Assembly (NCBI GenBank): GCA_030295235.1
Contig: AP026145.1
Coordinates: 622,501 to 686,500 of the forward strand
Source: Fistulifera solaris
Lineage: Eukaryota; Bacillariophyta; Bacillariophyceae; Naviculales; Stauroneidaceae
DNA length: 64,000 nucleotides
Reading direction: 5' to 3'
Part shown: positions 1 through 64,000 of the stretch, in pieces
How positions within the stretch are numbered: position 1 is the first letter of the stretch
Layout: the number at the start of each line of letters is the position of its first letter
The notes under the pieces: model-generated
What the model saw: only the letters and a program-made list of their open reading frames with translations
Databases searched by the model: none
What the model was told of the DNA's origin: nothing
Translations under genes and position numbers: made by a program

Positions 1-1106
1 CTTGTGCAAGGGACTATGGCCTTGTTTTTGAACCGCAACAAAAGATACTCCTACTTCTGCTTTTAGGAACTCACAAAAACGAATCACTTCTTTGATCGAG
101 TCGTTTTTTGTCATTGCCACCAATGAGCTGGGGAACAATTCCAGTCATTACTGATGTGAGCCACTCGGTCGCCTCCTTTACGCAATAAATACTTTGCAAC
201 GTCCAGATGCGCTCCAAAGCACGCCAAATGGAAGGGTGTAGTCCCATCACCCGATGCCAAGTTAATTTCGTAGTCGCATTCTTCAACGAGATATTGAATG
301 CACGGTAAATGCCCGTTCCGAGCGGCGTAATGAAGCGCGGTTTTCCCATCGCGTCGTCGCATTTTATTACGGTGGTGTGATGTTTCCTCCACTAAATACT
401 CCTGTTGCTTGGTAACGATCCATTGAAGACACAACAGATGCCCACTTCCGGCCGCCCAGTGTTCTGCCGTCGACAAATGTCGGTCACGAGTATGCAGCAG
501 AGCAATGACACTCGCTTTGCCTCCACTTTTCTTGGCTTCCTCGTACATTTTTTCTAAGATTGACAATGTCCCTTCGGCAGCCGCACGCAAAAATTCGGGC
601 AGACTCTCTCGATAGTCTTTGGATTTGCTGCCATTTCGATCCAGTCCGGCAGGCACCATGTGTACATTCGTTGTAGAGTTGGTTGGTATCACCGAAAGGA
701 CCCCGTCGGCACACAATACTGCTTGAGCTTCGATTTCTGTAATAATTTTCAATACTTTTTGGTTCCATTCGTCTATTTGTTGTTCGGTCGGTATCCATTC
801 GTCGTTTGTTTCCTTTGTATCTGAGATAAACGAAGATGACGCTTGGTCGCGTCGAGCGGCTTCGGCGGACGATCTCTGTTCCAGTCGTCGTCGCTTTTTC
901 CGCTCGACTTTCCCTGGTTTCCACGGTGTATGCACGGCATGTAAATGTGCCGCAATTCCTCTCCCTAACGCAAATTTCTTCTGCGAATGCCGGCCACAGA
1001 GAGGACACGTCGTCCATCCGGTGGAGGCGCCGCGTCCCGAAGACGCCGACGATTCGGACAAACGGCTCAAAACATCGGCTTTGCGCTTTTTAAATGGGTC
1101 TGACAT
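1..1106 (-). CDS. Ankyrin-repeat protein with N-terminal zinc-finger-like motif (partial)
   Basis: The protein starts at the ATG at 1106 and runs leftwards off the window. Residues ~35-60 hold a C-x2-C...H-x3-H pattern (CPLCGRHSQKKF...HLHAVH), like a C2H2 zinc finger, followed by a basic stretch (KRRR). From about residue 200 there are ankyrin repeats (DGKTALHYAARNGHLPCIQYL, then GTTPFHLACFGAHLDVAKYLL). Such repeats bind proteins; many diatom genomes carry large ankyrin families, so no specific role can be given. The frame hits a stop at 111, but the next frame continues as a matching ankyrin segment to base 1 (VAMTKNDSIKEVIRFC... ending GHSPLHK). One G appears to be missing at about 117-121. 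I read this as one gene with a one-base frame break. Function beyond protein binding is unknown. Confidence 0.75.
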
Positions 1107-1468
1107 GTCAAAATTGATCAAGCAATAATGATTGCGAACGCTGCTGATGAGAGTTGATCAGTTGTTATCGCGAAGGAAAGAATTGAAAATGAATGGAAAT
1201 GCATGATGAGGGCGCAGAGCAGAGGAAAACGAGCGTCGTCGTCCGTAAGCGATTGCCAACTCGTATGTACTGAACGTCTACTGCTACCGGTGCGCCACTT
1301 CCAGATGAAAATCTACTATATGCTAAAGTGTACGTGTGACGTGGATCGGCAGTCGGCACTCAGCACACACACATCGAAACTTTTCGTTGAATCTTTTCTC
1401 ATTGTATCGTTGACTGCCCTGCAAAGAGTTCAAATGAGACGTTCTACAATTCTTTTCATGTCGTTGTA
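1107..1468. promoter_or_regulatory. Divergent intergenic region, 362 bp
   Basis: This stretch separates the leftward ankyrin gene from the rightward DUF6816 gene, so both promoters should lie here. No TATA box or clear motif was recognised. An ATG at 1434 opens a short hydrophobic peptide (MRRSTILFMSLY) that ends at 1470 in another frame from the downstream gene; it could be the real start of that gene's signal peptide if a base is missing near 1460-1470. Confidence 0.35.
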
Positions 1469-2520
1469 TTGACCAATCTGTTGCAGAGACAACTGGCTTT
1501 CGAGTTCCGAGATGCGCTTTCCCGACGATCCTTGCTTTATGAAGGATTTACCGTCGCAGCGTTATGTCCACAGTTTGCCGTCGCAGCAACGACCGAGAAA
1601 CCTCTTCTTCCGGGAGGAAGGGCCCCACAAAATATACAAATAAAAGGCGAATGGAATGATATGCCCCTTTTGCAGACGAAATTGGCGCAAAGTCGAATAG
1701 GACAATTGGACTTATCTCCTCTGCAACAACCTTTCTTGGGAGCCACCGAATTGTACTATGCACCGTTTCTATTCGGATCCTGGAACACCACCGCGACACT
1801 CAAACGAAAGATATATCCGTTTGGTCTTAATTATGTACCATCGAACTCGTTAATCGAAGGTTCGCCTCGGTATCGTGAAGAAACAGTAGGAGATCGGTGT
1901 TCGTACGAAGTGCACTACTTTTCGACGATTGCTAAAACAATGGCCAATCAAGCGACCGTGAATCTCGGTTTGGGGATTCCCGAAACCAAAATCATTCAAG
2001 ACCGTGCCTTCAATTCGGTGTCCCTGTCGGCTGCCTACAACCAATTATCTCCGGTCACAGACGTGGTTTGGGACTATCGCAACGATCCCACCAAAGTGTT
2101 ACTGACACTGTCGTCATTATCGGCCGATATGAGACCACTGGGTCCACGACGAGCCGAAATTTTCTTACAAGCGCGACAAGCCGAATCCCTTGGTGACGAC
2201 GTCTTTTGCAGTGCGGAAAAAGTCGCGCCGTCACCATTGCCGGTCGTGACGTAGTCGTTTCCGAAACGGAAACCATTACGGAATTTCGCCAAGTTGATCG
2301 CGATCACGTATCGGCTATCAGTCGCATTGCTGTTTATTTGACGCCGAATCCCAATAGTCGGGAAGGTATTTTGTGGCAACAAACCGAAGGAAAGGCCATT
2401 GCGTTCTTTGACTACGAGTTGGAGATGCAACGACTCAAAGAAGACGTCCCGATGGCCAATGGAAAGGTGGAACGGCGAGCGTGTGTAAGAACCCCCAAAG
2501 ATGTAATTCAGTGTGACTAA
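1469..2520 (+). CDS. DUF6816-family protein, probably thylakoid-directed
   Basis: The product resembles the DUF6816 family of cyanobacteria and plastids, recognised by ELYYAPFLFGSWNTTATL near the middle and the late motif VSETETITEF with RIAVYLTPNPNSREG. The family has no settled function. The N-terminal part contains a twin arginine (SRRSLLYEG) before a hydrophobic stretch ending AVA, which suggests a Tat-type lumen signal. No in-frame ATG opens the reading frame; the first usable codon is TTG at 1469, while an out-of-frame ATG at 1434 begins a signal-like peptide. The frame also changes within the A-run at 2217-2221: the first part ends at 2254 and the conserved C-terminal part (SRAVTIAGRDVVVSE) continues in the next frame to 2520. 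One missing A would restore the family alignment. I treat it as a single gene. Confidence 0.7.
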
Positions 2521-3144
2521 TATCGCGACCAGAATGAATAAATAGCACGTTGAATGTATATAAAGTTGCTGTTTTGAATGATAATTCTTTTCCTGAGATG
2601 TGCGCTATCGAAAACCCATGGCTGAAGTCACAACGACAAATCATTTCCAACAACGAACATGCATTCACACTAGTTGACATTATCGCACAAAAATGTTTTC
2701 GTAATTTAGGAGTGATTCCATAACAGCTCTTTTGATAACGAAAAATATTATTGAGCTGAATGTTAGGCGAGAACAAAGAATGTGGGTGGGAAAAAATGTG
2801 GTCAAGAAGTTGTGGGTGTCTAAAAGCCATTTTCTTGGCATTAGCGTATCAGTATGTCTAAAGAGTAGTCTGTCAACTACTTTTCTAATATAGGCTTTTG
2901 TGAAGTGAAAAGAACGATTTTTGTGGTCAATAAGTTGGGGGTGTCGTAATGTCAGGAAATTTTGGCCCTCCCGTTAACTCGCAAACCGGTATTGCACAGT
3001 ATAAGGCGTAAGGCAGAGCGAACGAAAAACTTGTTACCGGACATGTTTGTAATAAATTCATTCACATCGTTTAATATAAGGTTACAATGCAATCCAACTA
3101 GGTCTTGGACAAATCATATCAAATGAAGTGAATGAACTAAGGCA
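2521..3144. other. Intergenic region with a short local direct repeat
   Basis: No gene is seen. Two similar pieces, TGTGGTCAAGAAGTTGTGGG around 2797-2816 and TGTGGTCAATAAGTTGGGGG around 2921-2940, are spaced about 125 bp apart and both continue with TGTC. The region should include the 3' end of the DUF6816 transcript and the mTERF promoter. Confidence 0.4.
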
Positions 3145-4803
3145 ATGAGACGAAGCCTGAGCACCAATTTTGCGAGTAAGATAATTTGGGTCGTGTGCTT
3201 GCTTTTTCTGATCGGACCTACCAAAGGCTTTGCGACTTGCGGTTTCCCTCATTATTATTTAGCCGTTCATCGACCCATACGATGGCGAGCCTTCGGTTGC
3301 TGTGGCCCTTTTCAAAGTGTTTTGTTTGCGAATGTGTCGAAAAAACAACGCAAACCGCTAAAGAATGAAGATGAATACGACAACGAGCTTTATGTTGAAG
3401 CACTCGATCTTGACGCGGAAGATACCGAAACCGAAATTGTCGAAATCACGGATGAGAACGATATCCACGATGACGAAGAATATTCTCCATTATCAAAGGC
3501 CGAAATTGTTTCTCTCGAAACCTTGAATGCCGCAGGCTTGCCTGGTGTTTCCTATTTCTACCTGCGAAATGAATTGGGCTTGTCGGAAGAAGCCATGTGG
3601 CGCATCACGTATCAAGCCAGTTCGGCTCTCGGCATGACGGCAAAAACCGTCCGAACGAAAGTCGAAGTTTTGCGACAACGCATGTCTTTGAGTGACAAAG
3701 ACATTCGATCGATACTGGAACGGCAACCCACTATCCTTCATTTGCATGCTGAACGGAATATTGGGATGAAATTGGATTTTTTGACACAAGAGCTCGATGC
3801 CGACACACAGAGTCTCCGTGAGTTGGTACTGGCCGCTCCTTCTCTGATCAACTATTCCGATACCAACCTGGCGCGAAAAGTGAGATTCTTTACTAAGCAT
3901 CTGGGTTTTACAATGGAGGAATGTCGCCACCTTTGGACGGCCGAGCCAAAATTGGTGTATGCTGGAGTTCAATCAGGTTTGATTCCACGGATGAAGTTCT
4001 TCTTGAACGAGCTGAGATTGAGAAAAGACCAGCTTCGGGGTATTATCAAGAAGAATCCACGCTTGTTACTTTACAGTGTCGACATGAATCTAATTCCCAA
4101 GCTTGTTTTTCATTTGATCCTGACATTGAACATGGAACCATCCAAAGTTCGAAAAATTATAATTTCGTATCCCAACTACTTGGACTACAATCTCGATGAA
4201 CATATTTTGCCCATCACGCGTTACTTCATTCAAGACCTCGAATACAGTTCGAACGAATTCAGTGTCATTCTGTACAAATTTCCCCGCGTCATGACCAATT
4301 CGTTGCGTCGCATCAAATCTGTTGTCGGCTACTTGCGCTACCAAGTCGGCTTATCGGGGACCCAAGTCAAGCGCCTTCTGTATCAATCACCGCAAATTGT
4401 GAGTCTCCGTAACGAGCACCTACACCAACAGATCGAATCGTTGCAACTGTTATTCGATCTTTCCGACGAAGAAGTGACCCGCGTGATGGTTGCCATGCCG
4501 ACGCTGTTGGTTCTGAGTGTTTCTAAAAATTTGGAGCCCAAGCGTACGTACCTGTTCGAAGCTTTTGGCGACGATCGAGCTGCGGTAAAAGCGGCGGTAC
4601 TTCGATTGCCAACCTTATTGGGATACTCGTTGGAGAAAAGGATCCGACCAAGGGTCGAGGCGATCCTGGAAAGAAAATTAGATCCATCGATCATTACTGT
4701 TGGAATACCTATGACACAAGACAATTTTGATGTTTGGTTAATGCGCAAGACAAACAAGATGGAATTAAAGGCGCTCAGTATGGCAAAATCAAGAGCAACT
4801 TGA
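3145..4803 (+). CDS. Plastid-targeted mTERF-family protein
   Basis: This 552-residue protein is built of repeated helical mTERF motifs from about residue 140 to 510, with the typical pattern of L-x3-P and hydrophobic helix pairs (ILERQPTILHL, LVLAAPSLINYS, IIKKNPRLLLYS, LLYQSPQIVSL, MVAMPTLLVLS, VLRLPTLLGYS). mTERF proteins bind organelle nucleic acids and affect transcription termination, intron splicing or rRNA maturation. Residues ~12-28 form a hydrophobic signal peptide ending TKG-FAT; Phe after the cleavage site is the diatom plastid signal, so import into the plastid is inferred. An acidic linker (residues ~78-115) precedes the repeats. The ATG at 3145 gives a full signal peptide. The gene is intact and intronless. 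Confidence 0.9.
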   Translation: MRRSLSTNFASKIIWVVCLLFLIGPTKGFATCGFPHYYLAVHRPIRWRAFGCCGPFQSVLFANVSKKQRKPLKNEDEYDNELYVEALDLDAEDTETEIVEITDENDIHDDEEYSPLSKAEIVSLETLNAAGLPGVSYFYLRNELGLSEEAMWRITYQASSALGMTAKTVRTKVEVLRQRMSLSDKDIRSILERQPTILHLHAERNIGMKLDFLTQELDADTQSLRELVLAAPSLINYSDTNLARKVRFFTKHLGFTMEECRHLWTAEPKLVYAGVQSGLIPRMKFFLNELRLRKDQLRGIIKKNPRLLLYSVDMNLIPKLVFHLILTLNMEPSKVRKIIISYPNYLDYNLDEHILPITRYFIQDLEYSSNEFSVILYKFPRVMTNSLRRIKSVVGYLRYQVGLSGTQVKRLLYQSPQIVSLRNEHLHQQIESLQLLFDLSDEEVTRVMVAMPTLLVLSVSKNLEPKRTYLFEAFGDDRAAVKAAVLRLPTLLGYSLEKRIRPRVEAILERKLDPSIITVGIPMTQDNFDVWLMRKTNKMELKALSMAKSRAT

Positions 4804-5347
4804 ATGCAGTTGTTTCTCTGCCAGAGGAATAAGTTGCACCGGAACGCAATTAAGCAAAAATGCTTTAACCGCGGTCCGATCAAATGCTGCGACATTGCTT
4901 GAGGGGAAAGTGGTACTTGGTTTCTGAATCGACATGGACAAGATATCTTGTTGGAAAAGTATAAAAGTCTGTGCTTCTAGCTATTCTACTGGGGTCTAGC
5001 CCGTGACCTCAACAGTCTCCGTACCTGATATAGTTTAATCACGGACGCTTCGACATCGGAATGAGGAGCAATGAAGTCGTTTAGCTATCTTAAACCGTTA
5101 TTAAAACGGTAATCGATATACCTGGAGACCAGTCATGTCGCAACGTAGAAAATGCAAAGTGTGACAAAGGCTTAAGTAGACAACAATTAGACCTATTGAG
5201 TAAAAGGTGAAGAAATTTATTACAGTTGATGCTGATGGTCAATGCATTGTGATGACGACAAATCATGCTTTGTTGAGTATGAGATTGAGCGAAGGTAAAC
5301 GAAATCAGACTTAGCAATTTATAACCTAGATCGACGGAAAATAAATT
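4804..5347. other. Intergenic region
   Basis: No gene is seen. The part from about 5100 onwards shares short words (gacgacaaat, acaatt) with the dispersed hairpin elements described at 5348 and 20543, so the mobile or repeat element may begin earlier than 5348. Confidence 0.3.
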
Positions 5348-5609
5348 CATGACTGAAATCCAGTCGTGTATACTTTGTCTAACAATTGGGGTTCATACTA
5401 ACGAATGAAGTGTTTGATTTACAAACCAGTCACTATCATGAACTGATTTATGCATCGCAAAGGCTGCGGAAACATTGCATTGCGAGCTAGCAAATCCGGC
5501 TGAGTGAACCAGGACAACGCGCTTCGAAATATCAGCCTTGCTTGAAGAATATTGACTCATGACTGAAATGCAGTCGTGATAAAGGTCATCTTCACTTTGA
5601 GTCTATAGT
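5348..5609 (+). repeat. Dispersed hairpin-flanked repeat, copy A
   Basis: Two hairpins of the form CATGACTG-loop-CAGTCGTG lie at 5348-5368 and 5558-5578, both in the same orientation. The second is followed by CTTTGAGTCTATAGTA ending at 5609. Internal words TTTACAAACCA, ATCATGAACTG, CAAAGGCT and CCAGGACAACG recur in copy B at 9934-10197 with similar spacing, so the two are related elements of ~265 bp. A non-autonomous transposable element is the simplest reading, but target-site duplications are not clear. Confidence 0.6.
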
Positions 5610-5792
5610 AAATTACGCTGCAGACAAACTAAATGCGTTGCGATGCTTTTTTTTTGTTTTGTTGCGATCCTTCTGTCTATTTATCATTGTTGTTATTGTT
5701 TATAAACCACGCACAAAAAAATTTATTCAGCGCATCGAATCTGCTGTAAAAGCGCGTTATCACATGTTCTCAAGGGAACGAATATCCGCACA

Positions 5793-7235
5793 ATGACACA
5801 AACAGCTTCCACCGAACTCCCTCTCGTCGAATTCACTCTCGCTCGTCCTTACGCCCGCATCGGAGGTGTGGCGGTGGGAATGATTCGTATCTCCGACGAC
5901 CACACAAATGGACCCAGTCTCCGGAAAGATATTGAATCCTTCGAACTGCTCTTGTCAGCACACTGTCGGTTGGATGCACGATGGCACGGTCGTTTGCCGT
6001 TAGACGACAATAAACTCTGGGACGATTGGCCGTCACAACCCAACACCATTTGTATATGGACGTCGAATCGACTCGATTTGATGAACCTACAAGAGCGAGA
6101 ATGGGATTCGTGGCAAGAAGTCCGACCGAAACCCTTTACGTGGCCGGGACGCAAAGTCGGTCCGCATACGCCTCCCCCCGAAATGGATGTCGTCTTGGAA
6201 GATAAGCATCTGGCCTTCACCTTTCGTTTTGATATACCTATTGATCAGAATTTACCACCGACACTTGCAGCGACATCGTGTCGATACTATTATACTATAC
6301 TGGCTCGTTTGCAAACAAAAGAACTCGTTCTATGGTTTCAGATCCCAATACAGGTATTGACAGCGAGTCCTTTATACACGGAACCCCATTCACAAGACGA
6401 AGAATCGGTATTACAAGCCATGGCGCATTCATCGGGACTACCGGCGGGCGAAATGTCAATGAGTCAACTGTATCCCATTGAGGGGCGAATTACGGTACAC
6501 GATCAACAAAGTGCAGCATTCGGGCAACACACGTATCTTCGCATTCCGTCCCGACCAATGGTGCAAAGCATGCGCGTCACCGATCCGCTAACCGATCGAC
6601 CCGTCTGTATCATTACGTTCATGGGAGCATCCGTACTGCATCCGGGTAGCCGTATGGTGGTGAAACTCGATTTCCCCAAACGGTTCGACGATCGTAGTCG
6701 TGACTGGATGCCCGTGTTTCAAGTCAGCGCCTGTCTGGATGGGGAAGAAACAACCATTCGTTTTCGGGATGGACAACGAACGCGTGCTCGTGCGTATCTC
6801 TTCGATACCGCACACGAAGGACCCTTCGATCCCGAATGTGTCGAATCGATCAGTTTAAATCTCATCCTGCCGCTCGATGCGCCCGTCACAGTAAAAACGG
6901 ATCATGTTGAAGTCAACATTCGCTGTGTGGTGGATATTGTTGTCGGAGAAGACTATCGCAATTTACGTTTGGAATTCCCCTGTGAAGTGGTTCACCCGCT
7001 CAGTGCGTGGGAAATGAAGCTGATGGATGAAAATGAAACGTTGGATTTATGGGAAATCGATTACAGCGACTACAGTCCTACGGATCCTTCCTGGTTTCCC
7101 GTGGTGGATATTGGCGAAGAATTGAATATATTGTCGCTACACTTGGCGGACCGCTGTCAAATACGCCCCTACAAGACGTATGCTTCGTATCACAAAGAAT
7201 CGGAGCACGAAGCGCAGTCAAGTGATAATCTCTAA
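5793..7235 (+). CDS. Rgp1-like arrestin-fold protein
   Basis: The 480-residue product looks like Rgp1, the partner subunit of the Ric1-Rgp1 complex that activates Rab6/Ypt6 at the Golgi. Family-like segments are the beta-rich N-terminal domain (residues ~10-35), HLAFTFRFDIPIDQNLPPTL with CRYYYTILARL near residues 143-175, and a C-terminal sandwich with IEGRITVHD, RPVCIITFMGASVLHPGSRM and LEFPCEVVHPL. No membrane segment or signal is present, as expected for a peripheral cytosolic protein. The ATG at 5793 is the first in frame. The 3' end lies 9 bp from the end of the convergent lumen-protein gene, so the transcripts must overlap in their 3' UTRs. A more general arrestin-like identity is the alternative. 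Confidence 0.65.
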   Translation: MTQTASTELPLVEFTLARPYARIGGVAVGMIRISDDHTNGPSLRKDIESFELLLSAHCRLDARWHGRLPLDDNKLWDDWPSQPNTICIWTSNRLDLMNLQEREWDSWQEVRPKPFTWPGRKVGPHTPPPEMDVVLEDKHLAFTFRFDIPIDQNLPPTLAATSCRYYYTILARLQTKELVLWFQIPIQVLTASPLYTEPHSQDEESVLQAMAHSSGLPAGEMSMSQLYPIEGRITVHDQQSAAFGQHTYLRIPSRPMVQSMRVTDPLTDRPVCIITFMGASVLHPGSRMVVKLDFPKRFDDRSRDWMPVFQVSACLDGEETTIRFRDGQRTRARAYLFDTAHEGPFDPECVESISLNLILPLDAPVTVKTDHVEVNIRCVVDIVVGEDYRNLRLEFPCEVVHPLSAWEMKLMDENETLDLWEIDYSDYSPTDPSWFPVVDIGEELNILSLHLADRCQIRPYKTYASYHKESEHEAQSSDNL

Positions 7236-7244
7236 CGACTTATG

Positions 7245-7766
7245 TTATTTCTTGCTAGCTCGCAATGCTGGTACGGTGAATTTGTAAGGAACTCCTTCAT
7301 TTTGCACCGTTCGTATGACAAAGGCGGGACTACTCCAACCTCCTGGTTGTTCGATGGGGTAACCCTCTCCAACACGAATCGCCCCCGACTTGCCTTTGAA
7401 TGTCACGTACGCCGCGTCACCGTTTGGGGCTAAAAATTCCACAAACTCCACTTCTCCGGCTTTGAGACGCTGTACAAAGTCCAGATAAGGGATTGATGGT
7501 TCATCAATGTCGGAAGCTTTCAAGCCACCGAAATCGTTTCCTCGGTAATTGAAAATCAGTCCATTGAATGGTGTGATGGGAGTCCCTCGGACTTCGGCAC
7601 CGGTATCCGCCATCGCGGGTGTCACGAATGCAGCGGCGAAAGTGAGTCCTTGCCCGATGAGGGCGCGTCGAGATACCACCAGAGGCTCACTCTTCTGTGA
7701 GAATGCCGATACTTGCATTTTGGGTAAAGAGGCAAACGCTAAAAGTAGTGACACAAACCGTATCAT
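7245..7766 (-). CDS. Thylakoid-lumen protein with FtsH-extracellular-like domain
   Basis: The 173-residue protein carries a three-part address: a signal peptide (residues 1-20) ending VSA-FSQ, the diatom plastid motif; a short transit region; and a twin-arginine lumen signal (SRRALIGQG followed by a hydrophobic stretch to PAMA, residues ~32-53). The mature part of ~120 residues includes PYLDFVQRLKAGEVEFVEF and GDAAYVTFKGKSGAIRVGEGYP. This resembles the small domain that precedes the AAA module in FtsH proteases, here without protease or ATPase. The role is unknown; a link to thylakoid protein quality control is only a guess from that resemblance. The start at 7766 gives the complete targeting region. 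Confidence 0.65.
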   Translation of the reverse strand: MIRFVSLLLAFASLPKMQVSAFSQKSEPLVVSRRALIGQGLTFAAAFVTPAMADTGAEVRGTPITPFNGLIFNYRGNDFGGLKASDIDEPSIPYLDFVQRLKAGEVEFVEFLAPNGDAAYVTFKGKSGAIRVGEGYPIEQPGGWSSPAFVIRTVQNEGVPYKFTVPALRASKK

Positions 7767-8112
7767 TACGTCAGGTGGTTTTAACTTCGATAAAGGAGAT
7801 CAAAAGTAGTGCAAAAGCGAACAATCCTGTATCTGAAAACGACAAAGAGATTCAATAATGAGAAATTGGTGCTGGCGCGTCGATCTTTGAGTTCTCTAGA
7901 GTTCGAAGGAGAATGTGTGTCGATGGCATCGATTTCACGACCAGATTCCTCGCAAAGCTGTGCGGTCAAAGGCACAGAGACCTTATTCGTTAATAAAGGG
8001 ACCATGTTCACTTACCTATATTGTCTTTAATTGCACTATGATAAGGATCAAAGTTTGAAGGATGATCGAGATAAAGCACACGTCGCACGACGCGATCTTT
8101 AACTCGTTCGCA

Positions 8113-8230
8113 CGTGACTGAAAAGCAGTCGTAAAATGTACATTTAGAGGCTATAGTAATAATTACTATACCCCTCAACAGTTAGTTTACGCAACCACGA
8201 ACCACGACCAGTGACTGAACTTCAGTCATG
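8113..8230. repeat. Dispersed hairpin element ends, head-to-head arrangement
   Basis: A GTGACTG...CAGTCGT hairpin at 8113-8132 and a perfect GACTGAA-c-TTCAGTC palindrome at 8213-8227 flank a 19-bp perfect palindrome at 8152-8170, TATAGTAATAATTACTATA. CTATAGTA is the end sequence seen after the hairpins in the copies at 5348 and 9934, so two element ends appear to be joined head to head here, with little internal sequence left. Confidence 0.5.
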
Positions 8231-8245
8231 AGTCATGAAGCATTC

Positions 8246-8277
8246 ACAAGCATCTTTTCCGCCTTAAAGATGCTTGT
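8246..8277. other. Stable stem-loop
   Basis: ACAAGCATCTT at 8246-8256 and AAGATGCTTGT at 8267-8277 are perfect 11-bp inverted arms around a 10-nt loop. It sits 16 bp after the hairpin element and more than 450 bp from any gene end. It may be an element end or an RNA hairpin; function is unknown. Confidence 0.5.
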
Positions 8278-8730
8278 ACAGCTATCTTCCTATCAATGGC
8301 ATTGAATGTGCTAAGATCAATGTATCGATAATTTGCGGCGAAAGTTACCAGACGGTTCTCTTTCATGGTTTCTATTGCCCCAGTTAATTTATAGCCTCGC
8401 GATTTAATGACGTAGCGTCTTTTTTGGAAGCTTCTCCAATTCTGGAGCGCCAAGTTCGAGTAAGTGGTACCAAATAGACATCAGCGGTGTTTCAATTGAT
8501 ACTAGGAAGGCACTTAAGGATCCTCTTCGCCTCCTGCATCTCAGAGGCAGAAACTCTCACGATTTCGCGGTGATAACACCGAATGACCTAATACCTAGCG
8601 CTTCATCACTGAGCACGCACCAAGAGTCGATTGCGGGATTGACAAACGCAGTCTCGTCAATACATTGCTTTTGAATGAAATTAGAGCAGCATCCGTCGAT
8701 TGGGTGTCGACCCATAATAATCACAATAGT

Positions 8731-9768
8731 TCATTTCTTGTTCTTGACACACCGCGCATCCCCCGCGGCTTCGCATTTGTCGCGTTCAACCCAACATTTC
8801 GCGTACGGATCTTCGCAATCGGGGGACAAGGCTTGTGCGAGACGTTGTACCAACGGACTCATGTTCGTGGGATCCGGCCCATCTCCCGCACTCCAAAACG
8901 AGGGACACGGCCAAATGGTCAAGTTTTTCGTGCATTGCAATTCTTCCAACAAGACTTGATCGAGGACTTTCAAGACATTGAAACGCGACAGCGATTGCAC
9001 ATGTGTGAGTATTTGCGTCCCGTCGGCTGCATGCAATTGATACAAGGCGTCGGGATCGTCGTCGTTGTTATTATTGGGTTCCAGTGGCTTCTCGTCGGGA
9101 AACAAGAAGGATTGCAGTACACTGGATATTTCTTCGTCTTCGGTCGCGGCGACGGACAACAGAGCCGTATGCGCCGCCAAATGCGAAAGACGACAGTGAA
9201 ATCGCAGTATTTGTCGCAATCCGGCTTTCAAGTCCGACAAGGTAATGATGGCGTGGGTTTCTCCTTTTTGAAGTAAAGACTGCAAGGCATCGGTGACTTC
9301 CAACAGTAAGGGTTGTGGAATGAAACGAATGACTTGCGTCAATCCGTGCGTCTTGCCATATCCGTACGGCGGGACGTGGGTCCGGAAGATCAATTCGAGA
9401 TCGTCGTCGTGAGACTGTGTGATCGCTTGGAGGCGTTCTTTCGCCACTAAATCACCGGGTGGAGCAATGACCGCGACGCGGCGTTTACTACTACCAGGAA
9501 GTATGAATTGTTTGCATTTGGGATTTGGCGGCAAACATTGTTGTATGGTAGCACGAAAGGCATCTTCATGTTCCAATTCCGTGATTTCGGCATACGAAGA
9601 GGGACCGGGGAGTTGGGGTAGCACCATCGTATCGTGATGTTGATCGAGCATCGATCGGGTCGGTCCGAAAATGAGAAACAACGTCGATGCGAGCAAGAGT
9701 ATGAGAAGTCGTGTAATGATGACATCACCGGTGATTGTTGACTTATTCTTTCTTATCTTGTTTGACAT
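8731..9768 (-). CDS. Unrecognised membrane-anchored protein
   Basis: The 345-residue protein has a basic N-terminus and one hydrophobic segment (residues ~15-37, VIITRLLILLLASTLFLIF), giving a type II membrane or signal-anchor topology. The rest would lie in the secretory lumen or outside. The C-terminal third has paired cysteines (CTKNLTIWPCPSF, SPDCEDPYAKCWVERDKCEAAGDARC), which suggests disulfides. An acidic stretch (NNNNDDDPD) lies near residue 230. It matches no family I recognise. The gene is intact from ATG 9768 to the stop at 8731. Coding is supported by length and by the membrane-anchor plus cysteine organisation. Confidence 0.6.
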   Translation of the reverse strand: MSNKIRKNKSTITGDVIITRLLILLLASTLFLIFGPTRSMLDQHHDTMVLPQLPGPSSYAEITELEHEDAFRATIQQCLPPNPKCKQFILPGSSKRRVAVIAPPGDLVAKERLQAITQSHDDDLELIFRTHVPPYGYGKTHGLTQVIRFIPQPLLLEVTDALQSLLQKGETHAIITLSDLKAGLRQILRFHCRLSHLAAHTALLSVAATEDEEISSVLQSFLFPDEKPLEPNNNNDDDPDALYQLHAADGTQILTHVQSLSRFNVLKVLDQVLLEELQCTKNLTIWPCPSFWSAGDGPDPTNMSPLVQRLAQALSPDCEDPYAKCWVERDKCEAAGDARCVKNKK

Positions 9769-9933
9769 ATTCTAATGATCATAATGAAATGTATTGCATG
9801 CTTAACTTTTATTGCAAACGGCAAAGCCTTTTTTTGCTTTGAAATAAAATTTTCGTCGTTGTCGCATTTTCAAATTCTACAATACTCCGTACTGGTACTT
9901 CACTAAGGTTAGCGTATAATCCGACTTTCACCT
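9769..9933. other. Intergenic region
   Basis: AT-rich spacer before repeat copy B. Nothing specific is seen. Confidence 0.3.
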
Positions 9934-10197
9934 CATGACTGAAATGCAGTCGTGGATAAGTGGACCTCACACTTTGGATTATAGGAATAACGGAAGTCGT
10001 GGATTTGCAAACCATTCTTTCAACATCATGAACTGCCTCTTGCTTTACAAAGGCTCGTTTTTCATAGGTGTGTTGCAATGAAAACTTAATTACCAGGACA
10101 ACGAGCGGGGCTTGAATAGCAATCTCGCTTTGAAAATATTGATTCATGACTGAAATGCAGTCGTGAAAAAGGTCGTCTTCAATTTGAGTCTATAGTA
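9934..10197 (+). repeat. Dispersed hairpin-flanked repeat, copy B
   Basis: Two identical hairpins with core GACTGAAATGCAGTCG lie at 9934-9954 and 10145-10165, in the same orientation and 211 bp apart. The second is followed by AATTTGAGTCTATAGTA ending at 10197. Spacing, end sequence and several internal words match copy A at 5348-5609. Confidence 0.6.
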
Positions 10198-10232
10198 CTG
10201 GATACCGCTGCGAGGAAAATTTTTGCGATGAT

Positions 10233-10243
10233 GTACCTGGTAC
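10233..10243. promoter_or_regulatory. GTACCTGGTAC palindromic motif
   Basis: GTACCTGGTAC lies 108 bp upstream of the acid phosphatase ATG. The same 10-11-bp word occurs at 20400, 29600, 55803 and 61946, all between genes. A transcription factor site is possible but untested. Confidence 0.3.
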
Positions 10244-10350
10244 TGGTACGTGTTATTTTTATCCGTTTGCCCTAAGTTATTGACCATGATGGCGGAGAAT
10301 CTCCTCTGCAATCGAGGCAGCTTCCATAATCAGCAAAAAGTATACTCCTT

Positions 10351-11565
10351 ATGATGTTATTCGCACTACGTCCTTCAGCTCCACACCGCACAATCCTCGT
10401 GATGATGGCACTCTTTCGCACTTCCTTTCGTGCCTTGGCGACTACCGATTCTTCATCTTACCGATTGCGACAAGTCCAGATCATTCATCGTCATGGAGAT
10501 CGTACACCCATTACTCCTCTCAAAGATGAAGCCTATTGGTCGCAATTGTTGATACCACCGAATATTTTGCAGAAAATTGCGCAAGGCACTACCGTTCAAA
10601 GAGAGAAAATCACAACCCATGTCGCGGGTGGACGGGGTCCCTTTGGTCAATTGACGTCACTGGGATTGTTGCAAATGGTACAAGTCGGAACCACCTTGCG
10701 AGAACGTTTTGAAGAGTTACTGACGTCCGACAATATACGGGTCTTTTCGACGGATTTTCCACGCACGATACAGTCGGTACAAGGATTGTTGTCGGGTCTC
10801 TTCCCCGATGGTTTGACTGCAAATATCACCATCGATGTTCGACCGTCTTCCTGGATGATTCCCGATCCCATGCCACGGTTTACGAAGGAACAAGAAATGC
10901 TCGAACAACAATTGGCTCAAACACCTCTAGTACTGGAACGCGAAACCACCTTGCGACCCTTGGCACTGCGGGTCACGCACGCCTTGCACGAGTTTCTCGC
11001 GGACGACGCGCACGATGCCGCCTTTGGTGTCGAAGGAGAACATCCGGGTGAGGCATCCATTGAAATACAACCCTTGGCGTGGGTGCAATTGGCGGAAATT
11101 ACCAAATGTTTGGCCGTGCGCAACTTGTTGCCCTCTTCAATTACCCCGCAAGATCAAGAACAGATTGCCGCGCATGCGGCCTGGCGGTGGTTTCAAACGC
11201 TCAGTCATCCCCGCATGGCGTATTTGGGCATGCATCGTTTGGTGCAGCAGCAATTGCAGTTCCTGACTACGTGCGATGCAACGCCCATGATTGTGTGGAG
11301 TGGTCATGATTCCAGTCTCATTGGTTTGTTGTGTGCGTATCGATTGGAACGACCTTCGTCGTGGCCGGAATACGCGAGTTTTCTTTGTCTGGAATTGTTG
11401 GAAACCACGACGGGCGAACAATATGTTCGTTTTTCGCTCAATGGAGAAGTTCTTCAATCACATTGGGAAGATGATGATGAACCGTGGGACATGATTCCAT
11501 TGGAAGTGCTGCAACAAAAGGTATCAACCATGGGTTCCCAATCCGAATCAATAACGACCAAATAA
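10351..11565 (+). CDS. Histidine acid phosphatase (branch 2)
   Basis: This 404-residue protein carries the catalytic RHGDRTP motif at about residues 47-53, where the His forms the phospho-enzyme, the second Arg in FSTDFPRTIQSVQGLL (~residues 132-147), and the distal HD pair in WSGHDSSLIGLL (~residues 316-327). This order is typical of branch 2 histidine phosphatases such as the lysophosphatidate/acid phosphatase group. A hydrophobic N-terminus (residues ~14-32) suggests entry into the secretory pathway. Substrate cannot be told from sequence. The ATG at 10351 is the first in frame; Met at residue 18 or 19 is an alternative. The gene is complete and its end lies 48 bp from the convergent UFL1-like gene. 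Confidence 0.85.
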   Translation: MMLFALRPSAPHRTILVMMALFRTSFRALATTDSSSYRLRQVQIIHRHGDRTPITPLKDEAYWSQLLIPPNILQKIAQGTTVQREKITTHVAGGRGPFGQLTSLGLLQMVQVGTTLRERFEELLTSDNIRVFSTDFPRTIQSVQGLLSGLFPDGLTANITIDVRPSSWMIPDPMPRFTKEQEMLEQQLAQTPLVLERETTLRPLALRVTHALHEFLADDAHDAAFGVEGEHPGEASIEIQPLAWVQLAEITKCLAVRNLLPSSITPQDQEQIAAHAAWRWFQTLSHPRMAYLGMHRLVQQQLQFLTTCDATPMIVWSGHDSSLIGLLCAYRLERPSSWPEYASFLCLELLETTTGEQYVRFSLNGEVLQSHWEDDDEPWDMIPLEVLQQKVSTMGSQSESITTK

Positions 11566-11613
11566 AGAAAAAATGAGCAATTTTTTGTTATTAGGTCGTT
11601 TCTAGCGAAATTA

Positions 11614-13776
11614 TTATTTCTTTTTCAATGTATTATTGCGAACCCGTTCCAGTAGACCGTCCTCCGCCGTTTGATCGTTCTCGATCATTCCGGCCAGAGC
11701 CATCAAATCGTCTGCCACTTCAGAAGTGATCTTTCGCTCCTTCACTAGCAGGCGTAAAATGGGTCCTCGGAGTAAAGAGCCACTGACCACCATATTTTTA
11801 GCATGCTGATACCCCAGCATGATGGCCCAATCCAACACCAACGCCGGATCCGCTTCCGATTGGAGGCGTTGCAAAAGCAGATCGCGTCGAGCATTGAGAA
11901 ACTTCTTTTCGGTCTTCTTGTCCAAAACCTTGTATGGTAAACCAACGAGTGGTAAACAATTTTCTTGCAAGTGCTCTCGTAATGCCTCTATATCATCCAA
12001 TGGACCATGACAAAGCTCCCATAAACGAGCTACTGCCACTCCCGTGGTTCCGGGTAATATCCGACGGAATGCCACCAATGGGTCTTTCGTTTTATCGTAG
12101 GATATCGTAATGGGATCATATTGACGCAAAGCGATATCAACTGGATGAGAATAGGGGTCCGAGCGCGACTCGAAGGAAAACGATTCCTCGCTAACATTGT
12201 TTCGAAACAAGCAATACTGTGTCATGCGCCATGCCAAATCGGCACCTGGGCCTTGCAGCAATTGCTGTCGCAAAATCAATAAATCGGTATCATCCATACC
12301 GCCAGAGTCCTGTGCATATTGTAAAAAGTGTTGGGAAAGCTGAAATACATAACAAGCATACGCGAAACATTCCGTGCGTTCGAATTGCAGTGGATCGTAG
12401 TCACTGGATGTTGGTATGGTCACCCTTTGGGATCTCATGCGCTGGAGTTCGGCACGAATGGCGTTTTGACAGTCTTGGGCGTGTTCATCACTGGAAAGGA
12501 ATGCCAAGGTCGTTAGTTCTGTCAAAGTAGCGTCCTCCTCCTCAACGTCGTCACAATACTGTGCACGGATCCGTTGGACGACTCGTTCGACCGGAACAGT
12601 ACCGTACTCTAGGTTATCGATACTTGGCTTCTTTTTCGTTGACTGCTTTCGATCGAGAGAAGAATCGAGAATGGCGGACACTCCTCCCTTTGCGTCGGCC
12701 AGCTCGCGGGCTCGTTCACGGGCATATTCTTGCACCAGTAATGGCATGATGGTTGCTTGAAACGTAGCAATCATTGGTTGAGAAAAGAACCAACCACTTG
12801 GATCGTTCCACACAAAGAAACCACCTTTTGGCAGAACCTGTTGCAACAACAATCGTCCGTCTTCTACCGGAAGATTGGCGGGAATCCAAGGATGCAAGTC
12901 TAAAACATCCGCTTCTTGTAATGCTGCTTCCAAAGGATCACAGATAAGAGTCCGGTTGATGACAGCATGAGTCAATGTCAAAATCAATTCCTGATAAGGC
13001 GACAACCATTCCTTGATTTGATAGATGGAATGGAGAGTATCTGTGACGACACCTACAGTTTGAAAAAGCTCCGTCACAGCTTGTTGTTGCTGTTGTCGAT
13101 ACGCCTGGGGAATGTAGGTATCGCCTAGCAAGTTTCCGGATGTGGTTTGTCGCACGATGGGTATCACCCACGACAATTCCCATTGTTGTGCCGCACAAAT
13201 CTCGGCCAACGAAATCGGTGTCGACAAAGAATCCAGATATGTCGTTACTTGTTGTTGTAGTTCCGTCAAGTACGATTGACTAACGAGCACCGGAGCCCCA
13301 TTGTCGAGCGTCCGCAATTCGAGATCCGGGGGCACATGCGGACGAATCAATTGTAGTGTCGAATCCAAAGGCAATTGCCACATCGATTTCGCAATTTGCG
13401 TCAAAGGCAAAGGTGCTGTTCGTGCATTTTCCCACACTTGTCGTAAGGCAGCTTGTAAATATACTTTCGTCCAAAGTTGGGCCGCCGGATAATGTCCGAC
13501 GATGAACCACGGTGCATCCTCGGTCGCGAGCGGTTCCACCATCTCCCACGAAACACCCAACTTTTGCTGCACGATTGTCCACGGCAGCATGCAGCTTCCT
13601 CCTTCTTCCCGTAACACGTCGGTAATGGCCTGTTGCAGGACGTGTGGCCATATGTAATTATTGTTGCGCAATCGGAGGGGACGGTCGTCGTGAAAAGAGT
13701 TGCGTTGCAGTAACAATTCCATCAGCGCCATCGCTCCTTCTTCGGTGATGGTAATAGGCGCATTCAAGGGATCCAT
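11614..13776 (-). CDS. UFL1-like protein (E3 UFM1-protein ligase 1 homologue, tentative)
   Basis: The 720-residue protein is alpha-helical, with repeated winged-helix-like segments in the N-terminal half (WPHVLQQAITDVLREEGGSC, PISLAEICAAQQWELSWVIP, TSGNLLGDTYIPQAYRQQQ). In UFL1, the ligase that attaches UFM1 to ribosomal and ER proteins, the same order of small winged helices is followed by a long helical C-terminus and a YVP-x-Y-like motif; here YIPQAYRQ is at about residue 218. A charged linker (RKQSTKKK) lies near residue 375. No signal or membrane segment is seen. The assignment rests on overall architecture and short motifs rather than a catalytic signature, because UFL1 has none. The gene is intact and its 5' end faces the palindrome array. 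Confidence 0.5.
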   Translation of the reverse strand: MDPLNAPITITEEGAMALMELLLQRNSFHDDRPLRLRNNNYIWPHVLQQAITDVLREEGGSCMLPWTIVQQKLGVSWEMVEPLATEDAPWFIVGHYPAAQLWTKVYLQAALRQVWENARTAPLPLTQIAKSMWQLPLDSTLQLIRPHVPPDLELRTLDNGAPVLVSQSYLTELQQQVTTYLDSLSTPISLAEICAAQQWELSWVIPIVRQTTSGNLLGDTYIPQAYRQQQQQAVTELFQTVGVVTDTLHSIYQIKEWLSPYQELILTLTHAVINRTLICDPLEAALQEADVLDLHPWIPANLPVEDGRLLLQQVLPKGGFFVWNDPSGWFFSQPMIATFQATIMPLLVQEYARERARELADAKGGVSAILDSSLDRKQSTKKKPSIDNLEYGTVPVERVVQRIRAQYCDDVEEEDATLTELTTLAFLSSDEHAQDCQNAIRAELQRMRSQRVTIPTSSDYDPLQFERTECFAYACYVFQLSQHFLQYAQDSGGMDDTDLLILRQQLLQGPGADLAWRMTQYCLFRNNVSEESFSFESRSDPYSHPVDIALRQYDPITISYDKTKDPLVAFRRILPGTTGVAVARLWELCHGPLDDIEALREHLQENCLPLVGLPYKVLDKKTEKKFLNARRDLLLQRLQSEADPALVLDWAIMLGYQHAKNMVVSGSLLRGPILRLLVKERKITSEVADDLMALAGMIENDQTAEDGLLERVRNNTLKKK

Positions 13777-13879
13777 GTTGCAGCATTAAAAAGTAATAAA
13801 TTTGTAGAGTAAAAAGAAAGATATTGAAACTCCTTCACATAATAAACATACTGTTCGTTGCGATGATTGTGAGGTTTTT

Positions 13880-15275
13880 GCTATTAACCACCGTTTCCAG
13901 AGTTTCTGGAACTTGCACACCTTGGTGCACAGCAGCGCATTTTGGGAGGATCGAAAAAACTGGTCCAGAATTTCTGGACCAATACAGAATTTCTGTATGA
14001 TCAGACACAAGACACAACTCTTCCAGAATTTCTGGAACGTGCAATTTCTATCGTTATGATCAAAACGCGCAGTTTCTTTCGTGATGATCCATAAGACCCG
14101 TGCTCAGGATTTCTGGAACGTGCAAAGCATTTTTTAAGAGGATCGGAAAAACTGGTCCAAAATTTCTGGACCAATACAATAAAATAAAAATTTTAGAATT
14201 TCTGTATGATCAGACACAACACACAACTCTTCCAGAATTTCTGGAATTGGCACGTTCTTTCGTTATCATTCAAAAATGGTTTCCAGGATTTCTGAAAGGC
14301 GCACTGTTTTTCGTTACGATTCGAAATTCCATACCCAGAAGTTCCGGAGCGTGAACCGCATTTTGCTGGACAGAATTTCTGTATGATTTGACTTAACATT
14401 TCCAGAATTTCTGGAATTGGCACGTTCTTTCGTTATCATTCAAAACATGGTTTCCAGGATATCTGGAAGGCGCACTGTTTTTCGTTACGATTCGAAACAC
14501 AATGCCAAGAAGTTCTGGAGCGTGAACAGCATTTGGGTGGGATCGAAAAAACTGGTCCGGAAATTCTGGACCACGACAGAATTTCTGTATGATCAGAAAT
14601 AACATTTCCAGAATTTCTGGAATTGGCACGTTCCTTCGTTATCATTCAAAACATGGTTTCCAGGATTTCTGGAAGGCGCACTGTTTTTCGTTACGATTCG
14701 AAACATCATGCCCAGAAGTTCTGGATCGTGAACAGCTTTTGGGTGGGATCGAAAACTGTTCCAGAATTTCTGGATCAAGACAGAATTTCTGTATGATTCC
14801 AGATTTTCTGGAATCGGCACGTTCCTTCGTTATCATTCAAAACATGGTTTCCAGGATTTCTGGAAGGCGCACTGTTTTTCGTTACGATTCGAAACATCAT
14901 GCCCAGAAGTTCTGGATCGTGAACAGCATTTTGGTGGGATCGAAAAAACTGGTCCAGAATTTCTGGACCACGACAGAATTTCTGTTTAATCAGAAACAAC
15001 TTGTCAAGATTTTCTGGAATCGGCACTTTCTTTCGTTATAAGTAAAAGACGGTCCTCTGAATTTTTGGACCGCATACTTTCGTTCGTTATGATTCAAAAC
15101 ACATTGTCCAGAAGTTCTGGAGCGTGAACAGCATTTTGGTGAGATCGAAAAACTGGTCCAGAATTTCTGGACCACGACAGAATTTCTGTTTGATCAGAAA
15201 TAACATCTCAAGATTTTCTGGAACGGGCACTTTCTTTCGTTACGATCAAAAGACTTTTAGAGTTTTTAGAACGCG
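13880..15275. repeat. Palindrome array (CCAGAA-N-TTCTGG units)
   Basis: About 30 copies of a short odd-length palindrome centred on AGAA-N-TTCT lie in ~1.4 kb, one every ~50 bp. Variants include TCCAGAATTTCTGGA, ACAGAATTTCTGT, CCAGAAGTTCTGG and CCAGGATTTCTGG. The flanks change but often stay complementary: GGTCC pairs with GGACC, TAC with GTA, TTCC with GGAA. Spacers also repeat (TTTCGTTATCATTCAAAA and TTTCGTTACGATTCGAAA). Four ~50-bp units form a ~206-bp higher-order unit, clearest from 14400 to 15200. The array lies between the 5' end of the UFL1-like gene and the 3' end of the SDR gene. No flanking transposase or duplication was seen. Function is unknown. Confidence 0.85.
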
Positions 15276-15662
15276 GGTTTTCATGATGATCAATGATCCA
15301 AAGATCGGTAGTTGCAACAAAAGGCTTCCAGAACAAAAATTCGCTGACTTATGTGTAAAAGCGGCTATGGTGACGACTCGACGACTCGACGTCTTCTCAA
15401 CTCAACTGAACTAATTTGTTAGCTATTATTATCTCCAAGCTGAAATTATTTGCCCTTTCACTATCTTCAATTATTGAAAGGAGGATGATACAACGCCCTT
15501 GTTCGTTTACCGTAGCAGGAGTGCTGCTGGTGGTGCTTTTCACTCAAACGTAAAATGTTTTACAGTGTCCAAGACAAGTTCGAGGTCAATCGGAAGTACA
15601 AAAGATTGCATAGACTCGAGTTTCGTAGACCAACGAAAGTAGCACAGCAAGTAGTAGAGGGT
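15276..15662. other. Intergenic region
   Basis: Decayed edge of the palindrome array followed by unique sequence with a short GACGACTC direct repeat (15371-15390). No gene is seen; it should contain the 3' UTR of the SDR gene. Confidence 0.3.
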
Positions 15663-16529
15663 TTATTCGTTTCGTCGCATGGGATCGTTCATCGGATTCG
15701 CGTACTGCCGTATGCCATGTCCTCCATCCACATCCAACACGACTCCGGTACAAAATGGCGCCGTCAAAAGATAATAAATTGCTTCGCCCATATCACTCGG
15801 CTGTCCCACTTTTTGAAGTGGCAAGGATGAAGCCGTATGTTCCAACATGGCGTGTTTTCGTGAAGGATCCATATGATCGAATCGTTCGGTATCACAAAAT
15901 CCCGGACTCAAACAATTGACGCGCAATCGGGGAGCCCATTCCAACGCCAATGTCCGGGTCAAGCCCTCCAAGGCCCCATTCGCCATGGCGAGTGGCGCAC
16001 AATTCACTCCGGGACGTCGATTCAAAATACCCGCACACAAGACGACGGCGCCGTCGTCGCACAAGTGTGGACTCCAATGTTTGGCACAATGATACGCGCC
16101 CCATAATTTACTATCCAGCAACGTCCGGGCGTGGTTGGTTTCGAGTGTCAACACGGGTTCGTGGGGAGCCCTACCGGCGGCGGTAATGACCAGTCCGTCC
16201 CAATCCAGCGGCGGCAAAGTGAACGCTTGGACTTGGGATTCGTCGGTAATATCCATGGCGGCAATCGACGTTCGTTCCGGACACGCTAGTTGGTCGCGGG
16301 CTCGTTCTAATTTGCTGACGGAACGACTGACCAAGAGGACGTGACCGCCGTGCTGTAAGACTTGCCGGGCGGCCGCCAAGCCCATGCCGGAGGAGCCACC
16401 GACGATTATGACATTTTTGGGGCGTTCCTGAGCGTGAGCTATTGCGAATAAAGCAATAGAAGTGACTAACAAGAGTGTGACTTTTATGAAGCGAAAGGAA
16501 GATAACATTGCTGGTGTAAGAACTGTCAT
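15663..16529 (-). CDS. Atypical short-chain dehydrogenase/reductase
   Basis: The ATG at 16529 gives a 288-residue protein with an N-terminal hydrophobic segment (FIKVTLLLVTSIALFAIAHA) consistent with a signal peptide or anchor. The nucleotide-binding motif VGGSSGMGLAAA (T/G-G-x3-G-x-G) and SRSVSKLERARDQL fit the classical SDR Rossmann fold. The late motif RVNCLSPGFCDT is typical too. The catalytic Ser-Tyr-x3-Lys region is altered: after LCAGILNRRPGVNCAPLAMANGALEGLTRTL there is no Tyr-x3-Lys pair. Some bacterial SDRs with a similar APxxxAxNGALE segment also lack it. The protein may bind NAD(P) and have a different chemistry or none. The frame is open for 14 codons upstream but without an ATG. 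Confidence 0.8.
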   Translation of the reverse strand: MTVLTPAMLSSFRFIKVTLLLVTSIALFAIAHAQERPKNVIIVGGSSGMGLAAARQVLQHGGHVLLVSRSVSKLERARDQLACPERTSIAAMDITDESQVQAFTLPPLDWDGLVITAAGRAPHEPVLTLETNHARTLLDSKLWGAYHCAKHWSPHLCDDGAVVLCAGILNRRPGVNCAPLAMANGALEGLTRTLALEWAPRLRVNCLSPGFCDTERFDHMDPSRKHAMLEHTASSLPLQKVGQPSDMGEAIYYLLTAPFCTGVVLDVDGGHGIRQYANPMNDPMRRNE

Positions 16530-17089
16530 GATGGAAATAGATGCCGATGAATGAAGAAAAATGAATGGCAAAAATAGTGAGGTGCACTTGATTTATCCAT
16601 TGGTTCACGAGAGAATTTCAGTCATGAGCTGAACTATTGCGTAAAATGTAGTTGAATTTTTTTGCCCCGAGAAAGGATTCCGGATTCCGTTCAGTCCTGT
16701 GGAGGACGATGAAGATTAATTTTTATTTCGTCCATCTGGGATTTTTGGGCGAACCTGCCATGATGAGAATCGAGCAATAATGCTATCAAATCAATCATGA
16801 CGATGTTTATCGATGTTATTACATCAGTTTAAGGAAAAGAAAAGTTGAATGACAATGAAGAGGATCTGGGGTCGCAAAATTGGGTTCTTGGATCTCATTC
16901 CTCGTCGCGTCGTTTTCTTCAAGCGCCAAATTGTGAGACATCGCCAAAATTGGGTCTCAACGATGACCAACCGACGACAAATTGTTTTTCTCGAACAAGA
17001 GTCAAGCTCGAAAGTCATTCTTTCTTTTGTCACAAATTCTATTGGGGCGATTGTTGGTAGTCTGCTTTTTTGACTTGTTGCTTTGGAAA
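16530..17089. other. Intergenic region
   Basis: This divergent spacer should hold promoters for the SDR and the secreted-protein gene. Half of a GACTG/CAGTC hairpin (TTTCAGTCATGAG) is at 16616-16628. Nothing else was recognised. Confidence 0.3.
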
Positions 17090-17698
17090 ATGAGAATACT
17101 GTTTCTACTAGCCGTAGCATCCCTTGCCTCTCCTACACGAGCTCGTGATGATGGATTATTTCGAGCAGCGTCTGTGACGGAAATTCAGAATCTGCATGGC
17201 AATTCCTGTCCTCAACGACTTGAGCAGTGTCAAGCAGCTTTGGTAGCAGCACACAACTTTGATGGGTCGGAAATTCCGTCGTTCGATTTCTTGCACACCA
17301 TGGCCCAGAATCCCGCCGTTTGGTCGCAAATACGAAAGTTGCGACACTTGGCCACCAATCTGGAACAATGGACACCGGATCGTCTCAATTTATCACTGCG
17401 AAAATTACTCCGTCTCGCTCATGCTTTGTCGCAATTTTTAGAGGAAAATTGGAATGTGTCTTTGTCGACACCGGTCCATGTCTTGGAACGCTTGGTGACG
17501 ACGCATCCCCCCGATGCATTCTTTGTCGCCACGTATCTGCATTCCTTTCTATTGGATGTCACCAAAACATTTTTGACGGCGGCACTCGTTCCGGATGCCG
17601 ATATAGAATGTGAACTACAAGCTTGGACGTGTCAGTATCAAGGCATGCTGGCCACCGTGCTACCACAGGGCGAGCAGACCGCCGAAGCCGCGATGTAA
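17090..17698 (+). CDS. Unrecognised secreted protein
   Basis: The ATG at 17090 opens a ~202-residue protein with a clear signal peptide, MRILFLLAVASLASPTRA, so this start is preferred to the longer open frame that begins upstream without such a signal. The mature part is mostly helical, with four cysteines (NSCPQRLEQC and DIECELQAWTC) that could form two disulfides. It lacks a Phe after the signal cleavage site, so secretion or an endomembrane location is more likely than the plastid. It matches no family I recognise. Confidence 0.6.
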   Translation: MRILFLLAVASLASPTRARDDGLFRAASVTEIQNLHGNSCPQRLEQCQAALVAAHNFDGSEIPSFDFLHTMAQNPAVWSQIRKLRHLATNLEQWTPDRLNLSLRKLLRLAHALSQFLEENWNVSLSTPVHVLERLVTTHPPDAFFVATYLHSFLLDVTKTFLTAALVPDADIECELQAWTCQYQGMLATVLPQGEQTAEAAM

Positions 17699-17771
17699 AC
17701 TGTAATAACAAGCATAAAACAAATCCAAGTTTCGGAGAAATCAAGCTCCAATTTTATAGGAATAATGTCAA

Positions 17772-20162
17772 TTAAGCTAAGTAGTTGTAGACACCCGTAT
17801 TCTCGGCGCTTCGTTCCAAGTACTCACGGTCAATCAACGCCTCAATACGCTTCTTCACGACACGAGGATTCGGGTTGAAAAAGGAGAGCTGTGCCAGAAC
17901 CTCCGATAAAAGTTGCTGGTGCTGCAGCGTCTTTCGCGCTTTCATGATACGAACAATTGCTGCCTCGATGGCGATGGTTCGATCTTCCTCCACTTTTTCG
18001 CACTGAACGACGAGTCCAAACTGGCCATGGGAATGCGCACCTTTCTCATGTTCGAAGTAAACTTGGCGTTGGCCGTGAAAGTATCTGTATTATTGATCTT
18101 GTTCCCGGCCGGAGTCTTGGTGATGACTTTGAATTTGCCGCACGAAAGCGAGTGAAGGGTCGGTTTCAACATGTCTCCCCTCCAAGTTTAAACGCTGCGC
18201 CAATTCTTCGTACCCGAGGGTGACGCCATCATTGAGCGCGTCCAAGACTACTGCCTGGAGAGTGACCACCATCAATTCGTACGTTTTCTTCCCAAATGTA
18301 CCTCGAACGGTCGCATTGCCCTGTGTCATAATCCATTGAAGCTTACGCTTCTGGTGTTTCTGATCGTGCCAGTCACGGAAAATGTTCATGCATCTTTGCA
18401 TTTGATCGGTCAACGTCACTTCCGGACTCTTGTACGAAGGCCAAAATCCCGTCGTCAACACGAGGACGCTGAAATCAAGAGGAATCTTCTCTTGGCGAAT
18501 TCGCTGTTCAAACTCCTGTCGCTGCTGACCACCCACAGCAAGGTCCGAGAGCATGCCTTCCATCTTGGAAGTGAACTGCGTTCCGCACTGCACTTTGAGT
18601 TTGGCAATCATGAGCTTTTCAGCATCCTCCGAGGAACGCGACGCCAGCAAACGTTTCGCCAACTGATTACGATAAATTTCGGCAAACATGTCCTTGTCGG
18701 TGAGATACGTAAACAGCTGTACAATTTTGTCCAAGGACTCTTCAATCTCGGCTTCACTCAGCTTTTCTCCTCCCGACTTGAGAATGCGGTCGCAGTAGGT
18801 TGACATGAGTTCGGCGTTTGTGAATTGACCCACGTTTGTATTCATGACTTCCACGAAAGCATTCTTCAACGCCTTTTGAAACAAAGAATGACCCGCAAAG
18901 TCGTTCTTGACCACAGCCAAATACTTGTCGTGCAAACCAATCAACGCTTTAATGAAGCTCGGGTCATCATTCTTATCCTTCTCACCATCCACGCGGGCCT
19001 GACGTCGCTGAACTTCTTCCATGCCCACTTCCGTGATAAACGTCTCGACGATGCTCGCAATGGGCACCAAACCGTTCTCCAGGCGCTGAAAAAGTCGGAA
19101 CATGCGATTCAAGTCCTCCGACTTGTCATTTTGCAACAAAGCCCGACAACCGGACGTTTCTTTTTCCAACAAGACCATTTCCACACGCTCCAAGATCTCT
19201 TCTTCCAAAACTTTCAAAATCTTACTTTCGGAACTGGAGTTGAGATACTCGGCCACGCGGTCACTTTCTTCCCGCAAAGCACCCTCCGCTTTGATCATAT
19301 AATCTGGAGTCGAGTCATTGATCCATTCCTCGCGTTTGCGTGCGTAATGCTCCCGCGTGCTTTCCAGCAAGGGCTGTTCCAAGTCGGCCGTGTACGCTTC
19401 GAGTGATCCCATACCCATGCTTTCGTACAATTCTACAATCGACTTGACCAAAGTCTTGTCAATAATCTTTCCTTCGCGCTCGTCATTGATGAGACTGAGG
19501 ATGGCTTGTGTCGTATCCGCTTTCATGACATCGTACACGTGCGAACGGAAACAGCGCAATCCCGCTTGTGACAAGGTCGGCAACGAATGGTGCTTCACGT
19601 AATAACGATCCAAGTACGTGAAGAATTTCTTCAACCATTTGTTCATAATCTGATGATTCTTCCAACGGTGTTGCAATTCAGTCAAAAGGATGTTGGGTCC
19701 CTGTCGTGGCTTGTCCTTGAGCGCCGGCAAGACGTAGTCGTTCAAATACTGCTCGATGGTTTCGCCGTGACGTTGATAGAGTTCCCGCGACCAATTGTAC
19801 GGAGATCGTTGCGTGCACATGTCGTAGCAAGTGCTGTCGGCAATCATAATAATGTTAGAATATGCTCTATCGTTCGGGTGCGCGATTGCAACGCTGTAGT
19901 GAGTAGACTTACGTGTAAATTTGAACATATTCCTTCGGTCCGAACAAGTTCGTCTGCCCCGTCTGCATGTCCTCATTAAGAATATTTTGGAGTTTATCCA
20001 GTGCCTGTCGAAAGGAAAGCGGATGAGATGCAGCGGAGATGAGACCCGTACGCAAGAGATCCTAGAACCGTTTCGCGATGCTTCGCCCGCAACAAAACTT
20101 ACCTTTGCCTTGATCTCCTCATTCCATCCCTCTTCCAACGGTATCACTTTTGCGTTCGCCAT
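17772..20162 (-). CDS. CUL1: Cullin 1-type scaffold of SCF ubiquitin ligase
   Basis: Three exons: 20103-20162, 19913-20004 and 17772-19833; introns of 98 and 79 nt have GT-AG ends. The spliced N-terminus reads LEEGWNEEIKAK, ALDKLQNIL, YVQIYTTCYDMCTQR, the usual CUL1 start, where SKP1 and F-box proteins bind. Cullin repeats follow, then the cullin homology region (TDKDMFAEIYRNQLAKRLL, TTGFWPSYKSPEVTL) that binds RBX1, and a C-terminal winged helix with the neddylation lysine in IVRIMKARKTL, ending YNYLA. Two frame changes interrupt the C-terminus, at the C-run 18177-18180 and the T-run 17994-17998 (plus strand); each reads as one missing base, and all three frames carry conserved cullin sequence. 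I annotate one functional gene. Confidence 0.92.
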
Positions 20163-20542
20163 GGTTCTTTTGTTATCGTGTAATCTTGAATGCAAGTATG
20201 AGGACGAGTGACAATCACAACCGCAACAGCTGTTTGTGTTTGCCTCTCGCTGCTCCCCGCTCATCGTCGTCAGTTCGCGCACTGCGTCAAAAAGTTGAGG
20301 CTCTTTCTGGTTCTACAGTGGTGTGCTGGTGCGACATAAGGTTGGCGGGAAAAACGAACGCCGCGGAGAACGCGCGGACGACGACTCTTTAAGGCGATTG
20401 TACCTGGTAGTTGGCTAGATTAGCGCCTAATGAGTAGATCAAAGAAATCATATTACCCGGTAATTGTACTAGTCTAGAGAGAGCAAAGGAAGATGTCAAT
20501 GAGGTGACAATTTGGCTCGGACAACAATTCATTTAAATGACT
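20163..20542. promoter_or_regulatory. CUL1 upstream region
   Basis: No gene is seen. A GTACCTGGTAG word at 20400-20410 lies about 240 bp upstream of the cullin ATG and matches the motif at 10233. Confidence 0.3.
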
Positions 20543-20836
20543 CATGACTGAAATGCAGTCGTGGTCTCATAGAACCATCACTTTGAGTCCATAGTAAAGA
20601 CGGAACACAACGTTTCGCAAGGTTCTTCGATACTCCGTATAAAATAGAATGACGTGTAATGCAAACGCTGCTAAAGACTATTTCATTGCAACAACGACAA
20701 ATGGAGCTTAAAAGCCTATCGCATTACGCAGCAACGACAAATGGCGAATAGAGTTCAAGAAAATTTGCTAACGTAGGCAGCATCGTGCATTGTCGCTCGA
20801 CAGAAAATTGAGTCATGACTCATGACTCATGACTGA
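20543..20836. repeat. Dispersed hairpin element, copy C (left part of duplication unit 1)
   Basis: A hairpin with core GACTGAAATGCAGTCG at 20543-20563 is followed by CACTTTGAGTCCATAGTA at 20577-20594, and triplicated CATGACT words lie at 20813-20833. The interior (AACGCTGCTAAAGACTATTT, AACGACAAATGGAGCT) matches 25500-25600 upstream of the second glycosyltransferase, so the element is part of the segmental duplication. Confidence 0.55.
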
Positions 20837-21096
20837 TACATTTTGGCTTTTATTAGATACGGTTGTCCTTTTTGAGAGGTAGACGGAAACTCTGAATTGC
20901 TAAATAAACCTACACAGAGAGTGTATAGTCCGTTTAGAAAAATAATCAAAAATCAAAAATATTACACGAGATCGCTGAATTGAGTAGAAGTGCATCATTG
21001 ATTGTTCATTGTGATGTCGAGCTCCTTCATTATGATTCATTCAACAAAAACAAATATAGTATGAGGCGCTGAAAACTTTACACAAAGGATAAGATC
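20837..21096. other. Upstream region of GT8 copy 1
   Basis: AT-rich spacer, weakly similar to 25680-25882 upstream of copy 2 (shared words include CAAAAACAAATATAGT-like and ACACAAA-AATAAGATCATG). The promoter should be here; no motif was recognised. Confidence 0.3.
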
Positions 21097-22184
21097 ATGT
21101 CGAGAAGAAGGCGGAGGACGCCCCTTTTTGGGCACAAGGCTGTGCTCTTCTTCCTCATCCTGGTTTTTTTCGACAAGTGCCGACGACAACAATAACAGCA
21201 TACAAATTGCGATCGTGGCTTGTGGGAAAGCACGTGTGGAAGAAGCCATGGTATCGATTCGTTCGGCGATCCTGTCGACCACCGAGCCACTGACCTTTCA
21301 TATCATTCATGACGATCCACACTTTACCTTCGATGTCGCCACCCTGCCCGCCACGTTTCATTTCTATCCGGCGCAATTGCCGGAACCGTACGCTCATTTG
21401 TTTGCACCGTGTGCCGCCCAACGATTGTTTCTGCATGATGTATTGCCCGAATCGGTTCATAAAGTGTTGTATGTTGACGCCGATACCATTTTCTTGGACG
21501 ATGTCGCGCGATTGTGGAAGGAATTTGAAAAATTTTCATCGGTGGCCGCCATGGCCGCCGAGCATGAACCTTCTCATCAACGGGCATACTACAAGGATGA
21601 AGCAACGCATCCCTATTACAATCAGAAAGGTGTGCATGGGTTGAATTCGGGCGTCATTTTGTTGAATCTCGAGAAATTGCGGTCCGACCCCTGGAACGAG
21701 GAGCTGGATCAGTTTTTAGCTACTTATACATTGCGCTACCATGATCAAGATCTTCTCAACTTGTACTTTTATCACCACCCGGAGCGCTTGCATCTTCTTT
21801 CTTGTCGCTGGAATTATCGCACGGATCATTGCTTCTATCGGGAACATTGTTCCGATGTCGGGCCACCCGAATCGGGGGGAAACCGCAGTGATTGGTTTGT
21901 TGCACGGCAGTCGTGGTGTCTTTCATCTCCCTCCGGAGGATGACTGGTTTGTGAAAGCGTTCGCGTTGACGTACGAGACCTTTATCGAAGAGACTCATAT
22001 GGACTGCGAACGCTTGGTGAAATCATTCGAAACCAAAGCCGTGGCCTGGATCCAAAGCGTTGATCCAGAATCCATCACGAACAACTGTCAAGCAATTGCG
22101 CTTCCTAATATTTTTGTCACATTGCAAGCCAACTGTCGACGAAACAAGGCCAAGCTAAAATTGCATCATCACTTTGAGTTATGA
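21097..22184 (+). CDS. GT8-family glycosyltransferase, copy 1
   Basis: The ATG at 21097 opens a basic N-terminus (MSRRRRRTPLF) and a signal anchor (AVLFFLILVFF), as expected of a Golgi type II enzyme. The catalytic domain has the nucleotide-sugar fold start (QIAIVACGKARVEEAM), the DxD metal site in VLYVDADTIFLDD, HGLNSGVILLNL, DQDLLNLYF and, near the end, HGSRGVFH. It most resembles the glucoside xylosyltransferase group of GT8. Two frame changes occur: in the T-run 21164-21170 after the anchor, and in the G-run 21874-21879, where the C-terminal part (ETAVIGLLHGSRGVFH to the stop at 22184) shifts frame. The same two runs are identically shifted in copy 2. Donor and acceptor sugars are unknown. 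Confidence 0.8.
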
Positions 22185-22225
22185 CGCACTGTCGAATTGT
22201 TAGCAAAGCATTACTTTTATTTATA

Positions 22226-24576
22226 TCATCGGCTGTACATTAGTATTTGCACATCTTGGCGATAAATATTACTTTGAACCGACAAGGACTCGTCGCTATC
22301 TATTAGCTTTTGAGACGTACGTTCTTTTGTTGGCGCTTCTACGTTGCGGCGCCAATCGAATGGAACAAGCTTTATGTCAATAGTTCCGTCGGCACGCAGT
22401 GCTGTTCCCAATACCTCGTCTAGTTTTCCCCGATCTATAAGGGGCTTTATTTTATGCAACACCATGTCGCTTACATATCCAGCCGTCGCAGCATTTCGAA
22501 AGACCGTCAACATGGCAGAATCTCGTTTTTCTCCTTCAGGCATCAAATGACGGAGTGCTCCGAGGGTCGTAGCAAACGTAACATCGTTCGGTTTCGCATG
22601 ATCTGATTCTTGCAGTTCTTGGTATGTTTTGATGGCGATGCGCAGTGCAGTCTGCTTCTCAAGCTTGTCATTTTCGCAGAAAGCACATCTTCAACGACAA
22701 AAGAAAGCAAGTGAGTTGCAAAAAAAACTACATAGAAGAGATCCAAAGTTCAGTTATGCACTTACGCGTTAATGACTCCGCCGTAACAATGCGCGTTGGG
22801 TGAGGCAGTAATTACACCATCCTTACTCAACTGAATCATTTTATCAAGCACTCGGCGGGCGCGAGCCACGTTCCCTAATTTTCGTGATCTGGCCCAGGCA
22901 TAAATTGTCAAGCCAAATATAAACTCATTCGGGCGAAGACTCTCATCTTTGAGATCTTGGTAGACAGAGATCAAATAATTTAACAATGCTTCCGCATTCT
23001 CCCCGGCATCCGGATCTCCTGAACGCTGCCACGCGTCCAATACAGTCGCTACCGTCTGAACAGTCGGTTTGATCTTGTCGTTACCATGTTTGTATTCGTC
23101 AAACAAATCAAATAGAACATCCTGGGCTTTCTGGGCTGATCCTTTTGTGTTTGAATTGGCGTACGCACACATCAACGTGCCGTAACTAATGAGATTGGGG
23201 CGGGCGGCCATATTCCCATTGCGAAAGCTGCGCTGCTGGCGTTCAAAGATAGCTTCGCACTTCATTGCAGCATTGTCATCCTTTGATTTAGCCCAGCCAT
23301 CCATAACAGTTGAATAGGAAGCGGCATCAGGAAAAGGTATTTGGTTGACTTCTTGCTCCATCAATTCCAACAATTGCTCCGCTCGACGAAGATTGCCCGA
23401 TCGGGTCCATGCTAAAAGCATACTGTTGTAGGTTTGCACTTTTGGTTCAATTTTACTTTGAATCATAACATCCAATAGTTCTTGTGCCTTTTGTGCCGAT
23501 TCTTCATCACGGCGACCGGCATATATTCCCATCATGGTCGTGTAAGAAATTCGATCGGCAATTTTTCGCTTCCGTAAGTGGGCCAAGATCGCTTCCCCGC
23601 GCTCCACGGACTGGGCCGTCCCGGCCAATCTCCAGATTTTCAGCAGTTTGTTGTACTCGATCACCTGCACGGTTCTCTGCTGTTCCATCACCGCCAAGAG
23701 TTCCTGGGACTTTTCCGCCACCCGACAAGCGGAATGGGTTTCCGCGACTGCCACATAGGTATCCAACAGGGCGATCTGCAATTGTTTCATGTCAGTGCCT
23801 TCGCGGGCCCATGGAGCTTTCTTAGCGATGCGGTAAAACTCTTCGGCTTGTTTCATAACTTTTTCGGGTGGCTGATCGTGCAACATACAGTGTATCACGA
23901 CCGCGTACGTTCGCGCATTGACTTGACCCTGCTGTTCCATGCCCTTCCAAATTTCCACGGCTCGTTTGGAAGAGGAACCTACCTTCTTGGAATGCGCTTC
24001 CAACAATAAATTGTACGAGATGAGATTCGGATGCAATTTCGCAGGCCCATCGTTCATGATCTTGATGAGTTGTTCCGCCTTCACAACATTCCCTTCCCGC
24101 GCGTATGCACTCAACAGAATATTGTAATCTCCCAAATTGGCTTCGTCGCCCATCGCTTGAAACCAATGTTCGGCGCGGGTGGTATTGGCGTCCCGTACGT
24201 GTGCTAGCATTAACACATTCCAGGTTATTCTGTTTCCTGGCAATGGAGACATACTCTCATAAATTTGTTCCGCTTGCTCGGTTTCTCCGATCCGACCAAA
24301 GGCGTCCATGACTATGGTATAGTGTTTCGTGGTAAGTTTATGTCCTTTGGATCGGAGGTCTTCTAACAAACCTTTGGCTTTGTATGCGGCTTCGAGTGTA
24401 TTCATTTTGCTGTACGTGTGAAGTAAGGGAATGTATGCATCGTTTGGGATTTCTTCTCGCAATGTACTTAGCAGTGCTATCGCGTGTTTGCAGTTACGAA
24501 CAGGATGCGGCGACAGAAAGGCGTCGACGACAACTCGAAAAGACGCAACTGCAACCAGCAGAACCCATTTCTTCAT
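22226..24576 (-). CDS. Plastid-targeted PPR protein, copy 1
   Basis: Two exons, 22766-24576 and 22226-22688, flank a 77-nt GT-AG intron. The ATG at 24576 is chosen because it begins the signal peptide MKKWVLLVAVASFRVVVDA followed by FLSP, the diatom plastid motif; an upstream in-frame ATG at 24609 is not shared by copy 2. The protein of ~755 residues is a run of 35-residue pentatricopeptide repeats (for example ITWNVLMLAHVRDANTTRAEHWFQAM, ISYTTMMGIYAGRRDEESAQKAQELL). P-type PPR proteins bind organelle RNA and guide processing or translation. No editing (DYW) domain is seen. The C-terminal exon (LRHLMPEGEKRDSAML...) is conserved in copy 2. This copy is intact. Confidence 0.88.
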
Positions 24577-24717
24577 TCTTTTTACACTATACGGCAACTC
24601 TGTTACCATCCGGCTCCTTTCGATTGCCTCCTTTGTTGTGTTTATTGTCAAGAATGATAGTCTAGTGGACGTGAGAAGGAAAAAAATGAACTGCAAAATA
24701 ACGAAAGTAAGCCTTGC

Positions 24718-24801
24718 AGGAAAGGACGTTAAAATTCTGCCTCTCAGTACGAATTTCTACGTAGAGCCTACGGCAAGGCAGAATTTTAACGTCGTTTCCA
24801 G
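24718..24801. mobile_element. Foldback/MITE-like insertion
   Basis: GACGTTAAAATTCTGCCT at 24725-24742 and AGGCAGAATTTTAACGTC at 24777-24794 are perfect 18-bp inverted arms; extended outwards the arms match over about 22 of 23 bases (GGAAAGGACG versus GGAAACGACG). The corresponding place in unit 2, near 29525, reads directly from GCGAAGTT to AATCCGAAG, an empty site. The insert is about 85-100 bp with no coding capacity. Confidence 0.6.
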
Positions 24802-24928
24802 TAACCTTATAATCCGAAACCAGGCAGAGGCTCGCGGATGTTGATGTTGGTGAGACGAGACGAGACGAGACGGAACGTGTAAAACGTCGTAGCAGTTCTC
24901 AACCTTTATCCTATAAGGCTGCTACCTT

Positions 24929-25088
24929 CATATTAGACTGTATTGTTTTCGATAAATGATTCAATTGATATTCGCCTCGTCGCCATCGTCGTCACTTGGT
25001 CGTCATCTCGTCGGCAGATTATTTTTTCTCTGCATTTCCCGTCAGAATTTTCGTCTGCCTAAAAATATAAACAACCGTAGCTACTACT
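24929..25088 (-). repeat. Inverted repeat arm, left
   Basis: About 160 bp from CTTCATATTAGACTG to AACCGTAGCTACTA is an almost perfect reverse complement of 25692-25848. Unit 2 has no counterpart at the matching place after its PPR gene, near 29620, so this is an inserted inverted copy of the sequence upstream of GT8 copy 2. Any open frame through it is shared by both arms and is not taken as a gene. Confidence 0.8.
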
Positions 25089-25281
25089 GTAGTGCTAAAA
25101 GCTATAACCTTACTGGTAAGGGCGTGAGAGGACTGTTGAAAATTAACGATCGCAATGATTTTGACGTAAAGAATAAAAATAAAAGTTCAAACGAGTTTTG
25201 CAAAAGTTGTACTTGTATGAGACTATCATAATGAAGGATGTTTAGCTCTCTCTAGCAGTCGTGCTCAGGAAAATCAAGACT

Positions 25282-25304
25282 CATGACTGGAATCCAGTCG
25301 CATG
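25282..25304 (+). repeat. Dispersed hairpin, copy D
   Basis: CATGACTGGAATCCAGTCG is a hairpin with GACTGGA/TCCAGTC arms and a short loop. Half hairpins follow at 25440-25451 and 25654-25665, and CTTTGAGCTATAGTAG at 25680-25695 matches the element end seen elsewhere. The interior resembles copy C. Confidence 0.55.
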
Positions 25305-25691
25305 AAAGTCCAATCTGTAACGCTATGAACTATGGGAGAAAAAGTGAAGTTAGGTGTAAGTTGGCTCGGTAGATTGTTGATTGATGAGAAACATATATAG
25401 CTCTTGTTGTAGAAACGACGCTAAGCTAAAATTGCATCAGTGCAGTCGTGGCGAAATACGGACAACAGTTTGGTCGATAGAAAAATACAGGAGGCAACGT
25501 TTTGCAAGTGTTTCGACGTAAAGTGTCAAGGCTCTTAATAAAGACGCTGCTACAGTACAAACTATTTGCTTGCAATAACGACAAATGGAGCTCAAGAAAT
25601 TCGCTTAACAAACGTATTGTAGAGCTTTGTCGCTCAAACAAAATTCGATTCCTTGCAGTCATGGATGAGCTGAATATACACTTTGAGCTAT

Positions 25692-25848
25692 AGTAGCTAC
25701 GGTTGTTTATATTTTTAGGCAGACGAAAATTCTGACGGGAAATGCAGAGAAAAAATAATCTGCCGACGAGATGACGACCAAGTGACGACGATGGCGACGA
25801 GGCGAATATCAATTGAATCATTTATCAAAAACAATATAGTCTAATATG
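25692..25848 (+). repeat. Inverted repeat arm, right
   Basis: This partner of the arm at 24929-25088 lies directly upstream of GT8 copy 2. Its right end (CAAAAACAATATAGT) resembles the region upstream of GT8 copy 1, so this arm is in the ancestral position and the left arm is the derived one. Confidence 0.75.
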
Positions 25849-25882
25849 AAGGTCTTTCTAAATCTACACAAACAATAAGATC

Positions 25883-27006
25883 ATGTCGAGAAGAAGGCGG
25901 GGGACGCCGCTTTTTGGTCACATGATGGCTGTGTTCTTCTTCCTCATCCTTCTTTTTTTCGACAAGGGCCGACAACGACAACAACAACAGCATAGAAATT
26001 GCGGTCGTGGCTTGTGGTAAAGCGCGTGTGGAAGAAGCCATGGTATCGACTCGTTCGGCGATTCTGTCGACCACCGAGCCACTGACCTTTCATATCGTTC
26101 ATGACGATCAAAACCTTATTTTCGATTTCACCACCCTGCCCGCCACGTTTCATTTCTATCCGGCGCAATTGCCGGAACCGTACGCCCATTTGTTTGCACC
26201 CTGTGTCGCCCAACGATTGTTTCTGCATGACGTATTGCCCGAATCGGTTCCTAAAGTCTTGTATGTGGACGCCGATACCATTTTCTTGGACGACGTCGCG
26301 CGATTGTAGAAGGAATTTGAACGATTTTCATCGGTGGCCGCCATGGCCGCCGAGCATGAACCGTCTCATCAACGGGCATACTACAAGGATGAAGCAACGC
26401 ATCCCTATTACAATCATGGTGGTGTACATGGGTTGAATTCGGGCGTCATTTTGTTGAATCTACAAAAGTTGCGGTCCGATCCCTGGAATGAGGAGCTGGA
26501 TCAGTTTTTAGCTACTTATACATTGCGCTACCATGATCAAGATCTTCTCAACTTGTACTTTTATCACCACCCGGAGCGCTTGCATCTTCTTTCTTGTCGC
26601 TGGAATTATCGCACGGATCATTGCTTCTATCGGGAACATTGTTCCGATGTCGGGCCACCCGAATCGGGGGGAAACCGCCGTGATTGGTTTGTTGCACGGC
26701 AGTCGTGGTGTCTTTCATCTCCCTCCCGAGGATGACTGGTTTGTGAAAGCGTTCGCGTTGACGTACGAGACCTTTATCGAAGAGACTCATATGGACTGCG
26801 AACGCTTGGTGAAATCATTCGAAACCAAAGCCGTGGCCTGGATCCAAAGCGTTGATCCAGAATCCATCACGAACAACTGTCAAGCAATTGCGCTTCCTAA
26901 TATTTTTGTCACATTGCAAGCCAACTGTCGACGAAACAAGGCCAAGCTACAATTGCATCAGCTCCCGATGTCCCGCAGGGGAAAGAGCCGGCATTCTGAG
27001 TTATGA
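25883..27006 (+). pseudogene. GT8-family glycosyltransferase, copy 2, with premature stop
   Basis: This is the second copy of the GT8 gene, with the same basic N-terminus, signal anchor (AVFFFLILLFF), DxD site (VDADTIFLDD) and C-terminal HGSRGVFH. Unlike copy 1, the Trp codon after DDVARL is TAG at 26307-26309. The frame is also shifted in the T-run 25953-25959 and the G-run 26666-26671, at exactly the positions seen in copy 1. After the stop the sequence stays almost identical to copy 1 to position ~26960, then differs (LQLHQLPMSRRGKSRHSEL in place of LKLHHHFEL). The stop is a substitution, not a homopolymer change, so this copy is probably a recent pseudogene, unless the TAG is a base-call error. 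Confidence 0.7.
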
Positions 27007-27109
27007 CGCACTGTCGAATTTCGAAGCAAAGCATTACTTTTCTATAATCATCGGCTGTACATTAGTATTTGCACAACGTGGCGATTAATGGTCGCCAAAC
27101 GCGCTATCG

Positions 27110-29389
27110 CTATCTAGCTTTTGAGATGTACGTTCTTTTTGCTGGCGCTTCTACGTTTCGACGCCAATCGAATGGAACAAGCTTCATGTCGATAGTTCCG
27201 TCGGCACGCAGTGCTATTCCAAATACCTTGTCGAAACTTCCCCGTTTTAGAACGGGCTGTATTTTATGCAACACCATATCGCTTACATATCCAGCCGACG
27301 CAGCATTTCGAAAGACCGTCAACATGGCAGAATCTCGTTTTTCTCCCTCGGGCATCAGATGCCGGAGTGCTGCCAAGGTCGTAGCAAACGTAACATCGTT
27401 CGGTTTCGCATGATCTGATTCTTGCAGTTCTTGGTATGTTTTGATGGCGATGCGCAGTGCAGTCTGCTTCTCAAGCTTGTCATTTTCGCAGAAAGCACAT
27501 CTTCAACGACAAAAGAAAGCGAGTGAGTTGCGCGAAATCGTACGAAGGGAGAAATCCAAAGTTCAGATATGCACTTACGCGTTAATGACTCCGCCGTAAC
27601 AATGAGCGTTGGGCCAAGTAGTAATTACGCCATCTTTTTCATTTGAATCATTTTATCAAGCAGTCGGCGGGCGCGAACCATCTTCCCTAATTTTCGTGAT
27701 CTGCCCCAGGCAAAAATTGTTAAGCCAAATATATATTCATTCGGGCGAAGATTCTCATCTTTGAGATCTTGGTAGACAGAGATCATCCAATTTAGCAATG
27801 CTTCTGCATTCTCCCCGGCATCCGGTTCTCCTGAACGCTGCCAAGCGTCCAATACAGTCGCCACCGTCTGAGCATTCGGTTTGATCTTGTCGTTACCGTG
27901 TTTGTATTCGTCAAACAAATCAAACAGAACATCCTGAGCTCTCTGGGCTGATCCTTTTTTGTTTGAAGTGGCGTGCGCACTCATCAACGTGCCGTAATTA
28001 ATGAGATTGGGGCGGGCGGCCATATTCCCGTTGCGAAAGCTGCGCTGCTGGCGTTCGAAGATAGCTTCGCACTTCATTACAGCATTGTCATCCTTTGATT
28101 TAGCCCAACCATCCATAATAGTTGAATAGGAAACGGCATTAGGGAACGGTATTTGATTGCCTTCTTGCTCCATCAATTCCAACAATTGCTCCGCTCGACG
28201 AAGATTGCCCGATCGGGCCCATGCTAAAAGAATATTGTTGTAGGTCTGCACTTTTGGTTCAATTTTACTTTGAATCATAACATCCAATAGTTCTTGTGCC
28301 TTTTGTGCCGATTCTTCATCACAGCGACCGGCATATATTCCCATCATGGTCGTATAAGAATATCGATCGGCCATCTTTCGCTTTCGTAAGTGGGCCAAGA
28401 TCGCTTCCCCGCGCACCACAGATTGGGCGGTCCCGGCCAGTTTCCAGATTTTCAACAGCTTGTTGTACTCAATCAAGTTCACGGTTCTCTGTTGTTCCAT
28501 CACCGCCAAGAGTTCCTGGGACTTTTCCGCCAACCGAAGAGCGGAATGGGATTTCGCGACTGCCACGTAGGTATCCAACAGGGCGATCTGCAATCGTTCC
28601 ATGTCCTTGCCTTCGCGGGCCCATGGAGCGTTCTGCGCGATGCGGTAAAACTCTTCAGCTTGTTTCTTAACCTTTTCGGGTGGCTGATCGTGCAACATAC
28701 ACTGTATGACGGTCGCGAACGTTCGCGCATTGACTTGACCCTGCTGTTCCATGCCCTTCCAAATTTCCACGGCTCGTTTGGAAGAGGAACCTACCTTCTT
28801 GGAATGCGCTTCCAACAATAAATTGTACGAGATGAGATTCGGACGCAATTTTGCAGGCCCATCGTTCATGATCTTGATGAGTTGTTCCGCCTTCACAACA
28901 TTCCCTTCCCGCGCGTATGCACTCAACAGAATATTGTAATCTCCCAAATTGGCTTCGTCGCCCATCGCTTGAAACCAATGTTCGGCGCGGGTGGTATTGG
29001 CGTCCCGTACGTGTGCTAGCAGTAATACATTCCAGGTTACTTTGTTTCCGGGCAGAGGAGACATACTCTCATAAATTTGTTCCGCTTGCTCGGTTTTCTC
29101 CGATCCGACCAAAGGCGTCCATGACTATGGTATAGTGTTTCGTGGTGAGTTCATGTCCTTTTGATCGGAGGTCTTCTAACAAACCTTTGGCTTTGTATGC
29201 GGCTTCGAGTGTATTCATTTTGCTGTACGTGTGAAGTAAGGGAATGTATGCATCGTTTGGGATTTCTTCTCGCAATGTACTTAGTAGTGCTGTCGTGTGT
29301 TTGCAGTTACGAACAGGAAGCGGCGACAGAAAGGCGTCGACGACAACTTGAAACGACGCAACTGCTACCAGCAGAACCCATTTCTTCAT
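27110..29389 (-). CDS. Plastid-targeted PPR protein, copy 2, with frame changes
   Basis: Exons 27579-29389 and 27110-27500 flank a 78-nt intron at the same place as in copy 1. The signal peptide MKKWVLLVAVASFQVVVDA-FLSP and the PPR array are conserved, with scattered amino-acid differences (for example TWNVLLLAHV, YAGRCDEESAQ). Two frame changes separate it from copy 1: one extra A in the run at 29094-29097, just after GRIGE, and one missing A at 27635-27639 near the end of exon 1, where the frame stops early as IQMKKMA. Both lie in homopolymers, so they may be real decay or sequence error. Substitutions look conservative, which argues for recent selection. The last residues differ because the stop position moved. 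Confidence 0.75.
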
Positions 29390-29752
29390 TCTTTTACACT
29401 ATACGGCAATTCTGTTACCATCCGGCTCCTTTCGATTGCCTCCTTTGTTGTGTTTATTGTCAGGAAGGATAGTCTAAAGTGGCGACGCGAGAAGGGGAAA
29501 AAATAATGAAACGCAATAGCGAAGTTAATCCGAAGAGACCCGGAAGTTGAAGTTGATGTTCGTTAGACGGAACGTGTAAAATGTCGTAGCAGTTCTCAAG
29601 TACCTGGTAGTAGCCTAAGGCGGCTAGTGCTAAGGTTACTTTATAAACTTAACGGTAAGGGCAAGGTAGAAGTACGACCTTGCTAATACGAAGACACCAC
29701 CACAACATAACGATCTATCTAGCTAGACTAATCCTTTGCTACTTACCAAGTA
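29390..29752. other. Intergenic region after duplication
   Basis: It holds the upstream region of PPR copy 2 and a GTACCTGGTAG word at 29600-29610. No gene is seen. Confidence 0.3.
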
Positions 29753-30729
29753 TCACTCCAACTTGACTTTATCTGGGTATGCACGTTGTAATTGAAACGC
29801 CCGACTCGCTTGATGCAACAAAATTTGCCACGCACGGTAGGTCTCCACCATGTCACGATCCAGCGGAGGAGGACGCCGCAACGCATCGACGATCCATCGC
29901 ACGGTCAGGAGTACTAGACTCAGCAACAGGATCCACCACACGGGACGCGCCATTTGAAGCCACGCGTCTTGTTTTTGCCCAAAAATACGTTGACATTCCT
30001 CGAGATTGCGACTCCAAAACACTTCATCTCCATGATAGGTGATTCGTGAACAAATATGGGGCAGCGAAGCTCCTTCCCAGCCTACCATCCAGGGTCCGTG
30101 GCGATACAATTCGGTCAATGGGATCTGGACGACTGCCTGATGGAGCCACATAAGTGTGCGCTCCATCAGGTACAGCAGGGTGGGCCAAAAAAGAAATGTC
30201 ATTAACAATATGAAAAAGAAAAGAGCAGCAACCACGGCATATATTGCTGATACCAGGGCAGGGAGGGAGTAGGTGGCGGAGGAGTGAATTGTACCGTATA
30301 AACAAGGTCGCGCTCGTTGCTTTGCAACACGTGCTCCAATGTATAAAAATGCCCAACGCGCGACTCTTGAAACAAACCCACAACAGGTTGTGGCAGACAC
30401 ATGGATTGTTGGATACAGGCCGCCAGTGTATTCGCCGTCATGTCGGGTGTGATGTGAAACGATAGAATGGAATGAGGAGAGTAATTTTCGGGGGAAGTGC
30501 GGACGCGGAGTAGCCATTCTTCAGAACGATTGCGTCGGTCCGAATTGCCCGATACTCGATCATCTTGCCTTGGAATGATGGGTAATGATGGTTGGTTGGC
30601 CGTAGCACGGGGGCGGGGTATTTGTACAAAGTCGTCGTCGTCCTGCCTTTGCGGCGTATTTGGCGGGCCTTCGCGTCGAGGAGGCGGCGGCGGCGGTACA
30701 CGAACTCTGGTTTGCAGTCGTGTTTGCAT
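29753..30729 (-). CDS. Unrecognised protein with Pro-rich N-terminus and two membrane segments
   Basis: The ATG at 30729 opens a Pro-rich, basic region (VRVPPPPPPRREGPPN), followed by a compact domain of ~80 residues (EWLLRVRTSPENYSPHSILS to DLVYTVQF) that looks like a ubiquitin-type beta-grasp fold, though this is weak. Two hydrophobic segments follow, around WLLLFSF-FFILLMTFLFWPTLL and PVWWILLLSLVLLTV. The frame changes in the A-run 30213-30217 (plus strand), inside the first membrane segment; one missing base joins the two parts. A two-TM protein with an N-terminal ubiquitin-like domain would recall the TMUB/HERP type of ER proteins, but the similarity is too weak to name it. Confidence 0.5.
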
Positions 30730-31184
30730 TGAATGATAAGACTGATTGATATGCTTCAATGATAGGGTGGTTCATGGAGAGCAGCGCTCTCGCTTGGAGA
30801 GGAGGAAAAAATGGTTCTCGCCATTCATTGTCGCGCATTACATCCTTACACGTCGCTGAAACGTGCACTTACATACAAAATAACGTCAACGACGCGTAGC
30901 GGTAGTGAGTATCTAACCAGACCGGTACTTGGAACGGTGTACAGACCTTGGTGCTTTCCGACGAGGACAGATAGAAGATAGATGTCTGCCGTTTCTTTCG
31001 GAACCAACGAAAAAACGCAACATGCGAGATGCGAGGTTGCGAGGAAAGACACATGCAACCATGACACAAAAGACCGCATCTTTGAAGCATTTGTCCGAAG
31101 ATTTTGTCTGATCATAAGCTATTTTACTTTGTTGAATAGTTTCTCTTCTGATTCAGAGTTGCGCAAGATAAAGAATACAGCATC
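30730..31184. promoter_or_regulatory. Divergent intergenic region
   Basis: It lies between the two-TM protein and XRN2 and should hold both promoters. A small palindrome GAGAGCAGCGCTCTC is at about 30777-30791. Nothing else was recognised. Confidence 0.3.
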
Positions 31185-34100
31185 ATGGGTGTCCCCGCCT
31201 TTTATCGTTGGCTCTCGGAGAAATATCCCAAAATTGTGCAAGATATATTAGAAGAGCGCGTTCCCAATCAACCCAACAGCAATGTTCTCTCTTACCGCTC
31301 AATATACAAGGCCCCAACCCCAATGGCATTGAATGTGACAACTTGTACATTGATATGAACGGTATTATTCATCCTTGTTCGCATCCGGAAAACGGACTGC
31401 AACCCACCACGGAAGAAGAAATGTTCGAAAATGTCTGTCACTACGTTGATCGCCTCGTGAGAGCGATAAGACCGCGCAAATTGCTCTATTTGGCCATTGA
31501 CGGGGTAGCCCCGCGGGCCAAAATGAATCAACAACGGGCGCGTCGGTTTCGGAGTGCCCAGGAAGCCCGTGAATTGCACGAACTCGAAGAGCATGTTCGT
31601 GAAGAACTGGTCAAATCGGGACAATTCGTGCCGCCGCACAAGAAGACTTGGGATTCGAACGTCATTACACCCGGGACGGCTTTCATGTTACATTTGGCCG
31701 AGTTTTTGCGCTTCTATATTCGAAAACGATTAAGTACCGACAGGAACTGGAAGGATTTGCGTGTCATCTTTTCCGATGCCAGTTTACCCGGAGAAGGAGA
31801 ACACAAAATTATGTCACATATTCGATTGCAACGAGCTCAAGCGGGGTATAATCCGAATACGGTGCACATGTTGCACGGATTAGGTACGTTTAGTTGTGTT
31901 CGCGAGCTACTCATTCTCCTCATTTTTCTAACGCGCACTTGTTAATTAGATGCCGATTTGATCATGCTTGCTCTAGCAACACATGAAGCGCACTTCTACA
32001 TCACCCGTGAATTGGTTTTATTTGGTCGAAAGAGTCAAGAACAGCACGAACAACGGCAGATGGAATCGGGGTTTCTGGATGCGCAAAAGGCTCTGGACGA
32101 AAAAGTTGGACCCGAAGCCATGGCGATGGAAATCAATCAACAGAAACCGCTGCAACGAATCAGTATTCCTATCCTTCGCGAGTATCTGGCGGCCGAGTTT
32201 GCTGTAGTGTTGCGTCCGCAGGCTTTGCCATTTGCCGCTTCTTTGGAAAGGATCATTGATGATTTTGTCTTTCTGTGTTTCTTTGTGGGAAATGACTTTT
32301 GCCACACCTACCTTCCTTGGACATTCGAGATGGTGCGTTGGATTATCTGTTGAACGTTTACAAACGCTTGTTGCCTAGTATGGGGGGCTACATTACCAAT
32401 TCAGGAGGCAACGTCAATCTAAGTAACGTTGATATCATTCTCGCGGAAGTGGGTGCTATCGAAGATTATGTATTCGGTATGAAGCACGAAAATGAAAAGC
32501 GCGAAGAAGAGAGGCGACGTGAACAATCAATGCGAAAAAAGAACAATCTAAGGAATGATGCTCCTCCGGAAGTTGCACCAGTAGAACACCATCGAGTCAA
32601 AGGTAGAGCAGCTCGCATTATGGAACGGCAAAACAAGGACAAGGATATTGCGCTATCACGGGGGCACCAAGCAAAGAAGATGCCCGCCACGTGCAGAAGG
32701 CGAAGCGCATGATGGAGCAAGACAATGCTAAAGCAGCTGAAGATTTGAAAGCTTCATTACTTGGACTCGTGTCGGAGAAAAGTGTCAAGATAGAAAATGG
32801 AATTGCGGATTCGTTACCAAAGCACGAAGATGCTGATAATGTGAAGATTGAAGAAGATCAAGAACATATCTCAGTAAAGAGGAGACCTCGCTTGGTACAA
32901 AGCGCTCACTTGAAGAAGTCGAAAAGAACTCGGAAGACGAACCGCCGCCGGCAAAGGTAAAAAGTGAACCAGGGGTTGTTGGCGACATGGAGGACGAATT
33001 TGACGCTGACGATGCTGATGAGGAGGAGGATCTTGATATCGAAAAACCGAAAATAGAAGACCTGATCGAAGATACGGATCCCGATGTTACTTCTCGATTC
33101 AAAGCAAAAGTAAAGGAGGAGCAACAGAAAAAGCTGGATGAACACGCAAAGAATGTTGTTGACAATGTTCGTTTGCACGAAGCGGGGTGGAAAGATAGAT
33201 ACTATTCCGATAAATGTAAAGCCGATGACATTGAAAGTAACGGCGGTCGTGAACACCTCTTTCGGTCTTATGTTATGGGACTTTGTTGGGTTATGAAATA
33301 CTATTATGATGGATGCCCCAGCTGGAAATGGTACTATCCGTATCATTACGGTCCGTTTGCCTCCGATCTGAAAAATATTGAACGATTCGAGAAAGACTGT
33401 CGGGCTTTTGAGCTCAGCACGCCATTTAATCCGGTCGAACAACTGATGGCGGTACTGCCTTCCGATTCAAAGCACGCTATACCCAAGGCTGCCAGATGGC
33501 TTATGGAAGATCCCGAGAGTCCTATAATCGATTTTTACCCCAAAGAAATTCTTGTTGATCCGAATGGGAAGGCTATGCCTTGGCTTTGGGTCGTTCTTCT
33601 TCCCTTCATCGACGAAGATAGGCTGCTTGCCGCTTTATCGCCGACAATGCAAAACTGGACTAAACAAGAGCTATTTGCGAACGTCAGAGGACTTGACGAT
33701 GGTTACCTTTATGTGCATAGATCACACCCACTTTCCCAAAAGCTGGCTACAATACTGAAAGACGGCAACACGGCTAAGGCTGGCAAGACGCGACTTACTG
33801 ATACAGCAATGTACGGATGTGCAGGCTTTTCTGGTTCAGTTCGTCCTCCGTTGAGCAATGAGTTGTATCCTGTCGAGGAAGACGTGACCATTCCACCCCT
33901 TCGTCCGCTTCCAAAATTGTCAGAAGTAGTGACGACAATATATTTTCGGAGCCCTTAGAGCCGAACGATGCTGTCTGCGTGTCGTTCTCAGAACCGCCCA
34001 AGTTATCTCATAAGAGCATCATACTTCCCGGTTCAAAGTTACTGAATCCTGTGTTGACTGATGAAGACAAGCGAATACGGCGTCCTCGGCTGAATCGCTT

Positions 34101-34764
34101 CGGAGGAACGATTGCTAATATGGGAGTTGGTAACGGACAGAGCTACCAGTCTGGTTATGGCAGCATGAACTTGGGATCCTACGAGCGTCAACTGGCCGAG
34201 CAGACCGGTCGCGGCCACCAGATGCATCAAGCCGGGACACGAGCCTGGGGAGCTATGGAACCTGCACCCAAGAGACCACGTGGCGTTCCGCCTCCTCCAC
34301 CCCCACAGCCCCAATACCAGATCCCGAATCCGTTCATGAGCAATCCAAGTGTACCCAGTTGGCAGCAGAGTGCTCAGAACTCTCACCATCAATTTGGGCA
34401 CCCGAATCAAAACCGACCGTACGGTGGACAAGGCGGGTATCACCAGCATCAAATGCCACAACACGGAGCGCAACGCGGAATGCAACAGCGTGGAATACAG
34501 CCACAGTATGGCCAGCAACAGGGTTATCCGGGTAGTCGAAACAACTATCCTCAACAACAAAGACCGCCTAATTATGTGCAGCAACAACCACCAGGACGAC
34601 CGGGCTTCGATTTCCGTTCCTTTAACAACGGGCAACGCGAACTACCGAGACCTGGTTTTCAGCCGAGACCGGCGGGGTCGGACGTGATGAGCAGCCTTCG
34701 TGCTCAATTGGCAAATACGTTACGACAGAACAACAACAATCGTCAAGGAGACCAACGCCGCTAG
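31185..34764 (+). CDS. XRN2: 5'-3' exoribonuclease, XRN2/RAT1 type
   Basis: The ATG at 31185 starts MGVPAFYRWLSEKYPKIV, the universal XRN N-terminus. Catalytic-site segments follow: NLYIDMNGIIHPCSHPE, YLAIDGVAPRAKMNQQR, FSDASLPGEGEHKIMSHIR, HGLDADLIMLALATHEAHFYI, FLCFFVGNDF and, in the second domain, GLCWVMKYYYDGCPSWKWYYPYHY. The C-terminus is Gln/Gly/Pro-rich (residues after PKRPRGVPPPPPP), with a KRPR basic patch, favouring the nuclear RAT1/XRN2 type, which degrades RNA after poly(A)-site cleavage. A 66-nt intron lies at 31884-31949. Five frame changes occur, near 31286-31293, 32297-32300, 32660-32664, 32876-32878 and 33929-33933, each readable as one missing base. Conservation on both sides of each break argues for an intact gene with sequence errors. 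Confidence 0.93.
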
Positions 34765-34846
34765 CACACATAGCGAGGACATGGGTTAGGTGTTTTCAAA
34801 AGATGAAAATGTTTTTGCATTGATAAAAGCAAAAGAAATAAGCTAG

Positions 34847-36657
34847 CTATTGTCCATAATCGTAAACGCTTTCGGGACGCGCTTGTCGGCCAACAATTCT
34901 ATCATGTTCGCGCGTTGTCATTTCGATGTGCTCCATGTACTCTCCCTCAACATCTTGGTAATGTTTTGGGTGATTGTCATCTCGAACAACCCAGTGTCGT
35001 AGTGTGGTCTTCTCAAACCGAGATAACCGACCAACCAAAAGCTTTTCCGAAGATACTGATGCCATATATTGCTTCTCATCGACACCCACATCGATATTGA
35101 AAACTCGAAGAGCAAATTCCGTCGCTCCGCCAAGGACAAATGTTGTGATCAGCACAATGATCATGGTCGTAGCCACAAAAATTGACTTGTTTTCGGTGGC
35201 TGGGAACATACGGACTAGACCGTAAGACACAGCTCCACGTAGTCCAGCAAACCAAAGCATGTGCGCTTTGTTCCAAGAAATGATGGTATCGTCCAGGGAC
35301 TTTTCACTTGAGTGAAGGGTTGTCCTCTGTTCTGTTGCGACATGGGTTATGCTATCTGCTTGCTTCGTGAAGGCTTCACTGAAAAATGATTCTGATGCGA
35401 TATTTGCTCGACTCTTGCAGAAATTGTAGACCAAAGTGATTGGATACACATTTGCAGCGCGGCCAATGAGACAACCGAAAACCGACGCTATGAGAAAGGA
35501 AGCACGGAATCCATTTAAACCAACTAAGCTGGCCACAGAGAGCCCTAGTTCCAAGAAAATGATTGTCTCTGTTATATGCGCCAGAAGTCGAAATATAACA
35601 TCAGCAGATCTCGCCGTATCAACAAACAGGTTGGGCTCGGCGTATCGTTTAGCAACAATTCCGGTCATGAGGACCGTGACGATACCACTCAGATGCATGA
35701 TTTCAGCGATCACGAAAGGAAAGTAAATCACAGTGCTGAAAATACCGAGCTCGAACAATGGTAAATGTCGAAAATCAAACGTCTTGAGAAAGAGCGCATA
35801 TCCGAGTCCAATTGCAACTCCCAGTACAATCGATCCAATAAAGCCCGTCAAGAAATCAAACAAAAACTGCGCAATTTCGCTGCCCACGTTGGTTATGTTG
35901 GACTCGATAAGATGCGAGAGACTATCAAATAAGACCAACGACACGGCATCGTTGACACTTGAATCGCCAAACACAAGATAGAACAAGTGCGGGTCCACTT
36001 TCTTTTCGGAGAAGACAGCTAGAGTTGATACGGGATCGGTCGCGGAAATCAAGGCGCTGAATGCCATGAGCTCCAATAGAGAAGGTGTGAACGAGAAATA
36101 TGGAGAAAGCATGTAAAGCCAAAGCGACATAACCATGCTGCAGATCACGGTCCCAAAGCACGCATAGAGGCATATTGGTGTAATGTACCGAAAGAAAAGT
36201 TCGCGCTGTAAATGATAACCTGAATTGAAAATGATAGGCTGACAATAGAGGCAGTATAGTGTTTGAGTTTTGTACTCTTCTACCTTGTCTCCGCGACATT
36301 ACTCACCGGAAGCAGAATAATGAAGAAGACTTGAGGCGAAAAGCTAAGAAGCGAGCTTGCTACGTTGCCTTGTGCTTCGTGGTTGTCTACAGTAATATGC
36401 ACTATGACGCCAACGACTATTCCGACGAGAATCACCATAGCAGCTTCAGGCAGAAATGCTCCAAGTTTTGGGCGGTTGTGGAGGATTCCCTGTGAAACGC
36501 ATTGTGAATTACAACAAAAAGATTCAGAAGAAACACGTTATATTACAGGACTCACACTCAAGGCAGTAACCGTAATGAAAAGAACCAAATAGATCGCAAG
36601 ATACAGCGAAACCCCTCGATTCGATTCGTGCCACTGGGATCCAGAAAGTCCGACCAT
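34847..36657 (-). CDS. Na+/H+ exchanger (NHE/CPA1 family)
   Basis: Three exons, 36556-36657, 36307-36489 and 34847-36238, flank introns of 66 and 68 nt. The spliced protein of ~560 residues has about 11 membrane segments. Hallmarks are VFFIILLPPIIFNSGYHLQRELFF (the drug-site segment), LELMAFSALISATDPVSTLAVF with the ATDPVS ion-path motif, FGDSSVNDAVSLVLF with the ND pair, and FAGLRGAVSYGLVRMFP. LPPIIFNSGY is closest to endosomal/intracellular NHE6-9 types. It should exchange H+ for Na+ or K+ across an endomembrane or the plasma membrane. The cytosolic tail after the last segment is ~110 residues. No frame change is present, unlike neighbouring XRN2. The ends of the two convergent genes are 82 bp apart. 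Confidence 0.92.
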
Positions 36658-36987
36658 GGTAAACTATAATCCGTAATAAAGCTTGTCGTTTCAAACTAAT
36701 AACTTGTGCCATTGATAGATCGATGATAATTCGTTCCCATTGGTTTTGTCTTTTTTTTCTTCGATGTTTTGGAGATTTTTTACGGGATCCGTTTGTAATG
36801 TTTACTGTACAAGTGCAAGTTTTATTTAGGTGTAGCCGATCTATGACGTCAGATCTCGGGGTCGTGTGAAAAATCAGGGAGATACAAGTACTTGATACTT
36901 GTACTGCATTGTACCTTGTACAATAACGCAGAGTCCAAAGTCGGTACGTAAAGTACTTTGTACCAGTATGACGTAAGCTCCTTCGAA
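36658..36987. other. Intergenic region with GTAC-rich palindromes
   Basis: Around 36886-36965 the words CAAGTACTTG, ATACTTGTAC, TTGTACCTTGTAC-like and AAAGTACTTTGTAC crowd together, giving several overlapping short palindromes. They recall the GTACCTGGTAC motif. No gene is seen. Confidence 0.35.
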
Positions 36988-37549
36988 TAGCGAAGGCATT
37001 CGTTGCCGTGATGATTCAAGGAAATCCGACGTTGACAATATTTTGGATCTGAGCGGTGCGAATGTGCGAATTCTTTTGGAAGCCCTAGAACATAGAACAG
37101 AACCGGGGATTACAGATTACAGGTGTTTGTTGTAAATGATTATCCGCGTAGTGATTCCGAGTACTCGTGGTTGAAACAGTTGCTCTTACACAATCACAAT
37201 ATCAAGGTGCTGAATCGGCGGGGAGAGATCTGCACGGATGGATCGAGCATCGACAAGTTCTATGCTCTGAATCGTATCTATAATGGATCAGCACAGGTGA
37301 TCAAGGAGCCTGCATTGATCCGTCATAGTCTGGTCGCGGCAGCATTGATCGAGAATGCATCGAAGGACTTCCAATTCACTGCCTTGTTGTTGTTTCCAAC
37401 AAACGGATGTGCTGTTTGAATTTTTGCAAGGGCTGTCTTTAGATGAAAGTGGCGCTTCGTTGCATGTTCCGGAAGGAAGCGAATCATCGCGTGCGTCTAC
37501 GCCGCATGATTTCATGGACAGGGCGCCAAAAAAGTCGCGTTTGACCTAA
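36988..37549 (+). pseudogene. Unrecognised coding-like remnant
   Basis: A stretch of coding-like sequence is spread over more than one frame. It includes NILDLSGANVRILLEALEHRTEP, SWLKQLLLHNHNIKVLNRRG, FYALNRIYNGSAQVI and, near the end, VLFEFLQGLSLDESG with a basic end APKKSRLT. No start codon with a signal or clear exon structure is visible. I do not recognise the family. It may be a broken member of a diatom gene family or a gene with unseen introns. Confidence 0.35.
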
Positions 37550-37661
37550 GATATCGTATCTTTATATGTTGCATATTCCAAACCCAAATTTCTTAGTTTA
37601 TGAGCCACATCAGCTAAGTTTTCAATCTTCCTTTCGTATCGACTCCCTTCGGAGATACTAC

Positions 37662-37703
37662 CGTACAGTACCTGTTATAATAGGTAACTGTTAGCACTGT
37701 ACG
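37662..37703. other. Nested palindrome
   Basis: CGTACAGT at 37662-37669 pairs with ACTGTACG at 37696-37703, and ACAGTACCT at 37665-37673 pairs with AGGTAACTGT at 37682-37691 with one extra base. The piece could fold into two alternative hairpins. Ten bases downstream lies a reversed GACTG-family hairpin. Confidence 0.45.
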
Positions 37704-37712
37704 TAATAATGA

Positions 37713-37733
37713 CACGACCGGATTTCAGTCATG
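37713..37733 (-). repeat. Dispersed hairpin, reversed copy
   Basis: CACGACCGGATTTCAGTCATG is the reverse orientation of the CATGACTG-CAGTCGTG hairpin with one stem change, followed by a second CATGAGTGAGG word. It lies 222 bp upstream of the acyltransferase ATG. Confidence 0.5.
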
Positions 37734-37954
37734 AGTCATGAGTGAGGAAGGAGGTCGTTCTTTCTCTTCCATTTGCGCTGCGACGCGATTTCACACGAAA
37801 ACGTCGGACTGTCAATTTTTGACACCGATCGAAGGTGACGCTTCCCTTTATTGGAATGGCTTTTTTTTAATGGCAAACAGCAAAACCTTTCACTTTTTGA
37901 CAACTCGCTCCGTTGCAATTAAGCTTCTCTTTGCATCATCTATCGCTTTAACAC

Positions 37955-40024
37955 ATGTGGAAGATGACTCAATTGTTGCTGCGTCCGTCTTCTCCTCGCG
38001 TGCGCTTTTCGACTCCTCCTTTGTCGACCCGACCGTTTTCCTCCATTCGACCATGGAAACAGGATTCGGTCGAATCGCGTGGACATTATCCCGATGAAGC
38101 TTGGATTGAAGAGCATGTCGGCGGTCCGTTGTATCAACACCAGAAAAGCCTACCACGTCTTCCCGTCCTATCCATCGAAGATACCTTGCGTCGTTTCCTA
38201 CCGACGGCGTTGCCCTTGGCCAAGTCGTCACAAGAAGCCCAGGCCCTGCAAAGTGCCGTTGCCAAGTTCCCTCAACAGGCAGCGCAGCTACAAGAACGTC
38301 TATTGCAACGCCAGAAAGACAACCCCAACAGTTCTTGGCTCCAACATTGGTGGAATACGGCCGGCTATTTGCAAGTGCGAGATTCGGTCGTCATTAATGT
38401 TTCGTACTTTTTTCATTTCCAAAAGGACCCGACGGCCGTGAATCAAATCCAACGCGGTGCGGCCTTGTTGGTGGCAGCGGCCGATTTTCGTAAAAAGGTG
38501 GTGACGGGTCAGTTGCCCGCCGAAGCGGTCGGGAAACAAAAGACGCCACTCTGTTCGGTTGCCTACAAATACATGTTCCACGCTTGTCGAATTCCCGTCC
38601 GCGATCATGATTCGTATATGATCTATGATCCCGCCCGGAATCGTCATGCGGCAGTGGCTTGTCGTGGGCACTTTTTCAAGATGGATTTTGTCGATGAAGA
38701 TGGGAATGCGTACCCGTTGAGTGTCCTCGAAGAAGGCTTACAAAAGTGTCGGGATCTCGCCGACGAGCTGCCACCTTCTTTGCCCTTGGGATGGTTGACC
38801 AGTCAGAATCGTGATGATTGGGCCGATGCACGGCAAACGCTCTTGGAGTCTTGTCCGCGTATGGAGCAGGCCTTGGAAGTGCTACAAAGCGCCGCGCTCC
38901 TGATTTGTCTCGACGAAGTCGACCGTGCCAGTTCGGAAGCCATGGCACAATTACTGTTACACGCGGGTCGTGACGCTTCGTCGGGTGCGAATCGGTGGTT
39001 TGACAAGTCCATTCAGCTCGTTTTGACCAAAGAAGGACAGGCCGGATTGGTGGGTGAACATTCCATGATGGATGGCATGCCGGTCATGAATTTTGCCAAC
39101 CGTTTAACCGAAGTCACTTACGCACAAGCGGGTGCATTGGCCACGGCAAAGGTCACATCTTGTAATGTGGGGCCGATTTTCTCCAACCTCAATATTTCGT
39201 CCGCGCACAAATCTCAGATTGATCGCCACATCAACAAAGGTAAGATTTCACGTCTTTGATCACTTTCAAATACCGGCCCAGCTTGGCGCCTAACGTTACT
39301 TTGTTTCTTCAGCAATGCTCGAACTGGAAACAGCTGCTAGTCGTCATGAACTTGAAGTCGTAAGGTTCCATGGGTATGGGAGCGACTTTATTAAAAAAGC
39401 TGGTTTCTCACCGGACGCCTTCGTGCAAGTAGCCATGCAGTTGGCTACCTATCGCTTATGGGGAGAACAAGTTGGCACGTACGAAGCCACGCAAGTCCGA
39501 CCTTTTTACACGGCCGTACTGAAACAACTAGAGCGGTCTCGACGGAAAGCGCCGCTTTTTGCAAGGAGATGGGCCTGCACCCCAAATTCGACGAACACCA
39601 CGAGAGTGTTCGCAAACAAAAACTTCGTCTTTTGCAGGAAGCTGTAACAGCTCACGTCAAGTTCATGGGAGCAGCGGCGAAGGCGGAAGGAGTTGATAGA
39701 CACTTTTTCGGATTATCCATGTTGGTCGGTGACGGCGAAAACGCTCCCGATCTTTATTCCGACCCCGTCTTTGCTCGTTCGAAGCGCTGGCGTGTCAGCA
39801 CCAGTCACTTGACACACCCTCGCTTTGAAAATTGGGGCTACGGTGAAGTATTTCCCGACGGAGTTGGTTTATCGTATTCGATTCACAAGAGACACTGTGG
39901 ATTTAGCATAACAGCATTGAAGGAACATGATTGGACCGAGAAGCTTGGTGACAAATTGGAAGAAGCGTTACTTGAAATGAGAGCACTGGTTGAGCTAGAT
40001 CAACATCCTACAAGCAAACTTTAA
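37955..40024 (+). CDS. Carnitine O-acyltransferase
   Basis: Two exons, 37955-39239 and 39313-40024, flank a 73-nt GT-AG intron. The N-terminus is rich in Arg and Ser and lacks acids (residues ~1-35), which suits a mitochondrial transit peptide. Family signatures are LPRLPVLSIEDTLRRFL at the start, the catalytic His in VGEHSMMDGMPV (residues ~365-376), TYEATQVRPF-LHGRTETTRAV (the carnitine-binding segment) and FGLSMLVGDGENAPDLYSDP with RWRVSTSHL. It moves acyl groups between CoA and carnitine for transport or buffering. The frame changes once in the T-run 39503-39507, inside the HGRTE segment; one missing T joins the halves. Chain-length preference cannot be read from sequence. Confidence 0.9.
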
Positions 40025-40116
40025 ACACTAAACTAAAGTTTAACGCCAGATCTTGTGAAAAGTTTCTGAATAGAGCTCAGATTGCGGCGGCCGGGCGAGA
40101 TGGCAAAGATTCGGTA

Positions 40117-42837
40117 TCACTGCGTGTTCGTGTCTGTTACAACCTTCCCATTGCCTTCACGAGGTTTAGTCCCCGCCTCCGGTTTGCCCCTTTTCTTCCC
40201 GCGCCTTCGACCTTTCTTCTGTTTTGCCTCTTGACCCGGGGGTCTAGCAGCGTTCGACTCATTTTGCGTCGGTGCGGTACCATCCACACCACCTGAATGG
40301 CCTGCCTTGTTCTTGTCGTTTTTCTTTTCTTCGTTTCTGTCACTAGACCCATTCGCGGCACCGGTTCCGTCTGCGTTAGCTACCCGTTTCGCCTTGCCAA
40401 TTCGTTTTCTTGGCTGCTTTGCTTTTTTCTTCTTTTCGCCCTCAATTAACTTACTTCCAGTAGCTGTTGTTGTATTCGGATTCTGATCGCTCTGTTCAAC
40501 TTCTTTGCTGTTATCATATGCATTCACGGCAGCGGTTCCATCTGCATTGGCGACCTGCTTCGACTTACCAGCCCGCTTTCTAGGCTTTCTAAATTTTTTC
40601 TTCTTCGTTTCACTTTCACCTTTCTTCGTCTCATCCAATGCGCTGCTTTGTTTCGCTGTATCCTGTTTCTCGACGCTTTCAAGGCCTTCGACAAACGTCT
40701 CTCCGGATTTTCCCACTTGCTTCCCACCGTTGAGACCTTTTGTCTTCATGCCCGATTTCTGTTCCAAAATCGCTGCATCTTTAACTTTGGCTTGATTATT
40801 TGTTTTCTTTGCTCCTGACTTTGTTTGATCTGTGGACGCTTCCTTGTTTCGCGCTTTTCGATCTCTTCTTTTCTGCTTCCCGCTCTTCGGTTGTAGCACC
40901 ACAGTGGACGGCCAAAGAGTCGCTTCGTTTCCTTCTTCGCCCTCCAGGGCCTTTGTAAGGCATTCTCGGGCATACTTTTCGGACTCCTTCAAAGACTGAA
41001 TGATTCGTCTCATTCCTGGTTCCTGCGCATGATTGCCCAAGTTGTGTGGCATGTGCGAATCATAAGTCTCAAAGGGGTCCTCAATGGCAAAACCAAAAAA
41101 GCATTTTCGAAAAACTGTCTTTGGCAGAGTAATTCTCGGCGATCGTTTGATCGAAATGAGGAACAATTTCGGGAATTGCACATAAAATTGAAAGAATCCG
41201 TACAGCAGCGCCGAAACAGAAATGTCCGCCACGCCTTCCACCGGAGTCCAGGCTGAACTTACTTGTTGCCATTCGGCGTAAAGAGTATCAAGGTTATTTA
41301 AAGAATGCATTCGATTTGCATCATCCCGAACAATCCCAGCTTTTGTCATCAGTTCCTTGTCCTGCAAATTGGGAACCAATCCCACATGCTGCAAGTAAAA
41401 GATGACAAGACACATCCAAGTGTACGAGCTGTACGTGTTATCCTTAGCAGACGCAATGTTCTTTTCCTTAGCCCATTTCTTCACTGCAAACATCAAATTC
41501 TTCGCTCTGGGGTCAACGAGGGAATATTCGCGTAGCAACGACGAGTTCGCGACAGCAATGTCATTCATAAAGCAAACATCAAAGTCGATGGATCCATCCT
41601 TGGAGTAAGGATTTTCGGCATGGAGGAAGGTTCCACGAACGACCGGAACTCGAGCCCGAGCCACCGGCTCGATTCCTCGGAAATCCTTTCTACGCCCTTC
41701 TAAACTCCGACTCACTTTGTAAACCGTTTTCTTCACCTCTTTTTCGTACGATGCCGGCGTAAGCTCTCCACTCTCGAACAGTTTGTTCAATCGTTCCGAC
41801 TCTCCTAGGTGAAGACTCAGATCTACATCCGAGTTCTTACCCAGACTCAGATCCGACCAGCAACTGCCATAAATGGTCAACACCGCATCGGGATACACTT
41901 TCCTCACACTCTCCGAAATCGTGCTGTGCAGTTTTTGTATGGCGGCCAAATATTTTTGGTGCTTTTCTTCATCTTTGTCCTTGACGAGTCCGTATTTGAC
42001 GTCCAGTTTTTGGAACAGATCCTTGCTTTTCTCCCGATGGCTCTGCAACCATGCCTGGAATTCTTGAGACTCTGCAGTGGCGGCGCCAATACGACTCGCA
42101 TCGTTCGTCACGATCATAGTCATAACACTACGTATTTTCTCTTTCCATACATTCGATTCAGGACGCAAATCGGATTCCGGCACATCCAACAGCTCGAATG
42201 CCATGGCCAGATGACGCAGCAAGATGCCACGAGTATGTGTTTTGCACACGTCAAAGGACTTGTCTCCAATCATCCAGCACGTTGGTTTGTTGCCTTTCGT
42301 GGAAATCTGCGTTCCTTGGATAATTAACGATTCATCATTGCGTCGTTCGTGATAGCAAAGTCCCAAAAGGATGGGAGTCACGACACTCAACGAGTTCAAC
42401 AATTTCACCAACACCAGCCACGCTGCATCGATCGAATTGTCGTCTTCGTCTTCTTCGGTACTACTCAATCGCTTTTGTAGACGCTCTTGTTGATGCTCTA
42501 GTGCCTTGACGCGTCTTTGATTGAGCGAACGTCGTTCTTTCTTCTCCGCGGTCTTGGGGATGTCTCGATAAAACTCCCGAATATGTGTCAATGAACGAAA
42601 AATCTGCGTGATCGTATCTTTCTTCCGTTCGAGTTTTTGAAAGTATCTGTCTTCTTCTTTTACATCCTCTGCAGCAACATCCGTGGGTTCCGTGGTATCG
42701 GCAGCCGATTGTCCAGGCTTCGGCACACCCCAAAATTGAAGAAAGGCCTCGGTGGAAGCCTGCAATGGCACATGCCGTTCTTCACCGGTAATCCACAACA
42801 GAGGCGCTTCCTTGTCGAGTTCAAGGCGATCGATCAT
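40117..42837 (-). CDS. Terminal nucleotidyltransferase (Cid1/TUTase-like)
   Basis: The ATG at 42837 gives ~906 residues. The frame is open for 43 codons upstream without an ATG, so the true start may lie further up. The catalytic palm has IYGSCWSDLSLGKNSDVDLSLHL (GS plus DVD metal ligands), a conserved later region with DFDVCFMNDIAVANSSLLREY, and a PAP-associated domain (RAKNLMFAVKKWAKEKNI, SYTWMCLVIFYLQ). Such enzymes add U or A tails to RNA. The last ~250 residues are Lys-rich and disordered, with two copies of a ~29-residue unit sharing KRxGKxKxVANADGTxA (near 40540-40600 and 40370-40430). They may aid nucleolar or RNA binding. Nucleotide preference is not predictable; a His that marks U-adding enzymes was not identified. 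Confidence 0.85.
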   Translation of the reverse strand: MIDRLELDKEAPLLWITGEERHVPLQASTEAFLQFWGVPKPGQSAADTTEPTDVAAEDVKEEDRYFQKLERKKDTITQIFRSLTHIREFYRDIPKTAEKKERRSLNQRRVKALEHQQERLQKRLSSTEEDEDDNSIDAAWLVLVKLLNSLSVVTPILLGLCYHERRNDESLIIQGTQISTKGNKPTCWMIGDKSFDVCKTHTRGILLRHLAMAFELLDVPESDLRPESNVWKEKIRSVMTMIVTNDASRIGAATAESQEFQAWLQSHREKSKDLFQKLDVKYGLVKDKDEEKHQKYLAAIQKLHSTISESVRKVYPDAVLTIYGSCWSDLSLGKNSDVDLSLHLGESERLNKLFESGELTPASYEKEVKKTVYKVSRSLEGRRKDFRGIEPVARARVPVVRGTFLHAENPYSKDGSIDFDVCFMNDIAVANSSLLREYSLVDPRAKNLMFAVKKWAKEKNIASAKDNTYSSYTWMCLVIFYLQHVGLVPNLQDKELMTKAGIVRDDANRMHSLNNLDTLYAEWQQVSSAWTPVEGVADISVSALLYGFFQFYVQFPKLFLISIKRSPRITLPKTVFRKCFFGFAIEDPFETYDSHMPHNLGNHAQEPGMRRIIQSLKESEKYARECLTKALEGEEGNEATLWPSTVVLQPKSGKQKRRDRKARNKEASTDQTKSGAKKTNNQAKVKDAAILEQKSGMKTKGLNGGKQVGKSGETFVEGLESVEKQDTAKQSSALDETKKGESETKKKKFRKPRKRAGKSKQVANADGTAAVNAYDNSKEVEQSDQNPNTTTATGSKLIEGEKKKKAKQPRKRIGKAKRVANADGTGAANGSSDRNEEKKNDKNKAGHSGGVDGTAPTQNESNAARPPGQEAKQKKGRRRGKKRGKPEAGTKPREGNGKVVTDTNTQ

Positions 42838-43218
42838 TCTTTTGAATGGTCGTGTTAAAGTGAATGACTTTCGGGGCAGTCTTTCGGCCAACTGATGTTT
42901 AGTTTGTTGGCAGCCATTGGCTTTTCCGACGAGTGAGTTGGGCGATCTTTTGCCGTCACAAGTCACAATCGCATGCAGGCGGAGTCACAGAAAGTCACAA
43001 CAGGAGAGTCATCGGCACCGGTACTGGACAACAATAATAAAGATCTTGTTTGAGCCGGTAAGACGAGAAGATAAACTAAGCAGTCGGGTCAAAATTATTA
43101 CGGAGTAGGAGTATTTCAATAATTATTCTTTGATCAAAAAGCTATAGGAGTATAAGACATAAGACCTAGACTCTATGCAGAGACTAATCTCTCAACTGAA
43201 ATCAAATTATCATATTCT
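42838..43218. other. Intergenic region
   Basis: The part up to 42966 is open in the nucleotidyltransferase frame and may code for its true N-terminus. The remainder is AT-rich with no gene seen. Confidence 0.3.
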
Positions 43219-43689
43219 TTAGTAGAGACTATCTTCGCACCAAATGGTTTTCAACATATGACTGGAATCGCCAGAGCCCAAACTACTCCAGAGCTGCTGA
43301 AAATACCCCACCTTTTTGGGAGACTCCTGTACAGCTATCATACGCACTGGCTTTGTCGAAAGTAGAGCGGACAGTCGATTGGAACTTGAACATCGCTCAT
43401 CATCATCAACGTCGTCGTCGTCGTCGCTGGAGACAGTGGAATTCGTTGATACACTGGTGTCATCTCCGTCGGAGACCTCTTGGCAGGACGACGGCTCCAC
43501 GTAAAAGGTCACCAGTAATACATAAACTGCCACCAAAGGTAGGAGTGTGCAAAGGAACAAATGGTAGGTAAATCGAAGAGACGTATTGTCTTTGGCCATC
43601 GCCAACCACGACTTCTTCGCCACCTTTTTGTTGCGACGGGTGGGGGGATTTCGTTTGTTTCGCGATGTAGAGGATCGTTGCGAGTGCAT
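43219..43689 (-). CDS. Small single-pass membrane protein, unrecognised
   Basis: From the ATG at 43689 the protein has ~156 residues: a basic cytosolic head (SRNKRNPPTRRNKKVAKK), one membrane segment (FLCTLLPLVAVYVLLVTFYV, residues ~45-65), and a tail with an acidic run (SSDDDDDVDDDE). A type II orientation is expected from the basic head. No family was recognised. Coding is supported by the clear topology but the gene is short, so confidence is moderate. Confidence 0.45.
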   Translation of the reverse strand: MHSQRSSTSRNKRNPPTRRNKKVAKKSWLAMAKDNTSLRFTYHLFLCTLLPLVAVYVLLVTFYVEPSSCQEVSDGDDTSVSTNSTVSSDDDDDVDDDERCSSSNRLSALLSTKPVRMIAVQESPKKVGYFQQLWSSLGSGDSSHMLKTIWCEDSLY

Positions 43690-44052
43690 GGTAAATTGTG
43701 AGCAAAATGTCACCAACTCATGGTAAGAAGAAAATTAAGGAAGCAATGATGGAATTGGCAAGAAATAATGATGTGACAAAAAATGATCGAAATGGATCGT
43801 GTTGTGAGTGCCGGATCAAGTCCATTCTTGTCTCTATCGCCCAATCAGTAGGAGGCAGGGCACCCACATCGTATTGGTACTGGAACTTGGAATTAGTTCT
43901 GTCGCACCACGTTTCGACCAAGCCGCACAAAATCTCGACCATGACGAAAAAATTAGACTCTCTAGAGACTATGAGAAGCGTTGAAAACTAAAAATGCACT
44001 AAACTAATCCAAGCCATTCTTCCGACAAGCCATTTCGACTCACCATCGTACC
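43690..44052. promoter_or_regulatory. Divergent intergenic region
   Basis: It separates the small membrane protein from the Tudor-like gene. CTCTAGAGAC words occur near 43960. No clear motif or gene was recognised. Confidence 0.3.
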
Positions 44053-44928
44053 ATGAGCTATGGTGAAGACGTCATCGATCAAAAACTGCTGATGCGATTT
44101 GCGGTAGAGAATGGGAACTATGCGTGGTTCTTGGGCCGTGTCAAAGCGTTTCGGCACCCCGAACACCACATTCGCTTTGCGGACGGCACCACCCGATGGT
44201 GCCATTTACAGACTCTCGAAAAGAAGAACGAATTGTACTGGTTCCGCACTGTCGAGGAGCACGAACTCGACGACGCGGTGGGTCGATCGGTCTTGATGCA
44301 ATTTCCCATTCAAAACAAAAAGACGGCTTGGTTTGAAGGAAAGGTCATCAGCGTGAGCAAGAATGGTGGTCACTTGATTGCTTACGACGGAGGAGAAGAG
44401 CACTGGCATGATCTCCGAGAATGTGTGAAACGAGAAAAGATGCAGTTTTTGGGGACTTCCGTACAGAAACCAGTGGCAGTCAAAGAAGAAGATGATACGA
44501 CTTTGTCGAAGCGAAAGTACAAAAGTCGAGTGGACAACCAGTCTACGAGTAAAAGGAAGTCAAAAATAAAGGATGAAGTAAAAGTCACCGAGGACTGGAC
44601 CAAAGGAATGGAACAGTGGCTCAAACGAACCGGGCCAGAAAAGATTGCCCATATCATGAAACAAGTGCGAATGTTGGCTTCGGGTGCCGGTGTCCGATGT
44701 AAAGGCTGGGACATCAATCGACGGGCATTTTTAGGTACGGAAGTCAATTTGAGCTCCCCCCTACCGCGTTTCCTAGAACATGCCCAAGCTCTACAGGAAG
44801 AATTTGGAATGGATGGTGAACTTGAATTGATGGTCCCTTTGCAACAGATTCTGCGTTACAAAGAAAGCCTTCTAGATTCGCAAATCGAAACAAATGACAT
44901 GAAGAAAGTGGAAGACAATCAGTTGTAA
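44053..44928 (+). CDS. Protein with two Tudor-like domains
   Basis: The 291-residue protein has two related N-terminal modules, residues ~10-65 (LLMRFAVENGNYAWFLGRVKAF, HHIRFADGTTRWCHL) and ~75-130 (VLMQFPIQNKKTAWFEGKVISV, HLIAYDGGEEHWHDL). This W-F-x-G-x-V...Y/F-x-DG pattern is typical of Tudor-like barrels that read histones or bind chromatin. A Lys-rich basic linker (residues ~150-180, SKRKYKSR, SKRKSKIKD) probably carries a nuclear signal. The C-terminus is helical (KIAHIMKQVRMLASGAG) and resembles no domain I can name. Nuclear chromatin association is inferred. The gene is intact, and its end is 26 bp from the convergent sulfotransferase-like gene. Confidence 0.6.
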   Translation: MSYGEDVIDQKLLMRFAVENGNYAWFLGRVKAFRHPEHHIRFADGTTRWCHLQTLEKKNELYWFRTVEEHELDDAVGRSVLMQFPIQNKKTAWFEGKVISVSKNGGHLIAYDGGEEHWHDLRECVKREKMQFLGTSVQKPVAVKEEDDTTLSKRKYKSRVDNQSTSKRKSKIKDEVKVTEDWTKGMEQWLKRTGPEKIAHIMKQVRMLASGAGVRCKGWDINRRAFLGTEVNLSSPLPRFLEHAQALQEEFGMDGELELMVPLQQILRYKESLLDSQIETNDMKKVEDNQL

Positions 44929-44954
44929 ATAGCAGTCCTTACTAACCGCTTGAT

Positions 44955-45822
44955 CTATGGTGGAATCTTGCGTTGCCAGGGCTCCCGGCTGACGCGTTCA
45001 TAGAGTTCTTGGTCAAAGGACGATTGTTGTCGTATTCGATGAATCGTGGTGAATGACAATTGTGTTCGGTTCTGTTGACTGGCATTCTTTTGGGACGGCG
45101 GCACGTTCTCCTTTTGAAACAAGAGCTGCGTTAACCGCGGCCACGTGACCGTGGAGAGTGTTTCCGTCGTTCCCACCCAATCCCAATCGCGCTCCAACAA
45201 CGGCAAGAGTTCCTGACGACACTGCTCCGTCGTCACTTCCTGCTGTGTCGGGTGTCGTTTCTTGTTTTCGCGCTGCCCCCGCAACAACAATTGACATTGA
45301 TGATTGGGAATGACCGTTTTTAACAGATTTTCCTCGTTATCGGGTGCATACGTTTCGCGTTCACACCAGTTCCATTGACATTTCGGATGATGAAAATGAT
45401 GAAGATAGGAACGATGAAAGGCCACGGGGTCTCTGATTAGAGTGAAGGTAAACAAGGGTACTCGAGTGATTGTAGATTGCTGCCGCCAGTGTTGGATTTT
45501 TGTTTTGCAACACCGCCAGACCGGCGATCGTGCCGTGCAATTCCACAAAGAGTGTTTCACCGGAACCTTGAAATACACGCTCCATGCGAGGTTCGACACG
45601 ATCCCAATCCTTCGGCTTGGCGACGCGAACGACCGAAAGGAAGGGTTCCAGATTGTCGCGCAGGGTCGTTCCGCCAGTGCGAGGAATGTGATAAAAAATG
45701 ACGATCATTCCTTTGTTGTTAAAGTCGAAAATCGGATGTAAGGGTGAGTGCAGCAAAAAGAAGTGACCGAGAGAGAAGAATAAAAGGAGTCGCCAGAAAC
45801 GAGACAGCGGGCGCCGAGCCAT
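44955..45822 (-). CDS. Sulfotransferase-like protein, Golgi type
   Basis: The ATG at 45822 starts a type II topology (basic RRPLSRFWR then LLLFFSLGHFFLL). Residues ~42-52 read FYHIPRTGGTTL, the 5' phosphosulfate-binding loop (HIPKTGGTT in the family), and FTLIRDPVAFHRSYLHHF is the 3'-phosphate-binding motif (RDP...S). Together these mark carbohydrate sulfotransferases of the heparan/chondroitin type that use PAPS. The frame changes between the two motifs, near the T-runs 45497-45501 and 45503-45506 (plus strand), and the net shift equals two missing bases or one extra. Acceptor sugar is unknown. I annotate one gene. Confidence 0.75.
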
Positions 45823-46280
45823 GAGAGACAATCAAATAAAGCTTGTTTCCTGTCGACGCGAACGAAGCAGTGCGGTTTCTCACACTGGCAACATGAGCGA
45901 ATATTTTTATAGTTTATCGAGTCATGGTTTGAAACGAGAATAAGTCAAAAAATAATGAATCGCATAGAGTAGAACATAAATAAATGATAATGATTGCCTT
46001 TATTGCGCGTTTGCTGTTTGTCGTCGTGTGGTCGTGTTGTCGTCCTATCAGTCCCGCACACTTAGGTCACGTATAGAGAATTTTGAGCCTGAGTACACTC
46101 TAGTATTGCAGTCGTAGCGGTTTCTACTTCCCTAATTCCAGTTTCTTCCGGTGGATGGTCGGAAGAAGAAGAAGAAACCCAAAAATAAACGACATTCGCT
46201 TTTTTCTCTTTGGGTTGTACATTATTAATTCGTAAAACAAACCATTTGCTTTGCTGCTTTGTTGCTATTCGAACACAACC
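45823..46280. promoter_or_regulatory. Divergent intergenic region
   Basis: It should hold promoters of the sulfotransferase-like gene and the isocitrate dehydrogenase gene. A short purine tract GGAAGAAGAAGAAGAAACCC is at about 46161-46180. No gene is seen. Confidence 0.3.
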
Positions 46281-48011
46281 ATGGCATCGCGATTGGCTGT
46301 CATGACCCGACGCGTCTTGACGACAGCGCGTTCGCCGGTCGCACAGGGGTTCCTCTCCATAGCTCCCCGGTCACTCGTCGTCCAATCTCCCACATGCTTC
46401 GTGCGCTCCCTCTCGACCACTATGAAACCACCCAAACACGCCATGCTTTCGACGGACAAGAAAGTGAAAGCTCCACCCATGGTATACATTGCCGGAGAAG
46501 AAATGACACGATACGCGTGTGATCTCATGGTGCAAAAATGGTTTCAACCGTACTTTGATACGACGTCGTGGCACTATTTTGATTTATCGTGTGCCTCCCG
46601 CGATGCGACCAACGATCAAGTTTTGAAAGATGCCGTACAAGCTGGCAAAGACATTGGCGCCATTTTCAAGGAACCGACCATTACGCCATCGGCTCTTCAA
46701 GTCAAACAAATGGGGTTGAAGAAAGCGTGGGGGTCCCCCAATGGAGCCATGCGGCGGGGATGGAATGGCATTACCATTAGTCGCGATACGATTCATATTG
46801 ATGGCATTGAATTGGGGTACAAGAATCCGGTGTTCTTTGAACGACATGCGGTCGGGGGCGAATACGGTGCGGGTTGGAATCAAGTCGGTAAAGGAACCTT
46901 GTTGACGACCTACTTGCCCAAAGAAGAAGGATCTCCACCCTTTGTCGTAGATAAACGCGATTTGACCGATGATCACAATGTCGTGGTAGTATATCACAAT
47001 CCCTACGACAATGTCACCAGTTTGGCTCATTTGTTCTTCGGTCGGTGCTTGGAAGCCGGTATTACGCCGTATATTGTCACCAAAAAGACGGTGTTCAAAT
47101 GGCAAGAGGGATTCTGGGCCACCATGAAAGAAGTTTTTGATAAAGACTACAAGGAAAAGTTTCTCAAAAGGGTTTGCTGGACAAGTGCGGCGGAGATTTG
47201 CAGCACTTGATTTCGGACGCGGCGACGATGCAATTGATTCGCTGGACCGATGGAGGATTCGGCATGGCGGCTCACAACTACGATGGTGATATGTGTAAGT
47301 GTCATGAAACGCGAGATAAAGATTGTGATCCTACTGTTTTCATTTATTCACGTGCTACATTTTCCCCGGAATTCTACAGTGACGGATCAGATTGCCCAAG
47401 TCCATCGCTCTCCCGGTTTCATCACCAGTAACTTGGTCGGAAAGAATGACGACGGTAGTCTCATTAAAGAATTTGAAGCATCCCACGGAACGGTCACAGA
47501 CTTGTGGAATGATCACTTGGCTGGACGTGACACCAGTTTGAACCCGCTTGGTTTGGTGGAGGCAATGATTGGAGCCATGGAGCATGCGGCGACTTTGGAT
47601 GCCGAACGACACAGCGGAGATGAAAGCAAGCTGCAGACGAAAGACCAAGTATTCAACTTTACGACAACCTTGCGAACGGCACTGCACAATACATTCCGAT
47701 ACGGACAGGGTACTCGCGATATGAGTGGACCTTCAGGATTCACAACCGAAGATTTCATTGACAAGGTCGCGTGGCGTTTGGGGCGTTACCTTTCCATGCA
47801 ATACGATGAATCTCCTCCTCCAACATTGAAAGAGCCGGATCGCAAATATCGTCGCAACTACGACATTGACGAAGAGGCAGTGAGTGCGATGTTTGCCAAG
47901 TACGATAAGAACGGCGATGGATTTATCGATTTCGAAGAATTCACAAGGATGCTGGTCAAGATGAACCTCGCTCCCGCCAAAGCCAAGCCTACCAAGACAC
48001 CGGACGTATAG
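46281..48011 (+). CDS. Isocitrate dehydrogenase with C-terminal EF-hand
   Basis: Exons 46281-47294 and 47380-48011 flank an 85-nt intron. The start at 46281 gives an Arg/Ser-rich mitochondrial transit peptide (MASRLAVMTRRVLTTARSPV). The catalytic body carries family motifs PMVYIAGEEMTRY, TITPSALQVKQMGLKKAWGSPNGAMRR, GWNGITISRD, the Asp-bearing AAHNYDGDM segment and FEASHGTVTDL. The C-terminal ~40 residues contain an EF-hand loop, DKNGDGFIDFEEF, with ligands D-N-D-F-D-E, so calcium may tune the enzyme. EF-hand IDHs are known from algae. Cofactor choice (NAD or NADP) was not resolved here. One frame change lies at the A-run 47166-47169 (FLK then GLLDKCGGD); one missing A joins the parts. Confidence 0.88.
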
Positions 48012-48577
48012 TCGATTATAGTATTAGTCCTGCGGCAATCTTATTTTTTGTCTGCTTATGGAGCACGAGATTGATATCTTACATCGTGAAAATGTGGGAA
48101 GAGGTATTTCGCCTCATTTCTTTTTTTGGAAGGTTTTATGGGAATCTATTCTTAATTATAACTTTCATCGCTTATGTTCTAGACTATGTTGGTGCGTTTA
48201 GATTTCCTTTCGAATCCAAGGAATTATGCAATTTGCCAAATGCAAGACTTTTCTTTGTGCTGGTTCAAAGATGCTCTTCGTTCGGATTTTGAATGTCAAT
48301 CCCTATTCAATACAACGTACGACCCAAGTACTTTTGTATCCCCGATGGGATTGTAAACAGTACTCTCTATCAGAATGTGAGTGATAAACAAAGTATAAAG
48401 TCTCTCATTGCACTTCAACGTTGAACGTTGAACAACGAATGGCACACAGAGAAACGGAAAGCAAGGAACGCCAATCAACAACGCCAGCCGTGACGCGCCA
48501 ATGCGTCAATCCGATCCTGTACTCATTCTTTATACTCCCGCGCAAGCGTGGGTCCCATTGGAACTTTAGAATAATGC
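48012..48577. other. Intergenic region
   Basis: A short open frame at 48071-48292 has a hydrophobic run but no recognisable content. CAACGTTGAACGTTGAACAACG near 48417 is a small direct repeat of GTTGAAC. No gene is called. Confidence 0.3.
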
Positions 48578-49135
48578 ATGGAAGTTCGCGATGGTTTACG
48601 AAGGCATCAAAAACGCTCTCACATCTCACATCATCATCTATCGTGCATCCTTGACAAGTATTCAGAAACAATTAAAAACGCAAACAAAACACCATCAAAC
48701 AACATCGATACAATGCATCGAACAAAGCACAGCATACCAAGGCGAGAGAGCCAAGTCAACGCCTCGTGGCCGGACATCAACGAACGCGAATGTGCACGAC
48801 TTAAACCATCCTGTGGCAGATTGACTCCGCCAAAGTCAAAGAAATCGGCTCTTCCCAGCTTACGGAAACCAAACCGTAAAGTGCGCGATATATCAAAATC
48901 ACTGGAAGTAAAGGAGAAGCTGTTTGCTCGAGTGCAAATCAGCGAATTACTGAAATCACTCCGGACCGATCGGTTTGTGGGGCAGGTGAATCTGGCTTCC
49001 CATTCCGTTTACATGGATTCGCCGGGAAACCGAGTCCCTTACAGTACTAGCGCGAGTGATGCCACCTCGGTGTGCTCCTCGCTTTCTTCCGAGCCAACCG
49101 AAGAGAGACTACCGTGCTTGCCCTTCAGTTCGTGA
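48578..49135 (+). CDS. Small basic protein, unrecognised
   Basis: An open frame of 185 codons from ATG 48578; the ATG at 48713 would give 141 residues and may be the better start, because the upstream part (HHQKRSH-like, rich in His and Ser) looks unstructured. The middle is basic (KSKKSALPSLRKPNRKVRDI) and a helix EKLFARVQISELLKSLR precedes a Ser-rich tail with many TS and SS (SDATSVCSSLSSEPTEE). No family was recognised. It might be a small regulatory or nuclear protein, but a chance open frame cannot be excluded. Confidence 0.4.
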   Translation: MEVRDGLRRHQKRSHISHHHLSCILDKYSETIKNANKTPSNNIDTMHRTKHSIPRRESQVNASWPDINERECARLKPSCGRLTPPKSKKSALPSLRKPNRKVRDISKSLEVKEKLFARVQISELLKSLRTDRFVGQVNLASHSVYMDSPGNRVPYSTSASDATSVCSSLSSEPTEERLPCLPFSS

Positions 49136-49703
49136 CTACGGAGCCTCAGTCGATGCGGTGACCCCAGCTGCCGTGGTTTATACATTTGTTTATTTTCTTT
49201 TGCTCAATTGCTGCATTCTCTTCCTTATTTTGAACTATTTTGAAACACAAAAGACAGATCTTTTGAGAGAGAAACATTCTAGTTTGTGAGAGTAAGTTTT
49301 TCCTTTTGCACGACTAACTCCGATTAAAACAACTCAGTTCCCCCCTTAGGTATGGCTTCCTTTAAGTGTTCGATAGGCATTTTTACATTTTTTAGAAGTA
49401 CAGTAGACTAATAAAAGATTCAGAGCTCTTCCTTAGCTTGTTTTGCTCGTTTACGCCGGGACTGACTCAGCCCTAAATTGATGCCGGTAGGATACAGATT
49501 TGTACTCTATATTCACTAGTCTGTTGTCGTCGGTTGATTGGTTGGATGCGATGCCAAAGATTTTTTCTTTCGTTTCGGAAAGGCACAAAACAACGACGAC
49601 CGATCATGATGAGATTATGAGCTAGAAGTTGAATAATTGGTCTCTTCCGTCGTTTTGTTTCAACTATTAATCGCATTCACTCCTCATTCATTCATCATCA
49701 AGC
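49136..49703. other. Intergenic region
   Basis: AT-rich, with no gene or repeat recognised. It includes the promoter of the dihydroorotate dehydrogenase gene. Confidence 0.3.
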
Positions 49704-50852
49704 ATGACCCCCGATTTGAGTACTACAGTGGCGGGCATACGCTTGTCAACGTGCATTTACAATGCATCGGGTCCTCGCAGTGGATCGGCCGAAGCTTTGC
49801 ACAAGATTGCTCAATCCTCCGCCGGTGCTGTCTTGAGCAAATCCGCTACTTTGCTCGCCCAGGATGGCAATCCTCTTCCGCGAACGTGGCAACACACCGA
49901 AGCATCTTTGAATTCCGAAGGATTGCCCAACAAGGGAATTGATTACTACATCAGTGACGAAACAATTTCCGAAATTCTACAAAGTGATTCATCGAAACCG
50001 TACATGGTGAGCTTGTCGGGTAAAACGACGGCCGATAATATTACCATGCTCCGCAAGATGGTGGGAAACACCAAAATTGCCGCCATTGAACTCAATTTGG
50101 CCTGTCCGAATATTATTGGCAAACCGGTAGTGGGTTACGACATGGAACAAATGAAAGATATTCTCGATCAAGTCTCCCAGATTCCCAATCTTCCTCCGAT
50201 GGGTATCAAACTACCACCCTATCTTGATTCGGTTCAATTTCAACAAGTCGCCACTCTGATCAATCAATACGAATGGATTCAATTTGTCGTATCCATCAAC
50301 ACTTTGGGAAATGCCACGGCAGTCAGTGTCGAGGCCGGCATGCCCTACATCAGCTCGAATGATGGTTTTGCCGGCTTGTCCGGTCCGGCCGTGAAATACA
50401 CGGCACTGGCCAATGTCCGGAAATGGCGACAAATGCTGCGCCCCAATATTGACGTGGTCGGTGTCGGAGGAATTGTGACGGGTCGGGATGTCTTGGAATT
50501 TTTATTGTGCGGAGCGGCGGCCGTCCAAGTGGGAACCCAACATTGGTCGGAAGGTCCCAAATGTTTTGATCGAATCGTCCAGGAATTGTCGGATTGTATG
50601 AAGGAATTGGGACACGAGTCTGTAACGAGTCTCGTGGGTACTTTGCAACCGTGGAACAAAGCCGGAGCCGCCAAACTTCGTGCACTGACCAAGAATTTGA
50701 ATGAAACGCCAGTGAAATCCTCGTCGTCGTCCGCGGGAGGGAAGGAAGGTTTCTATCCAGCATTGTCTGCCGTTCTGTTGCTCATTGTATTCATGCTGGT
50801 GTACGACAAATTCACCACAAATGGAACTGTTCCAACCTCAAGAGAGCTGTAA
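49704..50852 (+). CDS. Dihydroorotate dehydrogenase, class 1A type, with C-terminal membrane anchor
   Basis: The 382-residue enzyme oxidises dihydroorotate to orotate in pyrimidine synthesis. FMN-barrel motifs are STCIYNASGPRSGS, VLSKSATLLAQDGNP, MVSLSGKTTADN, ELNLACPNIIGKP, FVVSINTLGNA, GFAGLSGPAVKY and VVGVGGIVTGRD. Cys in LACPN is the catalytic base of class 1A enzymes, which are soluble and use fumarate; class 2 enzymes, usual in mitochondria, have Ser here and an N-terminal helix. No N-terminal presequence is seen. After residue 330 a Ser-rich linker leads to a hydrophobic segment (ALSAVLLLIVFMLVYD), so the enzyme is probably tail-anchored with its barrel in the cytosol. That anchor is unusual for class 1A. 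The gene is intact and intronless. Confidence 0.9.
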   Translation: MTPDLSTTVAGIRLSTCIYNASGPRSGSAEALHKIAQSSAGAVLSKSATLLAQDGNPLPRTWQHTEASLNSEGLPNKGIDYYISDETISEILQSDSSKPYMVSLSGKTTADNITMLRKMVGNTKIAAIELNLACPNIIGKPVVGYDMEQMKDILDQVSQIPNLPPMGIKLPPYLDSVQFQQVATLINQYEWIQFVVSINTLGNATAVSVEAGMPYISSNDGFAGLSGPAVKYTALANVRKWRQMLRPNIDVVGVGGIVTGRDVLEFLLCGAAAVQVGTQHWSEGPKCFDRIVQELSDCMKELGHESVTSLVGTLQPWNKAGAAKLRALTKNLNETPVKSSSSSAGGKEGFYPALSAVLLLIVFMLVYDKFTTNGTVPTSREL

Positions 50853-51024
50853 ATACTAAAAATTACTCCGTATTTTCAGATGAGATAGATATACTACTAG
50901 GAATAAGAATGCACTAACATGTGCTCGAAACTAGAAGTATACTACTATTCTATCTTTGGCTTTTTCTAACGAGTCATTCTTCCATTTTTATCATTCTACT
51001 GCAAACAATCTAGAATTCCTGTGT

Positions 51025-51531
51025 TTACACACCAAAACTACTTCCACATCCACACGACTCTTCGGCATTGGGATTGAAGAATTTGAATCCACCTCCAATC
51101 AATTCGGTCGAATAATCCAACTCCAGTCCGTACAAATACAACATGGACTTGGCATCCACGACACATTTGACCTTCTCGTCGGCATATTCATCCACAACAT
51201 CATCTTCTTGAATCGAATCTTCTGACGAAAAGTCCATTACATAACTCATACCGGAGCATCCACCCGATCGGACGCCCATGCGGAGAATTAGCGTGTCATT
51301 GACAGGATCTTTTAGTTCCGTTTGACGCAATTCTCGCAATCGTTTCATGGCGGCGGGTTTAATCATGACGACGGCGTCTTCGGGTATTTCGTAATCAGTT
51401 ACTAAAGGTAGCGCTTGTGTTGTGTCGGCGTAAAGAGTCGTACGAAACGCGAGGGGGTGAGGTAAAATCCACGCCACTGTGACGGGCCACAGTGCCAGGA
51501 AAGTCCCCCAAAAGAATTGTGGAAAATGCAT
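51025..51531 (-). CDS. sufA: Plastid SufA/IscA-type iron-sulfur assembly protein
   Basis: The A-type carrier domain (residues ~55-168) has the three cysteines that bind Fe-S or iron: MGVRSGGCSGMSYVMDF and ESCGCGSSF at the C-terminus. Family motifs also include LRELRQTELKDP and VVDAKSMLYLYGLELDYS with GGGFKFFNPNA. The N-terminus is a signal peptide (FFWGTFLALWPVTVAWILP) followed by LA-FRTTLYA, which matches the diatom plastid motif, so it should serve the plastid SUF system. The start at 51531 gives the full signal. It is divergent from the S1-domain gene 400 bp away. Confidence 0.9.
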   Translation of the reverse strand: MHFPQFFWGTFLALWPVTVAWILPHPLAFRTTLYADTTQALPLVTDYEIPEDAVVMIKPAAMKRLRELRQTELKDPVNDTLILRMGVRSGGCSGMSYVMDFSSEDSIQEDDVVDEYADEKVKCVVDAKSMLYLYGLELDYSTELIGGGFKFFNPNAEESCGCGSSFGV

Positions 51532-51931
51532 AGCTTCTTTGCACGCAAAAGGAAGAAATCAGAGAAATAGTAACGGAGTGAGTACGATTGTTGAGTTTGA
51601 ATTCTTTTAAAGAGCATGAGAACAGAATTGGTCGCATGCTTGTCGTCTGCGTTGCTTCTCTTGTTGTATCGTTGCGTGCATTTGCTTCAGCTTGTGGTCT
51701 CGTACTGATCGTTGTACAGTCAGATAGAGATGACGTGGTGCACTTTAAGTTGGATAGTTTGAGATAACGTTGCGAGTTGCGAGTGTGTTGTGGGCTGTGG
51801 GATGGACGATGACGGATGACGGGCAAACGATGATTTCTTACAAGAATTCCCAGAAACGATAACCTTACTGTAAAAAAGACCGCCGAGAGAGAAACGATAG
51901 GTTCTTTGTCACAAAAAATGCAAAAAACACC
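51532..51931. promoter_or_regulatory. Divergent promoter region between two plastid-protein genes
   Basis: It separates sufA (minus) and the S1-domain gene (plus), both with plastid presequences. Co-regulation is possible. No TATA box or shared motif was recognised. Confidence 0.35.
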
Positions 51932-52894
51932 ATGAGGCATCAGCAAAGAAGTAATAAAGCTATCCTCCTAATTACAATATGTTTTTTCTTTCTCACAAGC
52001 GGCAGTGCCTTCCTTACTCCGAGTCCCCGCCGATGTACGGCCCTCCAGGTCACCGAACGACGGAGCTGTTTCTATCGTTCCCCCGTCACGGGAAAATGGA
52101 CACCGCGCTTGGAATTGTCGGAATTAGTGGTGGGTCAAGTTTTGGAAGGTGCGGTCGTCGTCCAAGAAAAAATTGAATGGTAAGACGGGACCCAAAGTAT
52201 GGGTCGATTGTGGGGTCGGGCTTTATAAAAAGGATAGTTGGAAGATACAGACCGCCATGTTGCGGTTGGGAAACGGAAAAGCCAGTGTCGCCGCCAAGAA
52301 AGCCGCTCGATTACGAAACAAGAAATATTTTCCCGTTTATGTCAGTCGGATCCGTCTCGAAAACGATCAACTGGAAGTGACACTGGAACCGGAAGCTCCG
52401 AAAACACCAACACCCTCGATGATTCGTCTAAAGGACTTACAACCCGGACAAGAATTGTCGGGAATCATTCAACGGGTCGAAGATTATGGTCTATTGATCC
52501 ATGTCGGTGCCAATCGACCAGGGTTGTTGCATATACGTCGTGTCGGAGATCTGTATCAAAAATTTGTCAACCAAGCGGACGGCTTAAAAAGGTGGGACTC
52601 CACAAGGGTGTTCAAGTCGATGTCCAAGTAATTTCGTGTGAGAAGAAACGACTGTTTTTGGATTTTTCCGAATCACTGAAACAAGAAGCGGAACGGAAAT
52701 ATAAAGCAGCGGCAGAAGATGATCCGTACGCGGAAGAAGCGGCTTTATATGCAGCTCAGCAACAGCGACAAAACACCGAGTCGACTGCGCTCGTGGAGGA
52801 CGATGAGGAAGACGATTACGATGAAGAAGAGGACGACGACGATTATGATGAAGATCGAGAGATCGAAGATGCCATGGGACTGGGAAGATATTAG
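51932..52894 (+). CDS. Plastid S1 RNA-binding-domain protein
   Basis: The ATG at 51932 starts a signal peptide (AILLITICFFFLTSGSA) followed by FLTPSP, the diatom plastid motif. Two S1 domains follow: one from LSELVVGQVLEGAVV through KVWVDCGVGLY, degenerate and with an insertion, and one from LKDLQPGQELSGIIQRVEDYGLLIHVGANRPGLLH to VQVISCEKKRLFLDF. S1 proteins bind RNA in ribosomes or plastid RNA maturation. The C-terminus is strongly acidic (DDEEDDYDEEEDDDDYDED). Two frame changes interrupt the gene, in the A-runs 52167-52172 and 52586-52590; each reads as one missing A, and the second falls inside the second S1 domain. I read this as a single gene. Confidence 0.82.
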
Positions 52895-52934
52895 TTCAAA
52901 CAGTATAACCTAAATTTTACAAAATGGTTGAAGT

Positions 52935-54911
52935 TCATGTGTTAGCATCCCCATCGTCAGATTCATCTTCATCACTTTCACTGTCGTCACCACATCGCTC
53001 TTTGGAATCCATTTCCTCCCAATAATGCAACTCGGGAATGCTTTGCTCCTTTTCATTCCATTGCCCGCCGTCGATGAAGAGTTTAGGACTGTTCACGTCC
53101 ATCCAAACATCTTCGGAACGTGGAAGACCGTTCAGGTGCACGCGGACGTGATTGTCATCGATCTCTGTAACAATCCCAGCGAAACATTGCTCTTCTTCTT
53201 CGAGGGGTGCCTTTTTCTTCATCGTCGTCACTTAACTCTTCATCTCTTGTGTTTGTCGTTCCAGGCAGCATACAAAGAACCCTATCCTCTAATGCGAGAC
53301 CCTGTTTCCGTCGAACAGGTTTGGCTAGGTGCCAAACCTCCGTTGATGATGTGACGCCGGTTCCTCGCGACAATGATTTTCCTTTCGATCCCCCCTGGTT
53401 TGGGTGTTTTGCCTTTCACGGTCTTTGCAACGTCTCCAGTTGTGGGTCGCACCACTTCGACCCAAAATTCATTCCTACGTTGTTGTTCCGATTGTTTTAC
53501 TTTTCCTTTCTTTTTCTGCGCAGATACAGCACTAGCCATCTTGCGCTTGTATTTCTCTCTTCGTTTACGTTCGGCTTCTTCTTCCTCCTGTTGCTTTCTT
53601 CGCTTTTCACTCCACTGACTCCAACTCAAACGACTTCCTCGCCGCAGGCGTTTCTGGTCGTGTTCATACAATTTGAGTAATTCGGCCAGTCGCGATACAT
53701 TGATGCGCACCGCATGGGGACGACAAAGACAAACGGATGCTTTCTTTCCAAACGGCAACCATTCCGGTACTCCGAAATTCGTTGCTTCGGCCACGTTGAA
53801 TCCCATGTTGAAACCAAAATGATAACTGGCGGGGAACGTTATGATGGCTTCGCCGGGAAATTGTACAGCTGTTTGGTAACGAATGCCCGCTTTTTTCAAA
53901 ATAGCGGGAGATATCAGACACCGTTTGTGTCGCAGAAACTCGGGACATTTTCCGGCTTGAAGAGCAAAATGAAATTGACACACCGTCAAGAATCGCGGGG
54001 CATCGGGTTCTGCCACAGCGTACCAAAATTTGGGTTGCCCGGCGTGTAAATAGTTGATCGAAAGTAAATTCATATCTTCTGTATGCGCACAAAACACGGA
54101 GCCCCACATCCCAGCATACAAATATGGTGAAGTGACACCCGGAATATGATCCAAAACATGAAGACAGGAATCTAATTTTCCAATCGACCAGCCGTGGGCG
54201 GGATCATCCTCGGCAAACAGCGATCCCTGCTGATCTGCACCGTACCAAGCAGGGGGGCATAGTAGGACTCAGGCGTTTCCAAAACAATCGTTCCAGTGCC
54301 TCTAACCTCTCGGATGTGTATCCGTCTGGTTCATCCACCGATCCGACCTGCGTCTTTCGGTAGCTGTCGGCCCTGTCACGGAATTCCCACAAAGAACAAG
54401 CCTTTTGCTCCAGAAACGTATACTCGTAAACTCCGGCAATCCCCCGAATATTTTGCGTAATCGGAGACGATATTTCCAAATCTCCTAATTTCGTTCCTTG
54501 TTGCCATTCATCTCCCCGAGCCGTCCGATCGGTCACCAAAGGTGCCAATTGAAAGCCTTCCGGTAACACCACTTTCGCAATTCCTTCTCGTAATTCCATA
54601 CAAATGTCGCATCCGATTTCTTCCATTACGGAAGCTTCCGGAAGTACGACTTTTCGGACGAAATCACTAAAGGTGAGTGATTTCAAATCGTCCAAGGAAG
54701 GACGGTGAATCGTGCAGTGGGTAGATCGTTTGGGTTCGTACGGTGTCATCTTTGGGAGTGATTTGGTATCGTCCTTCGACACGGTAGGAGATGTTTTCGG
54801 CAGCACTTGTTCTTTTGACGATACGGAATCACTACTCAATTCGTGTGGTGACACGTTTGGAGTACACGAGGTAGTTGCCGATACCATCGCCGTTGGAGTA
54901 ACCTGATCCAT
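52935..54911 (-). CDS. KDM4/JMJD2-type JmjC histone demethylase with C-terminal Tudor-like region
   Basis: The N-terminus (from ATG 54911) is Ser/Thr-rich, followed by a JmjN-like segment (RPSLDDLKSLTFSDFVRKVV). The JmjC domain reads TSPYLYAGMWGSVFCAHTEDMNLLSINYLHAGQPKFWYAV with Fe ligands H-x-E, and SYHFGFNMGFNVAEATNFG with the third His. Zinc ligands of the KDM4 group are present (CPEFLRHKRC and VCLCRPHAV). KDM4 enzymes remove methyl groups from H3K9/H3K36. After a basic coiled region (RKQQEEEEAERKRREKYKRK) a Tudor-like end reads LEDRVLCMLPGT...CFAGIVTEIDDNHVRVHL. Three frame changes occur, at the G-run 54252-54257, near 53327-53331 and at the T-run 53212-53216; the first and third read as single missing bases. 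Confidence 0.85.
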
Positions 54912-55168
54912 TTCGCCCTCGCTCTTCTTCTTTTCGGAGATAATACTGACACTACTATCAATCTATTCTTATTTGAAAAGGATGAGAAATTATATCTTTT
55001 GGTGAAGGGATCGTTTCAAGAAGTTTGCAACAAAAATAAAATCGCAGAAGGCCACCTTCGCAAAAAGGCGAGCAGCATTTAACACTGCGACAAAGGTTTT
55101 CTACAGAATGAAATCAAGTTTGGAACGGACGAAGTCCAGACAGTACTTATTTCCTATACTGCGGTAGT

Positions 55169-55738
55169 ATGAAGACAATGTGTAGTGTCGTTTTGTCCTT
55201 GACGCGAAAAACGGACACGAAAACCGTTCTCCTCCCTCTCCGCGGAAACGCCACAAAAAAACCGCTCTTCTCACGAAAGAAAAACCATCGTAATCCATCA
55301 CAATGTCATTCTCACAAAACAAACATTCAATCGATTTCAATCACATCGATCGACATGATTCAGAACTTACTTTCCCGCCAACCGGAGATTCATTCGAAGC
55401 CGACCGACTCTGCATTGGTGGCCAAGTCGATCATCCGAGTTTCCCGTCAAGAAGAACGCCAAGATTTTACGAGCATCGTGCATGCCATCATCATGGACTA
55501 CGAATTGAATGATGACCGCCAACAGGCTCCTCGCTCGCATCATCGACGAACTCGTGCGACCAATTGGAATGAATTCTTTTGGATGGTCGAAAATCCGCGT
55601 CACCGTCGTTCCTTGGCGTTGACGAATGACGAGTTTTCGGAGATTACCCTTCTCTGTGAGGAACTGCATGGTGATCTGCATCATGAGGGTGATGCCGCTG
55701 TTTGGGATGGATTTCAAGCAGATGGTAGCCCTTTATAG
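55169..55738 (+). CDS. Small protein, unrecognised
   Basis: An open frame of 189 codons. The later ATG at 55354 (MIQNLLSRQPEIHSKP) would give ~128 residues and avoids a basic, low-complexity start. The C-terminal half is the more protein-like part: FTSIVHAIIMDYELNDD, NWNEFFWMVENPRHRRSLALTNDEFSEITLLCEELHGDLH. It may be a small regulatory protein; no domain was recognised. Confidence 0.45.
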   Translation: MKTMCSVVLSLTRKTDTKTVLLPLRGNATKKPLFSRKKNHRNPSQCHSHKTNIQSISITSIDMIQNLLSRQPEIHSKPTDSALVAKSIIRVSRQEERQDFTSIVHAIIMDYELNDDRQQAPRSHHRRTRATNWNEFFWMVENPRHRRSLALTNDEFSEITLLCEELHGDLHHEGDAAVWDGFQADGSPL

Positions 55739-56458
55739 ACGAGTCGTCGTTATTCTCACAAGCAATGATACCATGGTAAGGCTACTCTTGATCACAACTA
55801 CGGTACCTGGTAGTGTTGCATCGGAGAAGACCGACTGCTATTTCCTGCGAGAAACGTCGACCCGAAGTCTACCCGTTATTCCCTATATGTCGAAGCCATT
55901 GATCAGTAAATGCATATCAGTCAAAAATAACTTAAAATATGTTTGTCACCTAACATTCTCTTTCTTTAGGCTGCAAAGACGTCAGGATCGAACCAGTTGT
56001 ATCCTGTATTCTGTCTCTCTATAGCCTTGTCTCTACGTACTACGTTCGTAGTATAAGATAGAACATTCGTGCTCGGGACTGTGCGAAGCGGGATTAAATT
56101 TGCGACTGTACTGTTTTCTCTCCAATTAATGACAGACTGAAAATAACATAATTAGTACCGCTACGATGGATCGTTCTTGATGTCTTGGTGCGCATTTATG
56201 TGAAGAACGTTAGTTGTTCTACACTTTCACCGAGTGAACATGGTTTTTATTGATTACCCTTAGTACTATTTTTATCACACAACAGCCGTTGGTGGGTGTT
56301 TTTTGCTCTCGAGCTGAAAAATTCACACGTTTGTTGCGAGATTCGTTACAGCTTTTGCTCATGATGGGGAAAAAAAAAAAAAATACTGTAATAAACACCG
56401 ATTTCGATCCGCCGAATCGGTTCTTACAAGCTCTTATTGTGAAGCAATCTCCGGTAAC
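55739..56458. other. Intergenic region
   Basis: A GTACCTGGTAG word is at 55803-55813. A run of 13 A lies near 56370. Short open frames here have no recognisable content. It includes the promoter of the heavy-metal ATPase. Confidence 0.3.
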
Positions 56459-59400
56459 ATGGTGATGGCGGCTTCTCTACATACGATTCATCCCGCCGAA
56501 TTGATTGCTTTAGGAGGGATGGATGGCAAAGAAAACAATAGGAAGGACGATGGTGTCATTTACAAAGACATGCCCACACCGAAAGGTCCCATCTTTCACC
56601 CCGATTTCATGTTCTGCGGTGCATGTACGGAATGCGGTCCTGCGGATACGAGCACACCTGCTACAATTCTCTCCAATCATCAAATGGAGAAATCCGGAGA
56701 CGAACGTCTGCGGACCCAACTGCTCTTGCAGCATCATTGGAAGTCGCCTCATCATCAACAGGTGATCGAGTCTTTACTCAAACCTATTAGTGGTGTCTTT
56801 TTGGTAGAAGTCAACTTGAATGATGCTTCGGTGGGGGCTGGGGACGGCAAAAGGTCCACAGTGACCGTTTCGCACGATGCATTGACACGAGATTCCGAAC
56901 TCTTGCGGGTGTTGCAACAAGGAGGATACCCTGCTTCGATTGTTTCCAGTTCGTACGAGTCAACGGCGGGTCCTGTTTTAGAGGGAGATGAGTTCATGGG
57001 TCGAGACGAACCGGCTCCAGCATCTACCGAAAAGGCGGTTCGTAGTTGTTTCTTCGTTCAAGGAATCTGCTGCGCCTCGGAACTGCCCTCGATCCGCAAA
57101 ATTGTCACACCCATGCCGGGTGTGAGTTCGTTGAACATTAACATTACCACTCGCCGTGTTTACGTTCAGCATGATTGTACGATTCTGAAAGCATCGGAGA
57201 TTGCCGACCGTCTCACACATTCGGGCTTCAAGGCGCAGACGTTGCAAGATGGCGGTCGCACGCACGAGACACCCCTCACCAGCTCAGTGGGTCGATCCAC
57301 CTTGCAATCCTATTCGGTCTTGCATCCGCAGGATGTTCCGAAGATCCAGAAAGCGCTCATTCTTCCGGGTATCAAGCGCGTCGGCGTGAACATTGCTGAC
57401 TCGGCCGTATTCATTGAGCACGATGTCACGACGATCACGGCGGTGGAAATTCAGCAACAATTGGCGTCCAATAAAATCACGCAACACTACCAATTCTCCC
57501 TTTCGCAAGACGCTCAAGTGCTGCTGGCACAGAAACGCGACATGCTCTTGCAACAACCGCGGTCGTTGATGGTCGAGTCGACGCTGGGCGTCATCAATCT
57601 CACCAAACGGCACGTCCCAATCGTCATGAAAGCTATTCAACAGAACTACATTCGCGCACAAATTCGGTCCGTTCACCCGCATGTGGTGAGTCACACCATT
57701 AAAGTGGAACACAACCCGGACAAAGTGGAGGCTCGGCAAATATCGGATTTGCTGCGCCGTTACGGGCTCGAATCCGTCGTCATTACCGATGGTGGTATCG
57801 AGAAACACTTTTACCACTCCGGTCGGGGAATAGTCCGGAGCAGGAAGAGGAAGAAGAAGCTGCCAAGAGGGCAATGGAAGAATGGCAAGCGGACACCATG
57901 CAACTGAACGTCGTTTTATCCGGAATCTTTTGGGTTGTGGCTCTATTGTCCGCAGTTGAGGGTTGGCGAAAGTTAGAGTATGCTGGTTTGCTGTCGGTAT
58001 TCTTTGGGCTACCTCCGGTCGCCTTGAAAGCGTTGCGAACACTTCAGCGGTTCGAGTTTGATGCAAACTGTATGATGGTTGTGGCTGCCATTGGAGCGCT
58101 ACTTCTTGGCGAATTGGACGAGGCTGCATCTGTTTCATTTTTGTTCTGCATTTCCGAGTTTTTGGAGGCCCGGGCAACTCAGCGTGCCCGAAAAGCGCTA
58201 GCAGAAATTTGTGAATTACGTCCGGAGTATGCGAATATGTTGACTGGAGAAAACGAAGTTGTCGTCGTGCCGGCGGACCAGATTCCCGTGGGCAGTTTGA
58301 TTTCAGTCAGAACCGGAGATAAAATTGCGGCGGACGGTATTGTTGTGGAGGGAACAACACTTGTTGATGAATCGTCCTTGACAGGAGAATCCGTTCCCGC
58401 TCGAAAAGCTTTGAATGACACTGTGTCGGGAGGATCCATAAACATTGGAGATTCCCGACTGATTGTTCGCACGACGAGCACTGTTGAAGATTCCACTGTA
58501 TCTCGCCTCATTCGGCTTGTTGAGGAAGCCCAAGCAAATCGTTCTCCAACGGAGAAATTAATTGACAGCTTCGCTCGCAAATATACACCAATTGTTTTGT
58601 TTGCGGCGCTTTTGATGGCGACGCTACCGTGGATTCTTGGTGGGGATGGAAAAGCTTGGACGATGAATGCTTTGATTATTGTTGTTATCGCTTGTCCATG
58701 TGCACTGACAATCAGTACACCAGTAACCTACGCAGCTGGATTGGCCGCAGCAGCTCAACGAGGTATTGTAGTGAAAGGTGGAGCCAGCTTAGAAGCTCTT
58801 GGAAAAGTTAAAAAAGTGGTTTTAGATAAGACGGGAACTCTCACGGAAGGAAAGTTCATGGTATTGCACCTTGATCACATTAATGACACGGAGTATACAC
58901 GGCAGGAGATGTTAGAACTTTTGGCATTGATGGAAGGGCCATCAAGTCACCCTTTGTCTGCAACCTTAGTCAAAGCGGCCAAAAACGAAGGCATAAAAGT
59001 TCCTGAAAACGTAAAAGTTGAAGACCATTCTATATTAAAAGGGGAAGGGGTCACTGCACTCGTCGATGGTGTGCGGACATTTGTTGGGAATCGCCGATTG
59101 TTCGAAAGAATCGGCATGTATGACGACCTCGGTGATGCTTACAAATACAGGGCCGAAGAGTGGAGTACGGAAGGGGGGACTGTTGGATTTGTGGGGGTCG
59201 ACGGAGTTGGAATCATTGGTAGCTTTTGTATGAGTGATTCAATTCGACCAGAAGCTCGAAAAACGGTGCAAGCGTTACGTGGACGTGGTATTGAGGTATT
59301 GATGCTCACTGGAGACAGTGAGGGAGCTGCTATTTCTGTAGCCGACCAGGTCGGTATACCACGCAATCTGGTGCACAGCCAACTTCTTCCTGAAGATAAG

Positions 59401-59996
59401 CTTCACTTTATCAGCAGCATTAAGCACCCAGGAAGCTCTAGGTCATTCCTCTCAGGAAGCCCGAAAGTGATGTTTTGCGGCGATGGAGGTAAGTTGATTA
59501 TGCCGAATTGTACATGAGTTCACGCTGATGTTATTCATCTAGAGTTGTTTACTAATTTTTGCGATCACAATGATTAGTCAATGATGGGCCTGCTATTTCT
59601 GTTGCTGATGTCGGCGTAAGCATGGGCGAAGGTGCTGCGCTGGCAATGGAAATGAGCGACATAACACTTATGGATTCGAACCTTGATAAGCTAACTTACA
59701 TCATCGAGCTGGGTAGGAAGGTAATGATTACCATCCGCGAAAACATCCTTCTGAGTCTGGCATGCAAAATCGTGGTGGTTAGTCTTACGTTTCTAGGAAA
59801 GATGACACTTCTTTACGCCATCGCTTCTGATGTTGGTGTAATGCTTATAGTCACTTTAAACGGCATGAAAGTATTACCAAGCCTGGGGTCGACGGCAGAG
59901 ACGAAGTACAGCGAACTGAGTGATGACAGTGCTAATTCATCGGATAAACTAACCATGGGACCATCGATGAAACTCAATAACGCGGAAATCGTATAG
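56459..59996 (+). CDS. Heavy-metal P1B-type ATPase
   Basis: The N-terminus has a Cys-rich site (FMFCGACTECGPAD, residues ~51-64) and four ferredoxin-like HMA modules in tandem before the membrane domain; only the second keeps a Cys pair (GICCAS), the others lack C-x2-C. The pump body has the TGES phosphatase loop (SLTGESVPA), the ion-path CPC motif (VIACPCALTISTPVTYA), the DKTGT phosphorylation site, the HP motif (GPSSHPLSATL) and GDGVNDGPAI, spliced across an 89-nt intron (59489-59577). CPC with ISTPV suits Zn/Cd-exporting (P1B-2) pumps, though Cu is not excluded. One frame change at the G-run 57825-57828 separates the HMA part from the pump; an acidic linker (EQEEEEEAAKRAMEEW) continues in the new frame. 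It should move metal out of the cytosol. Confidence 0.9.
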
Positions 59997-60064
59997 ACAT
60001 AGTTTAAACAATTTAACTAATGTACATAGGTGCAAATACCGGCTCCTCGTTTACTCCACGTGTG

Positions 60065-61723
60065 TTAATCTAAAAAACGATTCGGTGAAAGGATACTGCG
60101 TTGGATCTTTGAGCCATCTGGAAATTCAAAGTACATCGCAGGGATGTCTTGTCCTCCATTAATATAATCCGCAATTGCTTGAGCCACACACTCACCCGTC
60201 GCCAATCCTAATGTCCATCCCAGTGTCCCATGCCCTCCATGAACAAAGAGACCAGGCTGAATTTCGCCGGCTAATGGCATGTCATCGGGGCTCATTGGTC
60301 GAAAGCATGGCAACGCTTCTTTGATTGTTGCATTGGTCGCGTCAGGAAACAGGACTTGGCTATATCGAGTAAGGATCTTTGGACCAAGCGAAGGCACATC
60401 ACCAGCCTTTTCCGGGTACCCAACAAACTCTCCAAATCCAGCCATGCGAGTGGAAGTGGGACTGATAGAGGAACAATATATGGAATCAACGGAAAATGGC
60501 CTGTTCATTTGTATCTTCGTCGCCTCGTTCGCCGGTGGTTCAAAGCTTAGCGTGAAAGAATGACCACGCAATGGATAGATGGGCACGCAGTCGCCGAGGC
60601 CCATACACGCAGCAAGCAAGGCGTTGCGGATGCCGGCAGCTAAAACGACGACATCAAAATCGTCACTGGACCCGTCCTCAAAAGTTATTCTGTATTTCGG
60701 TTTCGATCCATCCAAAGCTGTGACCCCCTTTACAGTGGCATTGCGAAACAGGACACCGGTTTTCCCACATTTACTGACCAGATCTTTTACAAAGGCTCCG
60801 CAATTAGCAATTATATCATTTGTTCGATGAACGGTGAACAGTGGCTGCATAGGTAGCCGGCCTAATCGTGGTTCAAGTTGAATTGTTCTTTCCCATGAAA
60901 TCATTTCCGCACTTTCTCCAAATTCATGAACCTCGTCAAGAGCCTGCTTTGCAGAGTCGGCGGTACGATGTAGCGACAAAAATCCTCTCGAAAACGATGA
61001 AGAATTTTGCGAGTATCGGAGAAAAAGGTTACGATTGGCGGCAGCCAACGCAACCAGTTGTTTCCCACGCTCGTGCGCATCATTTCTCAAAAGCGATGCG
61101 CGTAGATAGTGCTTCATAAATGTGATGAAACTCCACCGCTCCGCCGATGATGCCGTGGGTCCTATGCACTTCCAAAGATGCAAGGCAAAATAGGGCGGCG
61201 CTATTGCGAATTGCTCGCTCCGAATGGTCTTTTGTGTCGAGCTTGGCCAAAGTGATTGGAGTTGTTCACGTTTCAGTTCGTAGAACTCTACCAATGTATC
61301 ACGCAGTACCTTCCAAAGAGCCGACTTTTCGGAAAATACATGCATGGCGGCCGCAGGGACCAAGGAATTGGCATTTCTAGCCGTGGCGGCCTTCCACTGA
61401 TTGGTGACCGGGTTGTTCAAATTGTTCGAGCACGCGTAGGGATCGCCTTCAATGACCACAATTTCGCATTTTTCCTGCAGGTCTTTTTCGACCAAGGCAT
61501 GAGCGACCGAGATACCCGCAATCTCACCACCCAGAATCCCCACTCGTAGCGTATCGTCGTGGTTGGTGGTGCTATTCGTATTCGCTACTTGCGCGCTGCC
61601 GAAACGTCTCCATTGTGAGAACCGGAATGAGAAAGGAAACTGTTGGTTGGGCTGTTGTGACATGAAAACACAAATAATGCAGATGGGCAAATGAGCAAGA
61701 AGAAAAGCAACACCTTCCTTCAT
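60065..61723 (-). CDS. FAD-dependent oxidoreductase, D-amino-acid dehydrogenase-like (DadA)
   Basis: The 552-residue protein follows the DAO/DadA fold: FAD-binding start VGILGGEIAGISVAHALVE, VVIEGDPYAC, SNNLNNPVTNQWKAATARNANSLVP, and the late FAD loop PGLFVHGGHGTLGWTLGLATGE. It would oxidise a D-amino acid or related amine and pass electrons to a quinone or oxygen. The dinucleotide motif normally reads G-G-G-I-x-G; here it is G-G-E-I-A-G. The N-terminus has a hydrophobic segment (FLLAHLPICIICVFM), so it may be membrane-anchored or organelle-bound. The active-site region is conserved in outline but the substrate cannot be predicted. The gene is intact. Confidence 0.8.
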   Translation of the reverse strand: MKEGVAFLLAHLPICIICVFMSQQPNQQFPFSFRFSQWRRFGSAQVANTNSTTNHDDTLRVGILGGEIAGISVAHALVEKDLQEKCEIVVIEGDPYACSNNLNNPVTNQWKAATARNANSLVPAAAMHVFSEKSALWKVLRDTLVEFYELKREQLQSLWPSSTQKTIRSEQFAIAPPYFALHLWKCIGPTASSAERWSFITFMKHYLRASLLRNDAHERGKQLVALAAANRNLFLRYSQNSSSFSRGFLSLHRTADSAKQALDEVHEFGESAEMISWERTIQLEPRLGRLPMQPLFTVHRTNDIIANCGAFVKDLVSKCGKTGVLFRNATVKGVTALDGSKPKYRITFEDGSSDDFDVVVLAAGIRNALLAACMGLGDCVPIYPLRGHSFTLSFEPPANEATKIQMNRPFSVDSIYCSSISPTSTRMAGFGEFVGYPEKAGDVPSLGPKILTRYSQVLFPDATNATIKEALPCFRPMSPDDMPLAGEIQPGLFVHGGHGTLGWTLGLATGECVAQAIADYINGGQDIPAMYFEFPDGSKIQRSILSPNRFLD

Positions 61724-61945
61724 GCTGTCGTGTCGAAAATATTTGCCTTCGCTTTATTTCCTTGTTTTTGCTGATCTGGATCACGAAGACGAATACTCTT
61801 TAGCGTATAGTCAATTTCCACGTGTCCAGTCGTGCCCCGCTTCCGATCCTGATCGGTTCGCTTTTTCATTGAAAATAATGATGACGGCTTCATTATTTTT
61901 TCTTTTCTGCATTCAAATAAGAATGCAATGACGTTACTAGAGTTG

Positions 61946-61956
61946 GTACCTGGTAC
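61946..61956. promoter_or_regulatory. GTACCTGGTAC palindromic motif
   Basis: A perfect GTACCTGGTAC lies between the divergent DadA-like and opine-dehydrogenase-like genes, about 265 bp upstream of the latter's ATG. It matches the motif at 10233. Confidence 0.3.
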
Positions 61957-62220
61957 AGTGCCGCGTGCCGCCTGCATTGAACCCTCTCCACAAGAATGAC
62001 ATCACCAACAATCGGCTTCGGACGTTTAGGGGCACAAGAAATGACGCCGACTATTGCAACAAGGGCGTACGACTTCCACGTGTCAGGTGAAGTATCTTTC
62101 CAATAACACGACTGAAATGATGGAAGCTTCTTTTTCTCGTTGATCGGTGGCTTCCCAACCTTTCTCATAATATCGAAACAAATTCAAAAACCAAACGAAC
62201 ATCGCAATCTTATTGTCACC

Positions 62221-63456
62221 ATGACGAAATCAACAACTAAAACAACCACCTGCATCGTTGGAGGAGGCAACTCCGCTCATGTGTTGATCCCTTTTCTTGC
62301 TGAAGCAGGACATTGTGTGCACTTGCTGACTCGACGTCCGAATGACTGGAGTGATACGGTAGTCTGTCAGATTCAAAAGGGAGAGACGGTCATGACAACG
62401 CACCAAGGAAACGTCGCGCGCAAATCATCGCGGCCGATCGATGTTATCCCGCAAGCGGATATCATCGTCCTCTGTTTGCCCGTCCATCAGTATCGTACCG
62501 CACTGCAACGCATCGCACCTTACATGAATCGAAGCAAAGCCAACGTCTACATTGGTACCATCTACGGGCAGGCGAACTTTCGATGGATGGTGCAACATGA
62601 GGTCGAAAAGGCGCAAAACCTCACCAACGTCGTTACCTTTGCCGTCGGTAGCATTCCTTGGATCTGCCGTACACTCGAGTACGGGAAAATCGGAATCAAT
62701 TACGGAGGGAAGGCGGTCAACACAGTTGCCGTTTCGCCTGCGGATTGTTTCAAAAAGCTCCAGGAGATTTTTCTCGACGACATTTCGCTGCGCCCACTTC
62801 AGATTGGACGTTTCGAGCAGGCCTGCTTTTTGTCCCTTACCATGTCTGTGGACAACCAAATTCTTCATCCCGCCCGTTGTTACGGTCTTTGGAAAAGGTA
62901 TGGAGGAGTATGGGATACTCCAGCCGACGTTCCTTATTTCTATCGAGACTTTGATCAGCTCTCGGCTGATATTCTTGCCAAGCTAGACGCAGAGTACGAG
63001 GAGATTCGCCAGGCCATCAAGAAGCGATTCCCGCATCTTTCGTTTCAGTACATGCTGAGCTACTTGGAGCTCGAGAATCTCAACCACAATAGCAAATGCA
63101 CGGACATCTTGGCCACGCTCCGCGACAGCGCGCAGTTGGGCGAAATCAAAACTCCCACTGTGGAAGGACCGGATGGACGTCGTTACTTGGACACGAAATG
63201 TCGCTTTTTCCTGGATGACATTCCCTACGGATTACTCATTGCTAAATCACTTGCGGAAATGTTCGATATCGAGACGCCCTTTATCACAGAAGTGATTGAA
63301 TGGGCGCAAGATCTTCGCGGAGAAGAGTTCGTGGTGGAGGGACGCATCAACCGTGAATTTTGTCTGGGGAAAACGTTGTCTGTGGCATCCCCCAGGCGTA
63401 CGGTATCACCACGATTGAAGAATTGGTGGAATGAATCGATGTCGGGGCTACCGTGA
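62221..63456 (+). CDS. Opine/octopine dehydrogenase-like protein
   Basis: The ATG at 62221 (MTKSTTKTTTCIVGGGNSAH) is preferred to upstream codons in the same frame because the Rossmann fold starts immediately after it. The protein (~411 residues) has a dinucleotide site (VGGGNSAHVLIPFLAEAGH), LCLPVHQYRTALQRI and a C-terminal domain with QACFLSLTMSVDNQILHPARCYGLW, where N and H fit the opine dehydrogenase substrate pocket (HPxR-like). Such enzymes reductively join an amino acid with a keto acid, or act on related 2-hydroxy acids, with NAD(P)H. The substrates here are unknown. In animals they regenerate NAD in anoxia, but a diatom role is open. The gene is intact. Confidence 0.8.
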   Translation: MTKSTTKTTTCIVGGGNSAHVLIPFLAEAGHCVHLLTRRPNDWSDTVVCQIQKGETVMTTHQGNVARKSSRPIDVIPQADIIVLCLPVHQYRTALQRIAPYMNRSKANVYIGTIYGQANFRWMVQHEVEKAQNLTNVVTFAVGSIPWICRTLEYGKIGINYGGKAVNTVAVSPADCFKKLQEIFLDDISLRPLQIGRFEQACFLSLTMSVDNQILHPARCYGLWKRYGGVWDTPADVPYFYRDFDQLSADILAKLDAEYEEIRQAIKKRFPHLSFQYMLSYLELENLNHNSKCTDILATLRDSAQLGEIKTPTVEGPDGRRYLDTKCRFFLDDIPYGLLIAKSLAEMFDIETPFITEVIEWAQDLRGEEFVVEGRINREFCLGKTLSVASPRRTVSPRLKNWWNESMSGLP

Positions 63457-63684
63457 ATGTTGTGTAAGTGGCCCACCTCGCCTTCATTTCCGCCTTCTCG
63501 GTCTTTTTCGACAACACTACTTTATCTCCTCACCACCTTTTCGTTTCCCTGATATCCCATCGTTTGAGAGAAAACATAGGACACGTAGTGATATAGGTTC
63601 ACGTAGGCTGCAATTGAAACATTAAAGCATTGAAATGCATAACATTAGACCAAATTTATGAACCAATAATACAGACGCGAATGA
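63457..63684. other. Intergenic region, convergent gene ends
   Basis: Shared 3' UTR region between the opine-dehydrogenase-like gene and the partial gene at the right edge. Nothing specific is seen. Confidence 0.3.
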
Positions 63685-64000
63685 TTACGCTTCCGCTTCA
63701 GGAGCAGATTCGAATTCGAGTTTTCCTTCGCTCCCCTTAATAATAAGAACATCCCCCTTTCCTATTTGCACGCAACTAGGCAATATGCGGGACACGGTCG
63801 ATTCGACTGCGGCCAACTCGGGCCCCGGATACATTCGCGTACTCATGACCATTCCAAACGACACGGAATCATTCTCATTTAAGGTAAAACTTGATCGCAG
63901 CATATTTCCAATCTTCAGAAAGAAAAGGAATTGCCCGGAGTTGCTGCTACTTTGTATTTCCAGCTGGAAATCACGATCCGCCGGGAGGATGATTGGCCTT
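63685..64000 (-). CDS. Unrecognised protein, C-terminal part only (partial)
   Basis: The frame is open from the right edge to the stop at 63685. It reads IILPADRDFQLEIQSSSNSG, FLFFLKIGNMLRSSFTL, SFGMVMSTRMYPGPELAAVE, GKGDVLIIKGSEGKLEFES, ending EAEA. The pattern of alternating hydrophobics suggests a beta-rich domain. The start lies outside the window. No family was recognised. Confidence 0.5.
   Translation of the reverse strand, partial: RPIILPADRDFQLEIQSSSNSGQFLFFLKIGNMLRSSFTLNENDSVSFGMVMSTRMYPGPELAAVESTVSRILPSCVQIGKGDVLIIKGSEGKLEFESAPEAEA

Follow-up and report, generated by a model that had tools for sequence, protein, structure and literature searches.

A tandem array of near-palindromic sites upstream of a UFL1-like gene in a diatom: a possible cluster of protein-binding sites

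The locus and its array

The window analysed here is a stretch of 64,000 nucleotides from Fistulifera solaris, taken as nuclear eukaryotic DNA. Between two of its genes lies a 1.4-kb stretch which is a genuine tandem array of about 33 near-palindromic sites with one core kept (Table 1). The array starts about 100-120 bp upstream of the ATG of an ORF resembling the E3 UFM1-protein ligase UFL1, and it occupies 0.74 of the gap between this ORF and that of a short-chain dehydrogenase, being upstream of the former and downstream of the latter. Just beyond both ends, decayed spacer-like sequence seems to continue. A coding array was considered and rejected: there are ORFs of 83-150 aa inside it, yet the differences in block length are not divisible by three. 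Elsewhere in the window, Pfam was run on 24 of the 31 ORFs of at least 220 aa, and 20 of the 24 had some match; besides the two ORFs flanking the array, the matched families include a cullin, PPR proteins, mTERF and XRN. The ORF at 47250-48011 has EF-hand matches, along with a similarity to isocitrate dehydrogenase that is below Pfam's cut-off.

Table 1. Coordinates of the array, its blocks and the flanking ORFs within the window (numbers in brackets are palindrome centres).
Feature	Position	Strand	Content
UFL1-like (E3 UFM1-protein ligase) ORF	11614..13776	-	PF09743, E 1.4e-09, residues 40-250 of 720
Whole tandem array	13880..15275	+	Recognisable monomers 13895-15255
Block 1	13895..14101	+	C(13903) D(13971) D'(13990) A(14029), followed by a B-like spacer lacking the palindrome (about 14067-14098)
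Block 2	14102..14332	+	C(14110) D(14163) D'(14199, 36 bp past D) A(14238) B(14289)
Block 3	14333..14503	+	C(14341), D palindrome absent, D'(14376) A(14408) B(14460)
Block 4	14504..14709	+	C(14512) D(14563) D'(14582) A(14614) B(14666)
Block 5	14710..14900	+	C(14718) D(14767) D'(14786) A(14805) B(14857); shortened after D'
Block 6	14901..15105	+	C(14909) D(14960) D'(14979) A(15011) B(15062, aberrant)
Block 7, incomplete	15106..15255	+	C(15114) D(15164) D'(15183) A(15215), then decayed unit at 15263
Short-chain dehydrogenase ORF	15663..16571	-	PF13561, E 7.3e-33; 3' end towards array

When up to two mismatches are allowed, CCAGAANTTCTGG matches the window 31 times, and 30 of these matches are inside the array at 13897-15221. 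Shuffles of the window give an expectation of 2.87 window-wide, and 31 was reached in none of 100 shuffles. Odd palindromes in which 7 or 8 of the 8 arm pairs match are found at 17 of 1396 centres inside 13880-15275, and at 37 of 62564 outside. A loose cut (8 of 13 core letters) over about 13700-15450 gives 37 places, 30 of them with at least 11 letters. The four weakest (14149, 14532, 14929, and 15134) are spacer matches and were excluded, leaving 33 sites made up of 26 primary sites and 7 of a further kind called D'. The original prediction had counted about 30 palindromes at a spacing of some 50 bp, and this agrees well with the 33 sites and with a spacing of 51 or 52 bp in 15 of the 25 intervals between primary neighbours. 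The flank examples it gave (GGTCC with GGACC, TAC with GTA, TTCC with GGAA) are likewise present, the second of them as ATAC with GTAT. The helical phase of neighbour spacings is moderately concentrated (0.51-0.58), which is not taken as evidence of phasing.

Four monomer types in a fixed order

After the array was cut at its primary palindromes, 26 monomers could be aligned. Their spacers are homologous, with common boxes around TTTCGTTA and GAT(C/T)-AAA. The monomers, of about 52 bp, fall into four types (here named A to D) which follow each other in the fixed order C-D-A-B, forming about seven units of some 206 bp from about 13895 to about 15255. The alignment thus confirms both the homologous spacers and the four-monomer period that had been claimed. 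The 206-bp period is itself real, since TRF recovers it at 14369-15242 (4.3 copies, score 1203), but the range first given for it, 14400-15200, is too short: the seven blocks start at 13895, and there are more indels than had been described. Block lengths from that point are 207, 231, 171, 206, 191, and 205 bp, the last and incomplete block having 150. Pairwise identity between blocks is 0.78-0.95 when gaps are not counted. Spacers are 0.833 identical within types versus 0.553 between types. Monomers thus resemble each other most when they hold corresponding places in successive blocks, and less when their places differ, as in a head-to-tail tandem repeat with higher-order structure.

The extra palindrome D' is present in all seven blocks, and its sequence is ACAGAATTTCTGT in six of them. 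It is centred 19 bp past the D centre in five of the six blocks having D, and 36 bp past it in the other. Its sequence again comes close to the core, at a position where types A, B, and C show diverged spacer. D' could be a site gained recently, but it may equally be what is left of a second palindrome that the monomer once had. At 14540-14611, D and D' can pair with each other, CTGGTC... against ...GATCAG, to give a single extended hairpin (+ strand, z -4.29). By our reading, the palindrome has been lost at two monomer places: the B-like spacer of block 1 (about 14067-14098) has none, and in block 3 the D site expected ahead of 14376 is missing. In the B monomer at 15062 (15050-15074), clustered changes yield GGTCC and GGACC in a shifted register. 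This monomer resembles a D palindrome plus two bases, possibly as a result of conversion from D or of a template switch.

Conservation of the core between types

In the consensuses of the four types, 11 of 12 core columns are identical, compared to 11 of 29 in the spacer and 1 of 10 in the flanks (Fisher p 0.002 for core against spacer). Mean identity between types, over 233 pairs, is 0.864 for the core, 0.553 for the spacer, and 0.383 for the flanks. Parsimony changes per column are also fewer in the core than in the spacer on two trees (1.5 vs 2.2, p 0.037; 1.3 vs 2.3, p 0.007). All of these values are to be read with a bias in favour of core conservation, as the monomers were recognised partly by their own core. 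Within types, departures amount to 18 of 300 in the core and 64 of 691 in the spacer (p 0.10). The core is thus only mildly less variable there, so constraint after amplification is not demonstrated. Taken together, the comparisons between types support the view that one core sequence has probably been under constraint.

The two halves of the core do not behave alike. On the spacer tree, 4 changes fall in the 6 columns of the right half, TTCTGG, versus 14 in the left half (p 0.009), and on the whole-monomer tree the figures are 4 and 12 (p 0.009). This test was unplanned, and when distinct departures are counted instead, there are 9 on the left and 4 on the right (binomial p 0.27). The kept element may be directional rather than a strict palindrome.

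Pairing of the palindrome arms

The 33 sites (29 of them distinct) were aligned without gaps for covariation. Over 8 arm pairs, none of 500 column shuffles reaches the observed covariation score of 0.262 (shuffles give 0.148), and the share of paired cells is 86.2% versus 78.8%; over 12 pairs, the score is 0.240 versus 0.151 (again 0 of 500), but column shuffles ignore kinship and the array copies are close kin. Counts of pairs and pair types are less sensitive to kinship than the raw score. In the 8-pair set, 4 pairs changed on both sides versus 2.5 in shuffles (34 of 500 as high), and there were 12 further pair types versus 11.3 (215 of 500). When the partner is slid by one base, the two-sided cells are equal, 17 and 17.

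Pair changes were then mapped for 25 typed monomers on a tree made from spacer columns only. The unit at 15263 was left out of tree and type counts, and D' sites out of tree counts. On this tree there is no double change at arm positions 1-8. At positions 1-6, about 7 changes lead to G-T, about 10 break a pair, and about 1 restores one, so that about 17 changes leave a Watson-Crick pair by altering a single arm. At positions 7-8 about 6 changes break pairs and about 6 restore them, while the mean number of double changes at position 10 is 0.6. The excluded unit 15263 does carry a two-sided change in the 33-site alignment (C-G to T-A at position 5), and D' sites have A-T at position 6 where the others mostly have C-G. 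With the five type consensuses as units, 13 of 25 pairs match at positions 6-10, where permutations average 9.8 and 9 of 120 do as well. The corresponding figures are 11 of 30 versus 8.2 at positions 7-12 (13 of 120), and 8 of 20 versus 6.4 at positions 7-10 (30 of 120). If only the four primary types are used, the observed matching is equalled by 4 of 24 permutations at positions 7-10, and by 2 of 24 at positions 7-12.

The excess of independent two-sided changes by which a covarying hairpin is recognised was not found in these counts. A slight tendency of the arms to match remains, but their covariation, as originally predicted, is not established: permutations of the types are beaten only weakly, and two-sided changes number none against about 17 single-arm changes at positions 1-6. 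Pairing had also been said to be retained through compensatory change, a claim that these changes, with about one restoration among them, do not support. There is thus little support for selection acting on folding itself. That the sites are still palindromic is mainly due to the retention of a single core sequence. As for the proposal that the array is more than a plain satellite, the conservation of the core between types speaks for extra constraint, while the compensatory pairing on which the proposal relied is not upheld.

Relation to heat-shock elements

The core had been likened to the heat-shock element (HSE), defined here as at least three contiguous inverted nGAAn units with 2-base gaps. 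GAAnTTC occurs 22 times in the array and TTCnnGAA 16 times, whereas GAAnnTTC and three-unit elements are both absent, and it is therefore not a heat-shock element by the usual definition. Some outside support for the link nevertheless comes from another stramenopile. The heat-shock factors (HSFs) of P. infestans are described as binding ungapped GAATTC, one-base-gapped TTCNGAA, and two-base-gapped TTCTAGAA (PMC11267843). In P. tricornutum, HSFs make up 67 of 196 transcription factors (PMC4827209). Given this binding and these numbers, an HSF site with a single base between GAA and TTC is plausible. The Hsf1 motifs of Candida albicans are treated in a further paper (PMC4894976).

Similar sequences elsewhere

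Prokaryote genomes were scanned for two cores with 33-45 bases between them, which gave two loci, L001 and L002. In L002, from a Clostridia bin (locus range 1340-2130), at least 8 of the 10 letters of CCAG...TTCTGG are present at 22 places from 1350 to 2125, spaced by 28-31 bp in 18 of the 21 intervals. This run adjoins three TTATCCACA sequences, which we take to be DnaA boxes. A second run of CCAGNNNTTCTGG sites, L006 (1035-1495), is found on a different contig of the same genome. In these two bacterial runs the sites are about 29-30 bp apart and the spacers look mutually unlike; in contrast to the array of the window, they do not look like plain tandem copies. The paired pattern of L002 is absent from 60 relatives, and its likeness to the array, as well as that of L006, is taken as convergence. 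The single core pairs of L001 and L003 are taken as chance because these loci show no further sites; L004 and L005 were rejected, being spacer-pattern matches only, with no core in either. Of three scans of viral contigs, one gave no match. The array is not named in the open-licence papers searched, and the occurrences of four core strings in five papers were judged, from titles and the openings of abstracts, to be unrelated to it.

A possible cluster of binding sites

From what can be read in the DNA itself, that is the array, the order of its monomers, the conservation of the core between types, and the position of the whole, we tentatively favour the view that the sites form a homotypic cluster, recognised by a DNA-binding protein with sequence specificity. 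A single monomer of 52 bp, consisting of a near-palindrome and a spacer, would have diverged into four types, which were presumably amplified as a block of about 206 bp by unequal exchange. A putative protein would read CCAGAA-N-TTCTGG, perhaps most strictly in its right half TTCTGGA, and having so many sites would increase its occupancy locally, around the promoter of the UFL1-like gene, the putative target. Such a protein would presumably be oligomeric, the first candidate being an HSF of the expanded diatom family. What argues for a binding-site cluster is that the core was kept while spacer and flanks diverged between types, that it has fewer parsimony changes per column than the spacer, that D' nearly matches the core where other types have diverged spacer, and that the array is next to the UFL1-like ATG. 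The abundance of HSFs in P. tricornutum and the gap tolerance of those of P. infestans point the same way (PMC4827209; PMC11267843). The two monomer places without a palindrome weaken this reading, as do the small advantage of the core within types, the recognition of monomers partly by that core, and the alternative origin of D' as a remnant, and the larger number of changes in the left arm (14 vs 4) fits a symmetric dimer poorly.

The main competitor is a neutral minisatellite, nearly as likely as the binding-site cluster. A monomer that was palindromic by chance would have been duplicated, and unequal crossing over would have produced the higher-order repeat with nothing bound to it. The indels that make the block lengths differ, the loss of the palindrome at two places, a core that varies within types at close to the spacer level, and the lack of any two-sided change at positions 1-6 in 25 monomers all fit such a repeat. 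A core far better kept between types than either spacer or flanks is not, on the other hand, what homologous monomers would be expected to show if they had diverged neutrally. Mutation rather than selection could also maintain palindromes, if a template switch within a quasi-palindrome rewrites one arm to match its partner; this process is described as a source of compensatory changes for which selection is not needed (PMC8794818). The 10-bp arms of type D and the shifted GGTCC and GGACC of the unit at 15062 would suit it. Yet template switching predicts that the arms change jointly, and none of the changes placed at positions 1-6 is two-sided; it would moreover preserve palindromy and not a single fixed core. 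With no two-sided changes to explain at the inner arm positions in the 25 monomers, it is hardly needed, and we consider it very unlikely as the main cause.

Two further readings seem slighter still. The array could be transcribed into hairpins, as a structured or small RNA, and one D-D' segment does fold better than its shuffles (z -4.29 on the + strand, -2.46 on the - strand). Folding well is however general to palindromes, the only other segment folded, taken from around an A site, does not stand out (z -1.91 and -1.62), and the changes at positions 1-6 include no two-sided ones. In Rfam, nothing between 13000 and 16000 attains the gathering score in a search up to E 1, the sole match being to a miRNA family at 21.6 bits versus a cut-off of 90. 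This hairpin RNA reading is thus weakly supported, and we give it little credence. No more credible is an iteron-like array serving replication, recombination or transposase binding. It could account for near-palindromes recurring at about 52 and 19/32 bp, and the look-alike in the bacterial bin does adjoin TTATCCACA sequences. But that look-alike has its own spacing of 28-31 bp and a paired match in none of 60 relatives. The best 25 of 28 inverted-repeat pairs at 13600-15650 are all inside the array, 24 coming from palindromes and 1 from spacers, with none joining the outer flanks as terminal inverted repeats would; no transposase was matched by Pfam among the 24 window ORFs scanned.

Within the binding-site cluster, a more specific and rather improbable version is that a diatom HSF, or another oligomeric factor, reads the one-base-gapped CCAGAA-N-TTCTGG. 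The array would then be a stress switch of about 33 sites for UFMylation, in which the 51-52-bp spacing, about five helical turns, would aid cooperative loading. If the cores are bound, the array offers a convenient way into two questions: which sequences the very large HSF family of diatoms recognises, and how tandem duplication builds a control region. If they are not, it is a clean case of raw covariation counts misleading in an array of kin copies.

Comparison with known systems

Like homotypic clusters of transcription-factor sites, the array has numerous copies of one motif upstream of an ORF. Here, however, tandem duplication multiplied the copies together with their spacers, and copy number alone is therefore no evidence of selection. 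HSE clusters share with the array its construction from GAA and TTC units, including the TTCnnGAA arrangement, but a single base separates GAA from TTC at the centre of the array's sites, where an HSE has two, and the outer TTC/GAA is not kept in the C, D, and D' consensuses. The two CCAGNNNTTCTGG arrays of the Clostridia bin are also runs of many such sites, some core variants even being identical; they differ in being bacterial, in the 28-31-bp spacing of L002, and in spacers that look unlike each other. With minisatellite or satellite arrays that have higher-order repeats, an alpha-satellite-like organisation, our array has in common diverged monomers in a fixed order, amplified as a block. 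Unlike these, it is short (1.4 kb) and intergenic, and its core is better kept between types than the rest.
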